A stretch of DNA of 64,000 nt from Thermotogaceae bacterium (GTDB lineage: Bacteria; Thermotogota; Thermotogae; B21-G9; HyVt-16), in assembly GCA_029981435.1 (NCBI GenBank), contig JARRBB010000005.1, positions 1 to 64,000 on the forward strand, given 5' to 3'. Position 1 is the first letter of the stretch. The number at the start of each line of letters is the position of its first letter. The notes beneath the pieces were generated by a model. It ran no database searches. It was not told the DNA's origin and worked only from the letters and a program-made list of their open reading frames with translations. Positions 1 through 64,000 of the stretch are shown here, one piece after another. A program made the position numbers and the translations under genes.

Positions 1-695
1 GAGGAAAAAACATGCCTGCAAGAATATTGACGGTTGATTATCCCATGATGTCTGTGATACCTGGTGAAAGTAGTGATGTTATAGAGTACAACTTGATGTA
101 CTCTGTAGAATTTGCATTGAAGTGGGGTTGTGAAGCTGTAAAAGTTCTCTTTCCTTGGGGACTTGAAAAAGAAATTCAGATGAGAATTGTTAAGTTAACA
201 GCCGAACTTGCACAAAAGTGTGATGATTGGGGAATGCCTTTGATGGTTGAACCAGTTCTACTCGGTGAAAAGATATCCCCTGAAAAGAAAAAAGATCCTT
301 CGATGATAGAACACGCTTCAAGAATAGCACTGGAAATAGGAGCAGATATATTAAAAGTTCCATATCTTGGTGAAGTAAAGAGATTTGAAATTTTTATCAA
401 ACATGTTAAACTACCAGTATTCGTTCTTGGTGGGCCTAAAATGGAAAGTGTTAGAGATATGTTGAAAGTTCAAATTGCATATTGATTTATTGCATATCAC
501 TTTCCGCCTAAAATGGAAAGTGTTAGAGATATGTTGAAAGTAGCTGAAGACTCAATCAAAGCAGGAGTCACAGGATTGATATTCGGAAGAAACATCTGGC
601 AAAACCCCGATATGGAAAAACTAATAGAAGCACTCAAAGAAATAGTTCATAAAAATAAAAGTTCAAAGGAAATCATTGAGAAATATTCAATATGA
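1..695 (+). pseudogene. Class I (DeoC/LacD/DhnA-type) aldolase, 5'-truncated by window edge and interrupted by an in-frame stop
   Basis: The frame is open from the first bases, so the ATG at 12 is probably an internal methionine and the true start lies outside the window. The protein looks like the C-terminal part of a TIM-barrel class I aldolase: the candidate Schiff-base lysine is in the ADILKVPY segment (codon 354-356), followed by LGGP, a phosphate-binding loop type. A TGA at 483-485 stops the frame. Translation resumes in the same frame after it with AEDSIKAGVTGLIFGRN, the second phosphate-binding region, ending at 695. The stop lies in a 72-bp insertion that duplicates 36 bp of the gene. 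A product ending at 483 would lack the GRN loop and last helix and is unlikely to be active. Family assignment is fair; the exact substrate is unknown. Confidence 0.72.
434..541 (+). repeat. 36-bp perfect direct repeat, offset 72 bp, disrupting the aldolase gene
   Basis: Bases 434-469 recur exactly at 506-541. The 36 bases between the copies (470-505) contain two copies of ATTGCATAT (474-482 and 489-497) and end in CACTTTCC (498-505), which is the reverse complement of GGAAAGTG (515-522) inside the second copy. The insertion length is a multiple of three, so only the TGA at 483-485 breaks the gene. Removing 72 bases restores one continuous frame. Confidence 0.9.
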
Positions 696-717
696 AACAC
701 TGTTAGGGGGGAACAGA

Positions 718-2358
718 ATGAAATGGGAACAAATAGAAAACGAACTAAACGAGCTTTTCAATTTTCAAATAAACAGTAAGGAAGAATTTGAAAACCTTAT
801 AAATAAGGTTACAGATTTCTCGGATAAAATCCATGAAGAACACGGCTGGAAATACATAAAAATGTCCATAAATGCAGATAAAGAAGAATATCAAAAAGCT
901 TATGAGGAATTTCAGAAAAATATACTGGCAAATTTGAAGCCTTACGAACAAAAGCTGAAAGAAAAAATTCTGGAAAATCAGAAATTCGCATCAGAAAAGT
1001 ATCGCCACCTAATAGAAATAGTTAAAAATGAAATAGAACTTTTCAAAGAAGAGAACATACCTCTTCAAATCGAAGAAAGCATACTTTCGAAAAATTATGG
1101 AACGATAGTTGGAAGTGTTGAGGTAGATTTTGAAGGTGAAAAGAAAACTCTTCAGCAACTCTCCGTTTATTTGAAAGACCCTGATAGAAGTAAAAGAGAA
1201 GCGGCCTGGCGAAAGAGATATGAAGGAATATGGAATGTTAAAAGCAAACTGAATGATTTATTCGATGAACTCAAAGAGTTGAGACATCAACAGGCCTTGA
1301 ATGCGGGTTTTAAAAATTACAGAGATTATATTCATAAATTGAAAGGAAGAATCGAGTATTCTCCGGAAGATCTGTTTGAATTTCACAATGCTGTAGAAAA
1401 AGAAGTTATACCTTATTTAAAAGAAAGAACAGAAGTAAGGCGTAAAAAACTGAAGCTTGATAGTGTGAAACCTTGGGATACTTCTGTAGATGTAGATGGA
1501 AAAGTACTCAAACCATTTAAGACCGTAGAAGAGTTTGTAGAAAAGACGCAGAAAGTTTTGGAAAAAGTGGATGCAGAATTTGGCGAAAGGTTTAGATTAA
1601 TGAAAGAAAAGAGATTACTGGACCTTGAAAATAGAAAAGGAAAAGCTCCTGGAGGTTTCAATTATACTTTACCCAAGACAAAAGCCCCCTTCATCTTTAT
1701 GAACGCAGTTGGGCGATCAGCTGATGTAAGAACTATCTTTCATGAATCTGGTCATTCGATGCACTCGTTTGAAACACTGTATCTTCCTTCATTTTACAGG
1801 TTAAACAGAATGGAAGTAGCGGAGCTTGCCTCGATGTCAATGGAATTGATCACGATGAAATACTGGGACGAATTTTACAGCGATGAAGATTTGAAAAAAA
1901 TGCAGATAGAAGAGCTTGAAGGTACACTGTCTTTTCTACCCTGGTGCATGATAGTTGACGCTTTTCAACACTGGATTTATACGAACGTTAATCACACTCC
2001 GAATGAAAGAGAAGAGTACTTCGCTTATCTCATGGATCGTTTCAATCCAGGTATAGACTGGAACGATTTAAGTGAAGAGAAAAAGACAAGATGGCTATTT
2101 CAAATGCACATTTTCGAAGTTCCATTCTATTATATAGAATACGGAATTGCCCAAATAGGTGCACTTGCAATATACAGAAATTACCTGAAAAATCCAGAAA
2201 AAACGCTTGAAGATTACAAAAAGTTCTTAGCAACAGGATGTTCTATACCTGTAAATAAAGTTTACGAAACAGCTGGAATAGAAATGAACTTTTCGAGTGA
2301 GTATCTAAAAGAAATTGTCAACTTCGTAGCCACAGAAATCGAGAAACTTGAAGATTAG
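718..2358 (+). CDS. pepF: M3-family oligoendopeptidase (PepF-like)
   Basis: Cytoplasmic zinc metallopeptidase expected to cleave short peptides. The HExxH motif is HESGH at residues 342-346, with Glu369 in the following EVAELASMSMEL helix as the likely third zinc ligand, the usual M3 layout. The mostly helical N-terminal half and the 546-residue length fit oligoendopeptidase F or related M3B enzymes. An upstream in-frame ATG at 676 exists, but the ATG at 718 follows a purine-rich GGGGGG ribosome binding site at good spacing and avoids overlapping the aldolase remnant. Two hairpins follow the stop. Family certain; pepF versus another M3B subgroup is not resolved. Confidence 0.88.
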   Translation: MKWEQIENELNELFNFQINSKEEFENLINKVTDFSDKIHEEHGWKYIKMSINADKEEYQKAYEEFQKNILANLKPYEQKLKEKILENQKFASEKYRHLIEIVKNEIELFKEENIPLQIEESILSKNYGTIVGSVEVDFEGEKKTLQQLSVYLKDPDRSKREAAWRKRYEGIWNVKSKLNDLFDELKELRHQQALNAGFKNYRDYIHKLKGRIEYSPEDLFEFHNAVEKEVIPYLKERTEVRRKKLKLDSVKPWDTSVDVDGKVLKPFKTVEEFVEKTQKVLEKVDAEFGERFRLMKEKRLLDLENRKGKAPGGFNYTLPKTKAPFIFMNAVGRSADVRTIFHESGHSMHSFETLYLPSFYRLNRMEVAELASMSMELITMKYWDEFYSDEDLKKMQIEELEGTLSFLPWCMIVDAFQHWIYTNVNHTPNEREEYFAYLMDRFNPGIDWNDLSEEKKTRWLFQMHIFEVPFYYIEYGIAQIGALAIYRNYLKNPEKTLEDYKKFLATGCSIPVNKVYETAGIEMNFSSEYLKEIVNFVATEIEKLED

Positions 2359-2370
2359 AAAGATTTTGAA

Positions 2371-2425
2371 AAATTACAAAATGCTTTGTAATTTCTTTAA
2401 AGACGGCTTAAAAGCCGTTTTTTTC
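2371..2425 (+). terminator. Tandem hairpins, second one an intrinsic terminator, after the oligopeptidase gene
   Basis: The first hairpin is a perfect 10-bp AT-rich inverted repeat, 2371-2380 with 2385-2394, loop ATGC. The second is ACGGCT (2403-2408) with AGCCGT (2413-2418), followed by a run of T, the classic Rho-independent form. Only the second has the T tract. Confidence 0.85.
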
Positions 2426-2530
2426 ATTTTTGCGTATCTTATTTGATAGAAACTTTGAAAGTATCAACACAGTTTGTAATAGAAACAAAAAGTTAAATTA
2501 AAGACATGAAAAAAGCTAATAAATGAAGAA

Positions 2531-2536
2531 TATAAT
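2531..2536 (+). promoter_or_regulatory. Possible -10 element for the MFS transporter gene
   Basis: TATAAT lies about 26 bases before the TTG start. No good -35 is visible at 16-18 bases upstream. Another weak candidate is TTGAAA, 16 bases, TAATAG around 2455-2482. Neither is firm. Confidence 0.3.
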
Positions 2537-2561
2537 AATCTAAGAAAGGAAGGGATGAAAA

Positions 2562-3719
2562 TTGGGAGAAAAACATAATATAAAGCTCGATGTCCTTAAA
2601 TACTCCATTCTCGAAATCTTCGTATATGCCAATATGAGTATTTTAATGCTTATGAGCCATTATTTTAATTCCCTTGGATTTTCTCCGAGTCAGATTGGCA
2701 TCCTTGTTTCTGTGTCACCTGTTATGGTACTTATAGCCAACCCATTTTGGTTTTTTGTGAAGCAGAAACTCAAAAGTGGTAAAATAACTCTCTGGGCAAT
2801 CCTCTCTGGTATTCTTTCTACTATTTGGTTTGTGTATCTCTCGAAAGGATTTTTTGCCAAGCTGTTGACTTTTGCCCTTGCTACTTTTTTCTTTAACGGT
2901 GGAACACCTATAACTGAATCAATAGTCATATCGAGCATGAATTATCTTAACAGAGACTATGGAAAACTTAGAATACTTGGATCCATAGGTTTTTCAACAG
3001 CTGCTTACATTCTTGGATATCTTACGAAAATCGATTTCAAATACATGTTCATTTTTTCAAACATTTTTATTTTAATTGCTCTTATTGATAGTATATTTTT
3101 GAAGGAATACGAATATCATGAAATCGAAGAAAATTCAAAAAACACCAGAGGTTCTTTTCTTGAATTTTCACTGATGCTAGCTTTCGGAGCGTTTGCAATA
3201 TTTTCTACTTTTTCAGGGAATACTTTCTTCACAGTTCTGGTTAAAGAGCTGAAACTCGATCCTGTGGTTGTTGGAAAGCAGATATCTCTTATGGGATTCA
3301 GCGAAATACCTTTTTTATTCTTTTCAAAAAAAATTGTCGAGAAAATCAACAACAAATTTCTCATATCGCTTGGACTTGGCGCAGTTGGAATCAGATGGTT
3401 TTTGACATCTTACGTTTCCGACGAACTACCTCTTTTACTGATTCAGTTATTACAGGGATTGAATTATATCGTTGTTTACTATGCGATTTTAACTTATATC
3501 CATAAATTTATTCCAAAACGACTTCGTGATTTCGCCCAATCAATTTACTGGATAGTTGTAACAGGACTTGCCAATATCATCGGAACTCTCGCCGGTGGTT
3601 TTGTAATCGAAAAAATAGGCGTTATAAATACTTATAGATTTTTGGGAATCATTGCGATGGCCCTTTGTGGAGTATCTATAATAACCTTTCGATCCATAAG
3701 TCCAAATCAAGTTGATTGA
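2562..3719 (+). CDS. Major facilitator superfamily transporter (MFS_1-like)
   Basis: Inner-membrane secondary transporter of 385 residues with about 12 hydrophobic segments in two halves separated by a charged loop near residues 188-200 (EYEYHEIEENSKN). The opening, with YSILEIFVYANMSIL and a GFSPSQIGILVSVSP segment, resembles the MFS_1-like group that contains nucleoside/proton symporter relatives. The substrate cannot be read from the sequence. The start is TTG, seven bases after AAAGGAAGGG; an ATG seven bases upstream (2555) is out of frame. Its last 13 bases overlap the end of the opposing helicase gene. Confidence 0.8.
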   Translation: MGEKHNIKLDVLKYSILEIFVYANMSILMLMSHYFNSLGFSPSQIGILVSVSPVMVLIANPFWFFVKQKLKSGKITLWAILSGILSTIWFVYLSKGFFAKLLTFALATFFFNGGTPITESIVISSMNYLNRDYGKLRILGSIGFSTAAYILGYLTKIDFKYMFIFSNIFILIALIDSIFLKEYEYHEIEENSKNTRGSFLEFSLMLAFGAFAIFSTFSGNTFFTVLVKELKLDPVVVGKQISLMGFSEIPFLFFSKKIVEKINNKFLISLGLGAVGIRWFLTSYVSDELPLLLIQLLQGLNYIVVYYAILTYIHKFIPKRLRDFAQSIYWIVVTGLANIIGTLAGGFVIEKIGVINTYRFLGIIAMALCGVSIITFRSISPNQVD

Positions 3720-5776
3720 GTCGTCTCTGAAAATTCGCCAAGTAAACTTTCAATGGTTGTGGAGTCGATGAACAGACCTTTTTGCTTGAAATGATCTGTC
3801 AGTTTCAAATAAAACTCGTTGAAAGAAATCGTTTTGGAGTTTGCAACTATTATCAATTTTCTCTTTGCTCTTGTTACAGACACATTTAACCGTCTCACAT
3901 CTTCAAGAAAACCTATATCGTTTTCTTCGTTTGATCTAACAAGTGAAAGCACTATCAATTCTTTTTCTCGACCCTGAAAACCATCTACAGAGCTAATTTG
4001 TACCTCTTCCAACTGGAGCATCTTTTTTATAAGATCGACTTGGTCGTTGTAAGGTGTTATTACACCAATATCGGCTTCTTTCAAACCATTTTCAACGAAT
4101 TTTTTCACAATTAAAGAAACTATCTTTGCTTCGAGTACATTGAATCTCGATGTGGAATCAAGCCTTTGACTTTCAAAGTTCTCTTCGCTTTTTGAAGTAT
4201 CAATGAACACAAGAACATTTTCAGGGTTTAAAATCTCATTTAAAAAAGTGTTTTCAGGCTCTGTTGGTTTGAAGTTAAAATCTTTTAAAGTTATTTCTCT
4301 CACAGAATCATGTGCTATAAGCAATCCATCGTAAAAATGCTGATTCGGAAATTCCATTATTTTTTCATTCATTCTGTACTGTACTCTGAGCAGAGAAGAA
4401 ATGTCCGGGCTAATCAATCTCTCGAAGAGTGTTTTTGAGAGAATAGCCGCTGCCTCTTTACTCATTATTGTTGGTGGAAGCTGTCTGTGATCACCACTAA
4501 TGATAAGCTTTCGTGACTTTGCAATCGGTATGAGACATGAGGGTTCTGTTGCCTGCGAACCTTCATCGATAACAGCTACATCAAATTCGAAATCATCCAT
4601 GTAATCTATTCCAGCGGAGGAGTTTGTACTCACTATCATCATACTTCTGGTTAGAATATTTTTAAGTGCCAGTTTTTCCATGTAATCTATTTCTTCGAAA
4701 AGATCTTGTATCTGTCTATTGATTTTTATCCAGTTTGCCATTGACGAAATATTTCTTGGAGAAATCCCACGAATTCCTCTCCCTTTTCTGGCAAGCTTCA
4801 AGATTGTTTTATCATCTAACCCCCTTCTCCATTGAGGAGTAGGTTTTCTGAAAGATTCACGTTTTTCAATAAGCGCAAAAGCTTTCTCTCTGAGTTCCTG
4901 TGCCTTCCTATAGAAATTGTCCTGTTCCAATTTGTATGCCAAGGTAGATTCGATAAGCTCTCTTGAAACACGAGCAGGATGTCCCAATCTTACAAATTCA
5001 ATATCTGTACCGGATTTTATAAGGTTTTCCAAAATGTTATCAGCAGCAGTATTAGACTCAGTCGTTGCAATAACTTTGTTACCCCTTGCAGCTTCCTGAA
5101 GGATAACTTCAGTCACTGTACGCGTTTTTCCGGTACCCGGTGGTCCATGTATCAAAAAGATATTTTCTGCTCCAATTGCATTTCTAACCGCTTCTTTTTG
5201 AAATTCGTTAAGCTCTTTATCATAAAAATCAACTATCTCTGCCTTTTCGATCTTTCGTGGAGTCATTAAACCTAAAATTATTGAAAGCAAACGAAGTGTT
5301 TTCTGGTTTTTTATATAAAAAAGATGATCAAGGGTTTTGTCTATTCGCTTGAAAGTTATATCGTTGACATACAGATCTATTCTTATACTGTTACTATCGA
5401 ATACCCAGTTGGGTGGAATTTCTGTGAAGGCAATTGTAATTGATCTCGAAGTCAATTCTGTTACGGTGCCAGTCAGTGAACTTTTCAAAGGTTCTCCTCT
5501 ACTTATCAGAACCTCATCACCTGGTGATATCTCAGTATCGATTTCTTTTTTTCTTCCAAACTTGACAAGATAAAAACCACCTATTTCTCTCCCGGCAAAA
5601 CTTCCCCTTAGATTTAGAATCGCACGGCCACGTCTTTCTCTTTCAAATCCTGAAAATTTCTTTATTTCATCAAGAGTGTTCAAAATCTCAGCTTCTCTTT
5701 CAGCTTCAAGAGCCTTCTTAAATTTCTCCGTATATTCCACAAGTTTGGAATAGAATTCACTGTTTTCAAAATTCAT
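3707..5776 (-). CDS. UPF1-like superfamily 1 DNA/RNA helicase
   Basis: ATP-dependent helicase of the UPF1/IGHMBP2/DNA2 type, 689 residues. Visible motifs in order: Walker A GPPGTGKT at about residue 211, motif II DEGSQATEP, motif III GDHRQLPP, motif IV-like RVQYRMNEKI, motif V SVDGFQGREKELIVLS, and motif VI NVSVTRAKRKL. The N-terminal approximately 130 residues form the small beta-barrel-like region common to this family. It is the last gene of a leftward unit behind the RseC-like gene, with a 4-base overlap (5773-5776). The role (nucleic-acid repair or RNA metabolism) is inferred from family only. Confidence 0.88.
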   Translation of the reverse strand: MNFENSEFYSKLVEYTEKFKKALEAEREAEILNTLDEIKKFSGFERERRGRAILNLRGSFAGREIGGFYLVKFGRKKEIDTEISPGDEVLISRGEPLKSSLTGTVTELTSRSITIAFTEIPPNWVFDSNSIRIDLYVNDITFKRIDKTLDHLFYIKNQKTLRLLSIILGLMTPRKIEKAEIVDFYDKELNEFQKEAVRNAIGAENIFLIHGPPGTGKTRTVTEVILQEAARGNKVIATTESNTAADNILENLIKSGTDIEFVRLGHPARVSRELIESTLAYKLEQDNFYRKAQELREKAFALIEKRESFRKPTPQWRRGLDDKTILKLARKGRGIRGISPRNISSMANWIKINRQIQDLFEEIDYMEKLALKNILTRSMMIVSTNSSAGIDYMDDFEFDVAVIDEGSQATEPSCLIPIAKSRKLIISGDHRQLPPTIMSKEAAAILSKTLFERLISPDISSLLRVQYRMNEKIMEFPNQHFYDGLLIAHDSVREITLKDFNFKPTEPENTFLNEILNPENVLVFIDTSKSEENFESQRLDSTSRFNVLEAKIVSLIVKKFVENGLKEADIGVITPYNDQVDLIKKMLQLEEVQISSVDGFQGREKELIVLSLVRSNEENDIGFLEDVRRLNVSVTRAKRKLIIVANSKTISFNEFYLKLTDHFKQKGLFIDSTTIESLLGEFSETTQST

Positions 5777-6207
5777 TCTTTATACTCCTCTGAATTGTAT
5801 TTTTCAACGATCTTTGGCCTATACTTTTCTCCAACTCTTTTATCATAAACTTTTAAGAAAATAAAAGACACTATCAGTGCGAGTAAGCTACCAAGAAAAC
5901 CGTAAAGTTCGTTTTTAAAGATAACGATGAAAAAAGTTAGGAATGCCACGAATATAATCAGAGGTATTCCGTATACTAAAGATGAGAGTTTAGTAACAGA
6001 GAAATCTCTATGTTCAACCACAACAATATCTCCTACTTTGAGATCGAGAGATTCCGGTTTCACAGCTTTTAAAGTGAGTTCTTTACTGCTCTCAAGAAGA
6101 TTACAACTTTCTTTTGAAACACAGTGATTGCAAAGTGAAGATCTCGAAAATCTTAATTCGACAGTGTTCTTGTCTATTAGTTTTATAACTCTCATTACTT
6201 CTCTCAA
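5773..6207 (-). CDS. RseC/MucC-like membrane redox protein
   Basis: Small integral membrane protein of the RseC family (SoxR-reducing system component in other bacteria). From the chosen start, Cys26, Cys29 and Cys35 form the C-x2-C-x5-C cluster typical of the N-terminal domain. A basic/hydrophobic stretch then leads to two transmembrane helices at about residues 79-97 and 102-120 and a charged cytoplasmic tail. The TTG at 6207 is chosen because GAGGTGG lies five bases upstream; GTG at 6216 and ATG at 6195 are alternatives. No rnf or rpoE-type genes are adjacent, so its partner here is unknown. Confidence 0.72.
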   Translation of the reverse strand: MREVMRVIKLIDKNTVELRFSRSSLCNHCVSKESCNLLESSKELTLKAVKPESLDLKVGDIVVVEHRDFSVTKLSSLVYGIPLIIFVAFLTFFIVIFKNELYGFLGSLLALIVSFIFLKVYDKRVGEKYRPKIVEKYNSEEYKE

Positions 6208-6218
6208 GTTTACCACCT

Positions 6219-7472
6219 CTAACTCACCAGCAGAAATATCAAATCATTTACATTAGTTCCCGTTGGGCCAGTGAAAATGAGCCCTTCCACAGTTTTCAAC
6301 GCATTATAGGAATCGTTGTTTTTCAGAACCTCGTCTAAATCTATACCGGCTTTGCTTAATTTTTCTAAAGTCTTGCCATCAACTATACCGCCAGCAGCAT
6401 CAGTTGGTCCATCTGTTCCATCAGTTCCCACAGAACAGATCACAACATCTTCAAGTCCTGCTATACCTTCTGCTGCTGAAAGAGCAAGCTCCTGATTTCT
6501 CCCACCTTTACCATTTCCAGTAACATGTACGACCGTTTCTCCACCCATTATTATCGCGCAGGGCTTTTTCAGAGGAAGGGAATTATTTTTCTCTTCTCGG
6601 GCTATTGAAGCTATGAATCTTCCAGCTTCCCTCGCTTCGCAATCTAAAGTTGTGGTCAAAATCATCGTGTTGTATCCAAGTTTTTTTGCAATTTCCTCAG
6701 CTTTTATACAAACGGTTTTAACGCTTCCAATAATGTAATGTTCCGCGTTTTCAAGAGATTTTGGAGTTTCTTCCATGAGCTCGTTCAATAAATTTTCATC
6801 AACTTCGATACCATACTTTCTTATTATATTTATGGCATCTTCACTTGTGGTTTCATCAGGATACGCAGGGCCAGATGCAATACTGTCAAGACGATCTCCA
6901 AGTACATCAGATAAAATTAAGCAAACCACCTTCGCAGGATAGACTTTTTCTGCGAAACGTCCTCCTTTAACTTCTGATAGATGCTTTCTGATCGTATTTA
7001 TCTCAACTATGTTTGCTCCGCTTTTTAAAAGTTGTTCCGTGATTTTTTGAAGCTGTTCAAGCGTAACACTACCTTTTGGTTTTTCAAAAAGGGCTGAGCC
7101 ACCTCCAGAGATTAAAAATAGGACAATATCGTTTTTCGAAAGATTTTCGACAAGTTTAAGCGCCATTTCAGTAGCTTTGATAGAATTCTCATCCGGGATC
7201 GGATGACCAGCCTCGCATATTATCAAATCATCTATTGGGCCCGCATTGTGAGCGTACTTTGTTATCACTATTCCTTTTTTTATCCTCTCTCCAAGAAATT
7301 CTTTAGCTGCCTTTGCCATACGCCAGGCGGCTTTACCAATTGCAACAAGAACGATTTTTTCATCATGTAATTTGAGACTTTTTAAAGTCTCTAAAACAGC
7401 ATTTTCGGGTAAGACAGATTCTATAGCTTCGTTCAAAATCTTAAAAGCATCACTTTTCAAGTTTTTCAACAT
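6219..7472 (-). CDS. Glycerate 2-kinase (MOFRL family)
   Basis: Phosphorylates D-glycerate to 2-phosphoglycerate using ATP, feeding serine or sugar-acid breakdown into glycolysis. The 417-residue length matches the Thermotoga enzyme. Visible signatures are the N-terminal VAIGKAAWRMAKAA segment, the LISGGGSAL loop, the SDVLGD segment, and the C-terminal MOFRL region with GGRNQELALSAA and GTDGTDGPTDAAGG. The ATG follows AAGGGGTG. It is the first gene of the leftward unit and has its own extended -10 promoter. Confidence 0.93.
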   Translation of the reverse strand: MLKNLKSDAFKILNEAIESVLPENAVLETLKSLKLHDEKIVLVAIGKAAWRMAKAAKEFLGERIKKGIVITKYAHNAGPIDDLIICEAGHPIPDENSIKATEMALKLVENLSKNDIVLFLISGGGSALFEKPKGSVTLEQLQKITEQLLKSGANIVEINTIRKHLSEVKGGRFAEKVYPAKVVCLILSDVLGDRLDSIASGPAYPDETTSEDAINIIRKYGIEVDENLLNELMEETPKSLENAEHYIIGSVKTVCIKAEEIAKKLGYNTMILTTTLDCEAREAGRFIASIAREEKNNSLPLKKPCAIIMGGETVVHVTGNGKGGRNQELALSAAEGIAGLEDVVICSVGTDGTDGPTDAAGGIVDGKTLEKLSKAGIDLDEVLKNNDSYNALKTVEGLIFTGPTGTNVNDLIFLLVS

Positions 7473-7503
7473 AACACCCCTTTAGAATATCAATTCTTTA
7501 CGA

Positions 7504-7512
7504 TTATATCAT
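7504..7512 (-). promoter_or_regulatory. Extended -10 promoter of the glycerate kinase unit
   Basis: On the minus strand the sequence reads TGATATAAT, an extended -10 with a perfect TATAAT. No convincing -35 lies 17 bases upstream. It is about 30 bases before the ATG at 7472 and back to back with the promoter of the ABC operon. Confidence 0.65.
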
Positions 7513-7523
7513 TATCGATAAAA

Positions 7524-7532
7524 TGTTATACT
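7524..7532 (+). promoter_or_regulatory. Extended -10 promoter of the ABC exporter operon
   Basis: TGTTATACT, an extended -10 with one mismatch from TATAAT. The -35 region is weak. The expected start site is only about 15 bases before the AAAGGAGG ribosome binding site. Confidence 0.55.
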
Positions 7533-7553
7533 TTAATGAAAGGAGGAAGGGAG

Positions 7554-8468
7554 ATGGAAGAGATAATAAAGGTCAGTGATTTGAAAAAGTATTACGGTGA
7601 TGTCAAAGCAGTTGATGGAATTTCATTTGAAGTTTTCAAAGGAGAAGTTCTTGCAATTTTGGGTCCCAATGGTGCAGGAAAAACAACCACAGTAGAAATA
7701 CTTGAAGGCCTTAGAAAAGCTGACTCAGGAAGAATATATTTTTTCGGTAAGGAAGTTAAAAGAATTGATGAGAAGATCAAAGAACGAATAGGCGTTCAAT
7801 TACAGAATACATCGTTTTTAGAAAATCTAACAGTTAAGGAAACCTTGAATTTTTTTGGAGGACTTTATCAGAGACGTTTACCAACATCACAGTTGATTGA
7901 AATGGTATCGCTCCAGGAAAAAGCAAAAAGTCTGGTTAAGAATCTTTCGGGCGGGCAACTTCAAAGACTTGCACTTGCAACTGCGCTTGTAAATGACCCT
8001 GAAATAATTTTTCTAGATGAACCAACTACCGGATTAGACCCTCAGGCAAGAATACTCATATGGGATAACATCCTGAAACTTAAAAATTCAGGAAAAACAA
8101 TCATTTTAACCACTCATTACATGGAAGAGGCAGAAAAATTAGCAGATAGAGTAATTATAATCGACCACGGAAAAATCATAGCCAAGGGAACCGTTGAAGA
8201 ACTGATAAGACTCATAAACAGGGAAAGTTTTATAGAATTCAGTGTAAGTACTTCAAATCACGCTGAATTTTTTAAAGTTTTTCCCGAACTTAGAAAGGTT
8301 GAAAACAACAACAGATACGTGCTATCAACGAACAATGTAGAAAAAACTCTTATGGAACTTTTGGAAAAGGCAAAAGAAATGGGAATTGAAATTGACAACG
8401 TAGTTATAAGACGTGCAAATCTTGAAGACGTATTTTTGAGTTTAACTGGTCACTCTTTGAGAGATTGA
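7554..8468 (+). CDS. ABC-2 type exporter, ATP-binding protein
   Basis: Nucleotide-binding subunit (304 residues) of an ABC-2 export system acting at the inner membrane. Visible motifs are Walker A GPNGAGKT, signature LSGGQLQRLALA, and Walker B IIFLDEPTTGLDP, followed by the switch histidine in TTHYMEEAE. The C-terminal extension of about 85 residues is the regulatory part seen in DrrA/CcmA-like proteins. An in-frame ATG at 7536 is rejected because AAAGGAGGAAGG lies just ahead of the ATG at 7554. It is followed within 10 bases by two permease genes, giving a complete exporter of unknown substrate. Confidence 0.93.
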   Translation: MEEIIKVSDLKKYYGDVKAVDGISFEVFKGEVLAILGPNGAGKTTTVEILEGLRKADSGRIYFFGKEVKRIDEKIKERIGVQLQNTSFLENLTVKETLNFFGGLYQRRLPTSQLIEMVSLQEKAKSLVKNLSGGQLQRLALATALVNDPEIIFLDEPTTGLDPQARILIWDNILKLKNSGKTIILTTHYMEEAEKLADRVIIIDHGKIIAKGTVEELIRLINRESFIEFSVSTSNHAEFFKVFPELRKVENNNRYVLSTNNVEKTLMELLEKAKEMGIEIDNVVIRRANLEDVFLSLTGHSLRD

Positions 8469-8478
8469 GGCGATAAAA

Positions 8479-9645
8479 ATGAAGAAGACCATGACGATGA
8501 TAAAAGCTTTTTTAAGAGAAAACTTCAGGTCTTTTGAATCTACTTTCTGGAGTGTGTTTTTTCCGATAGTCCTGTTTTTCATACTCGTCTCGGTTTTTGG
8601 AAATCTCTCGACCTCGGCTTCGATAGAATTGAAACTTGGTGTAATCGTTCAAGAAAAACTGGAAGCGTTTGGTAAAATTTTCGAGGATATCTTAAAAAAC
8701 ATTTCAAATGAAGGACCTTTCAATCTGAAATACTATGATGATTTTGAAAAAGCTCAGAAAGATCTTATAGTGGGAAATCAGGATGTTTTTCTGGTTATTC
8801 CAAAAGGTGTGAATGCCAGTTTATCGAGCGCTTTTTTATTTAAAACCCTGAAGATTGAAGATGTCGCTCTTGAAATTTACTACGTTGCTGAAAGACAAAC
8901 CTCCGTTATAGCTGCCGAAATCCTTGCTCAGATATTCGATGAAGTTAATATAGAAATTCAAAGGCGTTCAAACAGGAATTTTAAAGAAATCAAAATTACG
9001 GATACTCAGGTTAAAAATCAAAACCAATCTACCTTTAGTTACAAAGATTATATTTTTCCCGGAATAGTTTTAATGACAATTTTATCTGTTTCACTTTTCA
9101 ACCAAAATATAGGCCTTGCATATAACAAAGAGAGGGGAACAAACAAAAAACTTTATACAACACCTATAAAACCTTTGCAATACTTCTCTTCTTTTCTGAT
9201 CACAATGCTCGTTATTATACTCATATCACTTGTTTTACTCTATGTTTTTGCGATTTTTGTTTATAAAGTCAACGCTTCCAACATTTTAAGCTCAAAATTT
9301 ATATTATCAATTCTCCTTTCGATGATCACTCTTTTGTCTTTCGGTATGATGCTAACTTCTATTTTTAAAAAGACTTCGACCATAGTAGTTACAGGACAGA
9401 TTATGAACCAAGTGTTGATGTTCCTTGGAGGACTTTATTTTCCGGTCTTTGATGCACCCTGGGCAATAAGATGGATCGTCTATCTACTTCCAACGACTTA
9501 TTTAGGTGAACTGTTGAGATGGTGTATTGGATACAAGATATCGAACATTCCTTTTCAACATCTTTTGATAGTACCGATGGGATGGATTTTATTTTCAATT
9601 GTGATCTTCTCTGTCAATTTTAAGAAGGTGATGGGATATGAGTAA
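8479..9645 (+). CDS. ABC-2 type transporter permease, subunit 1
   Basis: Membrane subunit of 388 residues: one N-terminal transmembrane helix (about residues 20-42), a large extracytoplasmic domain, then a C-terminal block of five hydrophobic helices starting near FPGIVLMTILSVSLF, as in ABC2_membrane_3 permeases. It is paired with the ATPase upstream and overlaps the second permease by 8 bases, so the exporter is probably a permease heterodimer with one ATPase. Drug, lipid or peptide export are all possible. Confidence 0.88.
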   Translation: MKKTMTMIKAFLRENFRSFESTFWSVFFPIVLFFILVSVFGNLSTSASIELKLGVIVQEKLEAFGKIFEDILKNISNEGPFNLKYYDDFEKAQKDLIVGNQDVFLVIPKGVNASLSSAFLFKTLKIEDVALEIYYVAERQTSVIAAEILAQIFDEVNIEIQRRSNRNFKEIKITDTQVKNQNQSTFSYKDYIFPGIVLMTILSVSLFNQNIGLAYNKERGTNKKLYTTPIKPLQYFSSFLITMLVIILISLVLLYVFAIFVYKVNASNILSSKFILSILLSMITLLSFGMMLTSIFKKTSTIVVTGQIMNQVLMFLGGLYFPVFDAPWAIRWIVYLLPTTYLGELLRWCIGYKISNIPFQHLLIVPMGWILFSIVIFSVNFKKVMGYE

Positions 9646-10717
9646 CAAAAAATTCAAACAATTCTACTCTGTTTTTATAGCTTTCACAAAAGATTCTCTA
9701 CGTAATAAAATCGAGACTTTTTTCTCCATACTCTTTCCCATACTGTTTTTCGTGTTGTTTGGTTTTATCTTCGGAGGAAATCAGGATTATTCAGGCGAGA
9801 AAATAGGTTTCTTTATCAGTGAAAATGTTCCTGAAAATATCAAAGAGCAGATTTTAAAGAATGATGCCTGGGTAGGTGTGAATTACGATTCTTTCAATTT
9901 ATTGAAAAAATCTGTTGAAAACAGCGATATCCTTTTGGGTGTAAAGTTAACCGATTCTGAAATTGAATTTATTTACTATTCGTCAGGGCCTTCAAGAGAT
10001 TCGAGAATTCAGATGATGAGAACAACGATTGCTGTCTTTTTAAGGAAGGTTTTAAACAATGTTGAGGATGTTATGAGCATAAAAAAGATTCCGGTTAAAA
10101 CAGGAAAAATTGCTTCGAACCAGATGAGCTACTTAACTGCTGGAGTCCTTGCAATATCGCTTTTATCATCAGGGATGTTTTCCATGATTACTTTGTTTGG
10201 CAGTTACAAGCGAAGAGCAATACTTAAGAGAATAATTTCATCACCTGTCAATAGAACAACATTTATAGTAGGAAGTATTTTAACCAAACTTCTGATAAGT
10301 TTCATCTCCGTTCTTGCTGTAATAATTGTAGGATTCCTACTGTTCAATCTCAGGTATTCTTTCAACTGGCCTTTATTTTTATTAGTTATAATCAGTTCCG
10401 CATTTGGGATGATGGCACTCGGCATATTACTTCTTATTTTATTTAAAAAACCTGAAGCCGCTCAAACGGCAGGAAGTATTCTGATGACCTTAATGGTATT
10501 TTTTTCAGGGGTTTACTTTCCAGTTGAATTTCTGCCAAAATCCTTGCGAATCGTTTCATTTTTCCTACCGGTAAAATATGTGGCTCAATCTTTCAGGTAC
10601 ACAGCAGGTATAGAATACATGAATTTTGGTTTATTTATAGCTATAAATCTTCTTTTTCTGATTGCTGGAATTATTTTAATTTCGGTAACGGGCAAGCTAT
10701 TTTTAAAGGAAAATTAA
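9638..10717 (+). CDS. ABC-2 type transporter permease, subunit 2
   Basis: Second permease (359 residues) with the same plan as the preceding one: an N-terminal helix at about residues 25-45, an extracytoplasmic domain with a GPSRDSRIQ segment, and five to six C-terminal helices. The two permeases share the FFSGVYFP / FLGGLYFP type element near the C-terminus, indicating paralogues. Translation is coupled through the 8-base overlap. The next gene, pduL, has its own promoter-like sequence. Confidence 0.88.
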   Translation: MSNKKFKQFYSVFIAFTKDSLRNKIETFFSILFPILFFVLFGFIFGGNQDYSGEKIGFFISENVPENIKEQILKNDAWVGVNYDSFNLLKKSVENSDILLGVKLTDSEIEFIYYSSGPSRDSRIQMMRTTIAVFLRKVLNNVEDVMSIKKIPVKTGKIASNQMSYLTAGVLAISLLSSGMFSMITLFGSYKRRAILKRIISSPVNRTTFIVGSILTKLLISFISVLAVIIVGFLLFNLRYSFNWPLFLLVIISSAFGMMALGILLLILFKKPEAAQTAGSILMTLMVFFSGVYFPVEFLPKSLRIVSFFLPVKYVAQSFRYTAGIEYMNFGLFIAINLLFLIAGIILISVTGKLFLKEN

Positions 10718-10725
10718 AACGTTCG

Positions 10726-10734
10726 TGATAGAAT
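10726..10734 (+). promoter_or_regulatory. Extended -10 promoter for pduL
   Basis: TGATAGAAT (TGA plus TAGAAT) stands 9 bases after the permease stop codon and about 53 bases before the pduL start. No clear -35. Confidence 0.5.
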
Positions 10735-10787
10735 AAGACTGGATTTGTTGGATAAAACAACGAATACTTGAAGGGAGGAATTCTGAA

Positions 10788-11378
10788 TTGAAACTTAAAA
10801 ATCCCGGAATCCCCACAGGAGTATCTAATCGACATGTTCATCTTAGTCAGGAAGATTTAGAAATTCTGTTTGGTATGGGCTATGAACTTACGCCTATAAA
10901 AGATTTAGGACAGCCCGGTCAGTACGCATGCCAAGAAACTGTGATAATCGTAGGTCCAAAAGGTGCTATTGAAAAAGTAAGGGTTCTTGGACCTGTAAGA
11001 AAAGAAACGCAGATTGAAATCTCAAGAACGGATGCCTTCAAACTTGGCTTAAATCCACCGGTTAGAGACTCTGGCTTGCTTGATGGAACGCCTGGAATAA
11101 CCTTAGTTGGACCTAAAGGTGCTGTTGTGAAGGAAAAGGGTGTTATCTTAGCCAAAAGGCATATTCATATGACACCTGAAGATGCTCAAAAATATGGTGT
11201 TAAAGACAAAGATCTAGTGGCTGTTTACTGTAAAGGTAACGACAGAGAACTTATCTTCAAAGATGTTCTGGTGAGAGTGAGTCCAAAATATGCTCTTGAA
11301 TTTCACGTTGATACAGATGAAGGAAATGCTGCAATGTTAAACAACGGTGACCTTGTATGGATAGTTGAAGAATTCTAA
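10788..11378 (+). CDS. pduL: PduL-type phosphate acyltransferase
   Basis: Converts acetyl-CoA or propionyl-CoA plus phosphate to the acyl phosphate, the step before acetate kinase. The 196-residue protein shows the two PduL repeats, each with a zinc-binding histidine motif: SNRHVHLSQEDLE near residue 15 and KRHIHMTPEDAQ near residue 124. There is no long N-terminal extension for targeting to a microcompartment and no shell genes nearby, so a cytosolic fermentative role is the best reading. The start is TTG after GGGAGGAATTCTGAA. A bidirectional terminator follows. Confidence 0.93.
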   Translation: MKLKNPGIPTGVSNRHVHLSQEDLEILFGMGYELTPIKDLGQPGQYACQETVIIVGPKGAIEKVRVLGPVRKETQIEISRTDAFKLGLNPPVRDSGLLDGTPGITLVGPKGAVVKEKGVILAKRHIHMTPEDAQKYGVKDKDLVAVYCKGNDRELIFKDVLVRVSPKYALEFHVDTDEGNAAMLNNGDLVWIVEEF

Positions 11379-11394
11379 CAAGAATAAGAAATTG

Positions 11395-11425
11395 AAAAAG
11401 CAGGGATTTAAGATCCCTGCTTTTT
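11395..11425. terminator. Bidirectional intrinsic terminator between convergent genes
   Basis: Arms AAAAAGCAGGGAT (11395-11407) and ATCCCTGCTTTTT (11413-11425) pair around the loop TTAAG. A-run and T-run flank the GC-rich core on both sides, so the hairpin can end transcription of pduL and of the opposing 11425-11955 gene. Confidence 0.9.
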
Positions 11426-11955
11426 TATTTGCCTTTTTTGAAATCGACAAGCTCCATAGATACGTCACCCTGGGGAAGTTCGACTTTCAAGAGCATTTTC
11501 AGATTTTTACTGATAATCCAGGTTATCTGTGGCTCATCGTTGATTATAAGCGTAAACTTCTCCCCCTGATACTTGCCGACCTTCTCTGTTCCTTCGTACT
11601 TTACGACTATTCCGTACATTTCAAGGGTTTCAGGATTTTGTAGATTCACAAGATTTAGAAATTCTTCATACGCCGGATTGAAGAAATATAAAATATAACT
11701 CGCGTAAGTTGATCCTGCAATGTCATCAAGTGTCAATTCCTCAGTACCACCCGGTATAGAAAACCTCGTCGATGTGGTTACTTCGTATTCGCTTCCTTTC
11801 TTAATCAGAGATATCCTGTAATAAAAGATTTGATTTTCATAATTTACTTTGTATTCTATGTATTCAAAAGTTCTTATATCGAACAAAGCATTAGAATAAA
11901 GATAGCCAATTGATATTAATAGAAAAACAATAAGAAGAAAAATTTTCTTCGTCAT
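11425..11955 (-). CDS. Secreted protein of unknown function, downstream of the giant VWA protein
   Basis: A 176-residue protein that I do not recognise. The first 22 residues (MTKKIFLLIVFLLISIGYLYS) look like a signal peptide or membrane anchor without an evident lipobox cysteine. The rest is rich in beta-prone residues (RTFEYIEYKVNYENQIFYY, QGEKFTLIIND) and could be a beta-sandwich or a lipoprotein-localisation-like fold; that is a guess. It lies 23 bases after the 1311-residue gene with its own GGGGGGAGGGGG ribosome binding site and shares its promoter, so the two are likely produced together at the cell envelope. Confidence 0.75.
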   Translation of the reverse strand: MTKKIFLLIVFLLISIGYLYSNALFDIRTFEYIEYKVNYENQIFYYRISLIKKGSEYEVTTSTRFSIPGGTEELTLDDIAGSTYASYILYFFNPAYEEFLNLVNLQNPETLEMYGIVVKYEGTEKVGKYQGEKFTLIINDEPQITWIISKNLKMLLKVELPQGDVSMELVDFKKGK

Positions 11956-11978
11956 CCCCCTCCCCCCTTTCCTTAAAA

Positions 11979-14900
11979 TTAATCATTTAGCTCTATGACA
12001 GCCGTTTTATCAGTCAAAAGGTCAAATACAAATTCCCGCATTATATTTTCACGAGTTATTCGATAATCTCTATCTGTTTCTATAGGGTAATAAGGAATTC
12101 TAATTATTCTATTGAAACGAATCAAATTCTTCTGGATTAAAAGTTTCACTTTACTGCTTGATGGTACATCTTCAAGGGTGATTTGATACCTTGAGCTGTA
12201 TGACATTTTCAATTGGTCTTCAATTGCCGCGAGTAGTTCTTTCTGTCTCCAATCGAGAACACTGGTTTTACTTTCCTTGATTTTCTCAAAATCTCTGTTT
12301 ACGTGTGTTAGAGAATTTCTGAATATATTTGTTTCTCCATATATAACGAAAGAAATAGGAATGTTTCTTTCAGTCAAAATCTGTAAGAGTTTATCAACAG
12401 AGTTCACACTTCCATTTGTTTTATCTTGCCAATCTGAATCAAGACCATCTGTAATCACAACTATTCCATAGGGTATGTTTTTCACTACCTGTGAGTTCAA
12501 AAGCGTAAGTATAGTATCGTATAAAGGTGTATAGCCCCATACTTCTCTTCTTTGGAGCTTCCAGTTTTTATCAACTTTTCTGATCCAGTTAGAGTTGAAA
12601 ACAAATATCTCGGTATTTTTGAAATTAGACTTGATATTTTCTATTAGTTCCTCAAGTTCTTCTAAACTTTCTCCAGCTTGATCAGCAATACTGTCTGATA
12701 GATCAATTAATAGAAGTAGCTTCAATTCTTCAGGAAGGTTAACCTGGGGCTGGTAAATTTCTTCAATTTTAAACCTCAGCATTTTACCATCTCGATCCAA
12801 GATTTTTATATCCGAGTCAGATAATGGTAATGAAATTCTATTTTCATCTACAATTTTCAAATTTATCTTATCAGGCGCATCGAATATAACTTCACTTCTC
12901 TTCTTTAAGATACCTGATGGTTTTCTGTAGAAAGGAGAAACCCTGAAATCGAATATTTTTTCGGCTCCCTTGCAGGCTTTCAAAACCACCGGATAAGATC
13001 CATCAATTACATAGATATCTGTTTTATTGTTTTCGAAGCTATCATAGAAAAACCTTACAGGTGAATCCAATAATTCACCTGTCCTGTTGGAAATGTATCT
13101 GATTTTTGGAGAGGGTTTTATCATTTCAACCTGAATTTCTGTAGCTCTCTGATTGTTCTTAAATGTGCTATCCACAACTGTCAATATAGAATTTATTGTT
13201 GATATTCCTTTCACGTTCGAATTGAAGGTGCTATCTTTCAAAAATAAATTCGAATTAACCATTCTTATGCCTTCTATATTTTTATCTGAATGTATCCCAG
13301 TTAAAGTAGCTGTAGAATCAAGGAAATAAAGTCCTGTTTTTCCATCATTAAAAGCAATACTATCTATCTTTATTATGGAAGATTCAGCTTCAACAGCAAA
13401 ATCATATTTTGAGAATGTGGAATTCCGAATCTCTATTTCCGATCCCATTGCTCTCACAGGATTTTTGGTCGAGATGAAATTTGAATCTTCTACAATCAAC
13501 TTACCTTTTTGGATTTCAATCACTTTGTTCAGATTATCAAACTTCGAAGATATTATACTGACACTTGCATCTGTTGCCTGAACAAAAGAATCAAGATCCG
13601 AAAGCTCAAGTCCTCTTATTTCTACATAACTCCCCTCATATGCTTTTATTCCAAGCCATTTATTGTCAGTTATTTTAAGATTGTTAACCAACAATTTTCC
13701 ATGAACCTGAATGGCTGAAATTTCGGAAAATACCAATTCAACATCTTTACCTAATATAAGTTCTCCGTTTTTCAAAATTTGAATATCTTTCGAAATTAAA
13801 TAAGGTCCTCCTTCTTTTGAAACAATAATCCGTTCATCTATCGTATCAGGAAGTTCATTTCGAGCAGGTAACACATCAAATCTTTTAGCATCAGATATTA
13901 AACTCTGATTGTGCTGACTGAAAGCTCTAACAGTAAATATATATTCACCAGGTTGTGGTAAAGCTATCAGTTCTTCCTTTTTTGGACTCTGAATGACTAT
14001 AGAAAATTCAGAGGAATTGACATTGTATTCGATATAATCTCCGACAGCTTCTACTTTCACAAGGACTTCATTGACACCTGTTTGCCTTATTTCAAGTATC
14101 TTTGGTTTTGATAACGGTGTTTTGAATTTCAGTATTTCTCTACGGAAACTTTTTCCAATATCATTAACCACTTCAGCACTGACAACATAATCTTTATCGA
14201 ATTCAAGATCCTTCAATTCTAAATTCAGTTCGTTAGAACTACCTGAATACACTTCTTTATCGTTCAAATACAGATAAATTCTTCCATTGAATTTGGAAAA
14301 CTTTAATTTCAAATTCACATCGTTTCCTTCGTTTAAATAATTCAATTCTTTCTCTAAAGTATCTGGTATCTTCGGAATATCGACTTTTAAAATTTTCTGT
14401 GACATGTTATCGTAATAATCCTTTGCAATAACTTTCACTTGGATTGAATCGGGAATATTTTCTGATTTTTCAAAATCGTAGACCACCAGATTCGTTCCTT
14501 CATAAGTTATAGATGCCGGTTCGCTGAGTGAGACTATGTATCTTTCAACATCCTCTGATATCGAAGGAAGCCAGGAAATTTCAAGCTTACCTTCCTCATA
14601 CTTTGCTTTAACTCCCATTGGTGGAATCGGTGGTGTAGCATCTACAAAAACGGTATAACTGCTTTCGAAGGTTTGGTTGAATTTATCGACAGTCTTTATA
14701 AATATTATGTGTTCACCATCCGTTAAATCGTGAATTTCATTCGATTTTATCCATTCATTTTCATCGACTTTAACAAAGATTTCAACATCTTTCAATTTTG
14801 AAGGAATTTCTAAGTCCAGGTCCTTTTTGTTATATCTTTGAGGCAATTGAAGATCCAACACCGGTGCAGCAGGTTTGTAAAGTGTGAGAATCTTTCCAAT

Positions 14901-15914
14901 GACACTTTCAAAAAACACAGGAACGATACTGTAAGAAGCCTCAGAAGTTTCCCAAGGTATTTCTATGAAATTATTCACAGTTTCATAGGTGTGATTCATA
15001 GAATCTTTTACAATGTATTTGATAGATTTATAATACTTGTTTTCAGGTATCTTCCAGGAAATTTTGAGTTTCTTCGAAGCGACGTTCACATTCATGGTCG
15101 CATCTTCAATCTCAGGTAAATCTGGAAGCTCTATCAAAATTTCGTTTTCACCCGATACTACAGTTGAAGTGTATGTGAGAACAGGATCACCATCTATAAG
15201 AATCTTGAAATCATAAACTCCTGGAATAATGTCTTTAGCTTCAAATTTGTAATCCTCAGTCAAGGTTGCTTCAGTACTGTCAAATTCTACTTTCATTCTT
15301 TCAGCTTCTATATCAAACGGCAAAATGATTCTTCCATAAAGATGGGCTGGTTCTCTGAATGGTCCTATTTCAACCTTATAAGATGCACCATAGATTTTGT
15401 TAAAAAACACGGGCTTTATTTCGTAAAGATGCGATTCAAAAGGTCCAAACTCTTCTGTGTATTTTAATTCCGATGTGCTTCCAACTTTTTTTCCATCTTT
15501 GAACACTTCATAGACATCAGCTTTTATGTCTCCAGATACTTTCCAGGTTATTGTAAGTACTTTTCTGTTCTCATCATAAGAATAATCAACTTTGCTAATT
15601 TCCGGAGGATTAGGGAGCTCGAAAGAAAGTTGTTTGTTTTCATCAGAAACACTTAACTCTTTCTCCAGTATTTTAGTTTGATAGAAATAAATCTCAAAAT
15701 TGTGAGAACCTTTTTTTATACGTGGTATAAGGACCTTCCAGTCATTAACAGGGTACTCTTTATCATCTATTTTTATTAAAAGGTTCTCCTGATCAAAAAT
15801 TCCGGAGGTTTTAATATTCAAAGTAAGCTCGGTATAATTTAAAAATTGAAATATAAGAACTAAGATTATTACAACCCCAACTATTGAGGCTATTAAAAGC
15901 CAGTATTTTCTCAT
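11979..15914 (-). CDS. Very large membrane-anchored protein: Ig/FN3-like domains, beta-helix and VWA domain
   Basis: A 1311-residue envelope protein. Residues 4-27 form a single hydrophobic helix after MRK, a signal anchor. Several Ig or fibronectin-III-like domains follow, recognised by repeated xLTITW/KISW/LEISW strands near residues 115, 290 and 450. Residues about 700-930 consist of short repeats with serine, asparagine and aspartate turns (NNLKITDN, SNLFLKDSTFNSN), typical of a right-handed parallel beta-helix. A VWA domain begins near residue 1065 with an intact metal-site motif D1071-L-S-D-S. The start has a strong GGGGGG ribosome binding site. Adhesion or outer-sheath function is inferred only from domain types. 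Confidence 0.82.
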   Translation of the reverse strand: MRKYWLLIASIVGVVIILVLIFQFLNYTELTLNIKTSGIFDQENLLIKIDDKEYPVNDWKVLIPRIKKGSHNFEIYFYQTKILEKELSVSDENKQLSFELPNPPEISKVDYSYDENRKVLTITWKVSGDIKADVYEVFKDGKKVGSTSELKYTEEFGPFESHLYEIKPVFFNKIYGASYKVEIGPFREPAHLYGRIILPFDIEAERMKVEFDSTEATLTEDYKFEAKDIIPGVYDFKILIDGDPVLTYTSTVVSGENEILIELPDLPEIEDATMNVNVASKKLKISWKIPENKYYKSIKYIVKDSMNHTYETVNNFIEIPWETSEASYSIVPVFFESVIGKILTLYKPAAPVLDLQLPQRYNKKDLDLEIPSKLKDVEIFVKVDENEWIKSNEIHDLTDGEHIIFIKTVDKFNQTFESSYTVFVDATPPIPPMGVKAKYEEGKLEISWLPSISEDVERYIVSLSEPASITYEGTNLVVYDFEKSENIPDSIQVKVIAKDYYDNMSQKILKVDIPKIPDTLEKELNYLNEGNDVNLKLKFSKFNGRIYLYLNDKEVYSGSSNELNLELKDLEFDKDYVVSAEVVNDIGKSFRREILKFKTPLSKPKILEIRQTGVNEVLVKVEAVGDYIEYNVNSSEFSIVIQSPKKEELIALPQPGEYIFTVRAFSQHNQSLISDAKRFDVLPARNELPDTIDERIIVSKEGGPYLISKDIQILKNGELILGKDVELVFSEISAIQVHGKLLVNNLKITDNKWLGIKAYEGSYVEIRGLELSDLDSFVQATDASVSIISSKFDNLNKVIEIQKGKLIVEDSNFISTKNPVRAMGSEIEIRNSTFSKYDFAVEAESSIIKIDSIAFNDGKTGLYFLDSTATLTGIHSDKNIEGIRMVNSNLFLKDSTFNSNVKGISTINSILTVVDSTFKNNQRATEIQVEMIKPSPKIRYISNRTGELLDSPVRFFYDSFENNKTDIYVIDGSYPVVLKACKGAEKIFDFRVSPFYRKPSGILKKRSEVIFDAPDKINLKIVDENRISLPLSDSDIKILDRDGKMLRFKIEEIYQPQVNLPEELKLLLLIDLSDSIADQAGESLEELEELIENIKSNFKNTEIFVFNSNWIRKVDKNWKLQRREVWGYTPLYDTILTLLNSQVVKNIPYGIVVITDGLDSDWQDKTNGSVNSVDKLLQILTERNIPISFVIYGETNIFRNSLTHVNRDFEKIKESKTSVLDWRQKELLAAIEDQLKMSYSSRYQITLEDVPSSSKVKLLIQKNLIRFNRIIRIPYYPIETDRDYRITRENIMREFVFDLLTDKTAVIELND

Positions 15915-15949
15915 AATTTCCCCCCACTCTCTGAAACTTTTATACTAAG

Positions 15950-15958
15950 ATTATAGCA
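15950..15958 (-). promoter_or_regulatory. Extended -10 promoter of the giant-protein operon
   Basis: On the minus strand the sequence reads TGCTATAAT, an extended consensus -10, about 36 bases before the ATG at 15914. It is divergent from the beta-glucosidase promoter. Confidence 0.65.
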
Positions 15959-15969
15959 TTTTTGAATCT

Positions 15970-15999
15970 TTGAGTTTGTGAACGTTGTTGTGTTAAAAT
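15970..15999 (+). promoter_or_regulatory. Promoter of the beta-glucosidase gene
   Basis: TTGAGT (15970-15975), 18-base spacer, TAAAAT (15994-15999) with TG one base before it. No operator-like repeat is apparent. Confidence 0.55.
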
Positions 16000-16044
16000 T
16001 AAGTGTAATCTAACATGACTTTATTCAATAAAGGAGGAATTGAA

Positions 16045-17376
16045 ATGGTCGGAAAATTTCCTGATGGTTTCATTTGGGGCGTTGCGACTGCTTCCTATCA
16101 AATTGAAGGCTCTCCATTGGCAGATGGAGCAGGAATGTCTATCTGGCATACATTTTCGCATACACCTGGAAACATCAAAAATGGTGATACAGGAGATATT
16201 GCCTGTGATCATTACAAAAGATACAAAGAAGATGTAGAACTGATGAAAGAGCTCGGAGTAAAAGGTTATAGATTTTCCATAAGTTGGCCGAGAATATTTC
16301 CAAAAGGTTCTGGCGAGATAAATCAGAAAGGATTGGATTTTTACAACAGATTAATAGACGAGTTACTGAGTAAGGATATTATACCTTTTATCACCATATA
16401 TCATTGGGATTTGCCTTTTGAATTACAGCTCAAAGGTGGATGGGCTAACAGGGATATAGCAGACAGATTTGCTGAATACTCTAAAGTACTTTTTGAAAAT
16501 TTTGGTGATAGAGTAAAACATTGGATAACCCTCAACGAACCCTGGGTTGTAGCTTTTGTTGGGCACCTCTTTGGAATCCACGCTCCTGGAATGAAAGACA
16601 TATTTGTCACTTTTCATGTTGTACACAACCTTCTAAGAGCACATGCTAAAGCTGTCGAAGTTTTCAGGAATACTGTAACCGATGGTAAGATCGGTATAAC
16701 ACTTAACAACACTGCTGTTACGCCTGCAAGTGATAGTCCCGAAGATAAACTTGCCGCTGAAACGATGCATCAGATGAACAACTATCCGCTGTTTCTGAAT
16801 CCGATTTTCAAAGGCAATTATCCCGATAGAGTCCTTGAAAATGCCAGACAATTTTTACCAGAGAATTTTGAAGAAGATCTTCCGGAGATTCAAAAATCCA
16901 TAGATTTTGTTGGTATAAACTATTATTCTGGTTCCTTGGTTAAATACGATCCAGAATCACCAATGATGAAAATCAAAGTTGTTCCAAGAGATCTTCCAAA
17001 AACCGAGATGGGTTGGGAAATCGAACCAGAGGGATTTTACAGAATATTGAAAGGTGTACATGACGAATATTCTCCAAAAGAGATCTATGTAACCGAAAAT
17101 GGAGCAGCCTTTGATGATACTGTCGAAGATGGTAAAGTTCACGATGAAAACAGAATAGATTACCTCAGAAAACATTTTGAACAGGCACTTAGGGCTATTG
17201 AAGACGGTGTCAGGTTGAAAGGATATTTTGTCTGGTCTTTACTCGATAATTTTGAATGGGCCGAAGGATACTCAAAAAGATTTGGCTTGGTTTACGTTGA
17301 TTATCCTACTCAAGGACGTATACTCAAAGATAGTGCAAAGTGGTACAAAGATGTAATCAAAAACAACGGTTTCTAA
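16045..17376 (+). CDS. bglA: GH1 beta-glucosidase
   Basis: Family 1 retaining glycosidase of 443 residues, expected to hydrolyse beta-glucosides or beta-galactosides such as cellobiose in the cytoplasm (no signal peptide). The acid/base glutamate is Glu165 in TLNEP and the nucleophile is Glu351 in YVTENG. The N-terminal signature FIWGVATASYQIEG and the aglycone-site segment NFEWAEGYSKRFGL are present. The ATG at 16045 follows AAAGGAGGAATTGAA; an in-frame ATG at 16015 lacks a ribosome binding site. It stands alone between two promoters, with no sugar transporter alongside. Confidence 0.95.
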   Translation: MVGKFPDGFIWGVATASYQIEGSPLADGAGMSIWHTFSHTPGNIKNGDTGDIACDHYKRYKEDVELMKELGVKGYRFSISWPRIFPKGSGEINQKGLDFYNRLIDELLSKDIIPFITIYHWDLPFELQLKGGWANRDIADRFAEYSKVLFENFGDRVKHWITLNEPWVVAFVGHLFGIHAPGMKDIFVTFHVVHNLLRAHAKAVEVFRNTVTDGKIGITLNNTAVTPASDSPEDKLAAETMHQMNNYPLFLNPIFKGNYPDRVLENARQFLPENFEEDLPEIQKSIDFVGINYYSGSLVKYDPESPMMKIKVVPRDLPKTEMGWEIEPEGFYRILKGVHDEYSPKEIYVTENGAAFDDTVEDGKVHDENRIDYLRKHFEQALRAIEDGVRLKGYFVWSLLDNFEWAEGYSKRFGLVYVDYPTQGRILKDSAKWYKDVIKNNGF

Positions 17377-17377
17377 A

Positions 17378-17406
17378 TTCTATGATATGAGTACTCATGA
17401 TAAAAT
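17378..17406 (+). promoter_or_regulatory. csoR-like gene promoter with embedded 12-bp palindrome (candidate operator)
   Basis: TTCTAT (17378-17383), 17 bases, TAAAAT (17401-17406) preceded by TGA, an extended -10. The spacer contains the perfect palindrome ATGAGTACTCAT (17387-17398), which reaches the TG of the extended -10. A dimeric regulator bound here would block RNA polymerase. The gene directly downstream encodes a CsoR-family repressor, so autoregulation is the obvious inference. Confidence 0.55.
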
Positions 17407-17439
17407 AAGGCTATGCATCTGGGAATGAGGTGATACTTA

Positions 17440-17694
17440 ATGGATAAAGATTCCATAATCTTGCGTTTGAAAAAGGTAGAAGGACAGGTAAGAGGTATAA
17501 GGAATATGGTAGAAAGCGAAAGAGATTGCAAGGATATTTTAATACAGGTTACAGCGGCAAAGTCAGCCCTGAACAAAATAGCCGAGGAAATAATGAGAGA
17601 TTACACAGTGAAATGTCTTGGAGAAATTCAGGATGCTGATAAGGTTAAAGTTGATGATCTTGTGAAAACTATAGTTAGATTCATAAAAGGTTGA
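17440..17694 (+). CDS. CsoR/CstR-family transcriptional repressor
   Basis: An 84-residue all-helical repressor of the DUF156 family (CsoR, RcnR, FrmR, CstR), which bind DNA as tetramers and release it on binding metal, formaldehyde or persulfide. The family signature LRLKKVEGQVRGI spans residues 8-20. The two conserved cysteines are Cys30 and Cys59, but the position of the copper-ligand histidine in CsoR is Tyr55 (RDYTVKC). Cysteine pair without histidine resembles persulfide-sensing CstR more than copper-sensing CsoR. No copper or sulfur gene adjoins; trmI follows 12 bases downstream. Confidence 0.88.
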   Translation: MDKDSIILRLKKVEGQVRGIRNMVESERDCKDILIQVTAAKSALNKIAEEIMRDYTVKCLGEIQDADKVKVDDLVKTIVRFIKG

Positions 17695-17706
17695 AAGGGG
17701 AAGAGA

Positions 17707-18495
17707 ATGCCTTTAAATTACGGTGATGATGTTGTAATAATGTTTGATGATGGTTCAACTTATCTCATCAAATTAAATGAAAACTCTCAATTCGGTACTC
17801 ATAAGGGAAACATAAAACATTCAGAATTGGTGAATAGAAATTTTGGTGATGTTTTTGAACTGAACGGAACGTATGTATACATACTTGAGCCAACAATCGT
17901 AGATTACATATTCAAAATGAAAAGAAGAACACAGATAGTTTATCCAAAAGATAGTGGTTTTGTACTGTTGATGCTTGACATAAAAGAGGGCGATAGAGTT
18001 ATAGATGCGGGTGTTGGCAGTGGTGCAATGTGTGGACTTTTAGCAAGGTATGTTGGAAATACGGGTAGAGTATTTGCTTACGAAAGAAGAGAAGATTTTA
18101 TAGAACTTGCAAAAAAAAATCTTGAAAGATGGGGATTGCTCAACAGAGTAGAATTTAAAAACAGAGATATTTCAGAAGGATTTGACGAGGAAAACGTTGA
18201 TGCATTCTTTCTTGATGTTCCAGATCCGATACCACATATAGGAAACGTCTGGAAAGTTCTGAAAGGATCTGGCAGACTGGCAGTGCTGTGTCCAACGACG
18301 AATCAGGTTCAAGATGTTATCAAAAAAATGCAACAAACAGGTTTTGCTCGAATAGAAGTTTGGGAAAACCTTTTCAGACAGTACAAACCTAATCCAAAAA
18401 GGCTGAGGCCATTTGATAGGATGGTTGCACATACCGCTTATCTGGTTTTTGGCATCAAAATCAATCAGGAAGAAAAGGGAGTTGATAGCAAATGA
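17707..18495 (+). CDS. trmI: tRNA (adenine-58-N1)-methyltransferase TrmI
   Basis: AdoMet-dependent enzyme that methylates A58 of the tRNA T-loop, important for tRNA stability in thermophiles. The 262-residue protein has a small N-terminal beta domain, then a Rossmann domain with motif I VIDAGVGSGAMCGLLAR near residue 100, and the FLDVPDPIPHI motif near residue 170, as in TrmI. The C-terminal RPFDRMVAHTAYLVFG segment is also characteristic. It overlaps ctpA by 4 bases and follows the CsoR-like gene closely, so it is probably cotranscribed with it. Confidence 0.9.
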   Translation: MPLNYGDDVVIMFDDGSTYLIKLNENSQFGTHKGNIKHSELVNRNFGDVFELNGTYVYILEPTIVDYIFKMKRRTQIVYPKDSGFVLLMLDIKEGDRVIDAGVGSGAMCGLLARYVGNTGRVFAYERREDFIELAKKNLERWGLLNRVEFKNRDISEGFDEENVDAFFLDVPDPIPHIGNVWKVLKGSGRLAVLCPTTNQVQDVIKKMQQTGFARIEVWENLFRQYKPNPKRLRPFDRMVAHTAYLVFGIKINQEEKGVDSK

Positions 18496-19763
18496 AGAGA
18501 TTCTTGAAAGCATTCGTGGTTTTGCTCATTGTTTTCAGCATCATACTTGGTGCTTGGTCAAGTTCTGCAAAGCTGAAAATGGATGAACTTTACAAAAAAT
18601 TCCAGCCTTTTTTTGAAACGCTGTTTTATATAAACAACGAATTCTACGAAAACGAAAAAGTTGATTACGACAAATTGCTCGATGAATCAATAAGAGGATT
18701 ACTCTCAGGATTGGATGATCCCTACAGTAATTATTTCAATCCTCAAGAAAAGATAGAGACAGAGATAGATACGAAGTCAAAGTACGGTGGATTGGGAATG
18801 GAAGTTACTTACGACGCTAAGTATAAGGCTATACGAGTGGTTACTCCCATGGACAATACACCAGCTGAAAAAGCAGGATTGAAACCGGGTGATCTGATAA
18901 TAACTATAGATGGCTCTCCCGTTAACAAAATGAGTTATCTGGAAGCAGTGAATCACTTGAGAGGCGAACCTGGCACAAAAGTTAAGATTGAGATTTATCG
19001 TGAAGATGAACAAAAAACGTTTGAAATTGTAGTTGAAAGAGCTTTGATAAACATAAAAACTGTTAAATACGAAGTTATAGACACACCTGTTGGAAAAGTG
19101 GGATATCTGAGATTGGTAAGATTCAGTGAACCATCTTCACAAGAGATGGACAACGCCCTTAATGAACTCCTTAAGCGGAACATTGTTGGGCTTCTTTTTG
19201 ATCTAAGAAATAACCCTGGCGGACTTTTGAGTGCGGCAATAGAGGTTGCAAGCAAATTTATAGATGAAGGGCCAATAGTAAAGGTTACCGGGACAAATAA
19301 TTTTTCGAAAACCTACAATTCTCTTGGTAACGATTATCCAAATTTACCAATGGTTGTACTTGTCAACAAAGGGAGTGCTTCAGCAAGCGAAATAGTCACA
19401 GGAGCTTTAAAAGATCACAGAATAGCCACAGTCGTGGGTGAAACAACCTTCGGTAAAGCTGCCGTTCAGACGGTTTTGCCATTATCCAACGGTGCAGAAA
19501 TTTGGTTAACCACTGCTCATTATTTCACCCCTTCTGGACTTGATATTCATAGAAAAGGTATAGAACCTGATGTTGTTGTAAAAGCTGTTCAGGAAAATGA
19601 CAGTAAAAGCGCAACTGATACAACGGCAGTTTCAACTGATATAGAAGGAAAATATTTAACAACCACCAAGGCCGTTATAGATCTTGAAAAAGATGCTCAA
19701 TTGAGAAAAGCTCTCGAAATAATAATAAACAAAATCACTGAAGGGTTGATACAGGCAGGCTGA
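18492..19763 (+). CDS. ctpA: C-terminal processing protease (S41, CtpA/CtpB-like)
   Basis: Exported serine protease of 423 residues. An N-terminal hydrophobic segment (about residues 5-24) anchors or exports it. A PDZ domain lies at roughly residues 92-175 (YGGLGMEVTYD, AEKAGLKPGDLI), followed by the S41 catalytic core. The catalytic dyad is read as Ser297 in GSASASE and Lys322 in ETTFGKAA, 25 residues apart as in Tsp and D1 protease. It probably trims or degrades envelope proteins. It overlaps trmI by 4 bases and the following membrane gene by 1 base. Confidence 0.93.
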   Translation: MKRFLKAFVVLLIVFSIILGAWSSSAKLKMDELYKKFQPFFETLFYINNEFYENEKVDYDKLLDESIRGLLSGLDDPYSNYFNPQEKIETEIDTKSKYGGLGMEVTYDAKYKAIRVVTPMDNTPAEKAGLKPGDLIITIDGSPVNKMSYLEAVNHLRGEPGTKVKIEIYREDEQKTFEIVVERALINIKTVKYEVIDTPVGKVGYLRLVRFSEPSSQEMDNALNELLKRNIVGLLFDLRNNPGGLLSAAIEVASKFIDEGPIVKVTGTNNFSKTYNSLGNDYPNLPMVVLVNKGSASASEIVTGALKDHRIATVVGETTFGKAAVQTVLPLSNGAEIWLTTAHYFTPSGLDIHRKGIEPDVVVKAVQENDSKSATDTTAVSTDIEGKYLTTTKAVIDLEKDAQLRKALEIIINKITEGLIQAG

Positions 19764-20293
19764 TGTTGAAACTTTTTGAGGATATATTCGATGTCATATT
19801 CAATCCTGTTATCTTTTTTAAGAAAAAGTGTCTAAAACCTGATTTGAAAAGAGCCATGTTCAGCTTTATTTTAAGTTTGTTGACATTGGTTGTTGCTTCT
19901 ATGCCAGTTTTTCGTTACATACTTTTGCCTTTGAACGAATTAGAAGCCTTTATGTTAGTTACTGTAATAACTGTTTTATATTTTCTATTAAGTGCGGGCC
20001 TGTATCTTTTGGTCTTTGAGATGTCTGATAGAAACTTAGTTGCGAGAAAACTTATGTTTACTTTTATTCCATTCATGTTTTTACCTGTTTCGATCATTTT
20101 TTTGGATTTTTCAAGTTTTACCTTCAAAGCTATTGGAATTGGTGTGTTAGTGATCATATTTTTCTGGACATTTTTTCTCGAAAGACTGGCACTTTTTCCC
20201 GATGGATTTTCTGAAAATAAAAAAAAGCATCTTTTAATAAAGATTTTGAAGGATGGAACGATGGCTTTTTTACTGATTTTATTCATAAACTAA
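19763..20293 (+). CDS. Integral membrane protein, possibly Yip1-like
   Basis: A 176-residue protein with about five hydrophobic helices (near residues 32-50, 60-85, 98-113, 118-140 and 163-175). The N-terminus LFEDIFDVIFNPVIFFKK is of the kind seen before the membrane domain of Yip1-family proteins, but the match is weak. Its ATG shares the last base of the ctpA stop codon, so expression is coupled to the protease. Function unknown. Confidence 0.7.
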   Translation: MLKLFEDIFDVIFNPVIFFKKKCLKPDLKRAMFSFILSLLTLVVASMPVFRYILLPLNELEAFMLVTVITVLYFLLSAGLYLLVFEMSDRNLVARKLMFTFIPFMFLPVSIIFLDFSSFTFKAIGIGVLVIIFFWTFFLERLALFPDGFSENKKKHLLIKILKDGTMAFLLILFIN

Positions 20294-20312
20294 TCAACAG
20301 GGGGTGTCAACT

Positions 20313-21059
20313 ATGAGAAAGCTTCTTGTCTTGGCGATTCTTTCATCAATAATGTTTGTGGCAGTTTTTGGAGGAATAATCGACGAAATCAAATCCAGAG
20401 GTTATCTTGTTGTTGGAACAGAAGCGACTTTTCCACCGTTTGAATATTACAACGAAAACAACGAAATAGTCGGCTTTGACATCGATATAGCAAGAAAGAT
20501 AGCAGAAGCACTTGGAGTAGAATTGAAAGTGGTTGATACAGCTTTTGACGGATTGATACCAAGTCTTCTGACGAAAAAGCTTGACATGGTTATAGCAGGT
20601 ATGACCATAACCGAAGAAAGGGCGAAGGTTGTCGCTTTTTCTGAACCTTATTTCACAGCTGGGCAGGTTATAGTTGTTAGAAAGGGAAGTACACCTATAA
20701 AAGATTTCGAGGGACTTAAAGGGAAAGTTGTAGCAGTGCAGCTTGGAACAACTGGGGATCTTGTAGTTTCAGAACTCAAAGGCATCAAGGAAGTGAGAAG
20801 ATTTGAAAAGTTCACAGATGCATTCCTTGAGCTTAAAAATAGAAGAGTTGATGCGGTTGTACTGGATTCTGCTGTTGCAAAGGCATACGTTTTGAGCAAT
20901 CCGAATCTTGAGATAACCAGCGACGTTCTGAGTTCTGAACAGTATGGTATAGCTGTAAGAAAAGAAGACAAAGACCTTCTTGAATTCATCAACAAAGTAC
21001 TCGCAGATATGAGGAAGAGTCCTTACGATCTTCTGATAGAAAAATGGTTTGCTGAATGA
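20313..21059 (+). CDS. Amino-acid ABC transporter substrate-binding protein (family 3)
   Basis: Periplasmic polar amino-acid binding protein of 248 residues. A signal peptide occupies about residues 1-20 (MRKLLVLAILSSIMFVAVFG). The mature part has the family 3 features: YLVVGTEATFPPFEYYN, GFDIDIARKIAEALG, a DMVIAGMTITEERAK segment, and the hinge VVAVQLGTTGD. The ATG at 20313 is preferred over the GTG at 20304, which sits within the AGGGGGTG ribosome binding site. No permease or ATPase gene is adjacent, which is unusual for this class; partners must be elsewhere in the genome. Confidence 0.92.
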   Translation: MRKLLVLAILSSIMFVAVFGGIIDEIKSRGYLVVGTEATFPPFEYYNENNEIVGFDIDIARKIAEALGVELKVVDTAFDGLIPSLLTKKLDMVIAGMTITEERAKVVAFSEPYFTAGQVIVVRKGSTPIKDFEGLKGKVVAVQLGTTGDLVVSELKGIKEVRRFEKFTDAFLELKNRRVDAVVLDSAVAKAYVLSNPNLEITSDVLSSEQYGIAVRKEDKDLLEFINKVLADMRKSPYDLLIEKWFAE

Positions 21060-21072
21060 TTTTTCAGGGTTC

Positions 21073-21081
21073 TGATATAAT
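21073..21081 (+). promoter_or_regulatory. Extended -10 promoter ahead of the beta-propeller gene
   Basis: TGATATAAT, a perfect extended -10, 14 bases after the stop codon of the binding-protein gene. The predicted transcription start is near 21088, at the foot of the hairpin at 21090-21117. No -35 at standard spacing. Confidence 0.6.
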
Positions 21082-21089
21082 ATTAAAGC

Positions 21090-21117
21090 CTGGGATGAGG
21101 CAAGAAACTCATCCCAG
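21090..21117 (+). terminator. 10-bp hairpin at the expected 5' end of the propeller transcript, or terminator of the upstream gene
   Basis: CTGGGATGAG (21090-21099) pairs perfectly with CTCATCCCAG (21108-21117) around an 8-base loop. It is followed by ATTTTAATT, a short T tract. It could terminate the binding-protein gene transcript. Equally, since the extended -10 just upstream would start RNA at about its first base, it could be a 5'-terminal stem-loop of the next mRNA. Confidence 0.65.
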
Positions 21118-21149
21118 ATTTTAATTAAAAAATTGTAGGAGGTGTAATA

Positions 21150-21992
21150 ATGAACGTTATAGCGGTATTATTGCTTGCTGTATCAATGCTTTCCAATCCA
21201 AATGGTGCACTTTTTGTAGACGATTACGGTATCTTCGTAGCAGAAACAGGGAAATTAGGTGCGATGGATGGTAAAATACTCGTTGTAGAAAACCTTATGG
21301 GTGACAAACATGTTTTAGCTTCAACAGGTTTGATCGATCCAAAAGGTATGACTTTTGATTATTGGAACAAAATGATAATTGTTACCGATGGAGATAGCTT
21401 GAAAGCCGTTGATCCTGAAAACGGAAAAGTTACAGTTCTGTACGGCCCAGAGGATTTTCCTGTTGAGCCAAAGTATTTGAATGGTGTTCTATGGAATGAC
21501 GGTAAGATATACGTTACCGACACAGAATTGAACAAGGTTTTTAAGATAGAAAATGGCAAAATCGAAGAACTGGTAAGTCTCAAAAAACCAAGTGGTTTAG
21601 CAATTGGAAATGATGGAGAACTTTATATAGCATCCTTCGCCGATCCCCAGGGACAGATATACAGGTATAAAGATGGACAGTTGAGGATCTTTGTTAAGGA
21701 AGCCGACTTGAATGGAACCTATGGATTGTATTTCGATAAAAGAAGAGGATTTTTAATCGCTTCGGGATACTGGTCTGGGAAACTCGTTTTTGTAGAACCA
21801 AGCGGAAGGATTATAAACAAACTCTCAGGTAAATTAAGACATCCCGCAGGAATTTCTTATGATCCTGCAAACATGTACATATTCATTGCAGACGCTGATA
21901 GAAATTCGCTTTTTGTGTACAAACTCAGAGATGATTTCAGAAATGTAAATACAAGAAATGAACCTGGTGCCTGTTCCGTATGCGGAAAATAA
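21150..21992 (+). CDS. Secreted NHL/SMP-30-like beta-propeller protein with a C-terminal CxxC
   Basis: A 280-residue protein with a short N-terminal hydrophobic segment (residues 2-15) consistent with export. The body is made of repeated four-stranded blades, with motifs such as DPKGMTFDYWNKMIIVTD, LNGVLWNDGKIYVTD, KPSGLAIGNDGELYIASF and HPAGISYDPANMYIFIAD, as in NHL or SMP-30/gluconolactonase-type propellers. The last residues ACSVCGK form a CxxC at the extreme C-terminus. No catalytic assignment is possible. Ribosome binding site AGGAGG. Own promoter and leader hairpin. Confidence 0.75.
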   Translation: MNVIAVLLLAVSMLSNPNGALFVDDYGIFVAETGKLGAMDGKILVVENLMGDKHVLASTGLIDPKGMTFDYWNKMIIVTDGDSLKAVDPENGKVTVLYGPEDFPVEPKYLNGVLWNDGKIYVTDTELNKVFKIENGKIEELVSLKKPSGLAIGNDGELYIASFADPQGQIYRYKDGQLRIFVKEADLNGTYGLYFDKRRGFLIASGYWSGKLVFVEPSGRIINKLSGKLRHPAGISYDPANMYIFIADADRNSLFVYKLRDDFRNVNTRNEPGACSVCGK

Positions 21993-22017
21993 ATTAAAGA
22001 AGTGAGGGAAATTCTGA

Positions 22018-23772
22018 ATGCTTTTTTCAAAATTATATGCACCAACTATAAAGGAAAAACCGGCTGATTCTGAAACCATAAGTTATGAACTTTTAACGCG
22101 TGGTGGTTTCATAAGAAAGGTTGCGGCAGGTATTTATACATATCTGCCGCTTGGTTGGAGAGTTATAAAGAAGATAACAAAAATAGTTGAAGAAGAAATG
22201 GATAAAATAGGTGCCCAGGAATTCATGATGCCGATTATTCAGCAGGCTGAAATCTGGAAAGAAAGCGGAAGATGGGAAGATTATGGACCAGAAATGATGA
22301 AGCTTTCTGACAGGCATGGAAGGGAATTCACACTTGGGCCAACTCACGAAGAAATGATAACCTTCATAGTAAGAAATGAACTTCGTTCTTATAAGCAGTT
22401 ACCACTCATTCTGTATCAGATAAATCAAAAATATCGTGATGAGATAAGACCAAGATTCGGTTTAATGAGGGCAAGAGAGTTCATAATGAAAGATGCTTAC
22501 AGCTTTCACAGTGATGAAAAAAGTCTCGAAGAAACTTACCAGGATTTCTACAGAGCTTATTCTAAAATTTGTGAAAGATTGGAGTTAAACTATATTTCTG
22601 TTGAAGCTGATACCGGTGCAATTGGTGGAACAGATTCACACGAGTTCATAATATTGGCTTCCACTGGTGAAAGCGATATATACGTTTGTGATAGCTGTGG
22701 TTACTCGGCAAGTGAAGAAAGGGCGCAGTCGAAAATACCTGAAAACATTCCTGAAGAAATTGAGCCACTTGAAGAAGTTCCAACTCCCAATGTAAAAACC
22801 ATCGAAGATGTGAGTGAATTCCTTAAAGTTTCGAAAGAGAAAATTGTCAAATCTCTTCTTTACGTTGGGAGAAACGGTTATGTAATGGCTTTGATAAGAG
22901 GAGATTATGAACTTAACGAATCAAAACTCAAGAGTCTTTTGAAAGATCAGACCTTAAGGCTTGCAACTCCTGAAGAAGTTCAAAGAGATTTTGGAGTGCC
23001 CATAGGTTTCATAGGTCCTGTAGGTATTGATGGAGTGAAAGTACAGAAAGTAGCGGATTTATCCATCAAGAACCTGAACAATTTCGTTGTTGGAGGTATG
23101 AAAGAAGATTATCACTACATAAATACGAATCTTAACAGGGATTTTACGGTGGAACTTTGGGGAGATATTAGAACGGTAAAGGAAGGAGAAGGCTGTCCAA
23201 AGTGTGGAAACCAATTGAGACATACTAAAGGAATAGAAGTAGGGCATATATTCAAACTTGGAACTAAATATTCTGAAAAACTCAATGGCTACTTTGTAGA
23301 TGAAGAAGGTAAAAACAAACCGTATCTTATGGGATGTTATGGTTGGGGAATTTCAAGAACACTTGCTGCGATAGTTGAACAACTTCACGATGATAACGGG
23401 ATAATATGGCCTATCAGTGTGGCACCGTACACAGTTGAAATAGTTATAGTAAATACATCAGATGAAGAACAGAGAACCTTTGGTTTTAAACTCTATGAAA
23501 TTTTAAAATCAAGGAATTGTGAAGTCCTTCTTGACGATAGAGAAACTTCCGCTGGTTTTAAGTTCAAAGATTCTGATTTGATTGGATTTCCAATAAGAAT
23601 CACAGTTGGTAAAAAACTCAAAGACGGTAAAATAGAAATCAAAAAAAGATACGAGGAAAAAGGGGTAGAAGTCTCCATTAAAAAAGGCTTGGAAGAAGTT
23701 GTCGATTTAATTGAAAAAACGATCGAAGAGTACAGTACAAAATTCATTCAAAACAATTTAACCATATCTTAA
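22018..23772 (+). CDS. proS: Prolyl-tRNA synthetase
   Basis: Class II aminoacyl-tRNA synthetase charging tRNA-Pro, 584 residues, bacterial type. Motif 2 region ([26 protein letters not shown]) and motif 3 ([17 protein letters not shown]) flank the editing domain inserted at about residues 225-400, which includes [13 protein letters not shown]. The anticodon-binding domain forms the last 110 residues ([14 protein letters not shown] to the end). A TGG-containing GTDSHEF segment lies before the insert. It is the last gene before the str promoter. Confidence 0.97.
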
Positions 23773-23780
23773 TCTTTTCT

Positions 23781-23823
23781 TCTGATATAAGGGTTTGACA
23801 TTACGTTTTTTGTGATGTAAAAT
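23781..23823 (+). promoter_or_regulatory. Main promoter of the str-S10-spc-alpha superoperon
   Basis: TTGACA (23795-23800), a 17-base spacer and TAAAAT (23818-23823) form the closest match to the housekeeping consensus in this window. A second possible start, TGATATAAG (extended -10), lies just upstream at about 23783-23791, so two start sites may exist. The leader to rpsL is about 40 bases. Confidence 0.8.
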
Positions 23824-23870
23824 TACGCTTGGTTATTTATTTTTAGGTAAAAGGGAGGGTAAAAACTTAG

Positions 23871-24248
23871 ATGCCAACGATAAATCAATTGATTCGTCAT
23901 TCAAGGAAAAAGTTAGAAAACAAATCTAAGTCTCCAGCACTTGGCGGAAATCCTCAAAAAAGAGGTGTTTGTGTCAGGGTATCAACCATGACACCTAAGA
24001 AGCCAAATTCCGCTTTAAGAAAAATTGCGAGGGTTAGATTGACAAATGGTATAGAAGTAACAGCTTACATTCCAGGTATAGGGCACAATCTTCAAGAGCA
24101 CTCTGTCGTTTTGATAAGAGGTGGAAGGGTTAAGGATCTTCCAGGTGTCAGATACAAAATAATCAGAGGTACACTCGATGCAGCAGGCGTTGAAGGAAGA
24201 AAACAGAGCAGATCAAAATACGGTGCTAAAAAACCTAAAAAACAATAG
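23871..24248 (+). CDS. rpsL: 30S ribosomal protein S12
   Basis: Decoding-centre protein, 125 residues. The [17 protein letters not shown] loop, where streptomycin-resistance changes occur in other bacteria, is of wild-type, sensitive form, and the [17 protein letters not shown] loop is intact. First gene of the superoperon; ribosome binding site GGGAGG. rpsG begins 17 bases after its stop. Confidence 0.98.
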
Positions 24249-24265
24249 TTCGAGGAGGGAGTAAG

Positions 24266-24733
24266 GTGCGTAGAAGAAGAGCTGAAAGAAGACCCGTTCA
24301 ACCTGATCCATTGTACAATGACACACTGGTTAGCAAGTTCATAAATATGATAATGTGGGACGGAAAAAAGTCAAAAGCACAGAAAATAGTTTATGGTGCT
24401 TTCGAATACATAAGGGAAAAGTTGAATAAGGACCCACTTGAAGTATTTAAACAGGCTGTTGAAAACGTAAGACCGATCCTTGAAGTTAGACCGAGAAGGG
24501 TCGGTGGAGCAACTTATCAGGTTCCAATAGAAGTTCAGGAACCGAGAAAGACTTCTCTTGCTTTGAGATGGATTGTTGCTGCTGCAAGAGCCAAACGCGG
24601 AAAACCAATGTATTTACGTGTTGCCGAAGAGCTTATGGATGCTTATGAGAACAAGGGAGTAGCAATCAAAAAGAAAGAAGATACACACAGAATGGCAGAA
24701 GCCAACAGGGCATTTGCACATTATAGATGGTAA
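24266..24733 (+). CDS. rpsG: 30S ribosomal protein S7
   Basis: Primary assembly protein of the 30S head, 155 residues, binding 16S rRNA near the decoding site. The start is GTG after GAGGAGGGAGTAAG, giving MRRRRAERR. The [17 protein letters not shown] segment is characteristic, as is the [16 protein letters not shown]-terminus. Confidence 0.98.
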
Positions 24734-24761
24734 TCACAGAACAGTATTGGAGGGAAAAATT

Positions 24762-26834
24762 GTGAAGGAGAGGCTTGTGCCTCTTGAGAGGATAAGAAAT
24801 ATAGGGATAATGGCACATATAGATGCTGGGAAGACAACGACCACAGAAAGAATATTGTATTACACTGGCAGAAAGCATAAGCTTGGTAGCGTTGATGAAG
24901 GAACTGCTACAATGGACTGGATGGATCAGGAAAAAGAGCGTGGTATCACTATAACATCTGCAGCAACGACATGTTTCTGGCGAGATTTTAGAATAAATAT
25001 AATTGATACGCCCGGGCACGTGGATTTTACAGTCGAGGTTGAAAGAGCCTTAAGGGTTCTTGATGGTGCTGTGGCTCTTTTCGATGCAGCCGCTGGCGTT
25101 GAGCCACAATCCGAAACTGTATGGCGTCAGGCTGATAAATACGGTGTCCCAAGAATCGCATTCATGAATAAAATGGACAAAATAGGTGCCAACTTTGAAA
25201 TGGCAATTCAAACTATGGTTGAAAAATTGAATGCTAATCCTGTTGCTATTCAACTGCCTATTGGTTCAGAAGCCAATTTTGAGGGGGTTATCGATCTTGT
25301 TAAAATGAAGGCAGTTTACTGGTTGAATGAAGATGGAACACAGTATGAATATCGAGACATCCCTGAAGAGTTACTTGAAAAAGCAGAAGAAGTTCGTGAA
25401 GAAATGATAGTGGCTTTATCCGATGTTGATGATGAGCTCATGGAAGCTTATATCGAAGGTGAAGAGATTTCAGAAAATAGATTAAAGGAAGCTATAAGAC
25501 TTGCAACACTTCAAAGAAAAATAGTACCAGTTCTTTGTGGCTCTTCATACAGAAACAAAGGTGTTCAGTTACTCTTGGATGCTATAGTTGATTATCTACC
25601 ATCACCGCTTGATTTACCACCTGTTAAAGGCTGGGATCCAAAAACCGGTGAAGAGATCCTAAGGAACCCCTCGGAAAACGAACCATTTTCGGCTCTCGCA
25701 TTTAAAATAATGGTTGATCCAATGATAGGTAAATTAACATATTTCAGGGTTTACTCTGGAAGATTGGAAAAAGGTAGCTACATATACAATTCCACTCAGA
25801 ACATCAAAGAAAGGGTATCGAGACTGGTTTTTATGCATGCAGATAAAAAGGAAGATGTTGACTACATCAGGGCAGGAGATATAGTTGCTGCCATCGGATT
25901 GAAATCTACAAAGACAGGTGATACCCTTTGCGATGAGAGTTCACCGATAATTCTTGAAAAAATAGATTTTCCCGAACCTGTTATATCCATAGCAATTGAA
26001 CCTCTTACAAAGGCAGACGAAGATAAATTATCCAAAGCGTTGCTTGCACTTGCAGAGGAAGATCCAAGTTTCAAGGTTTACGTTGATGAAGAAACGGGTG
26101 AAACACTTATTGCCGGTATGGGTGAATTACATCTTGAAGTTTTAATTGAAAGATTGAAGAGAGAATACAACGTTCAAGTAAGAGTTGGTCAACCACAGGT
26201 TGCGTATCGTGAAGCAATAACTGATAATGTCGAAACTGAAGGAAAATATATAAGACAATCAGGTGGAAGAGGACAATACGGTCACGTTAAAATCAGAGTG
26301 GAACCGATCGACTTTTCAAAGGAGTTTGAATTTGAAAGTCAACTGAAAGGTATGACGATCCCCAAGGAGTATTTCCCTGCAATAGAAGCAGGTGCTAAAG
26401 AAGCGTGCCAGAGTGGACCTTTGATTGGTGCACCGGTTTTGGGTGTTAAAGTTACACTGCTTGATGGTTCCTATCACGAAGTCGATTCATCAGAGCTTGC
26501 CTTCAAAGTAGCCAGTTCTATGGCTGTTAAAGAAGCTCTGCATAAAGCCAATCCGGTTTTGCTCGAACCTATAATGAAACTTGAGATAACCACACCTGAG
26601 GAGTACATGGGCGATTTGATAGCTGACTTAAACACCCGAAGGGCAAAGATCGAAGCTTTTGAGACAAGAGGGAATCTTAGAATAATCAAGGCATTCGTAC
26701 CTCTGGCTGAGACCTTCGGTTATGCAACTGCTCTGAGATCTTTAAGCCAGGGAAGGGCAACTCATATAATTCAATTCTCGCATTACGAGGAAGTCCCTGA
26801 AAAAGTTCTCGAAAAAATCATCAAGAAAGTTTAA
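24762..26834 (+). CDS. fusA: Elongation factor G
   Basis: Translocase GTPase, 690 residues, moving tRNA and mRNA after peptide bond formation. G1 is [16 protein letters not shown]2 includes [12 protein letters not shown]3 is DTPGHVDF and G4 is NKMDK. Domains IV and V are complete ([27 protein letters not shown]). The GTG at 24762 is chosen: GGAGGG lies 7 bases upstream and the protein starts [17 protein letters not shown], the usual position. An in-frame ATG further upstream would overlap rpsG. Confidence 0.97.
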
Positions 26835-26867
26835 CCTAAAATATTTTTTAAGGAGGGAGATTTTAGA

Positions 26868-28064
26868 ATGGCAAAGGAAAAGTTTGTAAGAACTAAACCA
26901 CATGTTAACATTGGAACCATAGGACACATAGACCATGGTAAAACCACATTAACAGCAGCGATAACAAAGGCTCTGAGCTTTAAAGGACTTGCAAATTACG
27001 TACCATTTGACAACATCGATAAGGCACCCGAAGAAAAGGCAAGAGGTATAACAATTAACGTTACCCACGTTGAATACGAAACCGAAAAAAGACATTATGC
27101 ACACATTGACTGTCCAGGTCACGTTGACTACATAAAGAACATGATCACAGGTGCAGCACAGATGGATGGTTCTATACTCGTTGTCGCTGCAACAGATGGT
27201 CCAATGCCACAGACACGTGAACATGTCCTTCTGGCAAGACAGGTTAATGTCCCTGCGATCGTTGTTTTTCTCAACAAAGTGGATATGGTCGACGATGAAG
27301 AACTGATTGATCTCGTTGAAATGGAAGTTAGAGACCTTTTGAGCAAATATGAATTCCCCGGTGATGAAGTACCTGTCATCAGAGGATCAGCTCTTAAGGC
27401 ACTTGAAGCAGATAATCCTGACAACGAATGGGTACAGAAAATATATGAACTTATGGATGCAGTTGATAACTATGTTCCAGAACCTACTAGAGAAGTTGAC
27501 AAACCATTCTTGATGCCAATAGAAGACATATTCACAATAACCGGTCGTGGAACAGTTGTTACAGGTAGAGTTGAAAGAGGAAGAATAGTGGCAGGAGAAG
27601 AAGTCGAAATAGTCGGATTGAGACCAACTATAAAGACAGTTGTCACAAGTGTTGAAATGTTCAGAAAAATACTTGATGAAGGTATCGCTGGTGACAACAT
27701 TGGTTGTCTTTTAAGAGGTGTGAAAAAAGACGAAGTCGAAAGAGGACAGGTTCTTGCGAAACCTGGCACTATAACACCTCACACAGTGTTCAAAGCACAG
27801 GTTTACGTTTTGAAGAAAGAAGAAGGTGGAAGAAGTACACCATTCATGAAAGGTTACAGGCCACAATTTTACATTAGAACAGCTGACGTCACAGGTGATG
27901 TAATTGAACTTCCAGAAGGTGTTCAGATGGTAATGCCTGGTGATAACGTTGAATTGACAGTAAAATTAATCAAGCCTGTTGCTCTTGAAAAAGGTATGCG
28001 TTTTGCCATAAGAGAAGGTGGAAGAACAATAGGAGCAGGTATTGTTACAGAAATCATCGAGTAA
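26868..28064 (+). CDS. tuf: Elongation factor Tu
   Basis: Delivers aminoacyl-tRNA to the ribosome as a GTP complex; 398 residues. G1 GHIDHGKTT, effector loop KARGITIN, G4 NKVD and G5 GSALKA are present. The G3 motif reads DCPGHVDY, where nearly all bacterial EF-Tu have DCPGHADY. Domains II and III are full length ([26 protein letters not shown]). It is followed by a 71-base gap with a paired element before rpsJ. No second tuf copy is in the window. Confidence 0.98.
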
Positions 28065-28075
28065 AAAACCAGAAA

Positions 28076-28124
28076 TAAGAGGAGTGGATTTCCACTCCTC
28101 TTACCTTCTGTAATTTAAGAGGAG
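28076..28124 (+). promoter_or_regulatory. Candidate mutually exclusive RNA hairpins controlling the rpsJ ribosome binding site
   Basis: A 12-bp perfect stem pairs 28076-28087 with 28092-28103 around a 4-base loop. No T tract follows, so it is not a normal terminator. The nine bases TAAGAGGAG of the left arm (28076-28084) recur at 28116-28124, where they are the rpsJ ribosome binding site. The right arm (CTCCTCTTA, 28095-28103) can therefore pair with either copy. Pairing upstream leaves the binding site free; pairing downstream hides it. Confidence 0.6.
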
Positions 28125-28135
28125 GGGAATTAAAA

Positions 28136-28444
28136 ATGCCAGGACAGAAAATCAGGATAAAACTTAAAGCATATGATCACGAGCTTCTTGATCTATCTGC
28201 CAAAAAAATAGTTGAAACTGTTAAGGAAACAAATGCAAAGGTTTCAGGACCAATACCTTTGCCAATTGAGAGAACTCTTTACTGTGTTTTAAGGTCTCCG
28301 CACAAGCATAAAGACTCGAGAGAACATTTTGAAAAAAGAGTACATAAGAGATTGATAGACATACTCGAACCAAGTCCTAAAACAATAGACGCACTAATGA
28401 AGATAGATCTTCCCGCAGGAGTCGACGTAGAGATCAAACTCTAA
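28136..28444 (+). CDS. rpsJ: 30S ribosomal protein S10
   Basis: 30S head protein, 102 residues, also able to pair with NusB in antitermination. Characteristic segments are [36 protein letters not shown] and [18 protein letters not shown]. It opens the S10 cluster; its strong binding site AAGAGGAGGGG is part of the candidate switch upstream. Confidence 0.98.
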
Positions 28445-28459
28445 ATGGAGGTGTAAGGA

Positions 28460-29101
28460 ATGAAAGCCATTCTCGGACGTAAGATCGGAATGACAAGGGT
28501 TTTCAAAGACGGTGTAGCAATTCCGGTTACCGTTATAAAAGCAGGTCCTTGTTATGTGGTCCAGAAAAAAGTTGAGGAAAAAGACGGATATAATGCAATA
28601 CAGGTAGGATTTGAAGAGATAAGTGAGAAAAAGGTTAATAAGCCTTTGCTTGGCCATTTCAAAAGATTCGGAGTTGGACCATTCAGAATTTTAAAGGAGT
28701 TTAGAGTGGAAAATCCCGACGATTATCAGGTCGGTCAGGTCATAGATCTTAACATATTCAACGAAGGGGAAAAAATAGATATAACTGGCTGGTCAAAAGG
28801 TAAAGGTTTTCAAGGTGCTATGAGAAGATGGGGATTTTCTGGTGGTCCTTCAAGTCATGGAACAAAATTCGTTAGAGAACTGGGTTCTATGGGTGCTGCT
28901 ACACATATTTCGAGAATTATAAAAGGTAAGAAAATGCCTGGCAGGCTTGGAAACGAGAGAATCACAATCCTCAACTCTGAAGTTGTGAAAATAATACCAG
29001 AAGAGAATATAATAGCGGTCAAAGGTGGCGTCCCAGGATCGAGGGGCAGTCTCGTTATAATACGAGAAGCGAAAAAAGTTAAAGCCCCGAAAACAAAGTA
29101 A
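28460..29101 (+). CDS. rplC: 50S ribosomal protein L3
   Basis: Early 50S assembly protein near the peptidyl transferase centre, 213 residues. The ILGRKIGMTRVF start and the loop KGKGFQGAMRRWGFSGGPSS, which reaches the catalytic site, identify it. Fifteen bases after rpsJ. Confidence 0.98.
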   Translation: MKAILGRKIGMTRVFKDGVAIPVTVIKAGPCYVVQKKVEEKDGYNAIQVGFEEISEKKVNKPLLGHFKRFGVGPFRILKEFRVENPDDYQVGQVIDLNIFNEGEKIDITGWSKGKGFQGAMRRWGFSGGPSSHGTKFVRELGSMGAATHISRIIKGKKMPGRLGNERITILNSEVVKIIPEENIIAVKGGVPGSRGSLVIIREAKKVKAPKTK

Positions 29102-29125
29102 GGAAAGCAGGAAGGAGGATTTTTA

Positions 29126-29803
29126 ATGGCTCAGATTGATATTTTGAATCTGAAAGGTGAAAAAGTTGGAGAGCTGGAAATAAGAGAAGATGTTTTCAAC
29201 ATCGAACCGAATACAGATGTTATGTTCAGATACGTTGATATGCAACTAACTAACAGAAGAGCTGGTACTGCTTCAACAAAAACCCGCGGTGAAGTTTCTG
29301 GTGGCGGAAGGAAACCCTGGTCCCAAAAACACACAGGAAGGGCAAGGGCTGGTTCTATAAGAGCTCCTCACTGGAAAGGTGGTGGAGTTGCACATGGTCC
29401 CAAGCCAAAGATTTGGAATAAAAAATTACCGAAAAAAGTAAAAAAACTTGCTTTGAAATCTGCTCTCAGTGTTAAATTCAGAGAGAAAAATTTAATTGTT
29501 TTAGAAGACCTTAGATTCGATAAACCTAAGGCACGTGAAATGAGAGATGTTTTGAAAGGTCTTGGACTCGATAACACTTATTCACTTTTCGTCCTCCCGA
29601 AAAAGGAAGACGCTTACGTGAATGTTAAACTCTCGGGAAGAAACTTCCCCAACGTTAAAGTTATCATTGCCGACAATCCTAACAATGGAACACCAGGTAT
29701 CGTGAAAATAGACGGTTTGAATGTTTATGACATAATAAGGCACGAAAAACTTGTTCTAACGGTTGATATGGTTAAGAAGATTGAGGAGGTGCTGGGAGGA
29801 TGA
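29126..29803 (+). CDS. rplD: 50S ribosomal protein L4
   Basis: Lines the exit tunnel; in E. coli L4 also represses its own S10 operon. The 225-residue protein contains the tunnel loop with [18 protein letters not shown] and [12 protein letters not shown]. Overlaps rplW by 4 bases (ATGA), so translation is coupled. I see no L4-type leader before rpsJ; the structure there is different. Confidence 0.98.
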
Positions 29804-30099
29804 AAGAGAAGGTGACATACTTTGATGTCATTATTAGACCATTAATCACTGAGAAATCAACCTCCCTTGGTGAAAATAGAACATATGTTTTTGAGGTTGA
29901 TAAAAGGGTTAATAAATCAAAAGTGAAAGAAGCCATCGAGAAAACCTTCAATGTTAAGGTAGAAAAGGTGAACATTATAAACGTAAAGCCTAAGCCGAAA
30001 AGACAAGGTATTTTTGAAGGAAAAAGTAGATCCTGGAAAAAGGCAATAGTTAAATTGAGAGAAGGTTACACTATACAACAGCTCGAAGGTTTACACTAA
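29800..30099 (+). CDS. rplW: 50S ribosomal protein L23
   Basis: Exit-site protein that docks signal recognition particle and trigger factor, 99 residues. [15 protein letters not shown] and the C-terminal loop PKPKRQG identify it. GGAGG within the end of rplD serves as its binding site. Confidence 0.97.
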
Positions 30100-30117
30100 T
30101 GAAAGGGGAGTAATAAG

Positions 30118-30948
30118 ATGGGACTGAAAAGATTCAAACCTTATACTCCTGGTAGAAGGTTTATGATAATATCAGACTTTTCCGATATTACCAAGAGTGA
30201 ACCAGAAAAATCATTGTTAAAGCCTTTAAAGAAAACAGGTGGAAGAAATCATCATGGTCGCGTGACTGTGAGACACATAGGCGGCGGCCACAAAAGGATG
30301 TACAGAATCATAGATTTCAAAAGAGATAAACTCAACATACCTGCAAAAGTTCTGGCAATAGAATATGATCCGAACAGGTCGGCAAGAATAGCCCTTTTGA
30401 TGTATGCTGATGGTGAAAAAAGGTACATACTTGCACCAAAAGGTTTGCAGGTAGGAGATACCGTAATGAGTGGGCCAGAGGCGGAAATAAAAGTTGGGAA
30501 TTCACTACCGCTGGAAAAAATTCCCGATGGTACTATAATTCATAATATTGAATTAAAACCTGGTAAAGGTGGACAACTTGCACGTTCAGCTGGGACTTAT
30601 GCTCAATTGATGGCAAAAGAAGGATCATACGCGCTCTTAAGGTTACCTTCCGGAGAATTGAGAAGAGTCCATATTAGATGTATGGCAACTATTGGAATGG
30701 TAGGCAATGAAGACCATATAAATGAAGTAGATGGAAAAGCAGGAAGAGTCAGATGGAAAGGTATAAAACCAACTGTCAGAGGTATAGCTATGAACCCCGT
30801 TGATCACCCCCATGGTGGAGGTGAAGGAAGAAGTAAAGGTGGTAATCATCCACAAAGTCCTTGGGGTGTCCCAGCGAAAGGTTATAAGACACGAAGGGGC
30901 AAAAGACCATCCGATAAATTTATCGTGAGAAGAAGAAACGAAGTCTGA
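30118..30948 (+). CDS. rplB: 50S ribosomal protein L2
   Basis: Core 50S protein needed for subunit joining and peptidyl transfer, 276 residues. The motifs [20 protein letters not shown] and [15 protein letters not shown], with the conserved histidine, are present, as is the C-terminal [17 protein letters not shown]. Confidence 0.98.
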
Positions 30949-30963
30949 AAGGGGGTGTAGTTC

Positions 30964-31248
30964 GTGAGCAGATCTCTAAAAAAAGGATTATATGTTGACC
31001 CGAAGTTGATGAAAAAGATCAGAAAATTGAATGAATTAGGTGAAAAGAAAGTCATAAAAACCTGGAGCAGAGCTTCGACAATTGTCCCAGAAATGATAGG
31101 ACATACAATAGCAGTCCATAATGGAATGAAACACATCCCCGTTTATATAACAGAAAATATGGTTGGACATAAACTCGGTGAATTTGCGTTCACAAGAAGA
31201 TTTGGTGGTCATGCCGATAAAAAGGCTAACAGGGGTCAAGTAAAGTAA
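30964..31248 (+). CDS. rpsS: 30S ribosomal protein S19
   Basis: 30S head protein, 94 residues, contacting 23S rRNA. GTG start after AAGGGGGTG gives [34 protein letters not shown] and [13 protein letters not shown] are characteristic. Confidence 0.97.
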
Positions 31249-31260
31249 GGAGGGACTCAA

Positions 31261-31704
31261 ATGGCGCACTTAAAAAGATCTATTTTCCATAGAGAAAGGA
31301 AATTGAAAGAATCGCAGCAACCTGTTATAGAAGCAAGAGCAACGGCAAAATATGTTAGAATATCCCCAAGAAAAGCGAGATCAGTTATAAATGCGATAAG
31401 AGGTAAAAAAGTTGAAGAAGCGTTCAAGATTCTTGAACTTTCTCCTAAGAAGGCTGCGAGATTGATATACAAAGTTCTGAAATCTGCCGTGGCTAATGCT
31501 GAAAACAATTTTGGACTGGATGTGGATTCTCTTTATGTCAAAGAGTGTTTTGTGAACGATGGACCAAGGCTCAAAAGAATCTGGAGAAGAGGAAGAGGTC
31601 GGGCAGACATAATTCAAAAAAGATTGAGTCACATAAATGTTGTTGTTCGTGATGCCTCTAAAGAGAAAGTATTGGTTGAAGAGAACAACGAGACTACTGA
31701 GTGA
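31261..31704 (+). CDS. rplV: 50S ribosomal protein L22
   Basis: Binds several 23S domains and lines the exit tunnel, 147 residues. It has an N-terminal extension before the usual [17 protein letters not shown] start and a short acidic tail, so it is longer than the 110-residue E. coli protein. The [20 protein letters not shown] hairpin reaches the tunnel. Confidence 0.97.
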
Positions 31705-31715
31705 GGTGAAAATTG

Positions 31716-32354
31716 GTGGGTCAAAAAGTACATCCGAAAGGATTTAGACTTGGTATAACCACAGATTGGTCTTCCAAGTGGTTTAACGAGAAGAATTACA
31801 GCAGTTTTCTACTTGAAGATCAGAAAATAAGGAATTATATAAAAGACAAATATTTTCACGCTGGCATAAGCGAAATTTATATTGAAAGACCTAGTGCACA
31901 GAATATAAATATAACTATAAAAACAGCAAGAGTTGGAATTTTGATAGGTAAGAAAGGTTCTGAGGTTAAGGAACTGAGAGAAGAGTTACAAAAAATGACC
32001 GGTAAAAAAGTAGGAATAAACATAGAGGAGATCAGAACACCTGAAATAGTTGCTCAGCTGGTGGCTGAAAACATCGCAGCGCGAATCGAGAAACGTGCTT
32101 CCTATAAACAGGCCATGAAAAGATCTATAAGTAACGCTTTGAGAAAAGGTGCAAAAGGTATCAAGGTAATGGTTTCGGGAAGATTGGGTGGTGCAGATAT
32201 AGCAAGAACTGAATGGTACAGGCAGGGAAGAGTTCCTTTACAGACTTTAACAGCTAAGATAGATTACGGATATACAGTAGCAAAAACAAGATATGGAATT
32301 ATAGGCATAAAAGTATGGATCTTTCTTGGAGACGATAAATCCAAGTCGAAGTAA
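31716..32354 (+). CDS. rpsC: 30S ribosomal protein S3
   Basis: mRNA-entry protein with a KH domain, 212 residues. The GTG at 31716 is chosen, 7 bases after GAGGTG, giving the standard [13 protein letters not shown]; the adjacent TTG at 31713 would add one residue and is too close to the binding site. KH signature [19 protein letters not shown] is present. Confidence 0.97.
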
Positions 32355-32383
32355 TCAGCTATTCTGAGAGGAGGTTATATGAG

Positions 32384-32806
32384 ATGTTAATGCCTAAGAG
32401 AGTTAAATATAGAAAACAACAACGCGGTAGATTAAAAGGAAAATCCAAAGGAGCAACCGAAGTACATTTCGGTGAGTGGGGGTTAAAGGCTCTCGAATCT
32501 CACTGGATAACCGCACAACAAATCGAAGCGTGCAGGGTTGCTATGACAAGGATTCTGAAACGTTCAGGGAAGATATGGATAAGGGTTTTTCCAGACAAAC
32601 CTGTCACTGCTCGTCCACCTGAATCACGTATGGGTAAGGGAAAAGGAAATCCTGATAAATGGGTTGCTGTTGTGAAGCGTGGAAGAGTCATGTTTGAAAT
32701 TGGAGGAGTTTCTGACGAGTTAGCGAAAGAAGCTCTAAAATATGCGGCAGCTAAATTGCCAATAAAAACAAAAATAGTCCCTCGCTTCACATTGGGAGGT
32801 GAATAA
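32384..32806 (+). CDS. rplP: 50S ribosomal protein L16
   Basis: Organises the A-site and E-site region of 23S rRNA, 140 residues. [16 protein letters not shown] start and the loop [19 protein letters not shown] are characteristic. GAGGAGG about 10 bases upstream. Only two bases separate it from rpmC. Confidence 0.98.
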
Positions 32807-32808
32807 TA

Positions 32809-33009
32809 ATGAAAGCAAGCGAACTCAGAGGATTGAGCGATCAGGAACTCCTTGAAAAATTAGAAGATGCCAAAAGACAGCTGATGAATCTTAGATTTCA
32901 GCTCGCTATAGGACAGCTTGATAATAATTCAAAGATAATGGAGACTAAAAGAGACATAGCAAGGATCAAAACTATTTTGAGAGAAAGAGAACTGGGTATA
33001 AGAAGGTAA
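32809..33009 (+). CDS. rpmC: 50S ribosomal protein L29
   Basis: Small helical exit-site protein, 66 residues. [21 protein letters not shown] and the [12 protein letters not shown] turn between the two long helices identify it. The binding site GGGAGG lies in the end of rplP. Confidence 0.96.
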
Positions 33010-33028
33010 TTTGAGGAGGATGATCAAA

Positions 33029-33319
33029 GTGCCAAGAAAACGTATGACGGGAACCGTTGTTAGCGATAAAATGGACAAGACAGTTGTAGTAAGTGTTGAA
33101 AGGCTTTTTCAGCACCCAAAATATAAGAAATACGTTAAAAGAAATAAAAAATACAAGGCTCATGATGAAAACAACGAATGCAAAGTTGGAGACGTTGTAG
33201 AAATAGAAGAAACAAGACCATTGAGTAAAGAAAAACGCTGGCGAATAGTAAGAGTTGTCAAAAGATCCGTTCTCACTGAAAAAGAAATTCAAGAAGCTGA
33301 GGAGGATGATGCCTCATGA
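33029..33319 (+). CDS. rpsQ: 30S ribosomal protein S17
   Basis: 16S-binding beta-barrel protein, 96 residues. The GTG at 33029 gives [19 protein letters not shown], the normal start, with GAGGAGG nine bases upstream; ATG 33020 directly abuts the binding site. [19 protein letters not shown] is characteristic. An acidic C-terminal tail overlaps rplN by 4 bases. Confidence 0.96.
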
Positions 33320-33684
33320 TTCAGCAAGAATCAATATTGAATGTTGCAGATAACTCGGGTGCAAAAAAGGTGTTGGTTATAAGAGTTCTTGGGGGTTCTC
33401 ATAAGAAATATGCAAGAATAGGTGATATAATCATCGGTACTGTAAAAGAAGCGGTACCCCATACCGACGTTAAAAAAGGTGATATTGTAAGAGGAGTTAT
33501 AGTCAGAACAAGAAAAGAATACAGAAGAAAAGATGGAAGCTATATTAGGTTCGATGATAACGCTGTGGTTCTGATAGATAAATTCAACGAACCAAGGGGT
33601 ACAAGAATTTTCGGACCTGTTGCAAGAGAGTTAAGAGAAAAAGGGTATATGAGAATAATATCTCTGGCCCCAGAAGTTTTGTGA
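33316..33684 (+). CDS. rplN: 50S ribosomal protein L14
   Basis: Subunit-interface protein, 122 residues, starting the spc part of the cluster. The [19 protein letters not shown] start and [20 protein letters not shown] segment are typical. Translation is coupled to rpsQ by the 4-base overlap. Confidence 0.98.
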
Positions 33685-33695
33685 GGTGATAAGAA

Positions 33696-34013
33696 ATGAG
33701 GATAAAAAAAGATGATGTTGTTGAAGTAATAACAGGCAACGATAAAGGAAAGCGTGGAAAAGTGTTGAGGGTAATACCAAAGGAAAATAAAGTGATAGTT
33801 GAGAATATAAACATGAGAAAAAAACACCAGAGACCTACTCCTTCTTTAAGAGAGGGTGGAATAATTGAAAGAGAAGAACCGATATATATATCCAAAGTAA
33901 TGGTAGTATGTCCATCCTGTGATAGACCAACAAGGGTAGGAATCAGAAAACTTGAAGATGAGAGAAAGGCAAGATTCTGTAAAAAATGTGGAGAATTAAT
34001 AGACAAAGTATAG
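33696..34013 (+). CDS. rplX: 50S ribosomal protein L24
   Basis: Assembly initiator of the 50S subunit, 105 residues, KOW-type fold. The start reads RIKKDDVVEVITGNDKGKRG. Four cysteines (VCPSC and FCKKC) in the C-terminal part form a zinc-ribbon-like pair, seen in some bacterial L24 proteins. A 63-base structured gap follows. Confidence 0.96.
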   Translation: MRIKKDDVVEVITGNDKGKRGKVLRVIPKENKVIVENINMRKKHQRPTPSLREGGIIEREEPIYISKVMVVCPSCDRPTRVGIRKLEDERKARFCKKCGELIDKV

Positions 34014-34076
34014 AAAGGGAGGTGAACCCGGCTTATCCCGTGGTGCGAAGCACGGGAAAAGAGGTCGGGAGGAAAT
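34014..34076 (+). promoter_or_regulatory. Folded RNA element between a distal ribosome binding site and the rplE start
   Basis: A strong binding site AAAGGGAGGTGA (34014-34025) is followed after TGAA by an outer stem, 34027-34032 with 34064-34069 (one G-U pair), and an inner stem, 34037-34042 with 34051-34056, loop GTGCGAAG. Seven bases then lead to the ATG at 34077. Closing the fold brings GGAGG to 11 bases from ATG. A second, local GGGAGG (34067-34072) is half buried in the outer stem. In E. coli the S8 repressor site is also at the L24-L5 junction; whether S8 binds here is not known. The rpoA leader has the same geometry. Confidence 0.65.
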
Positions 34077-34625
34077 ATGGAAGTACCTTTAAAGAAAATT
34101 TATGAAGAAGAAGTAGTCCCTGCGTTGATGAAAGAATTTGGTTACAAAAACAAGCTTCAAGTTCCCAGGCTTGTTAAAATTGTTTTAAATATGGGAATTG
34201 GTGAAGGTTCAAGAAACAGAGATATAATCGAGCAGCACGCTAAAGAAATGGAATTGATAGCAGGTCAAAAACCTGTTATTACAAAGGCGAAAAGAGCTAT
34301 CTCTAACTTCAAGATAAGAAAGGGTATGCCTGTTGGTGTGAAAGTTACTTTACGTGGAAAGAATATGTACAATTTCCTTTATAAATTGATAAATCTTTCT
34401 TTACCGAAGGTTAGAGACTTCAGAGGTGTTAACCCAAATTCGTTCGATGGAAGAGGAAATTTCTCTATGGGTATTACAGAACAACTTATTTTTCCTGAAA
34501 TATCACCAGATCAGGTTAAGAGAATTCAGGGAATGGATATCATAATCGTCACGACCGCAAAGACCAATGAAGAAGCAAGAAGATTGCTCGAATTGTTGGG
34601 AATGCCTTTTAGAAAACAACAGTAA
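34077..34625 (+). CDS. rplE: 50S ribosomal protein L5
   Basis: 5S rRNA-binding protein of the central protuberance, 182 residues. [39 protein letters not shown] and [20 protein letters not shown] are diagnostic. The ATG at 34077 sits 4 bases from a local GGGAGG and 11 bases, across the fold, from the distal GGAGG. Confidence 0.98.
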
Positions 34626-34645
34626 GTTGGGAGAGGTGAATAAAA

Positions 34646-34831
34646 TTGCCAAGAAAAGGTATTATAGAGAGATGGAAAAAACCTAAGAAATACAAGGTCA
34701 GAGAATATACAAGATGTAAGATTTGTGGCCGACCAAAAGCCGTCTACCGTGAATTCGAATTGTGCAGAGTATGTTTCAGAAAACTGGCACACGAAGGAAA
34801 ACTACCTGGCGTAAAAAAGGCCAGCTGGTAA
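34646..34831 (+). CDS. rpsN: 30S ribosomal protein S14, zinc-binding type
   Basis: 16S head assembly protein, 61 residues. The [20 protein letters not shown] segment carries both CxxC pairs, so this is the short zinc-containing form. The start is TTG after GAGAGGTGAATAAAA, giving [15 protein letters not shown]. Confidence 0.97.
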
Positions 34832-34862
34832 GTTATTGGTACAAAGTAAAGGAGGGAGCTTA

Positions 34863-35267
34863 ATGTGGAGTGATCCCATTGCTGATATGTTGAACAGACT
34901 CAGAACAGCGAACTTAGTCTTTAAAGATAATGTTACCGTTCCCGCGTCTAAATTAAAGCTTGAAATTTGTAAAATCCTTAAAGACGAAGGTTTCATAGCC
35001 GATTACAAATACATAGAAGATGGCAAACAGGGAATAATAAAGATATCTATGAAATACAAAGGTGATAGAAGAAACAGGGAAAGAGTAATAAATGGAATAG
35101 TGCGTGTTTCAAAAAGTGGTAGGAGAATTTATGTAACGAAAGACAAACTTCCGAGAGTTAAAGGTGGACTCGGAATAGCAATAGTTACTACTTCAAAAGG
35201 AGTTATGACTGACAAAAAAGCAAGAGAACTTGGAGTTGGCGGAGAAGTCATAGCTTACATCTGGTAA
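34863..35267 (+). CDS. rpsH: 30S ribosomal protein S8
   Basis: Binds 16S helix 21 and, in E. coli, represses the spc operon by binding mRNA at the L5 start. 134 residues. The ATG at 34863 follows AAAGGAGGGAG; upstream in-frame starts lack a binding site. [15 protein letters not shown] and the C-terminal [20 protein letters not shown] are typical. Confidence 0.98.
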
Positions 35268-35283
35268 TAGGAGGTGGGTAATA

Positions 35284-35850
35284 ATGAAAACCGCTGTTTC
35301 GAGACTTGCAAAATATCCTATAGATATTCCAAGCAATGTAGAAGTGAAGATAGAAGGCAATGTGATAACTGTTAAAGGTCCAAAAGGTGAGTTGAAAAGA
35401 GAAATAAATGAACTTGTTGAATGTAAGATAGAGAACAACCAGATTCATGTTTCACCAAATATGAGTATGTTGAAAAGAAAAAGCTTCGCAAAAAATCTTA
35501 GAATTTTCACTGGTACATACTGGTCACACATAAGAAATATGATAAAAGGTGTAAGTGAAGGTTTTTCAAAGGAGCTGGAAATTGTTGGTATTGGATATCG
35601 TGCTCAACTGCAGGGTAAAAAGCTGGTCTTAAACCTTGGTTATTCACATCCTGTAGAAATAGAAATTCCAAATGATTTACAAGTAGAGGTTCCAGAGCCA
35701 ACCAGAGTGATAGTCAAAGGTATTGATAAAGAAAGAGTAGGACAGTTTGCTGCAAACATTAAAGCTTGGAGAAAACCGAACGTTTACAGTGGTAAGGGCA
35801 TAAGGTATAAAGGTGAAGTGATCAGAACCAAAGTCGGTAAGAAGGTTTAA
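35284..35850 (+). CDS. rplF: 50S ribosomal protein L6
   Basis: Two-domain 23S-binding protein, 188 residues, near the factor-binding site. [20 protein letters not shown] and the C-terminal [18 protein letters not shown] mark it. AGGAGGTGG binding site. Confidence 0.98.
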
Positions 35851-35865
35851 TGGAGGGTGATCGTT

Positions 35866-36234
35866 GTGATTAAAAGAATAAATAGAGAGGCTTTGAGGAA
35901 AAGAAGGCATCTTCGAGTCAGAAAAAAAGTTTTCGGAACACCTGAACGCCCAAGGTTGTGTGTTTATAGAAGTGAAAAACATATTTACGCCCAGATAATA
36001 GATGACACAGCAGGACATACCATCGTCAGTGCCTCAACTCTCGATAAAGAACTTAAAGATTCTCTTGCGAAAACATGGAACAAGACAGCTGCGAGAGAAG
36101 TGGGAAAACTCATTGGAAAGAGAGCACTGGAAAAAGGTATTCAGACTGTGGTTTTTGACCGTGGTGGTTTTAAGTACCATGGACGTGTTAAAGAACTTGC
36201 TGAAGGTGCTAGAGAAGCAGGATTAAAGTTTTAG
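35866..36234 (+). CDS. rplR: 50S ribosomal protein L18
   Basis: Binds 5S rRNA with L5, 122 residues. The GTG at 35866 gives [21 protein letters not shown] with GGAGGG 8 bases upstream; the GTG at 35857 overlaps the binding site. [20 protein letters not shown] is characteristic. Confidence 0.97.
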
Positions 36235-36248
36235 GGAGGGATAAATGA

Positions 36249-36749
36249 ATGCCAAACGATTTTGAAGAAAGAGTTGTTGAGATAAGAAGAGTAACCAAAG
36301 TCGTAAAAGGTGGAAAAAATCTTCACTTCAGAGCTTTAGCAGTCGTTGGAGATAGAAATGGCAAAGTTGGAATAGGAATTGGAAATGCAAGAGAAGTCCC
36401 TGAAGCTATTAGAAAAGCTATAACGGATGCCAAGAAAAATTTAATCAGTGTTCCTATAATAAATGGCACGATACCCCACGATATTATTGCAAGACATGAT
36501 GCAGCGAGAATTGTTCTAAAGCCAGCCACACCTGGTACTGGAATAATTGCATCTGGTTCTGTCAGAGCGGTAGTTGAGCTTGCAGGAATTCAGAATATAT
36601 TAACAAAGAACCTTGGATCAACAACAGCTTTAAACGTTGTCAGAGCTACATTCGAGGGACTCAAAAAATTGAAAGCGCCACAAGATATTGCAAAGTTGAG
36701 GGACATATCAGTAAAAGAAGTATTCAAAGGTGCAAGTAAGGAGGGATAA
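36249..36749 (+). CDS. rpsE: 30S ribosomal protein S5
   Basis: Accuracy-related protein at the mRNA entry tunnel, 166 residues. [20 protein letters not shown] and the [19 protein letters not shown] segment are conserved. Two bases from rpmD. Confidence 0.98.
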
Positions 36750-36751
36750 AA

Positions 36752-36937
36752 ATGGCTAAGTTAAGAATAAAACTTGTTAAGAGTCCTATAGGTTATTCTA
36801 AAGACCAGAAAGCAACGGTTAGAGCCCTTGGATTGAGACGATTGAATTATGAGGTCGTGAAGGAAGATTCACCGCAGATAGTGGGTATGATAAGAAAAGT
36901 AGCACATCTTTTAAAAGTAGAAAAAGTCGAAGAATAA
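36752..36937 (+). CDS. rpmD: 50S ribosomal protein L30
   Basis: Small 23S-binding protein, 61 residues. [20 protein letters not shown] and the [14 protein letters not shown] end are typical. AAGGAGGG lies at the end of rpsE. Confidence 0.97.
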
Positions 36938-36954
36938 GGAAGGAGGTACTTCAG

Positions 36955-37398
36955 ATGAGATTAGAAGATCTCAGACCAACACCTGGTTCAAGACAAAAGT
37001 CAAAGAGATTGGGAAGGGGTCATGCTTCAGGTTTAGGAAAAACAAGTGGAAAAGGTCATAAAGGTCAAAAAGCACGAAGCGGTGGAGGAGTAAGGATAGG
37101 ATTCGAAGGTGGTCAAACTCCAATATACAGAAGATTACCTATGAAAGGATTCAAAAACATAAATAAAAAGCACTACTGTGTATTGAACTTGAAATTCCTT
37201 GAAGAAAAATTCCAGCCGAATCAGGAAGTAACACCAGAATTACTCTTAAAAAAAGGCTATGTAAAGAAAATCATGGATGGTATAAAGATACTTGGTGATG
37301 GTGAACTTTCAAAACCTTTAATCATTAAGGCTCACGCATTCAGTAAAAAGGCAGTAGAAAAAATCGAAGCTGCTGGCGGAAGAATTGAGGTGATCTGA
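36955..37398 (+). CDS. rplO: 50S ribosomal protein L15
   Basis: Late assembly protein with a glycine/basic N-terminal tail, 147 residues. [20 protein letters not shown] and the [19 protein letters not shown] segment identify it. One base separates its stop from secY. Confidence 0.98.
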
Positions 37399-37399
37399 A

Positions 37400-38689
37400 G
37401 TGTGGAAGGCTCTGAGAAATGCCTTCAAAATACCTGAACTACGTGACAGAATAATATTCACACTCCTTGCGCTTATAGTTTTCAGGCTTGGTGTTTACAT
37501 ACCGATTCCTGGTATAAACATAAGGAGTTGGGCACAGTTTTTTGAATCATTCAGAACCGGTGCCGTTGGAGGACTTTTCAGTTTCTTTGATGTCTTTGTA
37601 GGTGGCGCCCTCAGTCAGTATTCTATATTCACGATGAGTGTTACACCTTATATAAATGCATCCATAATTTTACAGCTTTTAATGGCGGTTGTTCCAAAGC
37701 TCAAAGAAATAGCTCGTGAAGGAGAACAAGGAAGGAAAAAGTTGGCAAAATATACAAGATATTTAACCGTTTTACTCGGAGGTCTTCAGGCTTTCATGTT
37801 GTCGTTCGCAATAAGTAGAAACCCGCAACTTATTGCTCCAGGTGTATCGCCATTTGGGTTCGTACTTGTATCCACAGTAACTTTACTTGGTGGTACCATG
37901 TTCCTGCTGTGGCTTGGTGAAAGAATAACCGAAAAGGGTATAGGGAACGGAATTTCTGTTTTGATATTTGCAGGAATAGTCTCAAGATATCCACAGTACT
38001 TTGGCCAAGCACTTATTGGTGGCTTAAATGCTCTGGATTGGATATTCCTTATCGTGATCGTTCTTGCGGTTGTAGTTGGAATAATAATGGTACAGCAGGG
38101 TGAAAGAAGAATAACCATACAATATGCAAGAAGAATAAGTGGTAGAAGAGTGTACGGAGGCCAATCGACTTATATTCCTATTCGTGTGAATCAGGGTGGT
38201 GTTATCCCAATAATCTTCGCAAGTGCGATAATGGTTATCCCAAGTGCACTCGGTACTTTGACTAATTCACCAACTGTTCAATCACTTTTTGCTACAGGTT
38301 CTGTTCTTTATCTTGTACTTTATGCAGCATTGGTTTTCTTCTTTACATACTTCTACAGTATTGTCGTCTTTGATGTTCATGATGTATCTGAAAATATTAA
38401 AAGCTACGGCGGCTTTATACCTGGTATAAGACCAGGAAAAAGCACTGAAAACCATATTCAAAAGATATTGAACAGAGTAACTTTCATAGGCGCTTTGTTC
38501 CTCGTTATAATCGCTTTGCTCCCATACTTAATAAGAGGTGCTGTGGGTGTTAACATATGGCTTGGTGGTACCTCTGCCCTGATAGCCGTTGGTGTTGCTC
38601 TTGATGTTCTCCAACAAATTGAAACACATCTTATAATGAGACACTACGAAGGATTCGTTAAAAAAGGTCGACTCAGAGGAAGGAGGTAA
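37400..38689 (+). CDS. secY: Protein translocase subunit SecY
   Basis: Central channel of the Sec translocon, 429 residues with ten transmembrane helices. Plug and helix 2 region: GGALSQYSIFTMSVTPYINA; cytoplasmic loop 5: RRISGRRVYGGQSTYIPIRV with the conserved GGQ; C-terminal RHYEGFVKKGR. GTG start after GAGGTGATCTGAA. Sits between rplO and adk as in most bacterial spc operons. Confidence 0.97.
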   Translation: MWKALRNAFKIPELRDRIIFTLLALIVFRLGVYIPIPGINIRSWAQFFESFRTGAVGGLFSFFDVFVGGALSQYSIFTMSVTPYINASIILQLLMAVVPKLKEIAREGEQGRKKLAKYTRYLTVLLGGLQAFMLSFAISRNPQLIAPGVSPFGFVLVSTVTLLGGTMFLLWLGERITEKGIGNGISVLIFAGIVSRYPQYFGQALIGGLNALDWIFLIVIVLAVVVGIIMVQQGERRITIQYARRISGRRVYGGQSTYIPIRVNQGGVIPIIFASAIMVIPSALGTLTNSPTVQSLFATGSVLYLVLYAALVFFFTYFYSIVVFDVHDVSENIKSYGGFIPGIRPGKSTENHIQKILNRVTFIGALFLVIIALLPYLIRGAVGVNIWLGGTSALIAVGVALDVLQQIETHLIMRHYEGFVKKGRLRGRR

Positions 38690-38694
38690 TTTAG

Positions 38695-39345
38695 ATGAAT
38701 TTGCTCTTTATGGGACCTCCGGGGGCAGGAAAAGGCACCCAAGCCAAGAGAATAAGTCAGAAGTACAATATACCCCATATATCAACCGGTGATATGTTGA
38801 GAGAAGCCGTTGCAAAAGGTACGGAGCTTGGATTGAAAGTTAAGGAAGTAATGGAACGAGGCGAACTTGTATCTGATGAGCTCATAAACGAAATAGTTGA
38901 GGAAAGACTTTCACAGAAGGACTGCGATAACGGTTTCATACTGGATGGATATCCCAGAACACTCGTACAGGCACAGAGTCTTGATGAAATACTTAAAAAA
39001 CTCTCAAAAAAACTTGACAGAGTGATTTTTGTAGATGTCCCAGAGGAAAGGTTGGTTCTTAGGATAACCAGTAGAAGAGTTTGTCCAAAATGTGGAAGAG
39101 TTTACAACCTGATAAGTTTGAAGCCAAAAGTTGATGAACAATGTGATGATTGTGGCGTGAAATTACTTCAGAGGGATGATGATAAAGAAGAAACAGTTCG
39201 TCAGAGATATAAAGTTTACATGGAATCCACTCAACCTTTAATAAATTATTACAAAGAAAAGGGTATACTTGAAGTTGTTGATGGAGACAGAGATATCGAT
39301 GTTATCACAAAGGATATATTAAACATTCTGGAGGAATTGGTTTGA
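38695..39345 (+). CDS. adk: Adenylate kinase
   Basis: Interconverts ATP plus AMP and 2 ADP. 216 residues. P-loop [18 protein letters not shown]-binding [11 protein letters not shown] and [10 protein letters not shown] are intact. The long LID domain has four cysteines (RVCPKCGR and QCDDCG), the zinc-finger LID typical of Gram-positive and thermophile enzymes. Overlaps map by 4 bases. Confidence 0.97.
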
Positions 39346-40109
39346 TAATCCTTAAAAGGTTATATGAAATAAAGAAGATGGCTCTTGCAGGCAGGATTCT
39401 TGGGGAGCTTTTTGAAATATTACCTGATAGACTAAAAGAAGGAGTCAGTACTTTTGAAATTGATAAGTTTATAGAAGAATTTATATTTAAAAATGGTGCC
39501 AGACCTGCTTTTAAAGGGTATGAAGGCTACAGTTTTTCAAGTTGTATATCCATAAATAATGAAATTATTCATGGACTTCCTTCTAAAAACAAGATCATCA
39601 AGTCAGGAGATATTGTTTCTATAGACGTGGGAACCGTCGTTGATGGTTATTATGGTGATGCTGCAAGAACATACATAGTTGGCACACCGAAAAATTTTCT
39701 TGACGAAAAACTTGTTGAGGTGACCTTTGAGGCACTTGAGATGGGTATAAAAAATGCTGTGGTTGGAAAAAATATAGGAGATGTTTCTTATTCCATTCAA
39801 AATCATGTTGAAACAAATGGTTTTTCAGTGGTTAGAGACTTCGTTGGTCATGGAGTTGGTAGAAAACTTCATGAAGATCCTCAAGTGCCCAATTATGGAA
39901 CTCCAGGTACTGGTGCAAAAATAATGAATGGTATGACATTGGCATTGGAACCAATGGTTTGTCAGGGAGACTGGAGAATTGACATATTAAGCGATGGCTG
40001 GACTGTTGTAACACTCGACGGGAAAAACGCAGCACATTTTGAAGATACAATTGCTATCGTTGATGGTCAGCCTCTTATACTGACGAGGATTGAAGGGGGC
40101 TTTTCATGA
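39342..40109 (+). CDS. map: Methionine aminopeptidase, type I
   Basis: Removes the initiator methionine; 255 residues. Metal-binding residues lie in [19 protein letters not shown], the [14 protein letters not shown] histidine segment, LALEPMV and the final HFEDTIAI. The start is TTG 8 bases after GGAGG, overlapping the adk stop. An ATG overlap of 4 bases links it to infA. Confidence 0.96.
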
Positions 40110-40354
40110 AGAAAGAAGAAACTATAAAACTTGAAGGAAAGATAGTTGAAGCGCTTCCAAATGCTATGTTCAGAGTTGAACTTGATAATGGTTTTAAAAT
40201 TCTGGCTCATGTTTCTGGCAAAATGCGAAAGAACTTTATAAGACTCGTCTTAGGAGACAGGGTTGTAGTAGAATTATCACCCTATGATTTGACAAGAGGA
40301 AGGATAATATATAGAAAAAAAGCTGGTAGGAGGGAAGAAGACAATGAAAGTTAG
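40106..40354 (+). CDS. infA: Translation initiation factor IF-1
   Basis: OB-fold protein of 82 residues that blocks the A site during initiation. [39 protein letters not shown] and [12 protein letters not shown] are conserved. Ends in a short RREEDNES tail that overlaps rpmJ by 11 bases. Confidence 0.95.
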
Positions 40355-40460
40355 AGCTTCTGTTAAAAGAAGATGTGAATATTGTAAAGTTATAAAGAGA
40401 AAAGGGCGTGTTAGAATTCTTTGCTCAAGGAATCCAAAACATAATCAGAGACAAGGTTAA
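40344..40460 (+). CDS. rpmJ: 50S ribosomal protein L36
   Basis: 38-residue protein, [20 protein letters not shown] and onwards. Zinc ligands Cys11, Cys14, Cys27 and His33 are all present. The ATG at 40344 lies within the end of infA, after TAGGAGGGAAGAAGAC. Easily missed because of its size. Confidence 0.95.
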
Positions 40461-40482
40461 GATTCTAAGGAGGGATATTTGA

Positions 40483-40854
40483 ATGGCTCGTATTGTTGGT
40501 GTAGAGTTACCTAATCAAAAGAAGTTGTTTATTGCCTTGACTTATATATATGGTATAGGTAGAACAAGAGCAAATGAAATACTACAAGCAACCGGAATAG
40601 ACCCAGATAAAAGGGTAAAAGATCTTACTGAAGAAGAAATAAGTAAAATAACTCAGTTCATAAATGAGAACTACAAAATAGAAGGTGAACTGAGACAGGA
40701 GGTTCAGAGAAACATAAAAAGATTGATAGACATAGGTTGTTATAGAGGTGTTCGTCACAGGCTTGGTTTACCTGTTAGAGGTCAGAGAACCAGAACAAAT
40801 GCAAGAACCAGAAAAGGTCCAAGACCAGGTATAGGTTCTAAAAAGAAGAAATAA
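40483..40854 (+). CDS. rpsM: 30S ribosomal protein S13
   Basis: 30S head protein contacting tRNA and the 50S subunit, 123 residues. [20 protein letters not shown] start and [20 protein letters not shown] are diagnostic. First gene of the alpha part; GGAGGG binding site. Confidence 0.98.
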
Positions 40855-40874
40855 GCGGGAGGTGCTTTTAATAA

Positions 40875-41273
40875 ATGGCTAAAAAAGCTTCAAGAGGTAG
40901 AGGGACTGCTAAGAAGAAGAGATTGACCACTGACCGTGGAGTAGCACACATAAAATCTACATTTAACAACACTATAATAACCATAACTGATCCAGATGGA
41001 AACACGATAGCCTGGGCAAGTGCTGGAACGGTTGGATTTTCTGGAACTAAAAAGGGGACACCTTACGCAGCACAACTTGCCGCAGATAAAGTTGCAAAGG
41101 AAGTCTTGAAAATGGGATTGAAGAAACTCAACGTAGAGGTTAAAGGCCCTGGATCAGGTAGAGAAGCAGCTATAAGAACGTTACAGGCTGCCGGTTTGGA
41201 AGTTCAACAAATTAAAGATGTCACTCCAATACCACACAACGGTTGTAGACCAAGAAAAAGAAGAAGAGTTTAA
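40875..41273 (+). CDS. rpsK: 30S ribosomal protein S11
   Basis: Platform protein at the mRNA exit, 132 residues. [20 protein letters not shown] and the C-terminal [16 protein letters not shown] are conserved. Confidence 0.98.
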
Positions 41274-41291
41274 TACGAGGAGGGAAATAAC

Positions 41292-41918
41292 GTGGCTAGA
41301 TATACCGGGTCAGTTTGTAGGCTTTGCAGACGCGAAGGAGTAAAACTTTATTTAAAAGGCCAAAGATGTTATAGTGAAAAATGTGCTTTTGATAAAAGAC
41401 CATTTGTTCCCGGACAACATGGTTCTGCAAGACAGAAGATGACTCAGTACGCTTTACAATTGAGAGCAAAACAGACTATGAAAAGAATATATGGAGTTCT
41501 TGAAAGACAATTCAGAAACTATTTTGCTGAAGCAGTTAAAACAAAAGGTGTTACAGGCGAAAGACTCGTTAAGATAGTTGAATCACGGCTTGATAATGTC
41601 GTTTACAGAATGGGTTTTGCTTTCAGCAGAAGACAGGCAAGACAACTTGTAAATCACGGACACGTTTATGTTAATGGTAAAAAAGTTACCATACCATCTT
41701 ATAGGTTGAGAGAAGGAGATATCATAGAGATAAAAGAAAAGAGTAGAAACATACCTTTTGTAAAAGAAGCTGCTGAATCATCAAGAGAAAGAATAACTCC
41801 AAAATGGCTTGAAGTAGATTATGATAACTTCAGAGGTACGTTCTTGAGAACGCCTGAGATCGATGAAATCGAATTGCCTGCAGATGTTCAGGCGATAGTT
41901 GAATTGTACTCCAAGTGA
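41292..41918 (+). CDS. rpsD: 30S ribosomal protein S4
   Basis: Primary 16S-binding protein and, in E. coli, repressor of the alpha operon; 208 residues. GTG start after GAGGAGGGAAATAAC. The N-terminal CRLCRREG and [11 protein letters not shown] cysteines form a zinc site. S4 domain: [21 protein letters not shown] 50-base gap with a hairpin follows before rpoA. Confidence 0.98.
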
Positions 41919-41931
41919 TACTATTAACTCC

Positions 41932-41968
41932 AAGGAGGTGAACCTGGTCATTTTGGCCGGGGTTGTTC
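41932..41968 (+). promoter_or_regulatory. GC-rich hairpin between ribosome binding site and start codon of rpoA
   Basis: AAGGAGGTGA (41932-41941) matches the anti-Shine-Dalgarno over ten bases, but the ATG lies 30 bases downstream. Between them CCTGGTC (41943-41949) pairs with GGCCGGG (41955-41961), seven pairs including two G-U, around the loop ATTTT. With the hairpin closed, GGAGG is 11 bases from ATG (4 before the stem, 7 after). This is the same arithmetic as at rplE. Confidence 0.7.
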
Positions 41969-42997
41969 ATGATAGAATATGTAATGCCGAAGAAATTGAT
42001 AGTCGAGGAAGAGAGAGAAGACGGTGAGTTTTATTATGCACGTTTTTCTCTTTCGCCTCTTGAGAAAGGTTATTCAATAACTTTAGGAAATGCTTTGAGA
42101 AGAGTTTTATTATCTTCCATACCTTCTCTGGCAATAACAAAAGTCAAAATACTTGACAAGTATCATGAATACGATACTATAGAGGGAGTAAAGGAAGATA
42201 TAGTTGAAATATTATTGAATCTGAAAAAGGTACAGTTGAGAGTCACAACTTCTGAAATTGATAAAATCAATCGTCTTGTTGTTGAAAAAAGAGGTCCTGG
42301 CGATTTGCTTGCAGGTGATATCAAATGTCCTATTGGTATTGAGGTGGCCAACCCTGAACTTAAAATAGCCACACTCAATGAAGATGCAAATGTTTACATG
42401 GAATTATTTGCAGAATTAGGGAAAGGTTATGTCCCTGTTGCAGAGCGCGAAGAGGAAACTGATATACAAATCATACCGATAGACGGTATTTTCAGTCCCG
42501 TTATGAAAGTGAATTTTCTGACCGAAAACGTTAGGGTTGGTAAAAGGACAGATTATGATAAACTCATTTTGGAAGTCTGGACTAAAAAGTCTGTAAAACC
42601 TTCTGAAGCTTTGAAAAGAGCATGTAACATACTCATAGAGCATTTCAATGTGATAGAAAGAAGTTTAGGAAACGTTCTAGAATTTGGAAAAGAACAGTTC
42701 GTAGAGGTTGACAAGACTAATTATGGATTTGAAGAAGAAATTGAAGAAATCGAAGATTACGAGGAAGAACTTGATGAAAAAATAGACGAAGAGATATTCT
42801 TAAAACCAATAGAAGAGTTAGAACTGTCTGTAAGATCTCTGAATTGTTTGAAAAGAGATAAAATAGAAACAATTGGAGACCTTTTAAACAGAACAGAAGA
42901 CGAACTTTTGAGGATACGGAATTTTGGTAAGAAATCGCTGGATGAAGTTAAGGAAAAACTTCAAGAAAAGTTCGGATTAACTCTTAGAGAGAAATAA
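41969..42997 (+). CDS. rpoA: RNA polymerase alpha subunit
   Basis: 342 residues. The N-terminal dimerisation domain includes [22 protein letters not shown] very acidic linker ([21 protein letters not shown]) leads to the C-terminal DNA-binding domain with [20 protein letters not shown] and [15 protein letters not shown]. The ATG at 41969 is used, giving [10 protein letters not shown]; the in-frame TTG at 41963 would overlap no better binding site, and the ATG at 41984 lacks one. Confidence 0.96.
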
Positions 42998-43018
42998 AAA
43001 ATATTAGGAGGGTCTGTA

Positions 43019-43384
43019 ATGAGACATAGAGTAAAAAACAAAACTCTTAATAAATACGCAAGTCATAGAATCGCAATGTTGAGAAACATAGCACGTGAGG
43101 TCTTCGAACATGGTACTATAATCACAACTGCTCCAAAAGCCAAAGCCGCAAGAGTACTAATTGAAAAAATAATCACGAAAGCTAAAAGAGGAGATATTTG
43201 GTCAAGAAGGCTGATCGATAGAGAACTTCATGACAGGCGTCTCACAAACAAAGTTGTAGATGAGATAGCACCAAAGTTCAATGATAGAAATGGTGGCTAC
43301 ACAAGGATTCTAAAACTTGGTCAGAGAAGAGGCGACGGAGCCGAGATGGTTTTATTACAACTTGTTAAGACTGAAGAGGAGTAG
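43019..43384 (+). CDS. rplQ: 50S ribosomal protein L17
   Basis: Exit-tunnel rim protein, 121 residues, last ribosomal gene here. [20 protein letters not shown] and [20 protein letters not shown] are conserved. GGAGGG binding site. Confidence 0.98.
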
Positions 43385-43395
43385 ATCCAGATCAA

Positions 43396-43647
43396 TTGGA
43401 AAGAGTTTTGATTTTCTTCTTAATGGTCAATCTTCTTGGGTTTTTAGGGGGCTTCTTTGGAAAAAACGGTAAATATAAAGTCATAAACTCTTTCAACGAG
43501 TACCTTTTTTCGTTGGGGGGAGGGGCGTTTGGTTTTTTGCTATCCCTTTTCATTTTAAAAAAATTCCCTTCCTTTAAAAGTTTGATTTTGATGATAGTCA
43601 CGAATTTTGCAATTTATGCTTCATTGTTAGCAATAAATGTAAAATAA
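43396..43647 (+). CDS. Small membrane protein between rplQ and rho
   Basis: 83 residues that I do not recognise. Two or three hydrophobic helices (about residues 4-22, 38-55 and 62-80) and basic ends. The start is a TTG, with GAGGAG of the rplQ 3' end about 13 bases upstream, which is a long spacing; a later start is possible. Co-directional and 11 bases after rplQ. It could be an AtpI-like or holin-like small protein, but nothing supports a specific role. Confidence 0.55.
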   Translation: MERVLIFFLMVNLLGFLGGFFGKNGKYKVINSFNEYLFSLGGGAFGFLLSLFILKKFPSFKSLILMIVTNFAIYASLLAINVK

Positions 43648-43713
43648 CTTCTAATTTCAGTCGCAATAACAGCTTTTAGTATTGTTGCTGATACAAACAT
43701 GGGAGGTGTCAAT

Positions 43714-45078
43714 TTGAGCAAAGAGAAAAATGTTGAGGATTTGAACAATCAAGAAGTTTCCTCAGAGAAAGATAATTTCAACGATACCAAAAAGAATAGA
43801 AGAGACGAAATAAGAGAAATGGAATTGGATATAAGAAAGTTACAGGATATGAAAATAAAAGATCTTTACAAACTTGCAAGGAAACTTGGCATATCGAATT
43901 ACACTTCTCTGAGAAAAAAAGATTTGATTTTTAGTATTCTGGATGCTCAGGCAAGAGAATATGGATATTTCTTCGAAGAAGGCGTGCTCGATATTCATCC
44001 TGATGGATACGGTTTCCTGAGAAGTGATAATCTTCTTCCCGGCAATAACGACATTTATGTTTCCCAATCGCAAATTAAAAAATTCAATCTCAACACAGGA
44101 GACGTCATCTCAGGACAGGTAAGACCTCCTAAAGAAGGCGAGAAATATTACGCTCTTTTACGAATAGAAGCTATAAATTACAAACCGCCATCGTATGCTT
44201 CTGAAAGAATAAACTTTGAAAATCTCACACCGATTTATCCGAACGTTCAGTACGTACTCGAAACTGATCCGAACATTTTGAGTACCAGAATCATCGATTT
44301 GTTCGCTCCAATAGGTAAAGGTCAAAGAGGTCTGATAGTTGCACCTCCAAAGACAGGTAAAACAACCCTTTTAAAAGAAATTGCAAACGGTATAGCAAAA
44401 AACTATCCAGACACTCAAAGAATAGTGCTTCTAATCGACGAAAGACCTGAAGAAGTGACTGATATGAAAAGATCTGTAGATGCACAGGTTATAGCTGCAC
44501 CTTTTGACATGCCACCAGAAAAACAGATCAAAGTTGCAGAATTGACCCTTGAAATGGCCAAAAGACTTGTAGAGTTCGGCTATGACGTTGTAATTTTGCT
44601 TGATAGTTTAACAAGACTCGCAAGAGTCTATAATGTTTACGTCCCACCAAGTGGTAAGCTCTTGTCTGGTGGTGTTGATCCCTCAGCATTGTTTAAACCA
44701 AAGCACTTTTTTGGAGCAGCCAGAAACGTTGAAGAAGGTGGTAGTCTCACAATAATAGCCACCGCACTTGTTGAAACAGGGAGTAAAATGGATGAAGTAA
44801 TCTTTGAAGAGTTCAAAGGCACTGGAAACATGGAACTCGTTCTTTCAAGGTTACTCGCAAATAAACGTATTTTCCCTGCTGTAAATTTGAACCTTTCAGG
44901 AACAAGAAAAGAAGAATTGCTGCTAGACGAGAATACTTTGAGGAAAGTCTGGATTCTCAGAAGAATGCTTTCTACTCTCGATGAAGAAGAAGGATTGAAC
45001 CTGATCTTTAGAAAGTTAAAAGAAACGAAAAGTAATGAAGAATTTCTCGCTCTGATAGATATGGAAAAAGCGAAATAA
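43714..45078 (+). CDS. rho: Transcription termination factor Rho
   Basis: Hexameric RNA helicase ending transcription, 454 residues. An acidic/basic N-terminal extension precedes the Rho N domain (KIKDLYKLARKLGISNYTSL) and the cold-shock-like RNA-binding domain (GVLDIHPDGYGFLR). The ATPase core has Walker A APPKTGKTTLL, Walker B VVILLDSLTRLAR, and the Q/R loops (GGSLTIIATALVETGSKMD). The TTG at 43714 lies 6 bases after GGGAGGTG; an ATG at 43699 sits in front of that binding site. The 66-base gap upstream shows no clear promoter. Confidence 0.95.
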   Translation: MSKEKNVEDLNNQEVSSEKDNFNDTKKNRRDEIREMELDIRKLQDMKIKDLYKLARKLGISNYTSLRKKDLIFSILDAQAREYGYFFEEGVLDIHPDGYGFLRSDNLLPGNNDIYVSQSQIKKFNLNTGDVISGQVRPPKEGEKYYALLRIEAINYKPPSYASERINFENLTPIYPNVQYVLETDPNILSTRIIDLFAPIGKGQRGLIVAPPKTGKTTLLKEIANGIAKNYPDTQRIVLLIDERPEEVTDMKRSVDAQVIAAPFDMPPEKQIKVAELTLEMAKRLVEFGYDVVILLDSLTRLARVYNVYVPPSGKLLSGGVDPSALFKPKHFFGAARNVEEGGSLTIIATALVETGSKMDEVIFEEFKGTGNMELVLSRLLANKRIFPAVNLNLSGTRKEELLLDENTLRKVWILRRMLSTLDEEEGLNLIFRKLKETKSNEEFLALIDMEKAK

Positions 45079-45131
45079 ATTAAAAATCTTCATCATATTT
45101 TTTCTTATCTTCTTTCAAAGAAGGTGATACT

Positions 45132-46121
45132 TTGCCTGCTAACCTGCCACCAGAATATAAAAGGACAGAAGAAAGACTAAAAGAAGCCAAAACAGTTGAA
45201 GAAAAAATAGAGATAATTGAAAGACTCATATCTTTGCTTCCTCGTCATAAAGGTACTGATAAACTTTTTGCAGATCTTAAGAGAAGGCTCTCAAAACTTA
45301 AAGATATTGCAGAGCAAGAAAGAAAAAAGAAGACAAAAGGTTACGATCCTTTTTTGATAGAAAAGGCCGGGGCTGGTCAAGTTATGATAGTCGGACCTCC
45401 CAACTCTGGGAAGTCCTCTATACTTGCAACACTGACAAATGCAAATCCTCAAATCGCTGATTTCCCTTTTTCAACTACCAAACCACTTCCAGGGATGATG
45501 GATTTTGAAGATATTCAGATTCAGCTCATAGATTTACCCCCAATAATCGAATCTCATGTAGATCCTTTGATGGTGAACGCGATAAAACGTGCCGATGGAG
45601 CAATAATAGTGGCCGATTTATCAAATGACGGTGTTCTTGAAGATACTGACATGGTCATTAAAAAACTCGAAGAAAAAAAAGCAGTTCTTTCATGGGATAA
45701 ACCTGAAGAACTTGATGTTGGTCGTGATTGGATCAGAAGTTTTATCGTAGCCAATAAAGAGGATTTTGAAGATTCTAATGAACGTCTTGAAATACTTAAA
45801 GAATTTTATTCTTCAAGATTCCCAATTCTATCTTTTTCAGCTTTAACTAAAACTGGGATTGAAGATTTAAAAAATAAAATTTTCGAGATGCTGAGTGTGA
45901 TACGTGTTTACAGTAAACCACCTGGTAAGCCTCCAGATTTCGATAAACCATTCATTCTAAAGAAAGGAAGTACAGTTAAGGACTTAGCAGCAGAAATCCA
46001 CAAAGATTTTGCTGAAAGATTAAAAGGGGCCAAACTGTGGAACATCGAAGAAAAAACGTATATAATGGTTGAAAGAGATTATGAAATTAAGGATAAAGAT
46101 GTGATAGAAATAATCGTATAA
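45132..46121 (+). CDS. TGS-domain GTPase of the Obg/DRG group
   Basis: 329 residues. N-terminal helical segment (NLPPEYKRTEERLKEA), then G1 GPPNSGKSS near residue 87, a switch region FPFSTTKPLPGMM, G4 ANKED, and a C-terminal TGS domain (about 268-329, FILKKGSTVKDLAAEIHKDF). The G3 site reads IDLPP instead of the usual DxPG. Such proteins are usually ribosome-associated. TTG start after AAGGTGAT. Related to DRG but not classical Obg or YchF. Confidence 0.85.
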   Translation: MPANLPPEYKRTEERLKEAKTVEEKIEIIERLISLLPRHKGTDKLFADLKRRLSKLKDIAEQERKKKTKGYDPFLIEKAGAGQVMIVGPPNSGKSSILATLTNANPQIADFPFSTTKPLPGMMDFEDIQIQLIDLPPIIESHVDPLMVNAIKRADGAIIVADLSNDGVLEDTDMVIKKLEEKKAVLSWDKPEELDVGRDWIRSFIVANKEDFEDSNERLEILKEFYSSRFPILSFSALTKTGIEDLKNKIFEMLSVIRVYSKPPGKPPDFDKPFILKKGSTVKDLAAEIHKDFAERLKGAKLWNIEEKTYIMVERDYEIKDKDVIEIIV

Positions 46122-46134
46122 TGGGGGTATATCG

Positions 46135-48501
46135 TTGAACAGGAAGAATATAGAGTCACTTCTGAGAGAAAAAGGCAAACTGCTTTTAGATGGTGCACAT
46201 GGTACCTATTTCATGTCCAAGGGGTATACAGAGGAAATTCCTGATCTACTTAATTTGAAAGCAGTCGATGCCGTTTTGAACCATCACGTTGAATATTTAA
46301 AAGCCGGTGCAGATATTCATCTTACGAATACCTTCAATTCAAGCAGAGAAAAACTTAAAAAATATGGTATCGAGGACCTTTTTGAAAAACTCAACATTGA
46401 AGCAGTCAGAATAGCGAGAAAAGCAGTTGGGGAAAAAGCACTGGTCTTTGGAGACATAGGACCCACTGGTTCGCTTTTAAAACCTCTTGGAGAATTATCC
46501 TTCGATGAAGCTTTTGAAAATTTTAGAGAACAAACCGAATTGTTGATTGAAAATGGTGTCGACGGAATAATGCTTGAAACCTTCTCTGACATACTCGAAT
46601 TGAAAGCAGCTTATCTCGCTGTAAGAGATATTTCAAAAGATATTTTTCTAATAGCTCATCTGACATTCGAAGAAAATGGTAAAACATTGACTGGAACAGG
46701 ACCAGAAGCGTTTGCTGCTTTGTTTAACGACCTCGATGTTGACGCAATAGGTATAAACTGTTCTGTTGGTCCTCATGAAATGCTTCCGGTATTTCAACAG
46801 CTCAGCAAATATTCAAAAAAATTTCTCAGTGTTGAGCCCAATGCGGGAATTCCTGTTCTCGAAAATGGTGTTACCCGTTTTCCAGTCGGGCCAGAAGAAT
46901 TTTCAAAAGCGATGTTGAACTTCGTTAAATCAGGTGCCAGAATCATTGGAGGCTGTTGTGGCACTACTCCTGAACATATAAAACTTTTGCGAAAATTGCT
47001 CGATGAAACCGAAACTGCATCACCAGAAGTAGATGAAGTGGAGTTAATAACGAGCAGAACCAATATGGTAAACCCTTCTGAAAAGTTCATCGTTGTTGGT
47101 GAAAGACTTAATTATTCTGGAAGCAAAAAAACAAAAAAATTCATGGAAGAAAAGAACATAGAAGAATTGGTAAAGATAGGCCTGGAGCAGAAAAATTCTG
47201 GTGCGGATCTAATAGACGTTAATTTTGGGCTTCAGAGAGATCTTCTATTTTCAAAGGAATTTATAATTCAACTCGAAAACAGATGTGGAATTCCGATATC
47301 TTTTGATGTTCAGGATATTCAACTTTTAGAAGAATTGCTCAGAGTGTATCCCGGAAGACCTCTGATTAATTCCTCAAGAGCTCTTGAGAGCGATCTTGAA
47401 TTGTTTGCCGAACTTTTAAAAAAGTACGGTGGAATGCTTATACTTCTTTCTGCAAAAGATAGTTTTGAAGAGGATTTTGAATACCGTTTCAAATCTGCAC
47501 TAAACGGGGTTGAGATGCTTGAAAAACTTGGTGTGTCCAGGACTCGAATTTTTGTTGATCCATTGGTTTTTTCAATGGGAGCAGGCCATGATCCGTTGAT
47601 CACTCTCAGATTGATAGAAAGATTCAATAAATCTGGGTTAAAAACGATAATAGGTCTTTCGAATTTATCTTATGGTATGCCGTTGAGAAAAGATATAAAC
47701 GCTGTTTTTCTAAGTCTTTCACTTGAAAGAGGGTTGAGTGCGGCAATTATGAATCCGAATGATGAAAGAGTTATGAACAGTTTAAAGGTTTACAATCTGA
47801 TTTTTGGTAAAGACGAACTGATCTTTTCAGTTGAAAACAAAGAAAGTAATTTGATAAACTCTATTCTATCTGGTGAAACCAAACAACTCAAGGAAATTTT
47901 GGAAAAAGAACTTACCCAGAAAAGCTTTGCTGAGTCTGTAGAAGAAATTATAAGACCTGTGATGAGAGAAATAGGAGAACTTTATGAGGCAAATAAAATT
48001 TACCTACCACAACTTTTAACTGCAGCTAAGGTGGTTAAAGAGGTTATGGAATTCTTCGAAGAAAAGGAAAAGTCAAAAACAAATCCAGAAAAATCTGAAA
48101 CTGCGAAAGTGATTCTTGCAACTGTCAAAGGAGACATTCACGATATAGGCAAAAACTTAGTAGCGGCACTGATGAAAAGCAACGGTGTTGATGTTATAGA
48201 TCTTGGAAGAGACGTTGATTCTGAAAAAATAGTTGAAGTTGCTAAACGTGAAAAACCTGTTTTAATAGGACTTTCAGCCATGATGACTACAACTGTTCCG
48301 CGAGTAAAGGAAGTTGTAGAAAAGCTTAAGGGAGAGAATTTAAATATACCGGTAATAACTGGTGGCGCTTCTATGACCGAGAAACTTGCCAAAGAATTTG
48401 GAGCGGATTACTATGCACATACCGCTATAGACGGTTTAAGAATTTTAAGGAGTTTGATACATAATGAAAGCAATTTACAGAGAGATTCTGGAAGAACTTA
48501 A
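46135..48501 (+). CDS. metH: Cobalamin-dependent methionine synthase lacking the reactivation domain
   Basis: Transfers methyl from methyltetrahydrofolate to homocysteine via cobalamin. 788 residues. Homocysteine domain (1 to about 285) with zinc cysteines in INCSVG and GGCCGTTPEH; pterin-binding domain (about 310-560, VVGERLNYSGSKKTKKF, IDVNFG); helical cap (about 590-660); cobalamin domain with the DxHxxG motif Asp667-His669-Gly672. The C-terminal AdoMet reactivation domain of E. coli MetH is absent, as remembered for Thermotoga, where it is a separate protein; none is next door here. TTG start, GGGGGT binding site. Confidence 0.95.
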   Translation: MNRKNIESLLREKGKLLLDGAHGTYFMSKGYTEEIPDLLNLKAVDAVLNHHVEYLKAGADIHLTNTFNSSREKLKKYGIEDLFEKLNIEAVRIARKAVGEKALVFGDIGPTGSLLKPLGELSFDEAFENFREQTELLIENGVDGIMLETFSDILELKAAYLAVRDISKDIFLIAHLTFEENGKTLTGTGPEAFAALFNDLDVDAIGINCSVGPHEMLPVFQQLSKYSKKFLSVEPNAGIPVLENGVTRFPVGPEEFSKAMLNFVKSGARIIGGCCGTTPEHIKLLRKLLDETETASPEVDEVELITSRTNMVNPSEKFIVVGERLNYSGSKKTKKFMEEKNIEELVKIGLEQKNSGADLIDVNFGLQRDLLFSKEFIIQLENRCGIPISFDVQDIQLLEELLRVYPGRPLINSSRALESDLELFAELLKKYGGMLILLSAKDSFEEDFEYRFKSALNGVEMLEKLGVSRTRIFVDPLVFSMGAGHDPLITLRLIERFNKSGLKTIIGLSNLSYGMPLRKDINAVFLSLSLERGLSAAIMNPNDERVMNSLKVYNLIFGKDELIFSVENKESNLINSILSGETKQLKEILEKELTQKSFAESVEEIIRPVMREIGELYEANKIYLPQLLTAAKVVKEVMEFFEEKEKSKTNPEKSETAKVILATVKGDIHDIGKNLVAALMKSNGVDVIDLGRDVDSEKIVEVAKREKPVLIGLSAMMTTTVPRVKEVVEKLKGENLNIPVITGGASMTEKLAKEFGADYYAHTAIDGLRILRSLIHNESNLQRDSGRT

Positions 48502-49711
48502 AAAAAAGCAAATAGCCGATGATCTTTATCTGCCAGATTACACCAGATATTCGATAGTAAATCTGGTGAGTTTCATATTAAAGCACTTTAGAATTGAACC
48601 TTTATTTGAACCTTATCCTTTGAACGAATTATTGGAACTGAGTTTGAAAGATAAGATCGTGTTATTTGTGATCGATGCACTTGGATATAACTTATACAGA
48701 AGAATTTTTAATCGTTTTAAAAGCAACCTCTCAGTATTCAAAGACATAGATTTTTTTCCAATGACATCCGTTTTTCCTACAACCACAGCTTCTGCGCTAA
48801 CAAGTTTGAATACAGGATTAACTCCTTTACAACATGGAATGATTGGTTATATACTCTTTCTAAAAGAATTTGGACTTTTGGCAAACATGATCGAACTTGC
48901 ACCGGTTGGTATGGAACGCGATCTTTTATTGAAATCCGGTCTCAATCCAGTCAAATTCATTAGTGGCCCGACTGTTCATGAATTACTTAAAGAAAATGGA
49001 GTTGGTTCATTCACCGTGACAGCTTCGATATTCAAGAACACAGGATTCAACAGAATGCATACGAGTGGCTCGAACGTTAGAACCTACCAGAGTTTTAGTG
49101 ACTTGTTCTCGACGATCAGGAAGACACTTAAAACAAACAAAGACGAAAAATTTCTTTTGATTGCTTATTGGGGATTGGCAGATACACTTGCACATAGAAA
49201 AGGTCCTTTGTCTGAAGAATATGAATCCGAGATCTTCTGGATGCTGAAAATGTTTGAAGACGAGGTTTTAAGTAAAGTTCCACCATCCATATTTAAAAAA
49301 ACCTTGTTCATGATAACAGGAGATCACGGTCAGAAGCCAACAAGCTGGGAAGACGAGATCTGGCTAATTTCAAATGATGAATTCTGTTCAAAATTGAGTA
49401 TTCCACCGACCGGTGAACAAAGAATGATGTATCTGTTTGTCAAAAATAGATCAGAATTCAGAAACTTTTTTGAGGACAGATATGGAGATTACGCTATGCT
49501 GATCGATTCCATTGATGCAATAAAAATGGGACTGTTTGGTTTAGGAAAACCTCATCCTAATCTTTTGGATAGAATCGGCGATTTTGTCCTTTTAACTAAA
49601 AGCGGATACTCTTTCAATTACAGATACACGGGACAGGAAAAAAGCCTGAAAGGAAGACATGGCTCTTTAAGTGAAGATGAACTTTTTGTACCGCTTATAC
49701 TTGCTGGATAA
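48464..49711 (+). CDS. Type I phosphodiesterase/nucleotide pyrophosphatase-family protein
   Basis: 415 residues, alkaline phosphatase superfamily. Metal and catalytic segments seen: FVIDALGYNLY (first Asp), FPTTTASALTSLNTGLTPLQHGMIGY with the likely threonine nucleophile, and ITGDHGQ with Asp-His, plus a final GRHGSL histidine. No signal peptide is clear. Its ATG lies 38 bases inside metH, with AAGGAG upstream, so it depends on metH translation or at least its mRNA. Substrate unknown. Confidence 0.85.
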   Translation: MKAIYREILEELKKKQIADDLYLPDYTRYSIVNLVSFILKHFRIEPLFEPYPLNELLELSLKDKIVLFVIDALGYNLYRRIFNRFKSNLSVFKDIDFFPMTSVFPTTTASALTSLNTGLTPLQHGMIGYILFLKEFGLLANMIELAPVGMERDLLLKSGLNPVKFISGPTVHELLKENGVGSFTVTASIFKNTGFNRMHTSGSNVRTYQSFSDLFSTIRKTLKTNKDEKFLLIAYWGLADTLAHRKGPLSEEYESEIFWMLKMFEDEVLSKVPPSIFKKTLFMITGDHGQKPTSWEDEIWLISNDEFCSKLSIPPTGEQRMMYLFVKNRSEFRNFFEDRYGDYAMLIDSIDAIKMGLFGLGKPHPNLLDRIGDFVLLTKSGYSFNYRYTGQEKSLKGRHGSLSEDELFVPLILAG

Positions 49712-49724
49712 GAAGGTGTTTAAT

Positions 49725-49991
49725 ATGACTGTTGAAACCTTTCTGGATGCAATGAATGAAGGAATAACAGTTTTTCTTATGGTTATCGCACCAGTTCTGC
49801 TGATAAGCTTACTGGTGGGGCTTATAATAAGTATATTCCAGACGGTTACACAGATAAACGAGCAGACGGTAACTTTTGTTTCAAAAATATTCGCCGTTTT
49901 TATTTCTCTGCTATTTTTGGGGGGATGGATGCTTCAGAAACTCGTTGATTACTTTTATTCTATCCTGTCTTCTTATTTCAACATGATTTAG
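49725..49991 (+). CDS. fliQ: Flagellar export protein FliQ
   Basis: 88-residue export-gate subunit with two transmembrane helices. TVETFLDAMNEGITVFLMV, VGLIISIFQTVTQINEQTV (the core FliQ signature) and FVSKIFAVFISL are present. The ATG at 49725 follows AAGAAGGTG; an in-frame ATG inside the upstream gene is not used. No fliP lies immediately upstream, which is unusual. Confidence 0.95.
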   Translation: MTVETFLDAMNEGITVFLMVIAPVLLISLLVGLIISIFQTVTQINEQTVTFVSKIFAVFISLLFLGGWMLQKLVDYFYSILSSYFNMI

Positions 49992-50017
49992 AATTTAAAA
50001 GATTAGGGATGATAGAT

Positions 50018-50800
50018 ATGCCACCAGAACTCGCAAATTTTCTCGAAACGAAATTTTTGGTTTGGTTGTTGATAATATCAAGAATATCCGGTTTGTTCAT
50101 ACTAATGCCGTTTTTTAGCGGTGATTTTATTCCTAACAATTTGAAAATAATGATAATTCTGTTTATCTCATGGCTCGTACTACCAGTCGCTCCAACTGTT
50201 TTACCTCTTGACACCAATCTTTTTATGGTAGTTGTTATGAGTCTTATAAATTTTATAATAGGTTTTTTGATCGGTGCGATTGTTTTCGTGCTTTTTTCAA
50301 GTATCCAATTTCTCGGTGAAGTTTTCGGGCTTCAGCTTGGATTTGCAGTAGCGACACTCTTCGATCCACAGATTTCCGAGGAAACTAACATAATTGGTCA
50401 ACTACTTTACATGTTAGGTATTTATGTTTTCGTTGCAATAAAAGGTCCTCATCTGATTCTTGGCACCATAATAGGAAGTTTTCAAACGATACCCGTAAAT
50501 TTTTTCAGATTGAACAACATGGTATTCTATGACATAGTAAAATTAGGTGGAAGAATTTTCAGAATAGGTATGGAATTAGGAATACCCTTAATAGCTTTTA
50601 TGATAATCGTAACGTTCATAATAGGAATACTCTCTCGTTTGATGCCTCAAATGAATCTCTTTATGGTTGGATTACCTCTGAAGGTTCTGGTTGGTATTTT
50701 AATGTTGCTTGGTTTGTTACCGGTAATAGCAGAGGTTGTTTCAGGACTTTCAACAGAAATCATAAAGGAGGTTGAAAAGGTATTAAAGAATTTAGGATAA
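50018..50800 (+). CDS. fliR: Flagellar export protein FliR
   Basis: 260-residue export-gate subunit with about six transmembrane helices. RISGLFILMPFFSG, GEVFGLQLGFAVATLFDPQ and a C-terminal SRLMPQMNLFMVGLPLKVLVG block identify it. The ATG at 50018 has TTAGGG 9 bases upstream; the ATG at 50009 is too near. Its 3' end overlaps the reading frame of flhB in the -1 frame. Confidence 0.95.
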   Translation: MPPELANFLETKFLVWLLIISRISGLFILMPFFSGDFIPNNLKIMIILFISWLVLPVAPTVLPLDTNLFMVVVMSLINFIIGFLIGAIVFVLFSSIQFLGEVFGLQLGFAVATLFDPQISEETNIIGQLLYMLGIYVFVAIKGPHLILGTIIGSFQTIPVNFFRLNNMVFYDIVKLGGRIFRIGMELGIPLIAFMIIVTFIIGILSRLMPQMNLFMVGLPLKVLVGILMLLGLLPVIAEVVSGLSTEIIKEVEKVLKNLG

Positions 50801-51867
50801 GGATTGAACTTGATATCTTCCAGGATCCAGATAGAACAGAAAGAGCGACTCCAAGGCGAAGGCAAAGAGCGCGTGAAGAGGGTAGAGTAGCTCAATCAAG
50901 AGATTTGAGCATGGCATTAACCTTTCTTGCTATGATCGGATCACTGAGTTTTTTAATCAGGAGTGTTTACAACTTTCTTCTTGAAAATGTCAACTTCTTT
51001 TTTTCCTTTCCAGAACTTGACGAATCAACATTCATGTTTTATATGAAAGAATCACTGCTTAGAGCCTTATATAGTATTGGATTACTCTTTGCAGTTGGAG
51101 TGGCGGTTTCTTTAATGAGTGTATTCTTGCAGACGAGATTTTTGATAGCTCCAAAAGCTTTGAAGATAGATTTCAAAAGATTAAATCCTGTTGAAGGCTT
51201 CAAGAGACTGTTTTCTCTCAGATCTTTGATGGAGTTTTTAAAAAATATTCTCAAAATAGCTTTCATAGGTATTATAGCCTTCATCTTTCTCAAATCAGAA
51301 TGGAGTAATTTCTTTGTGATGCCTTTTTTGCCTCTTGAAGAATCAAGTAGCAGAATGTTTTACGATATATTTCAGATAGCCATCAGGTGTGGAATAGCAC
51401 TTTTAGCCATTGGAATCTTCGATTACTTTTATCAGAAATGGGAATTTGAAAGAAGTATAAGGATGACCAAACAAGAAATAAAAGAAGAGTACAAAGAAAC
51501 AGAAGGAAATCCTGAAATAAAGAGAAGACAAAGACAACTCATGGCAGAAATTATCCGAAGACGCATGCTTCAAGAAGTACCGGAGGCCACTGTCGTTATA
51601 ACCAACCCTGAGCATATAGCTGTTGCCTTAAAATATGATATTGATAAAATGGAAGCACCTGTAGTCGTTGCAAAAGGTGCAGGTGAAATCGCAGAAAAAA
51701 TAAAAGAAATAGCTCGTGAAAATGGTGTTCCAATTATAGAGAACCCTCCTCTCGCAAGGGCTATATACAGATTGAGCGAGGTCGGTGATGAGATACCTGT
51801 GGAACTGTACAGAGCAGTTGCTGAAGTTATAGCACAGGTTTATAGAATGAAAAGGGTAGAGGTGTAA
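50782..51867 (+). CDS. flhB: Flagellar export switch protein FlhB; non-standard start
   Basis: Controls export specificity. The conserved N-terminal segment, RTERATPRRRQRAREEG then VAQSRDLSMALTFL, is coded from about 50833, but there is no ATG, GTG or TTG in frame between the TGA at 50773-50775 and the TTG at 50905. The ATT at 50782 lies 10 bases after AAAGGAGG (50764-50771) and gives 361 residues, the usual size; ATA at 50797 or a -1 frameshift from fliR are alternatives. Four membrane helices and the cytoplasmic domain follow. The autocleavage motif is NPEH instead of NPTH. The exact start is uncertain. Confidence 0.8.
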   Translation: MKEFRIRIELDIFQDPDRTERATPRRRQRAREEGRVAQSRDLSMALTFLAMIGSLSFLIRSVYNFLLENVNFFFSFPELDESTFMFYMKESLLRALYSIGLLFAVGVAVSLMSVFLQTRFLIAPKALKIDFKRLNPVEGFKRLFSLRSLMEFLKNILKIAFIGIIAFIFLKSEWSNFFVMPFLPLEESSSRMFYDIFQIAIRCGIALLAIGIFDYFYQKWEFERSIRMTKQEIKEEYKETEGNPEIKRRQRQLMAEIIRRRMLQEVPEATVVITNPEHIAVALKYDIDKMEAPVVVAKGAGEIAEKIKEIARENGVPIIENPPLARAIYRLSEVGDEIPVELYRAVAEVIAQVYRMKRVEV

Positions 51868-51869
51868 TT

Positions 51870-53960
51870 ATGCCGAGGAAGTATTTCGATATTGTGATTT
51901 CTTTACTGATAGTTGCAATAATACTCTTAATGATATTACCAATACCAACCGCTATGCTGGATTTTTTACAACTTTTAAATATAAGTATATCCATAATAAT
52001 CATTCTATCAACAATGTACGTGCGAAATGCACTCGAACTATCCTCTTTTCCAACCATATTGCTTGTTATGACACTTTTCAGATTGGCACTCAATGTCACC
52101 TCTACAAGGCTGATACTCCTGCAGGGAAGAAATTTCAGTGGCAGAGTAATAACAACCTTTGGGAATTTCGTTGTTAGGGGTGATTACATTGTAGGATTAA
52201 TAATATTTCTGATATTGGTTATAATACAATTTATTGTCATAACCAGAGGAGCAGAGAGAATAGCGGAAGTTGCCGCAAGATTTACGCTGGATGCAATGCC
52301 TGGAAAGCAGATGAGCGTCGATGCTGATTACAACGCTGGATTAATAACAGAAGAAGAGGCTCGGAGAAGACGGGCTGATATAAGAAGAGAAGCGGACTTT
52401 TATGGAGCTATGGACGGTGCAAGTAAATTCGTAAGGGGAGACGCAATAGCAAGTATAATAATCGTCTTTGTAAATATTCTCGGCGGCCTAATAATAGGAA
52501 GCATAAGACAGGGACTGAGTATACAGGAAGCGGCTCAGATATACACACTTCTAACCGTTGGTGATGGTCTGGTCACACAGATACCTGCACTGTTAATTTC
52601 CACAGCAACCGGTATTATCGTTTCAAGAGCGGCCTCAGAAAACGATCTTGGAACATCCATGATAAAAGAGCTGGGCAGAGAGACGAAAGTGTTGATGTTA
52701 ACAGGTGCTGTTCTGGTTTTTCTTTCCCTTTTTACGCCATTACCAACTTTTCTAACCCTACTGATAGGTATATTCTTAATAGTTGTATCTTACATGAGTT
52801 CAAGGGCTGTTCCAAAACCCGAACCAGCAGTACCTGGATTCCCTGGAACACCCGGTGCGGCTCCAGAGTCAGGAAAACCTGCAGGTGCCCCTCCATCAAG
52901 TGGTGCGCCACCAATGACAACACCTGAAGAAGTATCGGAAATAATACAATCCGATACTTTAGAAGTTGAAATCGGATATGGTCTGATACCACTTGCCGAT
53001 CCTTCACAGGGTGGGGATCTTTTAGAAAGAATAACCATGGTCAGAAAACAGATTGCGTTTGAATACGGCCTGGTGCTTTCACCGATAAGAGTCAGAGACA
53101 GTATCCTTTTGAAACCAAACGAATACGTGATAAAATTAAAAGGCGCAGAAATAGCAAGATATGAGCTAATTCCTAACAGACTACTGGCAATGAATCCCGG
53201 CACAGCAAGAAAAGAATTACCCGGGATAAAAACTAAAGAGCCTGCTTTTGGACTGGATGCAATATGGATAGAAGAAGGACTTAGAGACGAAGCTCTGAAA
53301 AGTGGTTACACGGTAGTTGATCCACCGACAGTTTTCGCTACACATTTGTCTGAAATAATAATTAGAAATGCTCATGAAATACTTGGAAGAAGAGAAATGG
53401 AATTGCTACTCGATGGTCTGAAAGAGAAATTCCCGAGACTTGTCGATGATCTCATTCCTAACATACTGAAAACACATGAAGTAAGAAAAGTATTGCAAAA
53501 CCTACTGAAAGAGAGAGTTTCCATAAGAAATCTTCCACTTATTTTTGAAACACTTATAGAATATGGAGAAAAATCGTCTGATATAGTTTATCTAACCGAA
53601 CAGGTCAGAAGAGCACTGAAACGTCAGATAACTTCAATGGTAAAATCAGAAGACGGTATTGTTCACGCAATTGGAATTGATCCATCACTTGAAAGAGAAC
53701 TCACCAATTCTATCAGAGGTGAAGAAGAGAGATACATATCGATAAATCCTGAAATAATGAAACAGTTAATCGAGAAAATCTCACAGGCTCTTGAGGAACA
53801 GATGCGAAAAGGTTATGTGCCGGTTATAATCTGTTCGGGATCGTTGAGACCCTATCTTAGAAAACTACTTGAAAGATACATTCCACTTGTAACTGTGGTA
53901 TCTTATGAGGAAATAAGTGAGGATGTTCAATTGAGAGTAGATTCTCTTATAAATATATAA
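51870..53960 (+). CDS. flhA: Flagellar export-gate protein FlhA
   Basis: 696 residues: eight membrane helices up to about residue 310, including the FHIPEP segment LDAMPGKQMSVDADYNAGLI, then the cytoplasmic domain that forms the nonameric ring (LEVEIGYGLIPLADPSQGGDL onwards). The linker at about residues 313-353 is unusually rich in proline, glycine and alanine (VPGFPGTPGAAPESGKPAGA). ATG after AGAGGTG, two bases from the flhB stop. Confidence 0.96.
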   Translation: MPRKYFDIVISLLIVAIILLMILPIPTAMLDFLQLLNISISIIIILSTMYVRNALELSSFPTILLVMTLFRLALNVTSTRLILLQGRNFSGRVITTFGNFVVRGDYIVGLIIFLILVIIQFIVITRGAERIAEVAARFTLDAMPGKQMSVDADYNAGLITEEEARRRRADIRREADFYGAMDGASKFVRGDAIASIIIVFVNILGGLIIGSIRQGLSIQEAAQIYTLLTVGDGLVTQIPALLISTATGIIVSRAASENDLGTSMIKELGRETKVLMLTGAVLVFLSLFTPLPTFLTLLIGIFLIVVSYMSSRAVPKPEPAVPGFPGTPGAAPESGKPAGAPPSSGAPPMTTPEEVSEIIQSDTLEVEIGYGLIPLADPSQGGDLLERITMVRKQIAFEYGLVLSPIRVRDSILLKPNEYVIKLKGAEIARYELIPNRLLAMNPGTARKELPGIKTKEPAFGLDAIWIEEGLRDEALKSGYTVVDPPTVFATHLSEIIIRNAHEILGRREMELLLDGLKEKFPRLVDDLIPNILKTHEVRKVLQNLLKERVSIRNLPLIFETLIEYGEKSSDIVYLTEQVRRALKRQITSMVKSEDGIVHAIGIDPSLERELTNSIRGEEERYISINPEIMKQLIEKISQALEEQMRKGYVPVIICSGSLRPYLRKLLERYIPLVTVVSYEEISEDVQLRVDSLINI

Positions 53961-53983
53961 ATCTAATTCTGCGAGATGATTGA

Positions 53984-55201
53984 ATGAGGATAAAGAAGTA
54001 TCTTGTCAAAGACATTAAGGATGCTCTTATACAAATAAAACAGGAATTGGGAGAAAATGCGGTTATATTACAAACTCGAAAAATCCGCAAAGGCGGATTC
54101 CTTGGTATATTTGGAGGTGAAATTTTCACAGAAGTTACGGCTGTTGCTGAAGAGGAACCTGCATCCGTTGATTCGCAAAAAAGAAATCTTGAAGATAGAG
54201 AAACTCACCATGATACCATTTACAATTTGCGTGAGATACTTTCTCAGAACATAAGGAAAGAATCCAGTACATCCACAGAAAAAAATGAAATCAGAACCGA
54301 TGATACCTCTTCTAAAAAAGAATTTAAGGATTCCTTCGAAATACTTAAAGATATGGAAGAAATAAAAAAGATGTTCAATCAGCTGAACATGAAAATAGAA
54401 CTGCTTAACGGTGAATTAAGAGAGTTTCCTGTAAAGTTGAGACATCTGTTCAGAAAAATGTTGGAACAATCAGTGGATGAACCTCTGGCACTTCAAATTA
54501 TAAGTGAAATGAAAAATATTGATTTTCTTGAAAACTCAGAGTTAATGGAAACTCTCGCAAAAAAAATTTCGGGACTTATAAAAGTTGAAATTCCAAGTAT
54601 CAGTAATGGAATTTCCATATTTTTGGGGCCAACAGGGGTGGGGAAGACTACCACCCTTGCAAAACTGGCGGCCAATCTTAGATTAAAGCAGCAAAAAGAA
54701 GTTGCTATATTGACTATCGATACTTTCAGAATAGCGGCAGTAAGCCAATTGAAAACATACGCTGAAATAATGGACATACCATTTTTTGTCGCTTATACGC
54801 CCCAGGAAGCAAAAAATATTATAACAACCATTGGAAATTTTGATTCTATATTGATAGATACCGCCGGTAGAAGTCAAAAAGATGAGATACATCTCGATGA
54901 ACTTAAGAAGTATATTGAGACTATAAATCCGAATTACAGGTTCTTACTTCTGAATGTGGCTATAAATTTCAGAGATCTGATGGAAATTGTTGAAAGATTC
55001 TCTATTTGTAATCCAACACATATTATTTTCACCAAACTTGATGAAACCAACACTTTTGGTAATATATTAAACGTAGAAAACGCTTTTGAACTACCGGTGG
55101 CATTTGTCACAACTGGCCAGAACGTTCCTGAAGATATTGAAAAAGCGGAACCCAGAAAATTAAGTGAACTGATTTTAAAAGAGGTGTTCAAAGATGTTTG
55201 A
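53984..55201 (+). CDS. flhF: Flagellar biosynthesis GTPase FlhF
   Basis: SRP-type GTPase, 405 residues, placing flagella at the cell surface. The N-terminal B domain starts RIKKYLVKDIKDALIQIKQE. The NG domain has G1 LGPTGVGKTTTLAKLAANLR near residue 210, DTFRIAAVSQLKTYAEI, DTAGRSQKD and the TKLDETNTFG G4. Overlaps flhG by 8 bases. Confidence 0.95.
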   Translation: MRIKKYLVKDIKDALIQIKQELGENAVILQTRKIRKGGFLGIFGGEIFTEVTAVAEEEPASVDSQKRNLEDRETHHDTIYNLREILSQNIRKESSTSTEKNEIRTDDTSSKKEFKDSFEILKDMEEIKKMFNQLNMKIELLNGELREFPVKLRHLFRKMLEQSVDEPLALQIISEMKNIDFLENSELMETLAKKISGLIKVEIPSISNGISIFLGPTGVGKTTTLAKLAANLRLKQQKEVAILTIDTFRIAAVSQLKTYAEIMDIPFFVAYTPQEAKNIITTIGNFDSILIDTAGRSQKDEIHLDELKKYIETINPNYRFLLLNVAINFRDLMEIVERFSICNPTHIIFTKLDETNTFGNILNVENAFELPVAFVTTGQNVPEDIEKAEPRKLSELILKEVFKDV

Positions 55202-56048
55202 TCAGGCTCAAGCTCTCAGAAACAGTACTCTGACAAACGATGTTAAGATAGTGATGGTTACAAGTGGAAAGGGAGGAGTAGGAAAATCAATAGTAGCAGC
55301 TAATACGGCCGTTTTACTTGCGAAAACTGGAAAAAGTGTTCTTCTTTTTGATGCTGATGTTGGTTTTGCAAACAGCGATATATTGCTCGGGGTAACTCCG
55401 AAAAATACCTTGAAGGATTTTTTGCTTAATAAAAAAGATTTGAGAGAGATAATCTATCCCACCAAGTATGGTGTCTGGTTATTAAGCAGTGGAGCCGATG
55501 TTCAGGATATAATAGTTTTCAAAAACGAATCAAAAAATAGATTGCTTGGTGATTTTTTAAAATTCGCTCAATCGATGGACTATATAGTCATAGATACCGG
55601 AGCAAGTATGAGTTACTTCGATGAACTGAGAGGGATGTACGAAGTTACCGATAATTTGATACTCGTGACAACTTGTGAACCAACATCTTTGATGAACACC
55701 TACACAGTGGCAAAACTGATGGCTATTCGTGGTATAACCCCAGAAGTGCATGTGGTAGTGAATATGGTTAAAAACGTAAGGAGCGCGAGAAAAATTTTAG
55801 AGAGATTTGTCATGGTTCTTGAAAGATTTGCAGGGATAGATGTTGCAGAACAGCATATAATGTTATTGGATGAAACAGTGAAAAAAAGTGTCAACAATCA
55901 GGTTCCCCTTGTTGAATATTCACAAAGATCTCAACCGGCTCTATGTATCAGAAGAATCGCGAATACCATCTTAAAATCAGAGGAGCTTGGAACTTCAAAA
56001 GTAGGTTTTGTCGAAAAGATTAAGTCAATGTTTGGAATAGGGGGATGA
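55194..56048 (+). CDS. flhG: Flagellar number regulator FlhG (MinD-like ATPase)
   Basis: 284 residues, ParA/MinD family, partner of FlhF. The N-terminal DQAQALRNSTL region is the FlhF-binding DQAxxLR motif. The deviant Walker A is TSGKGGVGKSIVAAN, with DADVGFANSDILLG. A C-terminal amphipathic helix (FVEKIKSMFGIG) may bind membrane. Overlaps the PilZ gene by 4 bases. Confidence 0.95.
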   Translation: MFDQAQALRNSTLTNDVKIVMVTSGKGGVGKSIVAANTAVLLAKTGKSVLLFDADVGFANSDILLGVTPKNTLKDFLLNKKDLREIIYPTKYGVWLLSSGADVQDIIVFKNESKNRLLGDFLKFAQSMDYIVIDTGASMSYFDELRGMYEVTDNLILVTTCEPTSLMNTYTVAKLMAIRGITPEVHVVVNMVKNVRSARKILERFVMVLERFAGIDVAEQHIMLLDETVKKSVNNQVPLVEYSQRSQPALCIRRIANTILKSEELGTSKVGFVEKIKSMFGIGG

Positions 56049-56734
56049 AATTGGTATTTGTCGAACTCCTTGAAACTGAAAAGATTATAAAACCCGGCTT
56101 ACCAGTAATTTTAGAAACATCGGATCCGGAATATTCAGGGGTTTACAAAAGCCTCATCCATGATTACTATCCTGATAGAAACCTTTTGAAGATAGCCATG
56201 CCGAGTTTTAAAGGTAGGCTGGTACCCATTGCACCCGGAACTATCTTGTATGTTAAGATAGTTGATGGAAAATCACTTTATGCTTTCAACAGCAGAGTTA
56301 TAAAATACGGTAAAGACGAAGAAGGATTCAACATAACGTACATAAGTATCCCTGAAAAAATCCGAAGGATTCAGCGAAGAAGATTCGTGAGAGTAAATGC
56401 GGTCTTAACAGGGAAATTGAGATTTTCTGATAAAGACGAATACCTTCCTTTTATAACAAAAGACGTGAGTGCTGGAGGAGCTCTTATACTTGTAAAAGAA
56501 CCGTTACCAACCGGAACGTTTATAAACGTCGATCTAACATTCACACCTGAACTTGTTCTCAAAGATCAAAAGGCAAAAATAGTTAGAGATGCCGGTAAAA
56601 GTGAAGAAGGTTATTACACGTACGGTATAGAATTCCAAGATTTACCCGATGCCATACAGTCGAAAATAATTAGATTTTGTTTTGATATAGAAAGAAAGGA
56701 GAGACTACAAAAAAAACTCGAGGAGGAATCTTAA
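56045..56734 (+). CDS. PilZ-domain protein (YcgR-like flagellar brake)
   Basis: 229 residues. N-terminal YcgR-like beta domain, then a PilZ domain with the c-di-GMP motif RRRFVRVNAVLTG near residue 115 (RxxxR) and DVSAGGALILV (DxSxxG) about 30 residues later. Both half-motifs are intact, so c-di-GMP binding is expected. Its place between flhG and cheC suggests motility control by c-di-GMP. Confidence 0.9.
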   Translation: MKLVFVELLETEKIIKPGLPVILETSDPEYSGVYKSLIHDYYPDRNLLKIAMPSFKGRLVPIAPGTILYVKIVDGKSLYAFNSRVIKYGKDEEGFNITYISIPEKIRRIQRRRFVRVNAVLTGKLRFSDKDEYLPFITKDVSAGGALILVKEPLPTGTFINVDLTFTPELVLKDQKAKIVRDAGKSEEGYYTYGIEFQDLPDAIQSKIIRFCFDIERKERLQKKLEEES

Positions 56735-56735
56735 A

Positions 56736-57353
56736 ATGTCTATGTTCGAGAAGTTAAACGAATCACACATAGATTTGTTCAAAGAAATAGGAAACATTGG
56801 CGCCGGTAATGCTGCAACTTCACTTTCAATGATGATGAATACTAAAGTAGATATATCCGTACCAAGCGCTCTGCTCGTACCAATTTCAAAGATTGCCCAG
56901 ATTTTCGAAGATCCAGAAGAAATTGTAACTGGTGTGAGAATGGGAATTAAGGGAGACATCTCGGGATTTATACTGTTCGTAATAGATTCAAGTGGTACAA
57001 AAAAGGTACTGCAAAAACTTGTGGGGTATTCACCGGAAAACCTCATGGAGATCGATGAGATGTCAAGGTCGGCCCTTCTGGAAGTTGGAAACATAGTTTG
57101 TGGTTCCTATTTGATAGCGCTTTCAAATTTTTCAGGATTGAATGTGAACGCAAGTGTGCCCGAACTCACAGTTGATATGATAAGTGCTATCGTTGCAGAA
57201 ACATGTCTGGAACTTATGGATTACGAAGATTATACCTTAATAATTGAAACTAACACAATAATCGAAGACGAAAATATAAAAGGTTACTTGATGTTCCTTC
57301 CTGAAAGTCAGGGACTTAAGGAAATATTACAGCGAATGGGAATGGAAGTGTGA
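56736..57353 (+). CDS. cheC: CheY-P phosphatase CheC
   Basis: 205 residues. Two phosphatase helices are present: LFKEIGNIGAGNAATSLSMM near residue 14 and LLEVGNIVCGSYLIALSN near residue 112, each with the E-x-x-N pattern. It dephosphorylates CheY-P and pairs with CheD, encoded 3 bases downstream. Binding site GAGGAGG. Confidence 0.95.
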   Translation: MSMFEKLNESHIDLFKEIGNIGAGNAATSLSMMMNTKVDISVPSALLVPISKIAQIFEDPEEIVTGVRMGIKGDISGFILFVIDSSGTKKVLQKLVGYSPENLMEIDEMSRSALLEVGNIVCGSYLIALSNFSGLNVNASVPELTVDMISAIVAETCLELMDYEDYTLIIETNTIIEDENIKGYLMFLPESQGLKEILQRMGMEV

Positions 57354-57356
57354 CAC

Positions 57357-57842
57357 ATGGCAGAAAAGATTATAATAGGTATAGGAGAATACAAAGCCGC
57401 TAAAAATCCTGCTATACTGGTTACCCTTGGATTAGGATCGTGTGTTGGAGTATGTATAAGAGATCCTCTAAACAGAGTTGGTGGTATGATACACGTTATG
57501 CTACCAAATAGTGGTGGTAGTGAGACTAAAAACCCCGGGAAATATGCTGATACTGGTATACCTTTGCTTTTAGAAGAGATAAAAAAACTCGGCGGCAATC
57601 TAAACAACCTTGAAGCAAAGATAGCCGGCGGAGCCAACATGTTTAAAAATAGTGGTTCGTTAAATATAGGTATGAAAAATATTGAAGCTGTAAAAGAACA
57701 GATCAGGAAATATAAAATAAAATTACTCGCTGAAGACGTTGGGGGAAATAGAGCGCGAAGTATCGAATACAATATCTCAACAGGTGTTTTGCTTATTAGA
57801 GTTGTTGGTGGCGGTGAAAAGCTCGAGATTAAGGAGATATAA
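57357..57842 (+). CDS. cheD: Chemoreceptor glutamine deamidase CheD
   Basis: 161 residues. The catalytic cysteine and histidine are in TLGLGSCVGVCIRDP and GGMIHVMLPNS; the threonine partner is likely in the KYADTGIPLL segment. Deamidates receptor glutamines and stimulates CheC. Confidence 0.95.
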   Translation: MAEKIIIGIGEYKAAKNPAILVTLGLGSCVGVCIRDPLNRVGGMIHVMLPNSGGSETKNPGKYADTGIPLLLEEIKKLGGNLNNLEAKIAGGANMFKNSGSLNIGMKNIEAVKEQIRKYKIKLLAEDVGGNRARSIEYNISTGVLLIRVVGGGEKLEIKEI

Positions 57843-57844
57843 AT

Positions 57845-58606
57845 ATGGGAATTGAAAGATACAAGATATTTTCAAAATCCAAAAGTCCTGAATCGAAAGA
57901 AAAGATCATCGAGTTGATGTTGCCAAAAATAAAATGGTTAGCTTTATCAATAGCGAAAGATTTACCAAAAAATGTCGACGTTGATGATCTGATCCAGGAA
58001 GGTGTTATAGGCCTTCTAAACGCCTTGGAAAATTATGACCCTACAAAAGGAGCTTCCATAACAACTTATACCATGAAAAGAGTTAGAGGAGCTATGTATG
58101 ACTATTTAAGAAAAATAGATTGGATGCCCCGAGGTGTTAGAAAAAAGGTAAAAGAAGTGGAAGAGGCTATACTCGTTCTGGAAGGTAAACTTCAGAAGAT
58201 TCCTGACGATAAGGAAATAGCAGAATATTTAGATATGAAAGAAGAAGATGTTAAAAACATAAAAAATGAGATGGCCAGAAGGCAAATATTTTCACTCGAT
58301 TCTTATTTACTTGATGATTCAGAAGATTCTCCAATCGAACGGATCGAATCCAGAGAACTTAACCCAGAACAGGAATACGAAAAAGAAGAACTAATAGAAG
58401 CTTTGAAGAAGTCAATTTCAAAACTTTCCGAAAGAGAACAACTGGTGATATCGCTGTATTATATCGAAGAACTGAACTTCAAGGAAATTGGGAAGGTCTT
58501 AAATGTGAGTGAATCAAGGATATCGCAGATACATTCCGCTGCATTGATTAAGATCAAGAATTATATGAAAGAGTTTTTTGGGAGTGATTTAAATGAGACC
58601 GGTTGA
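57845..58606 (+). CDS. fliA: RNA polymerase sigma factor, FliA/WhiG family
   Basis: 253 residues. Region 2: DLIQEGVIGLLNALENYDPT and TYTMKRVRGAMYDYLRKIDW, then PRGVRKKVKEVEEAI of region 3. Region 4: LSEREQLVISLYYIEELNFK and the helix-turn-helix VLNVSESRISQIHSAAL. This is the flagellar-late gene sigma type, here encoded inside the flagellar export operon. No FlgM gene is seen nearby. Confidence 0.93.
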   Translation: MGIERYKIFSKSKSPESKEKIIELMLPKIKWLALSIAKDLPKNVDVDDLIQEGVIGLLNALENYDPTKGASITTYTMKRVRGAMYDYLRKIDWMPRGVRKKVKEVEEAILVLEGKLQKIPDDKEIAEYLDMKEEDVKNIKNEMARRQIFSLDSYLLDDSEDSPIERIESRELNPEQEYEKEELIEALKKSISKLSEREQLVISLYYIEELNFKEIGKVLNVSESRISQIHSAALIKIKNYMKEFFGSDLNETG

Positions 58607-58895
58607 TATTCAGATTTCTTTAATAAGAGGGCCTGAAGCCGTTCAATTGCTCAGCCAAAGCTATGAAGCCATGTCAGCTACACAACAGACAAATGCTCAC
58701 GAATTCATACTCAGAACACGTCAAGAAACAGAACAGGTCAACAGTAAAGACAATGTTAGTGAAGCGAGTATGAAGAACTCGACAGAAAAAGAAGGTAGAA
58801 CTTTTCAAATGGTTGCCAGGAAAAAGAGAAAAGATGATAAGAATGATATTTCAAAAGACGAATATAGAGGAAAATTTATAGACGTGAGATTATGA
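58593..58895 (+). CDS. Unknown small hydrophilic protein after fliA
   Basis: 100 residues, not recognised. It begins RPVDIQISLIRGPEAVQLLS, then a Gln/Thr/Glu-rich middle and a strongly basic stretch MVARKKRKDDKND. No membrane segment or signal peptide; mostly polar and probably disordered after residue 45. Overlaps fliA by 14 bases and the next gene by 4, so it is translated with the flagellar genes. Confidence 0.7.
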   Translation: MRPVDIQISLIRGPEAVQLLSQSYEAMSATQQTNAHEFILRTRQETEQVNSKDNVSEASMKNSTEKEGRTFQMVARKKRKDDKNDISKDEYRGKFIDVRL

Positions 58896-59422
58896 ACAAA
58901 GAACTATTCTTCCTGAAGCTTTTTAATGTAAATTCTGAGATCTTTCTTGGAGGCCTTTTAAAGACAGACTTACTTGGTATACCTGTTGATTTCAAATACG
59001 TAGAACCAATAAAGCCAACGAAACTCCAGAAGATACTCTATGGAAAATCACTCGAGCATTTTATTAACTTCGAACTTATATCCAAGAATCTTCTCAACGA
59101 AGTTTCTGAAAATTCGCTGGTTTTTGTTGACGATTTGTTGATCTTTGAGTTTCATGAAAAAGAGAATGTCGTATTTTTGAGCTTGTTTAAAGATAAAGTG
59201 GAACTTCCTGATAAGGATCAGAGAATAATAGAATTCAAAAAAAACGAGAACGAGTATCTGGTAACGCTTGGTAATTTAAATTACAGACTGAAATTTAAAG
59301 CACAGCCTTCAGAAGAACTTCAAAATCTTATAATAGAGGCAACTGAAAACTTCGAACTGCTGGAGCCCTTTTCGAGAATTTCGGAGGCATTGGAGCATAT
59401 ATGGCAAAATTCCTCGAAATAA
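58892..59422 (+). CDS. Unknown protein between fliA and mfd (1)
   Basis: 176 residues, not recognised. No hydrophobic helix; alternating charged and hydrophobic residues suggest a soluble alpha/beta protein. Overlaps its neighbours by 4 and 22 bases, so all three unknown genes here look translationally coupled. Location suggests a motility link, but nothing in the sequence proves it. Confidence 0.75.
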   Translation: MNKELFFLKLFNVNSEIFLGGLLKTDLLGIPVDFKYVEPIKPTKLQKILYGKSLEHFINFELISKNLLNEVSENSLVFVDDLLIFEFHEKENVVFLSLFKDKVELPDKDQRIIEFKKNENEYLVTLGNLNYRLKFKAQPSEELQNLIIEATENFELLEPFSRISEALEHIWQNSSK

Positions 59423-60093
59423 TGAAAGAACTGTGGCAAACCTTGAAGCGTGAGTTTTTTCCTCCAAAAACATTTCATTATGTTCCTTTATTGAAAACAA
59501 AAATCAATACTGCCGGACTCATAAAATGTAATGTTCTGGAATTTGATCCTGGAGATTTTGAATTGATAAAGAAAATTGAAAATACATCTTTTGAATTTTA
59601 CATAAATTCTGAAAGCTTTTTCTTCCCTAATGAAATTCAAATAAAAGAAACTGATTTACAAAATATCAATTCAATCGAAACTTCAACTGTTGATCTGTTT
59701 TTCGCGTTTCAGAAAAATGACGTGAAAAATGTAAACATGAAACCATCGAGAAAAATCGCTTTGAAACTTGTAAAAGATTCTGTAAATTTAAGAAAATATC
59801 CCGAAAATCTTCTGTTCGAAAAATTCTATATAAAGAAATACCCGGTATATGACGTTCAAAAAGAAAAAGTTTTAGAATCTCTTGCAAAACTTATCAAAAC
59901 CTTTGGAATCAATCCTCAAAATCTGAAATTTGTGGGGGTTTTTAAAAACGTACCTTTGAAAAATATAGACAGTATGCTCGTTGAAAATGATAAAATCATC
60001 CTTGAATTCAAGAAGTCCAATGAAAAAATTATCAAAAACATTATAGTTGTGAGGGAAAAAAGCAGTGGAAAAATATTCTTTTACCCATTCTGA
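59401..60093 (+). CDS. Unknown protein between fliA and mfd (2)
   Basis: 230 residues, not recognised. Lysine- and phenylalanine-rich, no signal peptide or membrane helix, with an FFPPKTFHYVPLLKTK segment near the start. GGAGGCATTGGAG precedes the ATG. The last 29 bases overlap the start of mfd. Confidence 0.75.
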   Translation: MAKFLEIMKELWQTLKREFFPPKTFHYVPLLKTKINTAGLIKCNVLEFDPGDFELIKKIENTSFEFYINSESFFFPNEIQIKETDLQNINSIETSTVDLFFAFQKNDVKNVNMKPSRKIALKLVKDSVNLRKYPENLLFEKFYIKKYPVYDVQKEKVLESLAKLIKTFGINPQNLKFVGVFKNVPLKNIDSMLVENDKIILEFKKSNEKIIKNIIVVREKSSGKIFFYPF

Positions 60094-63000
60094 GATTAAT
60101 ATTAACGAGATCCACGATTGTATAGCTTTAAAGCGTAATTTAAGAATAAACCTTGAAAAACTCGAAGAAATCGCAGAACTTTCCTTTCAAGTTGCCGAAG
60201 AAGGGCACAATGTTTTTTTAATCCTTTCAAATGAAAGAGAAGTTATGGAAATGCATCTGAACATGAGTGAATACTCCGACCGGGTTTTCAGCTTTCCTGC
60301 CCATGACATTCTTCCATTTGAATTGGTTAGTTCTTCAGTTAGTGAACGTTCAAAAAGAATAAACACACTGTTCAATCTCTACAGAAAGGAGAATGGAATA
60401 TATATAACAAGCTTCGAAGGTGCACTCCAGAAAACTGTTCCACCTGAGAATTTTCCGAATATGTTCCTGGTGTTGAAGGAAGGATTTAAAATCAATGAGG
60501 AATTCTTTGATAAGTTAAAAAAGTTTGGATATGAGCGGGTTGAAACTGTAAGAGAGATAGGAGAATTTGCAAGAAGAGGTTTCGTAATAGATGTATTTTC
60601 ACCCTATCATGACAAACCTGTGAGAATCGAACTTTTAGACGATGAGATAATAGAGCTCAGAACATTTGATCCAGATACTCAAAGGAGTATATCAAAGATA
60701 CGAAACTTCATATTGTTGCCTGTTCATGAATACATTCTGGACAGAGAGAGTTTGAATAATTTTGAAAAAGAAATCGAAGACTTGAAAAAGAGATTTCCAA
60801 AGTTCCAGGATTTTCTAGAGAGATTGACAATTGACTTGTCAGTTTTAGATCCCCTCAGTGGTATATTTTATAGATCAAGTGCGTGCATCGTTGATTATGT
60901 AGAAAGGATAGATAATACGGTTGTCATCATTAAAGATGTGTTGGGTTCGTTAAAAAATTTTTACGATCACAGAGAAGCCATCGTTGATCTCTATGGTGAC
61001 CCATTTTACAACTATCTGTATCACAGATTTTCCAAGTTTGATCCAGAGGTTATCATCAGGGGTAGATTTTCTAAGATATTTTTGGCAAACCAAGTGGAAG
61101 ATATTCCATTTGAATACTATAAAGAATTTACCCCGAGGTTTGAAAAAAGGAAAACTCGTATAAAGTTGAAAAGCCTCCCTGAGTTTTTGAAAATTCCAAC
61201 CAAACCTCTGGAAGATTGGGAAGAGCTGAAGGAAGGAGATTATGTAGTTCACAAGGACTACGGTATAGGAAAATTCATAGGAATAAAGAAGATAACAAAT
61301 CAATTTGGAACGAAAGAATACTTCGAACTCCTTTATTCAAACAATACCAAACTTTACGTACCAGTTGAAAGGATGCACAGACTTCACAGATACATAGGCA
61401 ACGTTGAGGAAATAAAGCTTGGGAATCTGAGTAACACCAGTAATTGGGAAAGAACAAAGAAAAAAGCAAGGGAAGAAATAGAAAAAAAGGTACAAGAGCT
61501 GTTAAAAATATATGCTCTAAGGCTCAAAATGACTAAAAAACCTTCTCTTGGCGATCAGGAGCTTGAAAGTCGTTTTTTCGAATCCTTTCCTCACGTTGAA
61601 ACAGAAGATCAACTGAAGGTCACAGAAGAGATCTTAAATGATATGGCGGATATAAAACCAATGGATAGACTTTTATGCGGAGATTCCGGTGCTGGTAAAA
61701 CAGAAGTTGCTATGCGCGCTGCTTTCAGGGCGGTGGTCAGTGGGAAGCAGGTTGCTTTTCTGGTACCAACAACTATTCTGGCAAAACAACACTATTTGAA
61801 TTTCAAAGATAGAATGGAAAAATTTGGTGTGAAAATAGAATTTCTGGATCGATTAAAGACATCCAAAGAGATAGAAAAGATACTCAAAGAATTGGAAAAC
61901 GGAAGTATAGATATAATAATTGGAACACACAGATTGCTCTCTAAGGATGTGAAACTTAAGAACCTTGGACTGGTTATAATTGATGAAGAACACAGATTCG
62001 GTGTGGCACAGAAAGAGAAGCTGAAAAAACATAGATTGACTGTGGATGTACTCAGTCTATCTGCAACTCCAATTCCAAGGACTCTGTACATGTCTCTTAG
62101 TGGTATAAGAGATATATCCGTTATAAAGACCCTACCACCAGGAAGAGTACCGGTTGAAATAATAGTTAGTAAATACGATCAGAGAATCGTCAAAACAGCC
62201 ATTCTGAGAGAAATTTCAAGAGGTGGACAGGTTCTATACGTCCATAATCGTGTAAGGGATTTAGATGATGTACTTTTGAAACTCAGAGAAATGTTCCCAG
62301 ATCTGAAAATTGATATTGCTCATGGTCAGATGAGTAAGAGGCACTTCGATAGAGTTATATCTGATTTCTACGACGGAAAACTGGATGTATTAATATCTAC
62401 AACGATAGTAGAAAATGGGGTTGATGTTCCAAACGCAAATACTCTGATCGTTGATGATGCACATAGATATGGTCTTGCACAGCTTTATCAGATAAGAGGA
62501 AGGGTTGGGAGGGGTAACAGGAGAGCTTTTGCATATTTTCTTTATCCTTCCAATCTTAAATTGAAAAATGAGGCAGCTGAAAGACTCAATGCTATAAGAG
62601 AATTTGGAAAACCAGGTGGTGGTTTCAAACTTTCACTGAAAGACATGGAAATACGTGGAATCGGTAACGTTTTTGGATTTGAACAGCATGGACACATAAA
62701 TGCAATAGGTCTTTATATGTATCGTGAGATGCTCGAAAATGTTTTGAAGAAGTACAGAGGTGACGAGACGCTGAATGAACTTGAAGAAAATATAATAGAT
62801 GTCGAACTGAAAGGTTTTAAAATGGATGTACTGATACCGCAGGATTATATTCCTGATTCTCTTGAGCGGATGAAAATATACCGTAAAATAGCACAAAGCA
62901 GAAACTGTGATGAGATAAATGATATTGAGAAGGAACTGAGAGATAGGTTTGGAAAAATACCTGATTCTGTGTTCAATCTCCTTGACTATGCAAGAATAAG

Positions 63001-63232
63001 AATCATGGCGAGCAAATATGGTGTAAACCGAATATCTCTTGAAAATAGCACTTTGAAATTTGGTTTTGAAGAAGAAGAACAGGCTCGCAATGTGTATAAG
63101 ATCATAACAAACGGGACAGTTCTTGATGGAGAGTTGATAATTTACAATTTCCATTTCAAAGAACCTGTTAAAAAACTTCTGGAGATTTTGAGTAAGCTTC
63201 AAAAGGAGGTAATCGATTGTTCGATACAATAG
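60065..63232 (+). CDS. mfd: Transcription-repair coupling factor Mfd
   Basis: 1055-residue DNA translocase that removes stalled RNA polymerase and recruits UvrA. UvrB-like N-terminal module ([38 protein letters not shown]); RNA-polymerase-interacting domain ([20 protein letters not shown]); translocase with Walker [12 protein letters not shown] near residue 539, [23 protein letters not shown] and [16 protein letters not shown]-terminal TRCF domain. GTG start after GAGGGAAAAAAGCA. About 100 residues shorter than the E. coli protein. Overlaps mnmE by 16 bases. Confidence 0.95.
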
Positions 63233-64000
63233 CTGCGATTGCTACACCTCATGGAACTGGAGCAATTGCAATTATTAGAATAAGTGGGCCTGATACGCTT
63301 GATATTGTAAGAAAAATTTTCAGATTCAATACCAGACTGAGTGAAATAAAACCCCGTTACGCCTATTACGGCAAAATAGTTGACCCTTTCACCAATGAAG
63401 TAATCGATACAGGTATATGCCTTTACTACAAACAACCAAAAAGTTACACGGGTGAAGATATGGCAGAAATTTGCTGTCATGGAGGCATCCTGGTGAGCTC
63501 GAGAGTTCTCGAAGCTGTTTTGATGTCAGGTGCAAGAGTTGCAGAAGCGGGCGAATTCACCAAAAGAGCATTTTTAAATGGAAAGCTGGATCTCGTTCAA
63601 GCCGAAGCAGTAAACGATCTTATAAATTCCAAAACTGATCTGATGTTGAGTATGTCTAATTCGTTATTGATAGGCGAGGGATCCGAGAAAATTAAAAAAC
63701 TCAGAAATGAACTTTTGAATATTTCTGCTGAAATAGAAGTCCATATAGATTATCCTGAAGAAGATTTAGAAGAAGAGAATTTCGAAGACATTTTTCAAAG
63801 CTTGAAAAACCTGTACAACGATATGAAAGAACTACTGCAAAATGCCAATAATGGTATAATCCTGAAAAACGGTATAAGTACCGTTATCGTTGGAAAACCG
63901 AACGTTGGTAAATCCACCCTGCTCAATAGACTTTTGAGAGAAGATCGAGCCATTGTAACTGATGTTCCGGGAACTACGAGGGATATAATAATCGAGAATC
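63217..64000 (+). CDS. mnmE: tRNA modification GTPase MnmE (5' part, cut by window end)
   Basis: First about 261 codons. TTG start 6 bases after AAGGAGGT gives [20 protein letters not shown], the standard MnmE beginning. The formyl-THF-binding N domain includes YYGKIVDP and the [20 protein letters not shown] segment. G1 is [11 protein letters not shown] near 63891, and DVPGTTRD, covering G3, is at the end. Makes xm5U34 with MnmG. Confidence 0.95.

Follow-up and report, generated by a model that had tools for sequence, protein, structure and literature searches.

In a draft genome of an uncultured Thermotogaceae bacterium, the essential flagellar export gene flhB carries no ATG, GTG, or TTG codon ahead of its conserved N-terminus, and it is most likely a non-AUG-initiated, translationally coupled gene that overlaps the end of the upstream gene fliR. 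The stretch of DNA analyzed, hereafter called the window, comprises 64,000 nucleotides and is part of contig C33 of a genome of 1.96 Mb in 97 contigs (93.7% complete, 1.25% contamination). The arrangement found there at the flhB start is real and rare. We consider it probable that the gene is initiated at AUU or AUA, taken together, and our leading, still tentative, reading is that flhB is translated separately from the AUU at 50782, within the last codons of fliR.

The fliR product matched TIGR01400 with 201 bits (cut-off 168.6) as well as PF01311, and flhB is read in the fliR frame shifted by -1. From the TGA at 50773-50775 onward, the flhB frame reads KGIKEFRIRIELDIFQDPDRTERATPRRRQRAREEGRVAQSRDLSM, in the codons AAA GGT ATT(50782) AAA GAA TTT AGG ATA(50797) AGG ATT(50803) GAA CTT GAT ATC TTC CAG GAT CCA GAT AGA ACA(50836) GAA AGA GCG ACT CCA AGG. 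The initial annotation of this DNA had described the frame as open back to the TGA at 50773, with no ATG, GTG, or TTG until 50905, past the hallmark at about 50836, and our direct reading agreed: the first such codon is a TTG at 50905, which lies 3' of the hallmark. The list of open reading frames (ORFs) gave flhB only from this position, as a product of 320 aa with the conserved N-terminus dropped. Because gene finders seek only ATG, GTG, and TTG, flhB would be annotated without a functional N-terminus.

The frame upstream of 50905 is genuine coding sequence. When translated from 50776, it scored 416 bits against TIGR00328 (cut-off 349.25) over profile positions 2-346 of 348, with the N-terminal block included, and 424 bits against PF01312; both matches begin at residue 19 of this translation. 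The residues encoded from about 50791 on aligned with those of relatives without a gap, and much of the N-terminal block was invariant in this alignment. Because the frame is intact and the protein is full length and 61% identical to its nearest relative, translation of the FlhB N-terminus is hardly in doubt. The features of the locus are listed in Table 1.

Table 1. Features of the fliR-flhB region, in window coordinates
Feature	Position	Strand	Description and basis
fliR, flagellar export gate protein	50009..50800	+	263 aa, stop TAA at 50798-50800; ORF list, TIGR01400, PF01311
Shine-Dalgarno sequence TAAAGGAGGT	50763..50772	+	10-bp perfect Shine-Dalgarno complement within the fliR 3' end (codons I-K-E-V); stacking sum, window motif scan
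TGA closing the flhB frame upstream	50773..50775	+	direct reading, ORF list
ATT, candidate flhB start preferred here	50782..50784	+	spacer of 10 nt from GGAGG; no other near-AUG codon of this frame falls at spacers 4-13
A_AAG tetramer (TTA AAG in the fliR frame)	50785..50788	+	of the two potential -1 slip sites, the one more favourably placed; frameshift disfavoured
ATAA: overlap of ATA (flhB frame) with the fliR stop TAA	50797..50800	+	rival candidate flhB start, M-R-I-E-L-D...; matches the ATGA/CTGA/TTGA position in related genera
FlhB hallmark TERATPRRRQRAREEG (TERATP...)	50836..50883	+	direct reading, alignment
flhB as proposed	50782..51867	+	361 aa from ATT 50782, stop at 51865-51867; TIGR00328, PF01312, 61% identity to nearest relative
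flhA, next gene	51870..53960	+	normal ATG, Shine-Dalgarno GAGGTG at spacer 7; named from sequence and gene order

The initial annotation had proposed comparing this junction with those of related genomes. We tabulated 76 fliR-flhB junctions from same-class genomes with a usable match, together with a second set of 79 junctions mapped in a named collection, which was mostly drawn from Firmicutes with some Thermotogota and others and which shares about a dozen Thermotogota with the class set; one locus of the survey, L067, was unmapped. Of the 76 class junctions, only that of the window genome offered no ATG, GTG, or TTG in the interval from the in-frame stop to the hallmark, and a standard flhB start was present in all 79 mapped junctions of the named collection. 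The class junctions shared one frame relation in 70 cases, flhB being read in the fliR frame -1, the relation given by an AUGA overlap. Such overlaps took the form ATGA in G001, G048, G080, and G006, GTGA in G012, G090, and G091, TTGA in G060, and CTGA in G058, G081, G082, and G017. At the same place, ATAA was found in the window and in G059, a one-contig genome that carries it at -39 and has a far ATG in addition. The CTGA genomes and G059 have kept an upstream standard start; the window has none because of the TGA at 50773. The junction resembles the known 4-nt overlap coupling of AUGA type, in that the fliR stop and the flhB frame meet as NTRR and relatives carry AUGA, GUGA, or UUGA, but the window reads AUAA rather than NUGA, so the overlap contains no standard start.

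We next consider the sequence upstream of the AUU. The initial annotation had pointed to the sequence AAAGGAGG at 50764-50771, ten bases from the ATT at 50782, and these coordinates were confirmed. Pairing of the full Shine-Dalgarno (SD) match TAAAGGAGGT amounted to -18.5 kcal/mol as a stacking sum with the usual 16S tail assumed, from which the genome's own may differ. Within the 64-kb window, AAAGGAGGT occurred only here and at 63202, and TAAAGGAGGT is the longest SD match present. The shorter motif AAGGAGG occurred 13 times on the + strand, and in 11 of the 13 cases an ORF opened with ATG or TTG at a distance of 7-11 nt behind it; this was not so for the TAAAGGAGGT site and a site at 41932 before rpoA. 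No ATG, GTG, or TTG was found at spacers 4-13 from TAAAGGAGGT in any frame. Between 50776 and 50836, the in-frame codons differing from AUG in the third base were ATT at 50782, ATA at 50797, ATT at 50803, and ATC at 50815, the last inside the conserved block, and the first of these lies at a usable spacer of 10 nt from the strong SD. This spacer exceeds the mode of 7-9, which counts against the AUU; among the 55 SD-led starts in the window, it was 10 in four and longer than 10 in seven, that is, at least 10 in 11.

To judge how readily such an SD arises within fliR, the last 25 fliR codons were recoded synonymously at random, and the trials reaching the observed SD strength were counted. The strength of the window site was reached in 2.8% of trials with the codon usage of the window or in 5.2% with that of fliR/flhB. 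In G001, the nearest relative compared and a member of the same order, GGAGGTGA lies at the same distance from the fliR stop (-27), and recoding reached its strength in 0.9-2.8% of trials. These percentages are supportive, not strong, because the window and G001 are related and the locus was chosen for its oddity. In G001, in-frame ATT codons lie at spacers 7 and 10 from the SD and an ATG at spacer 25; with this ATG available, G001 does not depend on a conserved AUU, which also weighs against the AUU reading. Further points against it are that the SD falls in the K-E-V codons of fliR and could be partly fortuitous (P 0.03-0.05 when taken alone, without correction for the choice of locus), and that an ATT start in E. 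coli is reported to give about 0.3% of the ATG level (Hecht 2017, as quoted in PMC10666635).

In the mechanism that we favour, a 30S subunit would be held by the 10-bp SD and would initiate with fMet at the AUU, giving M-K-E-F-R-I-R-I-E-L-D-I-F-Q-D-P-D-R-T-E-R-A-T-P..., with the weak codon compensated by the strong SD, as in infC. Little FlhB would be made, and its synthesis would be coupled to the translation of fliR, in keeping with a demand of about one copy for each export gate.

The gene infC is the textbook example of an AUH start (AUU, AUC, or AUA), and its product, IF3, controls its expression. In the window's own genome (L161, 1470-1486), infC reads AAAAAGGGGTGGATAAA-ATC-AAG-GAA, where the only GTG overlaps the SD itself, and the gene probably starts at the ATC (1483) behind AAAAAGGGGTGG. 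Among the infC loci resolved by our script, those of G006, G013, G019, G022, and G028 had no standard start and carried AUC, AUA, or AUU behind GGAGG or AGGTGA. Because this pattern is found in the genome itself and in five relatives, ribosomes of this class probably start at AUH codons behind a good SD. In both infC and flhB, the frame lacks a standard start and an AUH codon stands behind a strong SD; however, infC is under IF3 autocontrol and has a spacer of 7-8, whereas flhB is an internal gene that overlaps its upstream neighbour and has a spacer of 10.

Non-AUG starts are of a known kind. In S. aureus, the starts of infC (AUA), ccpN (AUA), and cvfC1 (AUU), all with extended SDs, were mapped by Ribo-Ret, and in reporters in poor medium non-AUG starts reached about 10% of the AUG level (PMC13009471). 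The ccpN and cvfC1 genes share with flhB a non-AUG AUH codon with an extended SD; their starts are proven by Ribo-Ret and reporters and are conserved among relatives (PMC13009471), whereas we infer that of flhB, and in G001 the AUU is not conserved as the sole candidate start. The literature searched contained no instance of a non-AUG start in flhB and no paper combining FlhB, a start codon, and AUA. Rare ATT or ATA initiation had been one of three options in the initial annotation, and it is the best supported of them, through the 10-bp SD, the in-frame ATT, and the parallel with infC.

A competing candidate for the initiating codon is the AUA at 50797, at which a ribosome ending fliR at the UAA would restart on the overlapping codon by termination-reinitiation. 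We regard this as possible but doubtful. The overlap of this AUA with the fliR stop (AUAA), at the site where relatives have AUGA, CUGA, or UUGA, had been absent from the initial annotation. Relative to FlhB, the codon occupies the same place (-39/-38) as the ATGA of G048 and G080, the CTGA of G058, G081, and G082, and the TTGA of G060; aligned by FlhB, it coincides with the ATGA or CTGA of genus g25 (f3), and it has the same FliR position as the ATGA of G001. Its product, M-R-I-E-L-D-I-F, would equal M-R-L-D-L-Q-L-F of G048 in length, and ATAA also occurs at -39 in G059, although that genome has its far ATG. Because a single G-to-A change from AUGA to AUAA keeps the fliR stop (UGA to UAA) while losing the AUG, the AUA is likely the successor of an ancestral AUG. 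AUA starts exist (PMC13009471), and coupling at gene overlaps by termination-reinitiation is established (PMC6728339, PMC10666635); no example of reinitiation at AUA was found in the literature searched. The difficulty lies in recruitment: the 10-bp SD is 25 nt off, the nearest match is just AGGT at spacer 16, and a weak codon without an SD should yield very little protein. We tentatively favour the AUU over the AUA, and both may contribute.

A programmed -1 frameshift at A_AAG, aided by the SD and producing a FliR-FlhB fusion, had been another option in the initial annotation, and it is highly improbable. Natural fusions of this pair do exist in clostridia, as had been noted there (NF009411 family; PMC7064499), and they join the same two proteins that are adjacent in the window; here, however, fliR and flhB lie in different frames, and a -1 shift would be required. 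In E. coli, no tetramer is more slippery than A_AAG, and an SD 6-17 nt upstream can stimulate the shift (PMC4066793). The tetramer originally named, at 50776-50779, is present, but that at 50785-50788 is better placed, as TAAAGGAGGT falls within 6-17 nt of it. Slippery tetramers lacking strong downstream structure, however, are barely shifty above background (PMC4066793), and pseudoknot-free folding predicted no such structure (fold z +1.03 and -0.24). The slip site is also not conserved, being absent from G001, which would have no need of it, and scattered elsewhere, and the presence of a phased A_AAR is uninformative because it was found in 42 of 70 junctions. The topology is likewise unfavourable: in the solved gate, FliR ends on the periplasmic side and FlhB begins on the cytoplasmic side (PMC7064499). 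Against NF009411, the separate parts scored 121 + 358 = 479 bits, below the cut-off of 739, and no single protein exceeded that value. The main text of the GeneTack frame-transition paper makes no mention of FliR or FlhB.

A normal start, such as a true ATG at 50797-50799 giving AUGA, could be hidden by a one-base mistake in the sequence or assembly or by a variant of a minority strain; we judge this unlikely. One substitution would suffice, the source is a 97-contig draft with 1.25% contamination, and relatives carry AUGA, GUGA, or UUGA overlaps. However, a random hit on exactly one of the few usable bases is improbable a priori, and the strong SD at the AUU would go unexplained. An indel between fliR and flhB was considered and rejected: none is needed or indicated, the -1 frame relation is the same as in the relatives (70 of 76 class junctions), and the protein aligns gap-free from 50791. 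Of the sequence error suggested in the initial annotation, a substitution is thus possible and an indel unlikely. Least probable of the explanations is that functional FlhB is not made, either through early decay in which the start has just been lost or through a start at TTG 50905 that yields a truncated protein. This TTG is the only standard start, but it has no SD, and its use would delete the invariant TExTP...R..REEG...S..L block, which by our own count includes the residue aligned to Salmonella E11, a genetic partner of E230 (PMC7064499). The rest of flhB is intact, as are the neighbouring genes fliQ, fliR, flhA, and flhF, all with open, full-length frames.

If initiation at AUU or AUA is confirmed, a structural flagellar gene would join the short list of bacterial genes using these codons, and it would be clear that, given a strong SD, a start of this type can work even where it lies within the terminal part of a preceding gene. 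A broader reading, which we consider rather unlikely, is that several Thermotogota lineages deliberately run flhB from codons other than AUG located at the fliR stop or close to it, with AUU or AUA in the taxonomic order of the window genome, CUG in the four CUGA genomes, and AUA in G059; three of the four CUGA genomes belong to a genus whose other species have AUGA. Were this true, non-AUG starts would throttle FlhB relative to FliR via a start-codon-controlled, translationally coupled overlap.

Within genus g25, two species had the overlap ATGA and three had CTGA, and the protein sequences on either side were similar. The flanking protein is nearly identical between G080 (L163, ATGA) and G081 (L164, CTGA), which provides a natural test of a weak start; the other loci of this genus are L025 (G058), L165 (G082), and L026 (G048). 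With such pairs of sister species, which differ in AUGA or CUGA within a single genus, the junction survey offers a way to measure what a weak start costs.

In the eight groups examined, variability per codon position switched from fliR-type, with varying fliR third positions, to flhB-type at the fliR stop, and because of this switch the FlhB extension upstream of the stop appears weakly constrained. Many relatives had ATAG or ATAA at -33, and most of these had an ATG, TTG, or GTG at -66, -99, or -108 inside fliR; the ATG at -99/-108, the only start in some relatives, is created by the FliR I-W codons ATA TGG. A far SD was computed for f8 at -108, with a spacer of 9-10. An AUA overlap at -33 as a general flhB start in these relatives was rejected, since the stop stems from the conserved FlhB codons I-[DN] (ATA GAT/ATA AAT) and is preceded by a residue, often R/K, whose conservation also seems to follow the flhB frame. 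Genus g22 (L007, L009, L022, L141, L156, L160, and L162) is the exception to this weak constraint: variation from -60 to -33 before the FlhB hallmark was low at all codon positions, a pattern that suggests dual coding in the fliR-flhB overlap. In L143 (G100), and also in L056, the flhB frame was open for 771 nt upstream, spanning fliR from end to end in its -1 frame. Start positions predicted for FlhB in this class should be treated with caution.

Two further observations were made outside the junction. A separate short gene (L002, G000:C96:28588-28821) matched the FlhB C-terminal domain with 54% identity over 79 aa; genes of this type also occur in most relatives, and it is perhaps of the FlhB-like kind (TIGR00789). 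In the rpoA leader (41932-41972), the SD AAGGAGGT lies right behind the preceding gene (rpsD by position), and a GGTC-ATTTT-GGCC hairpin separates it from the conserved ATG (MIEYVMPKK) at about 41970, about 30 nt from the SD; looping of the SD or an unusual start is possible there.
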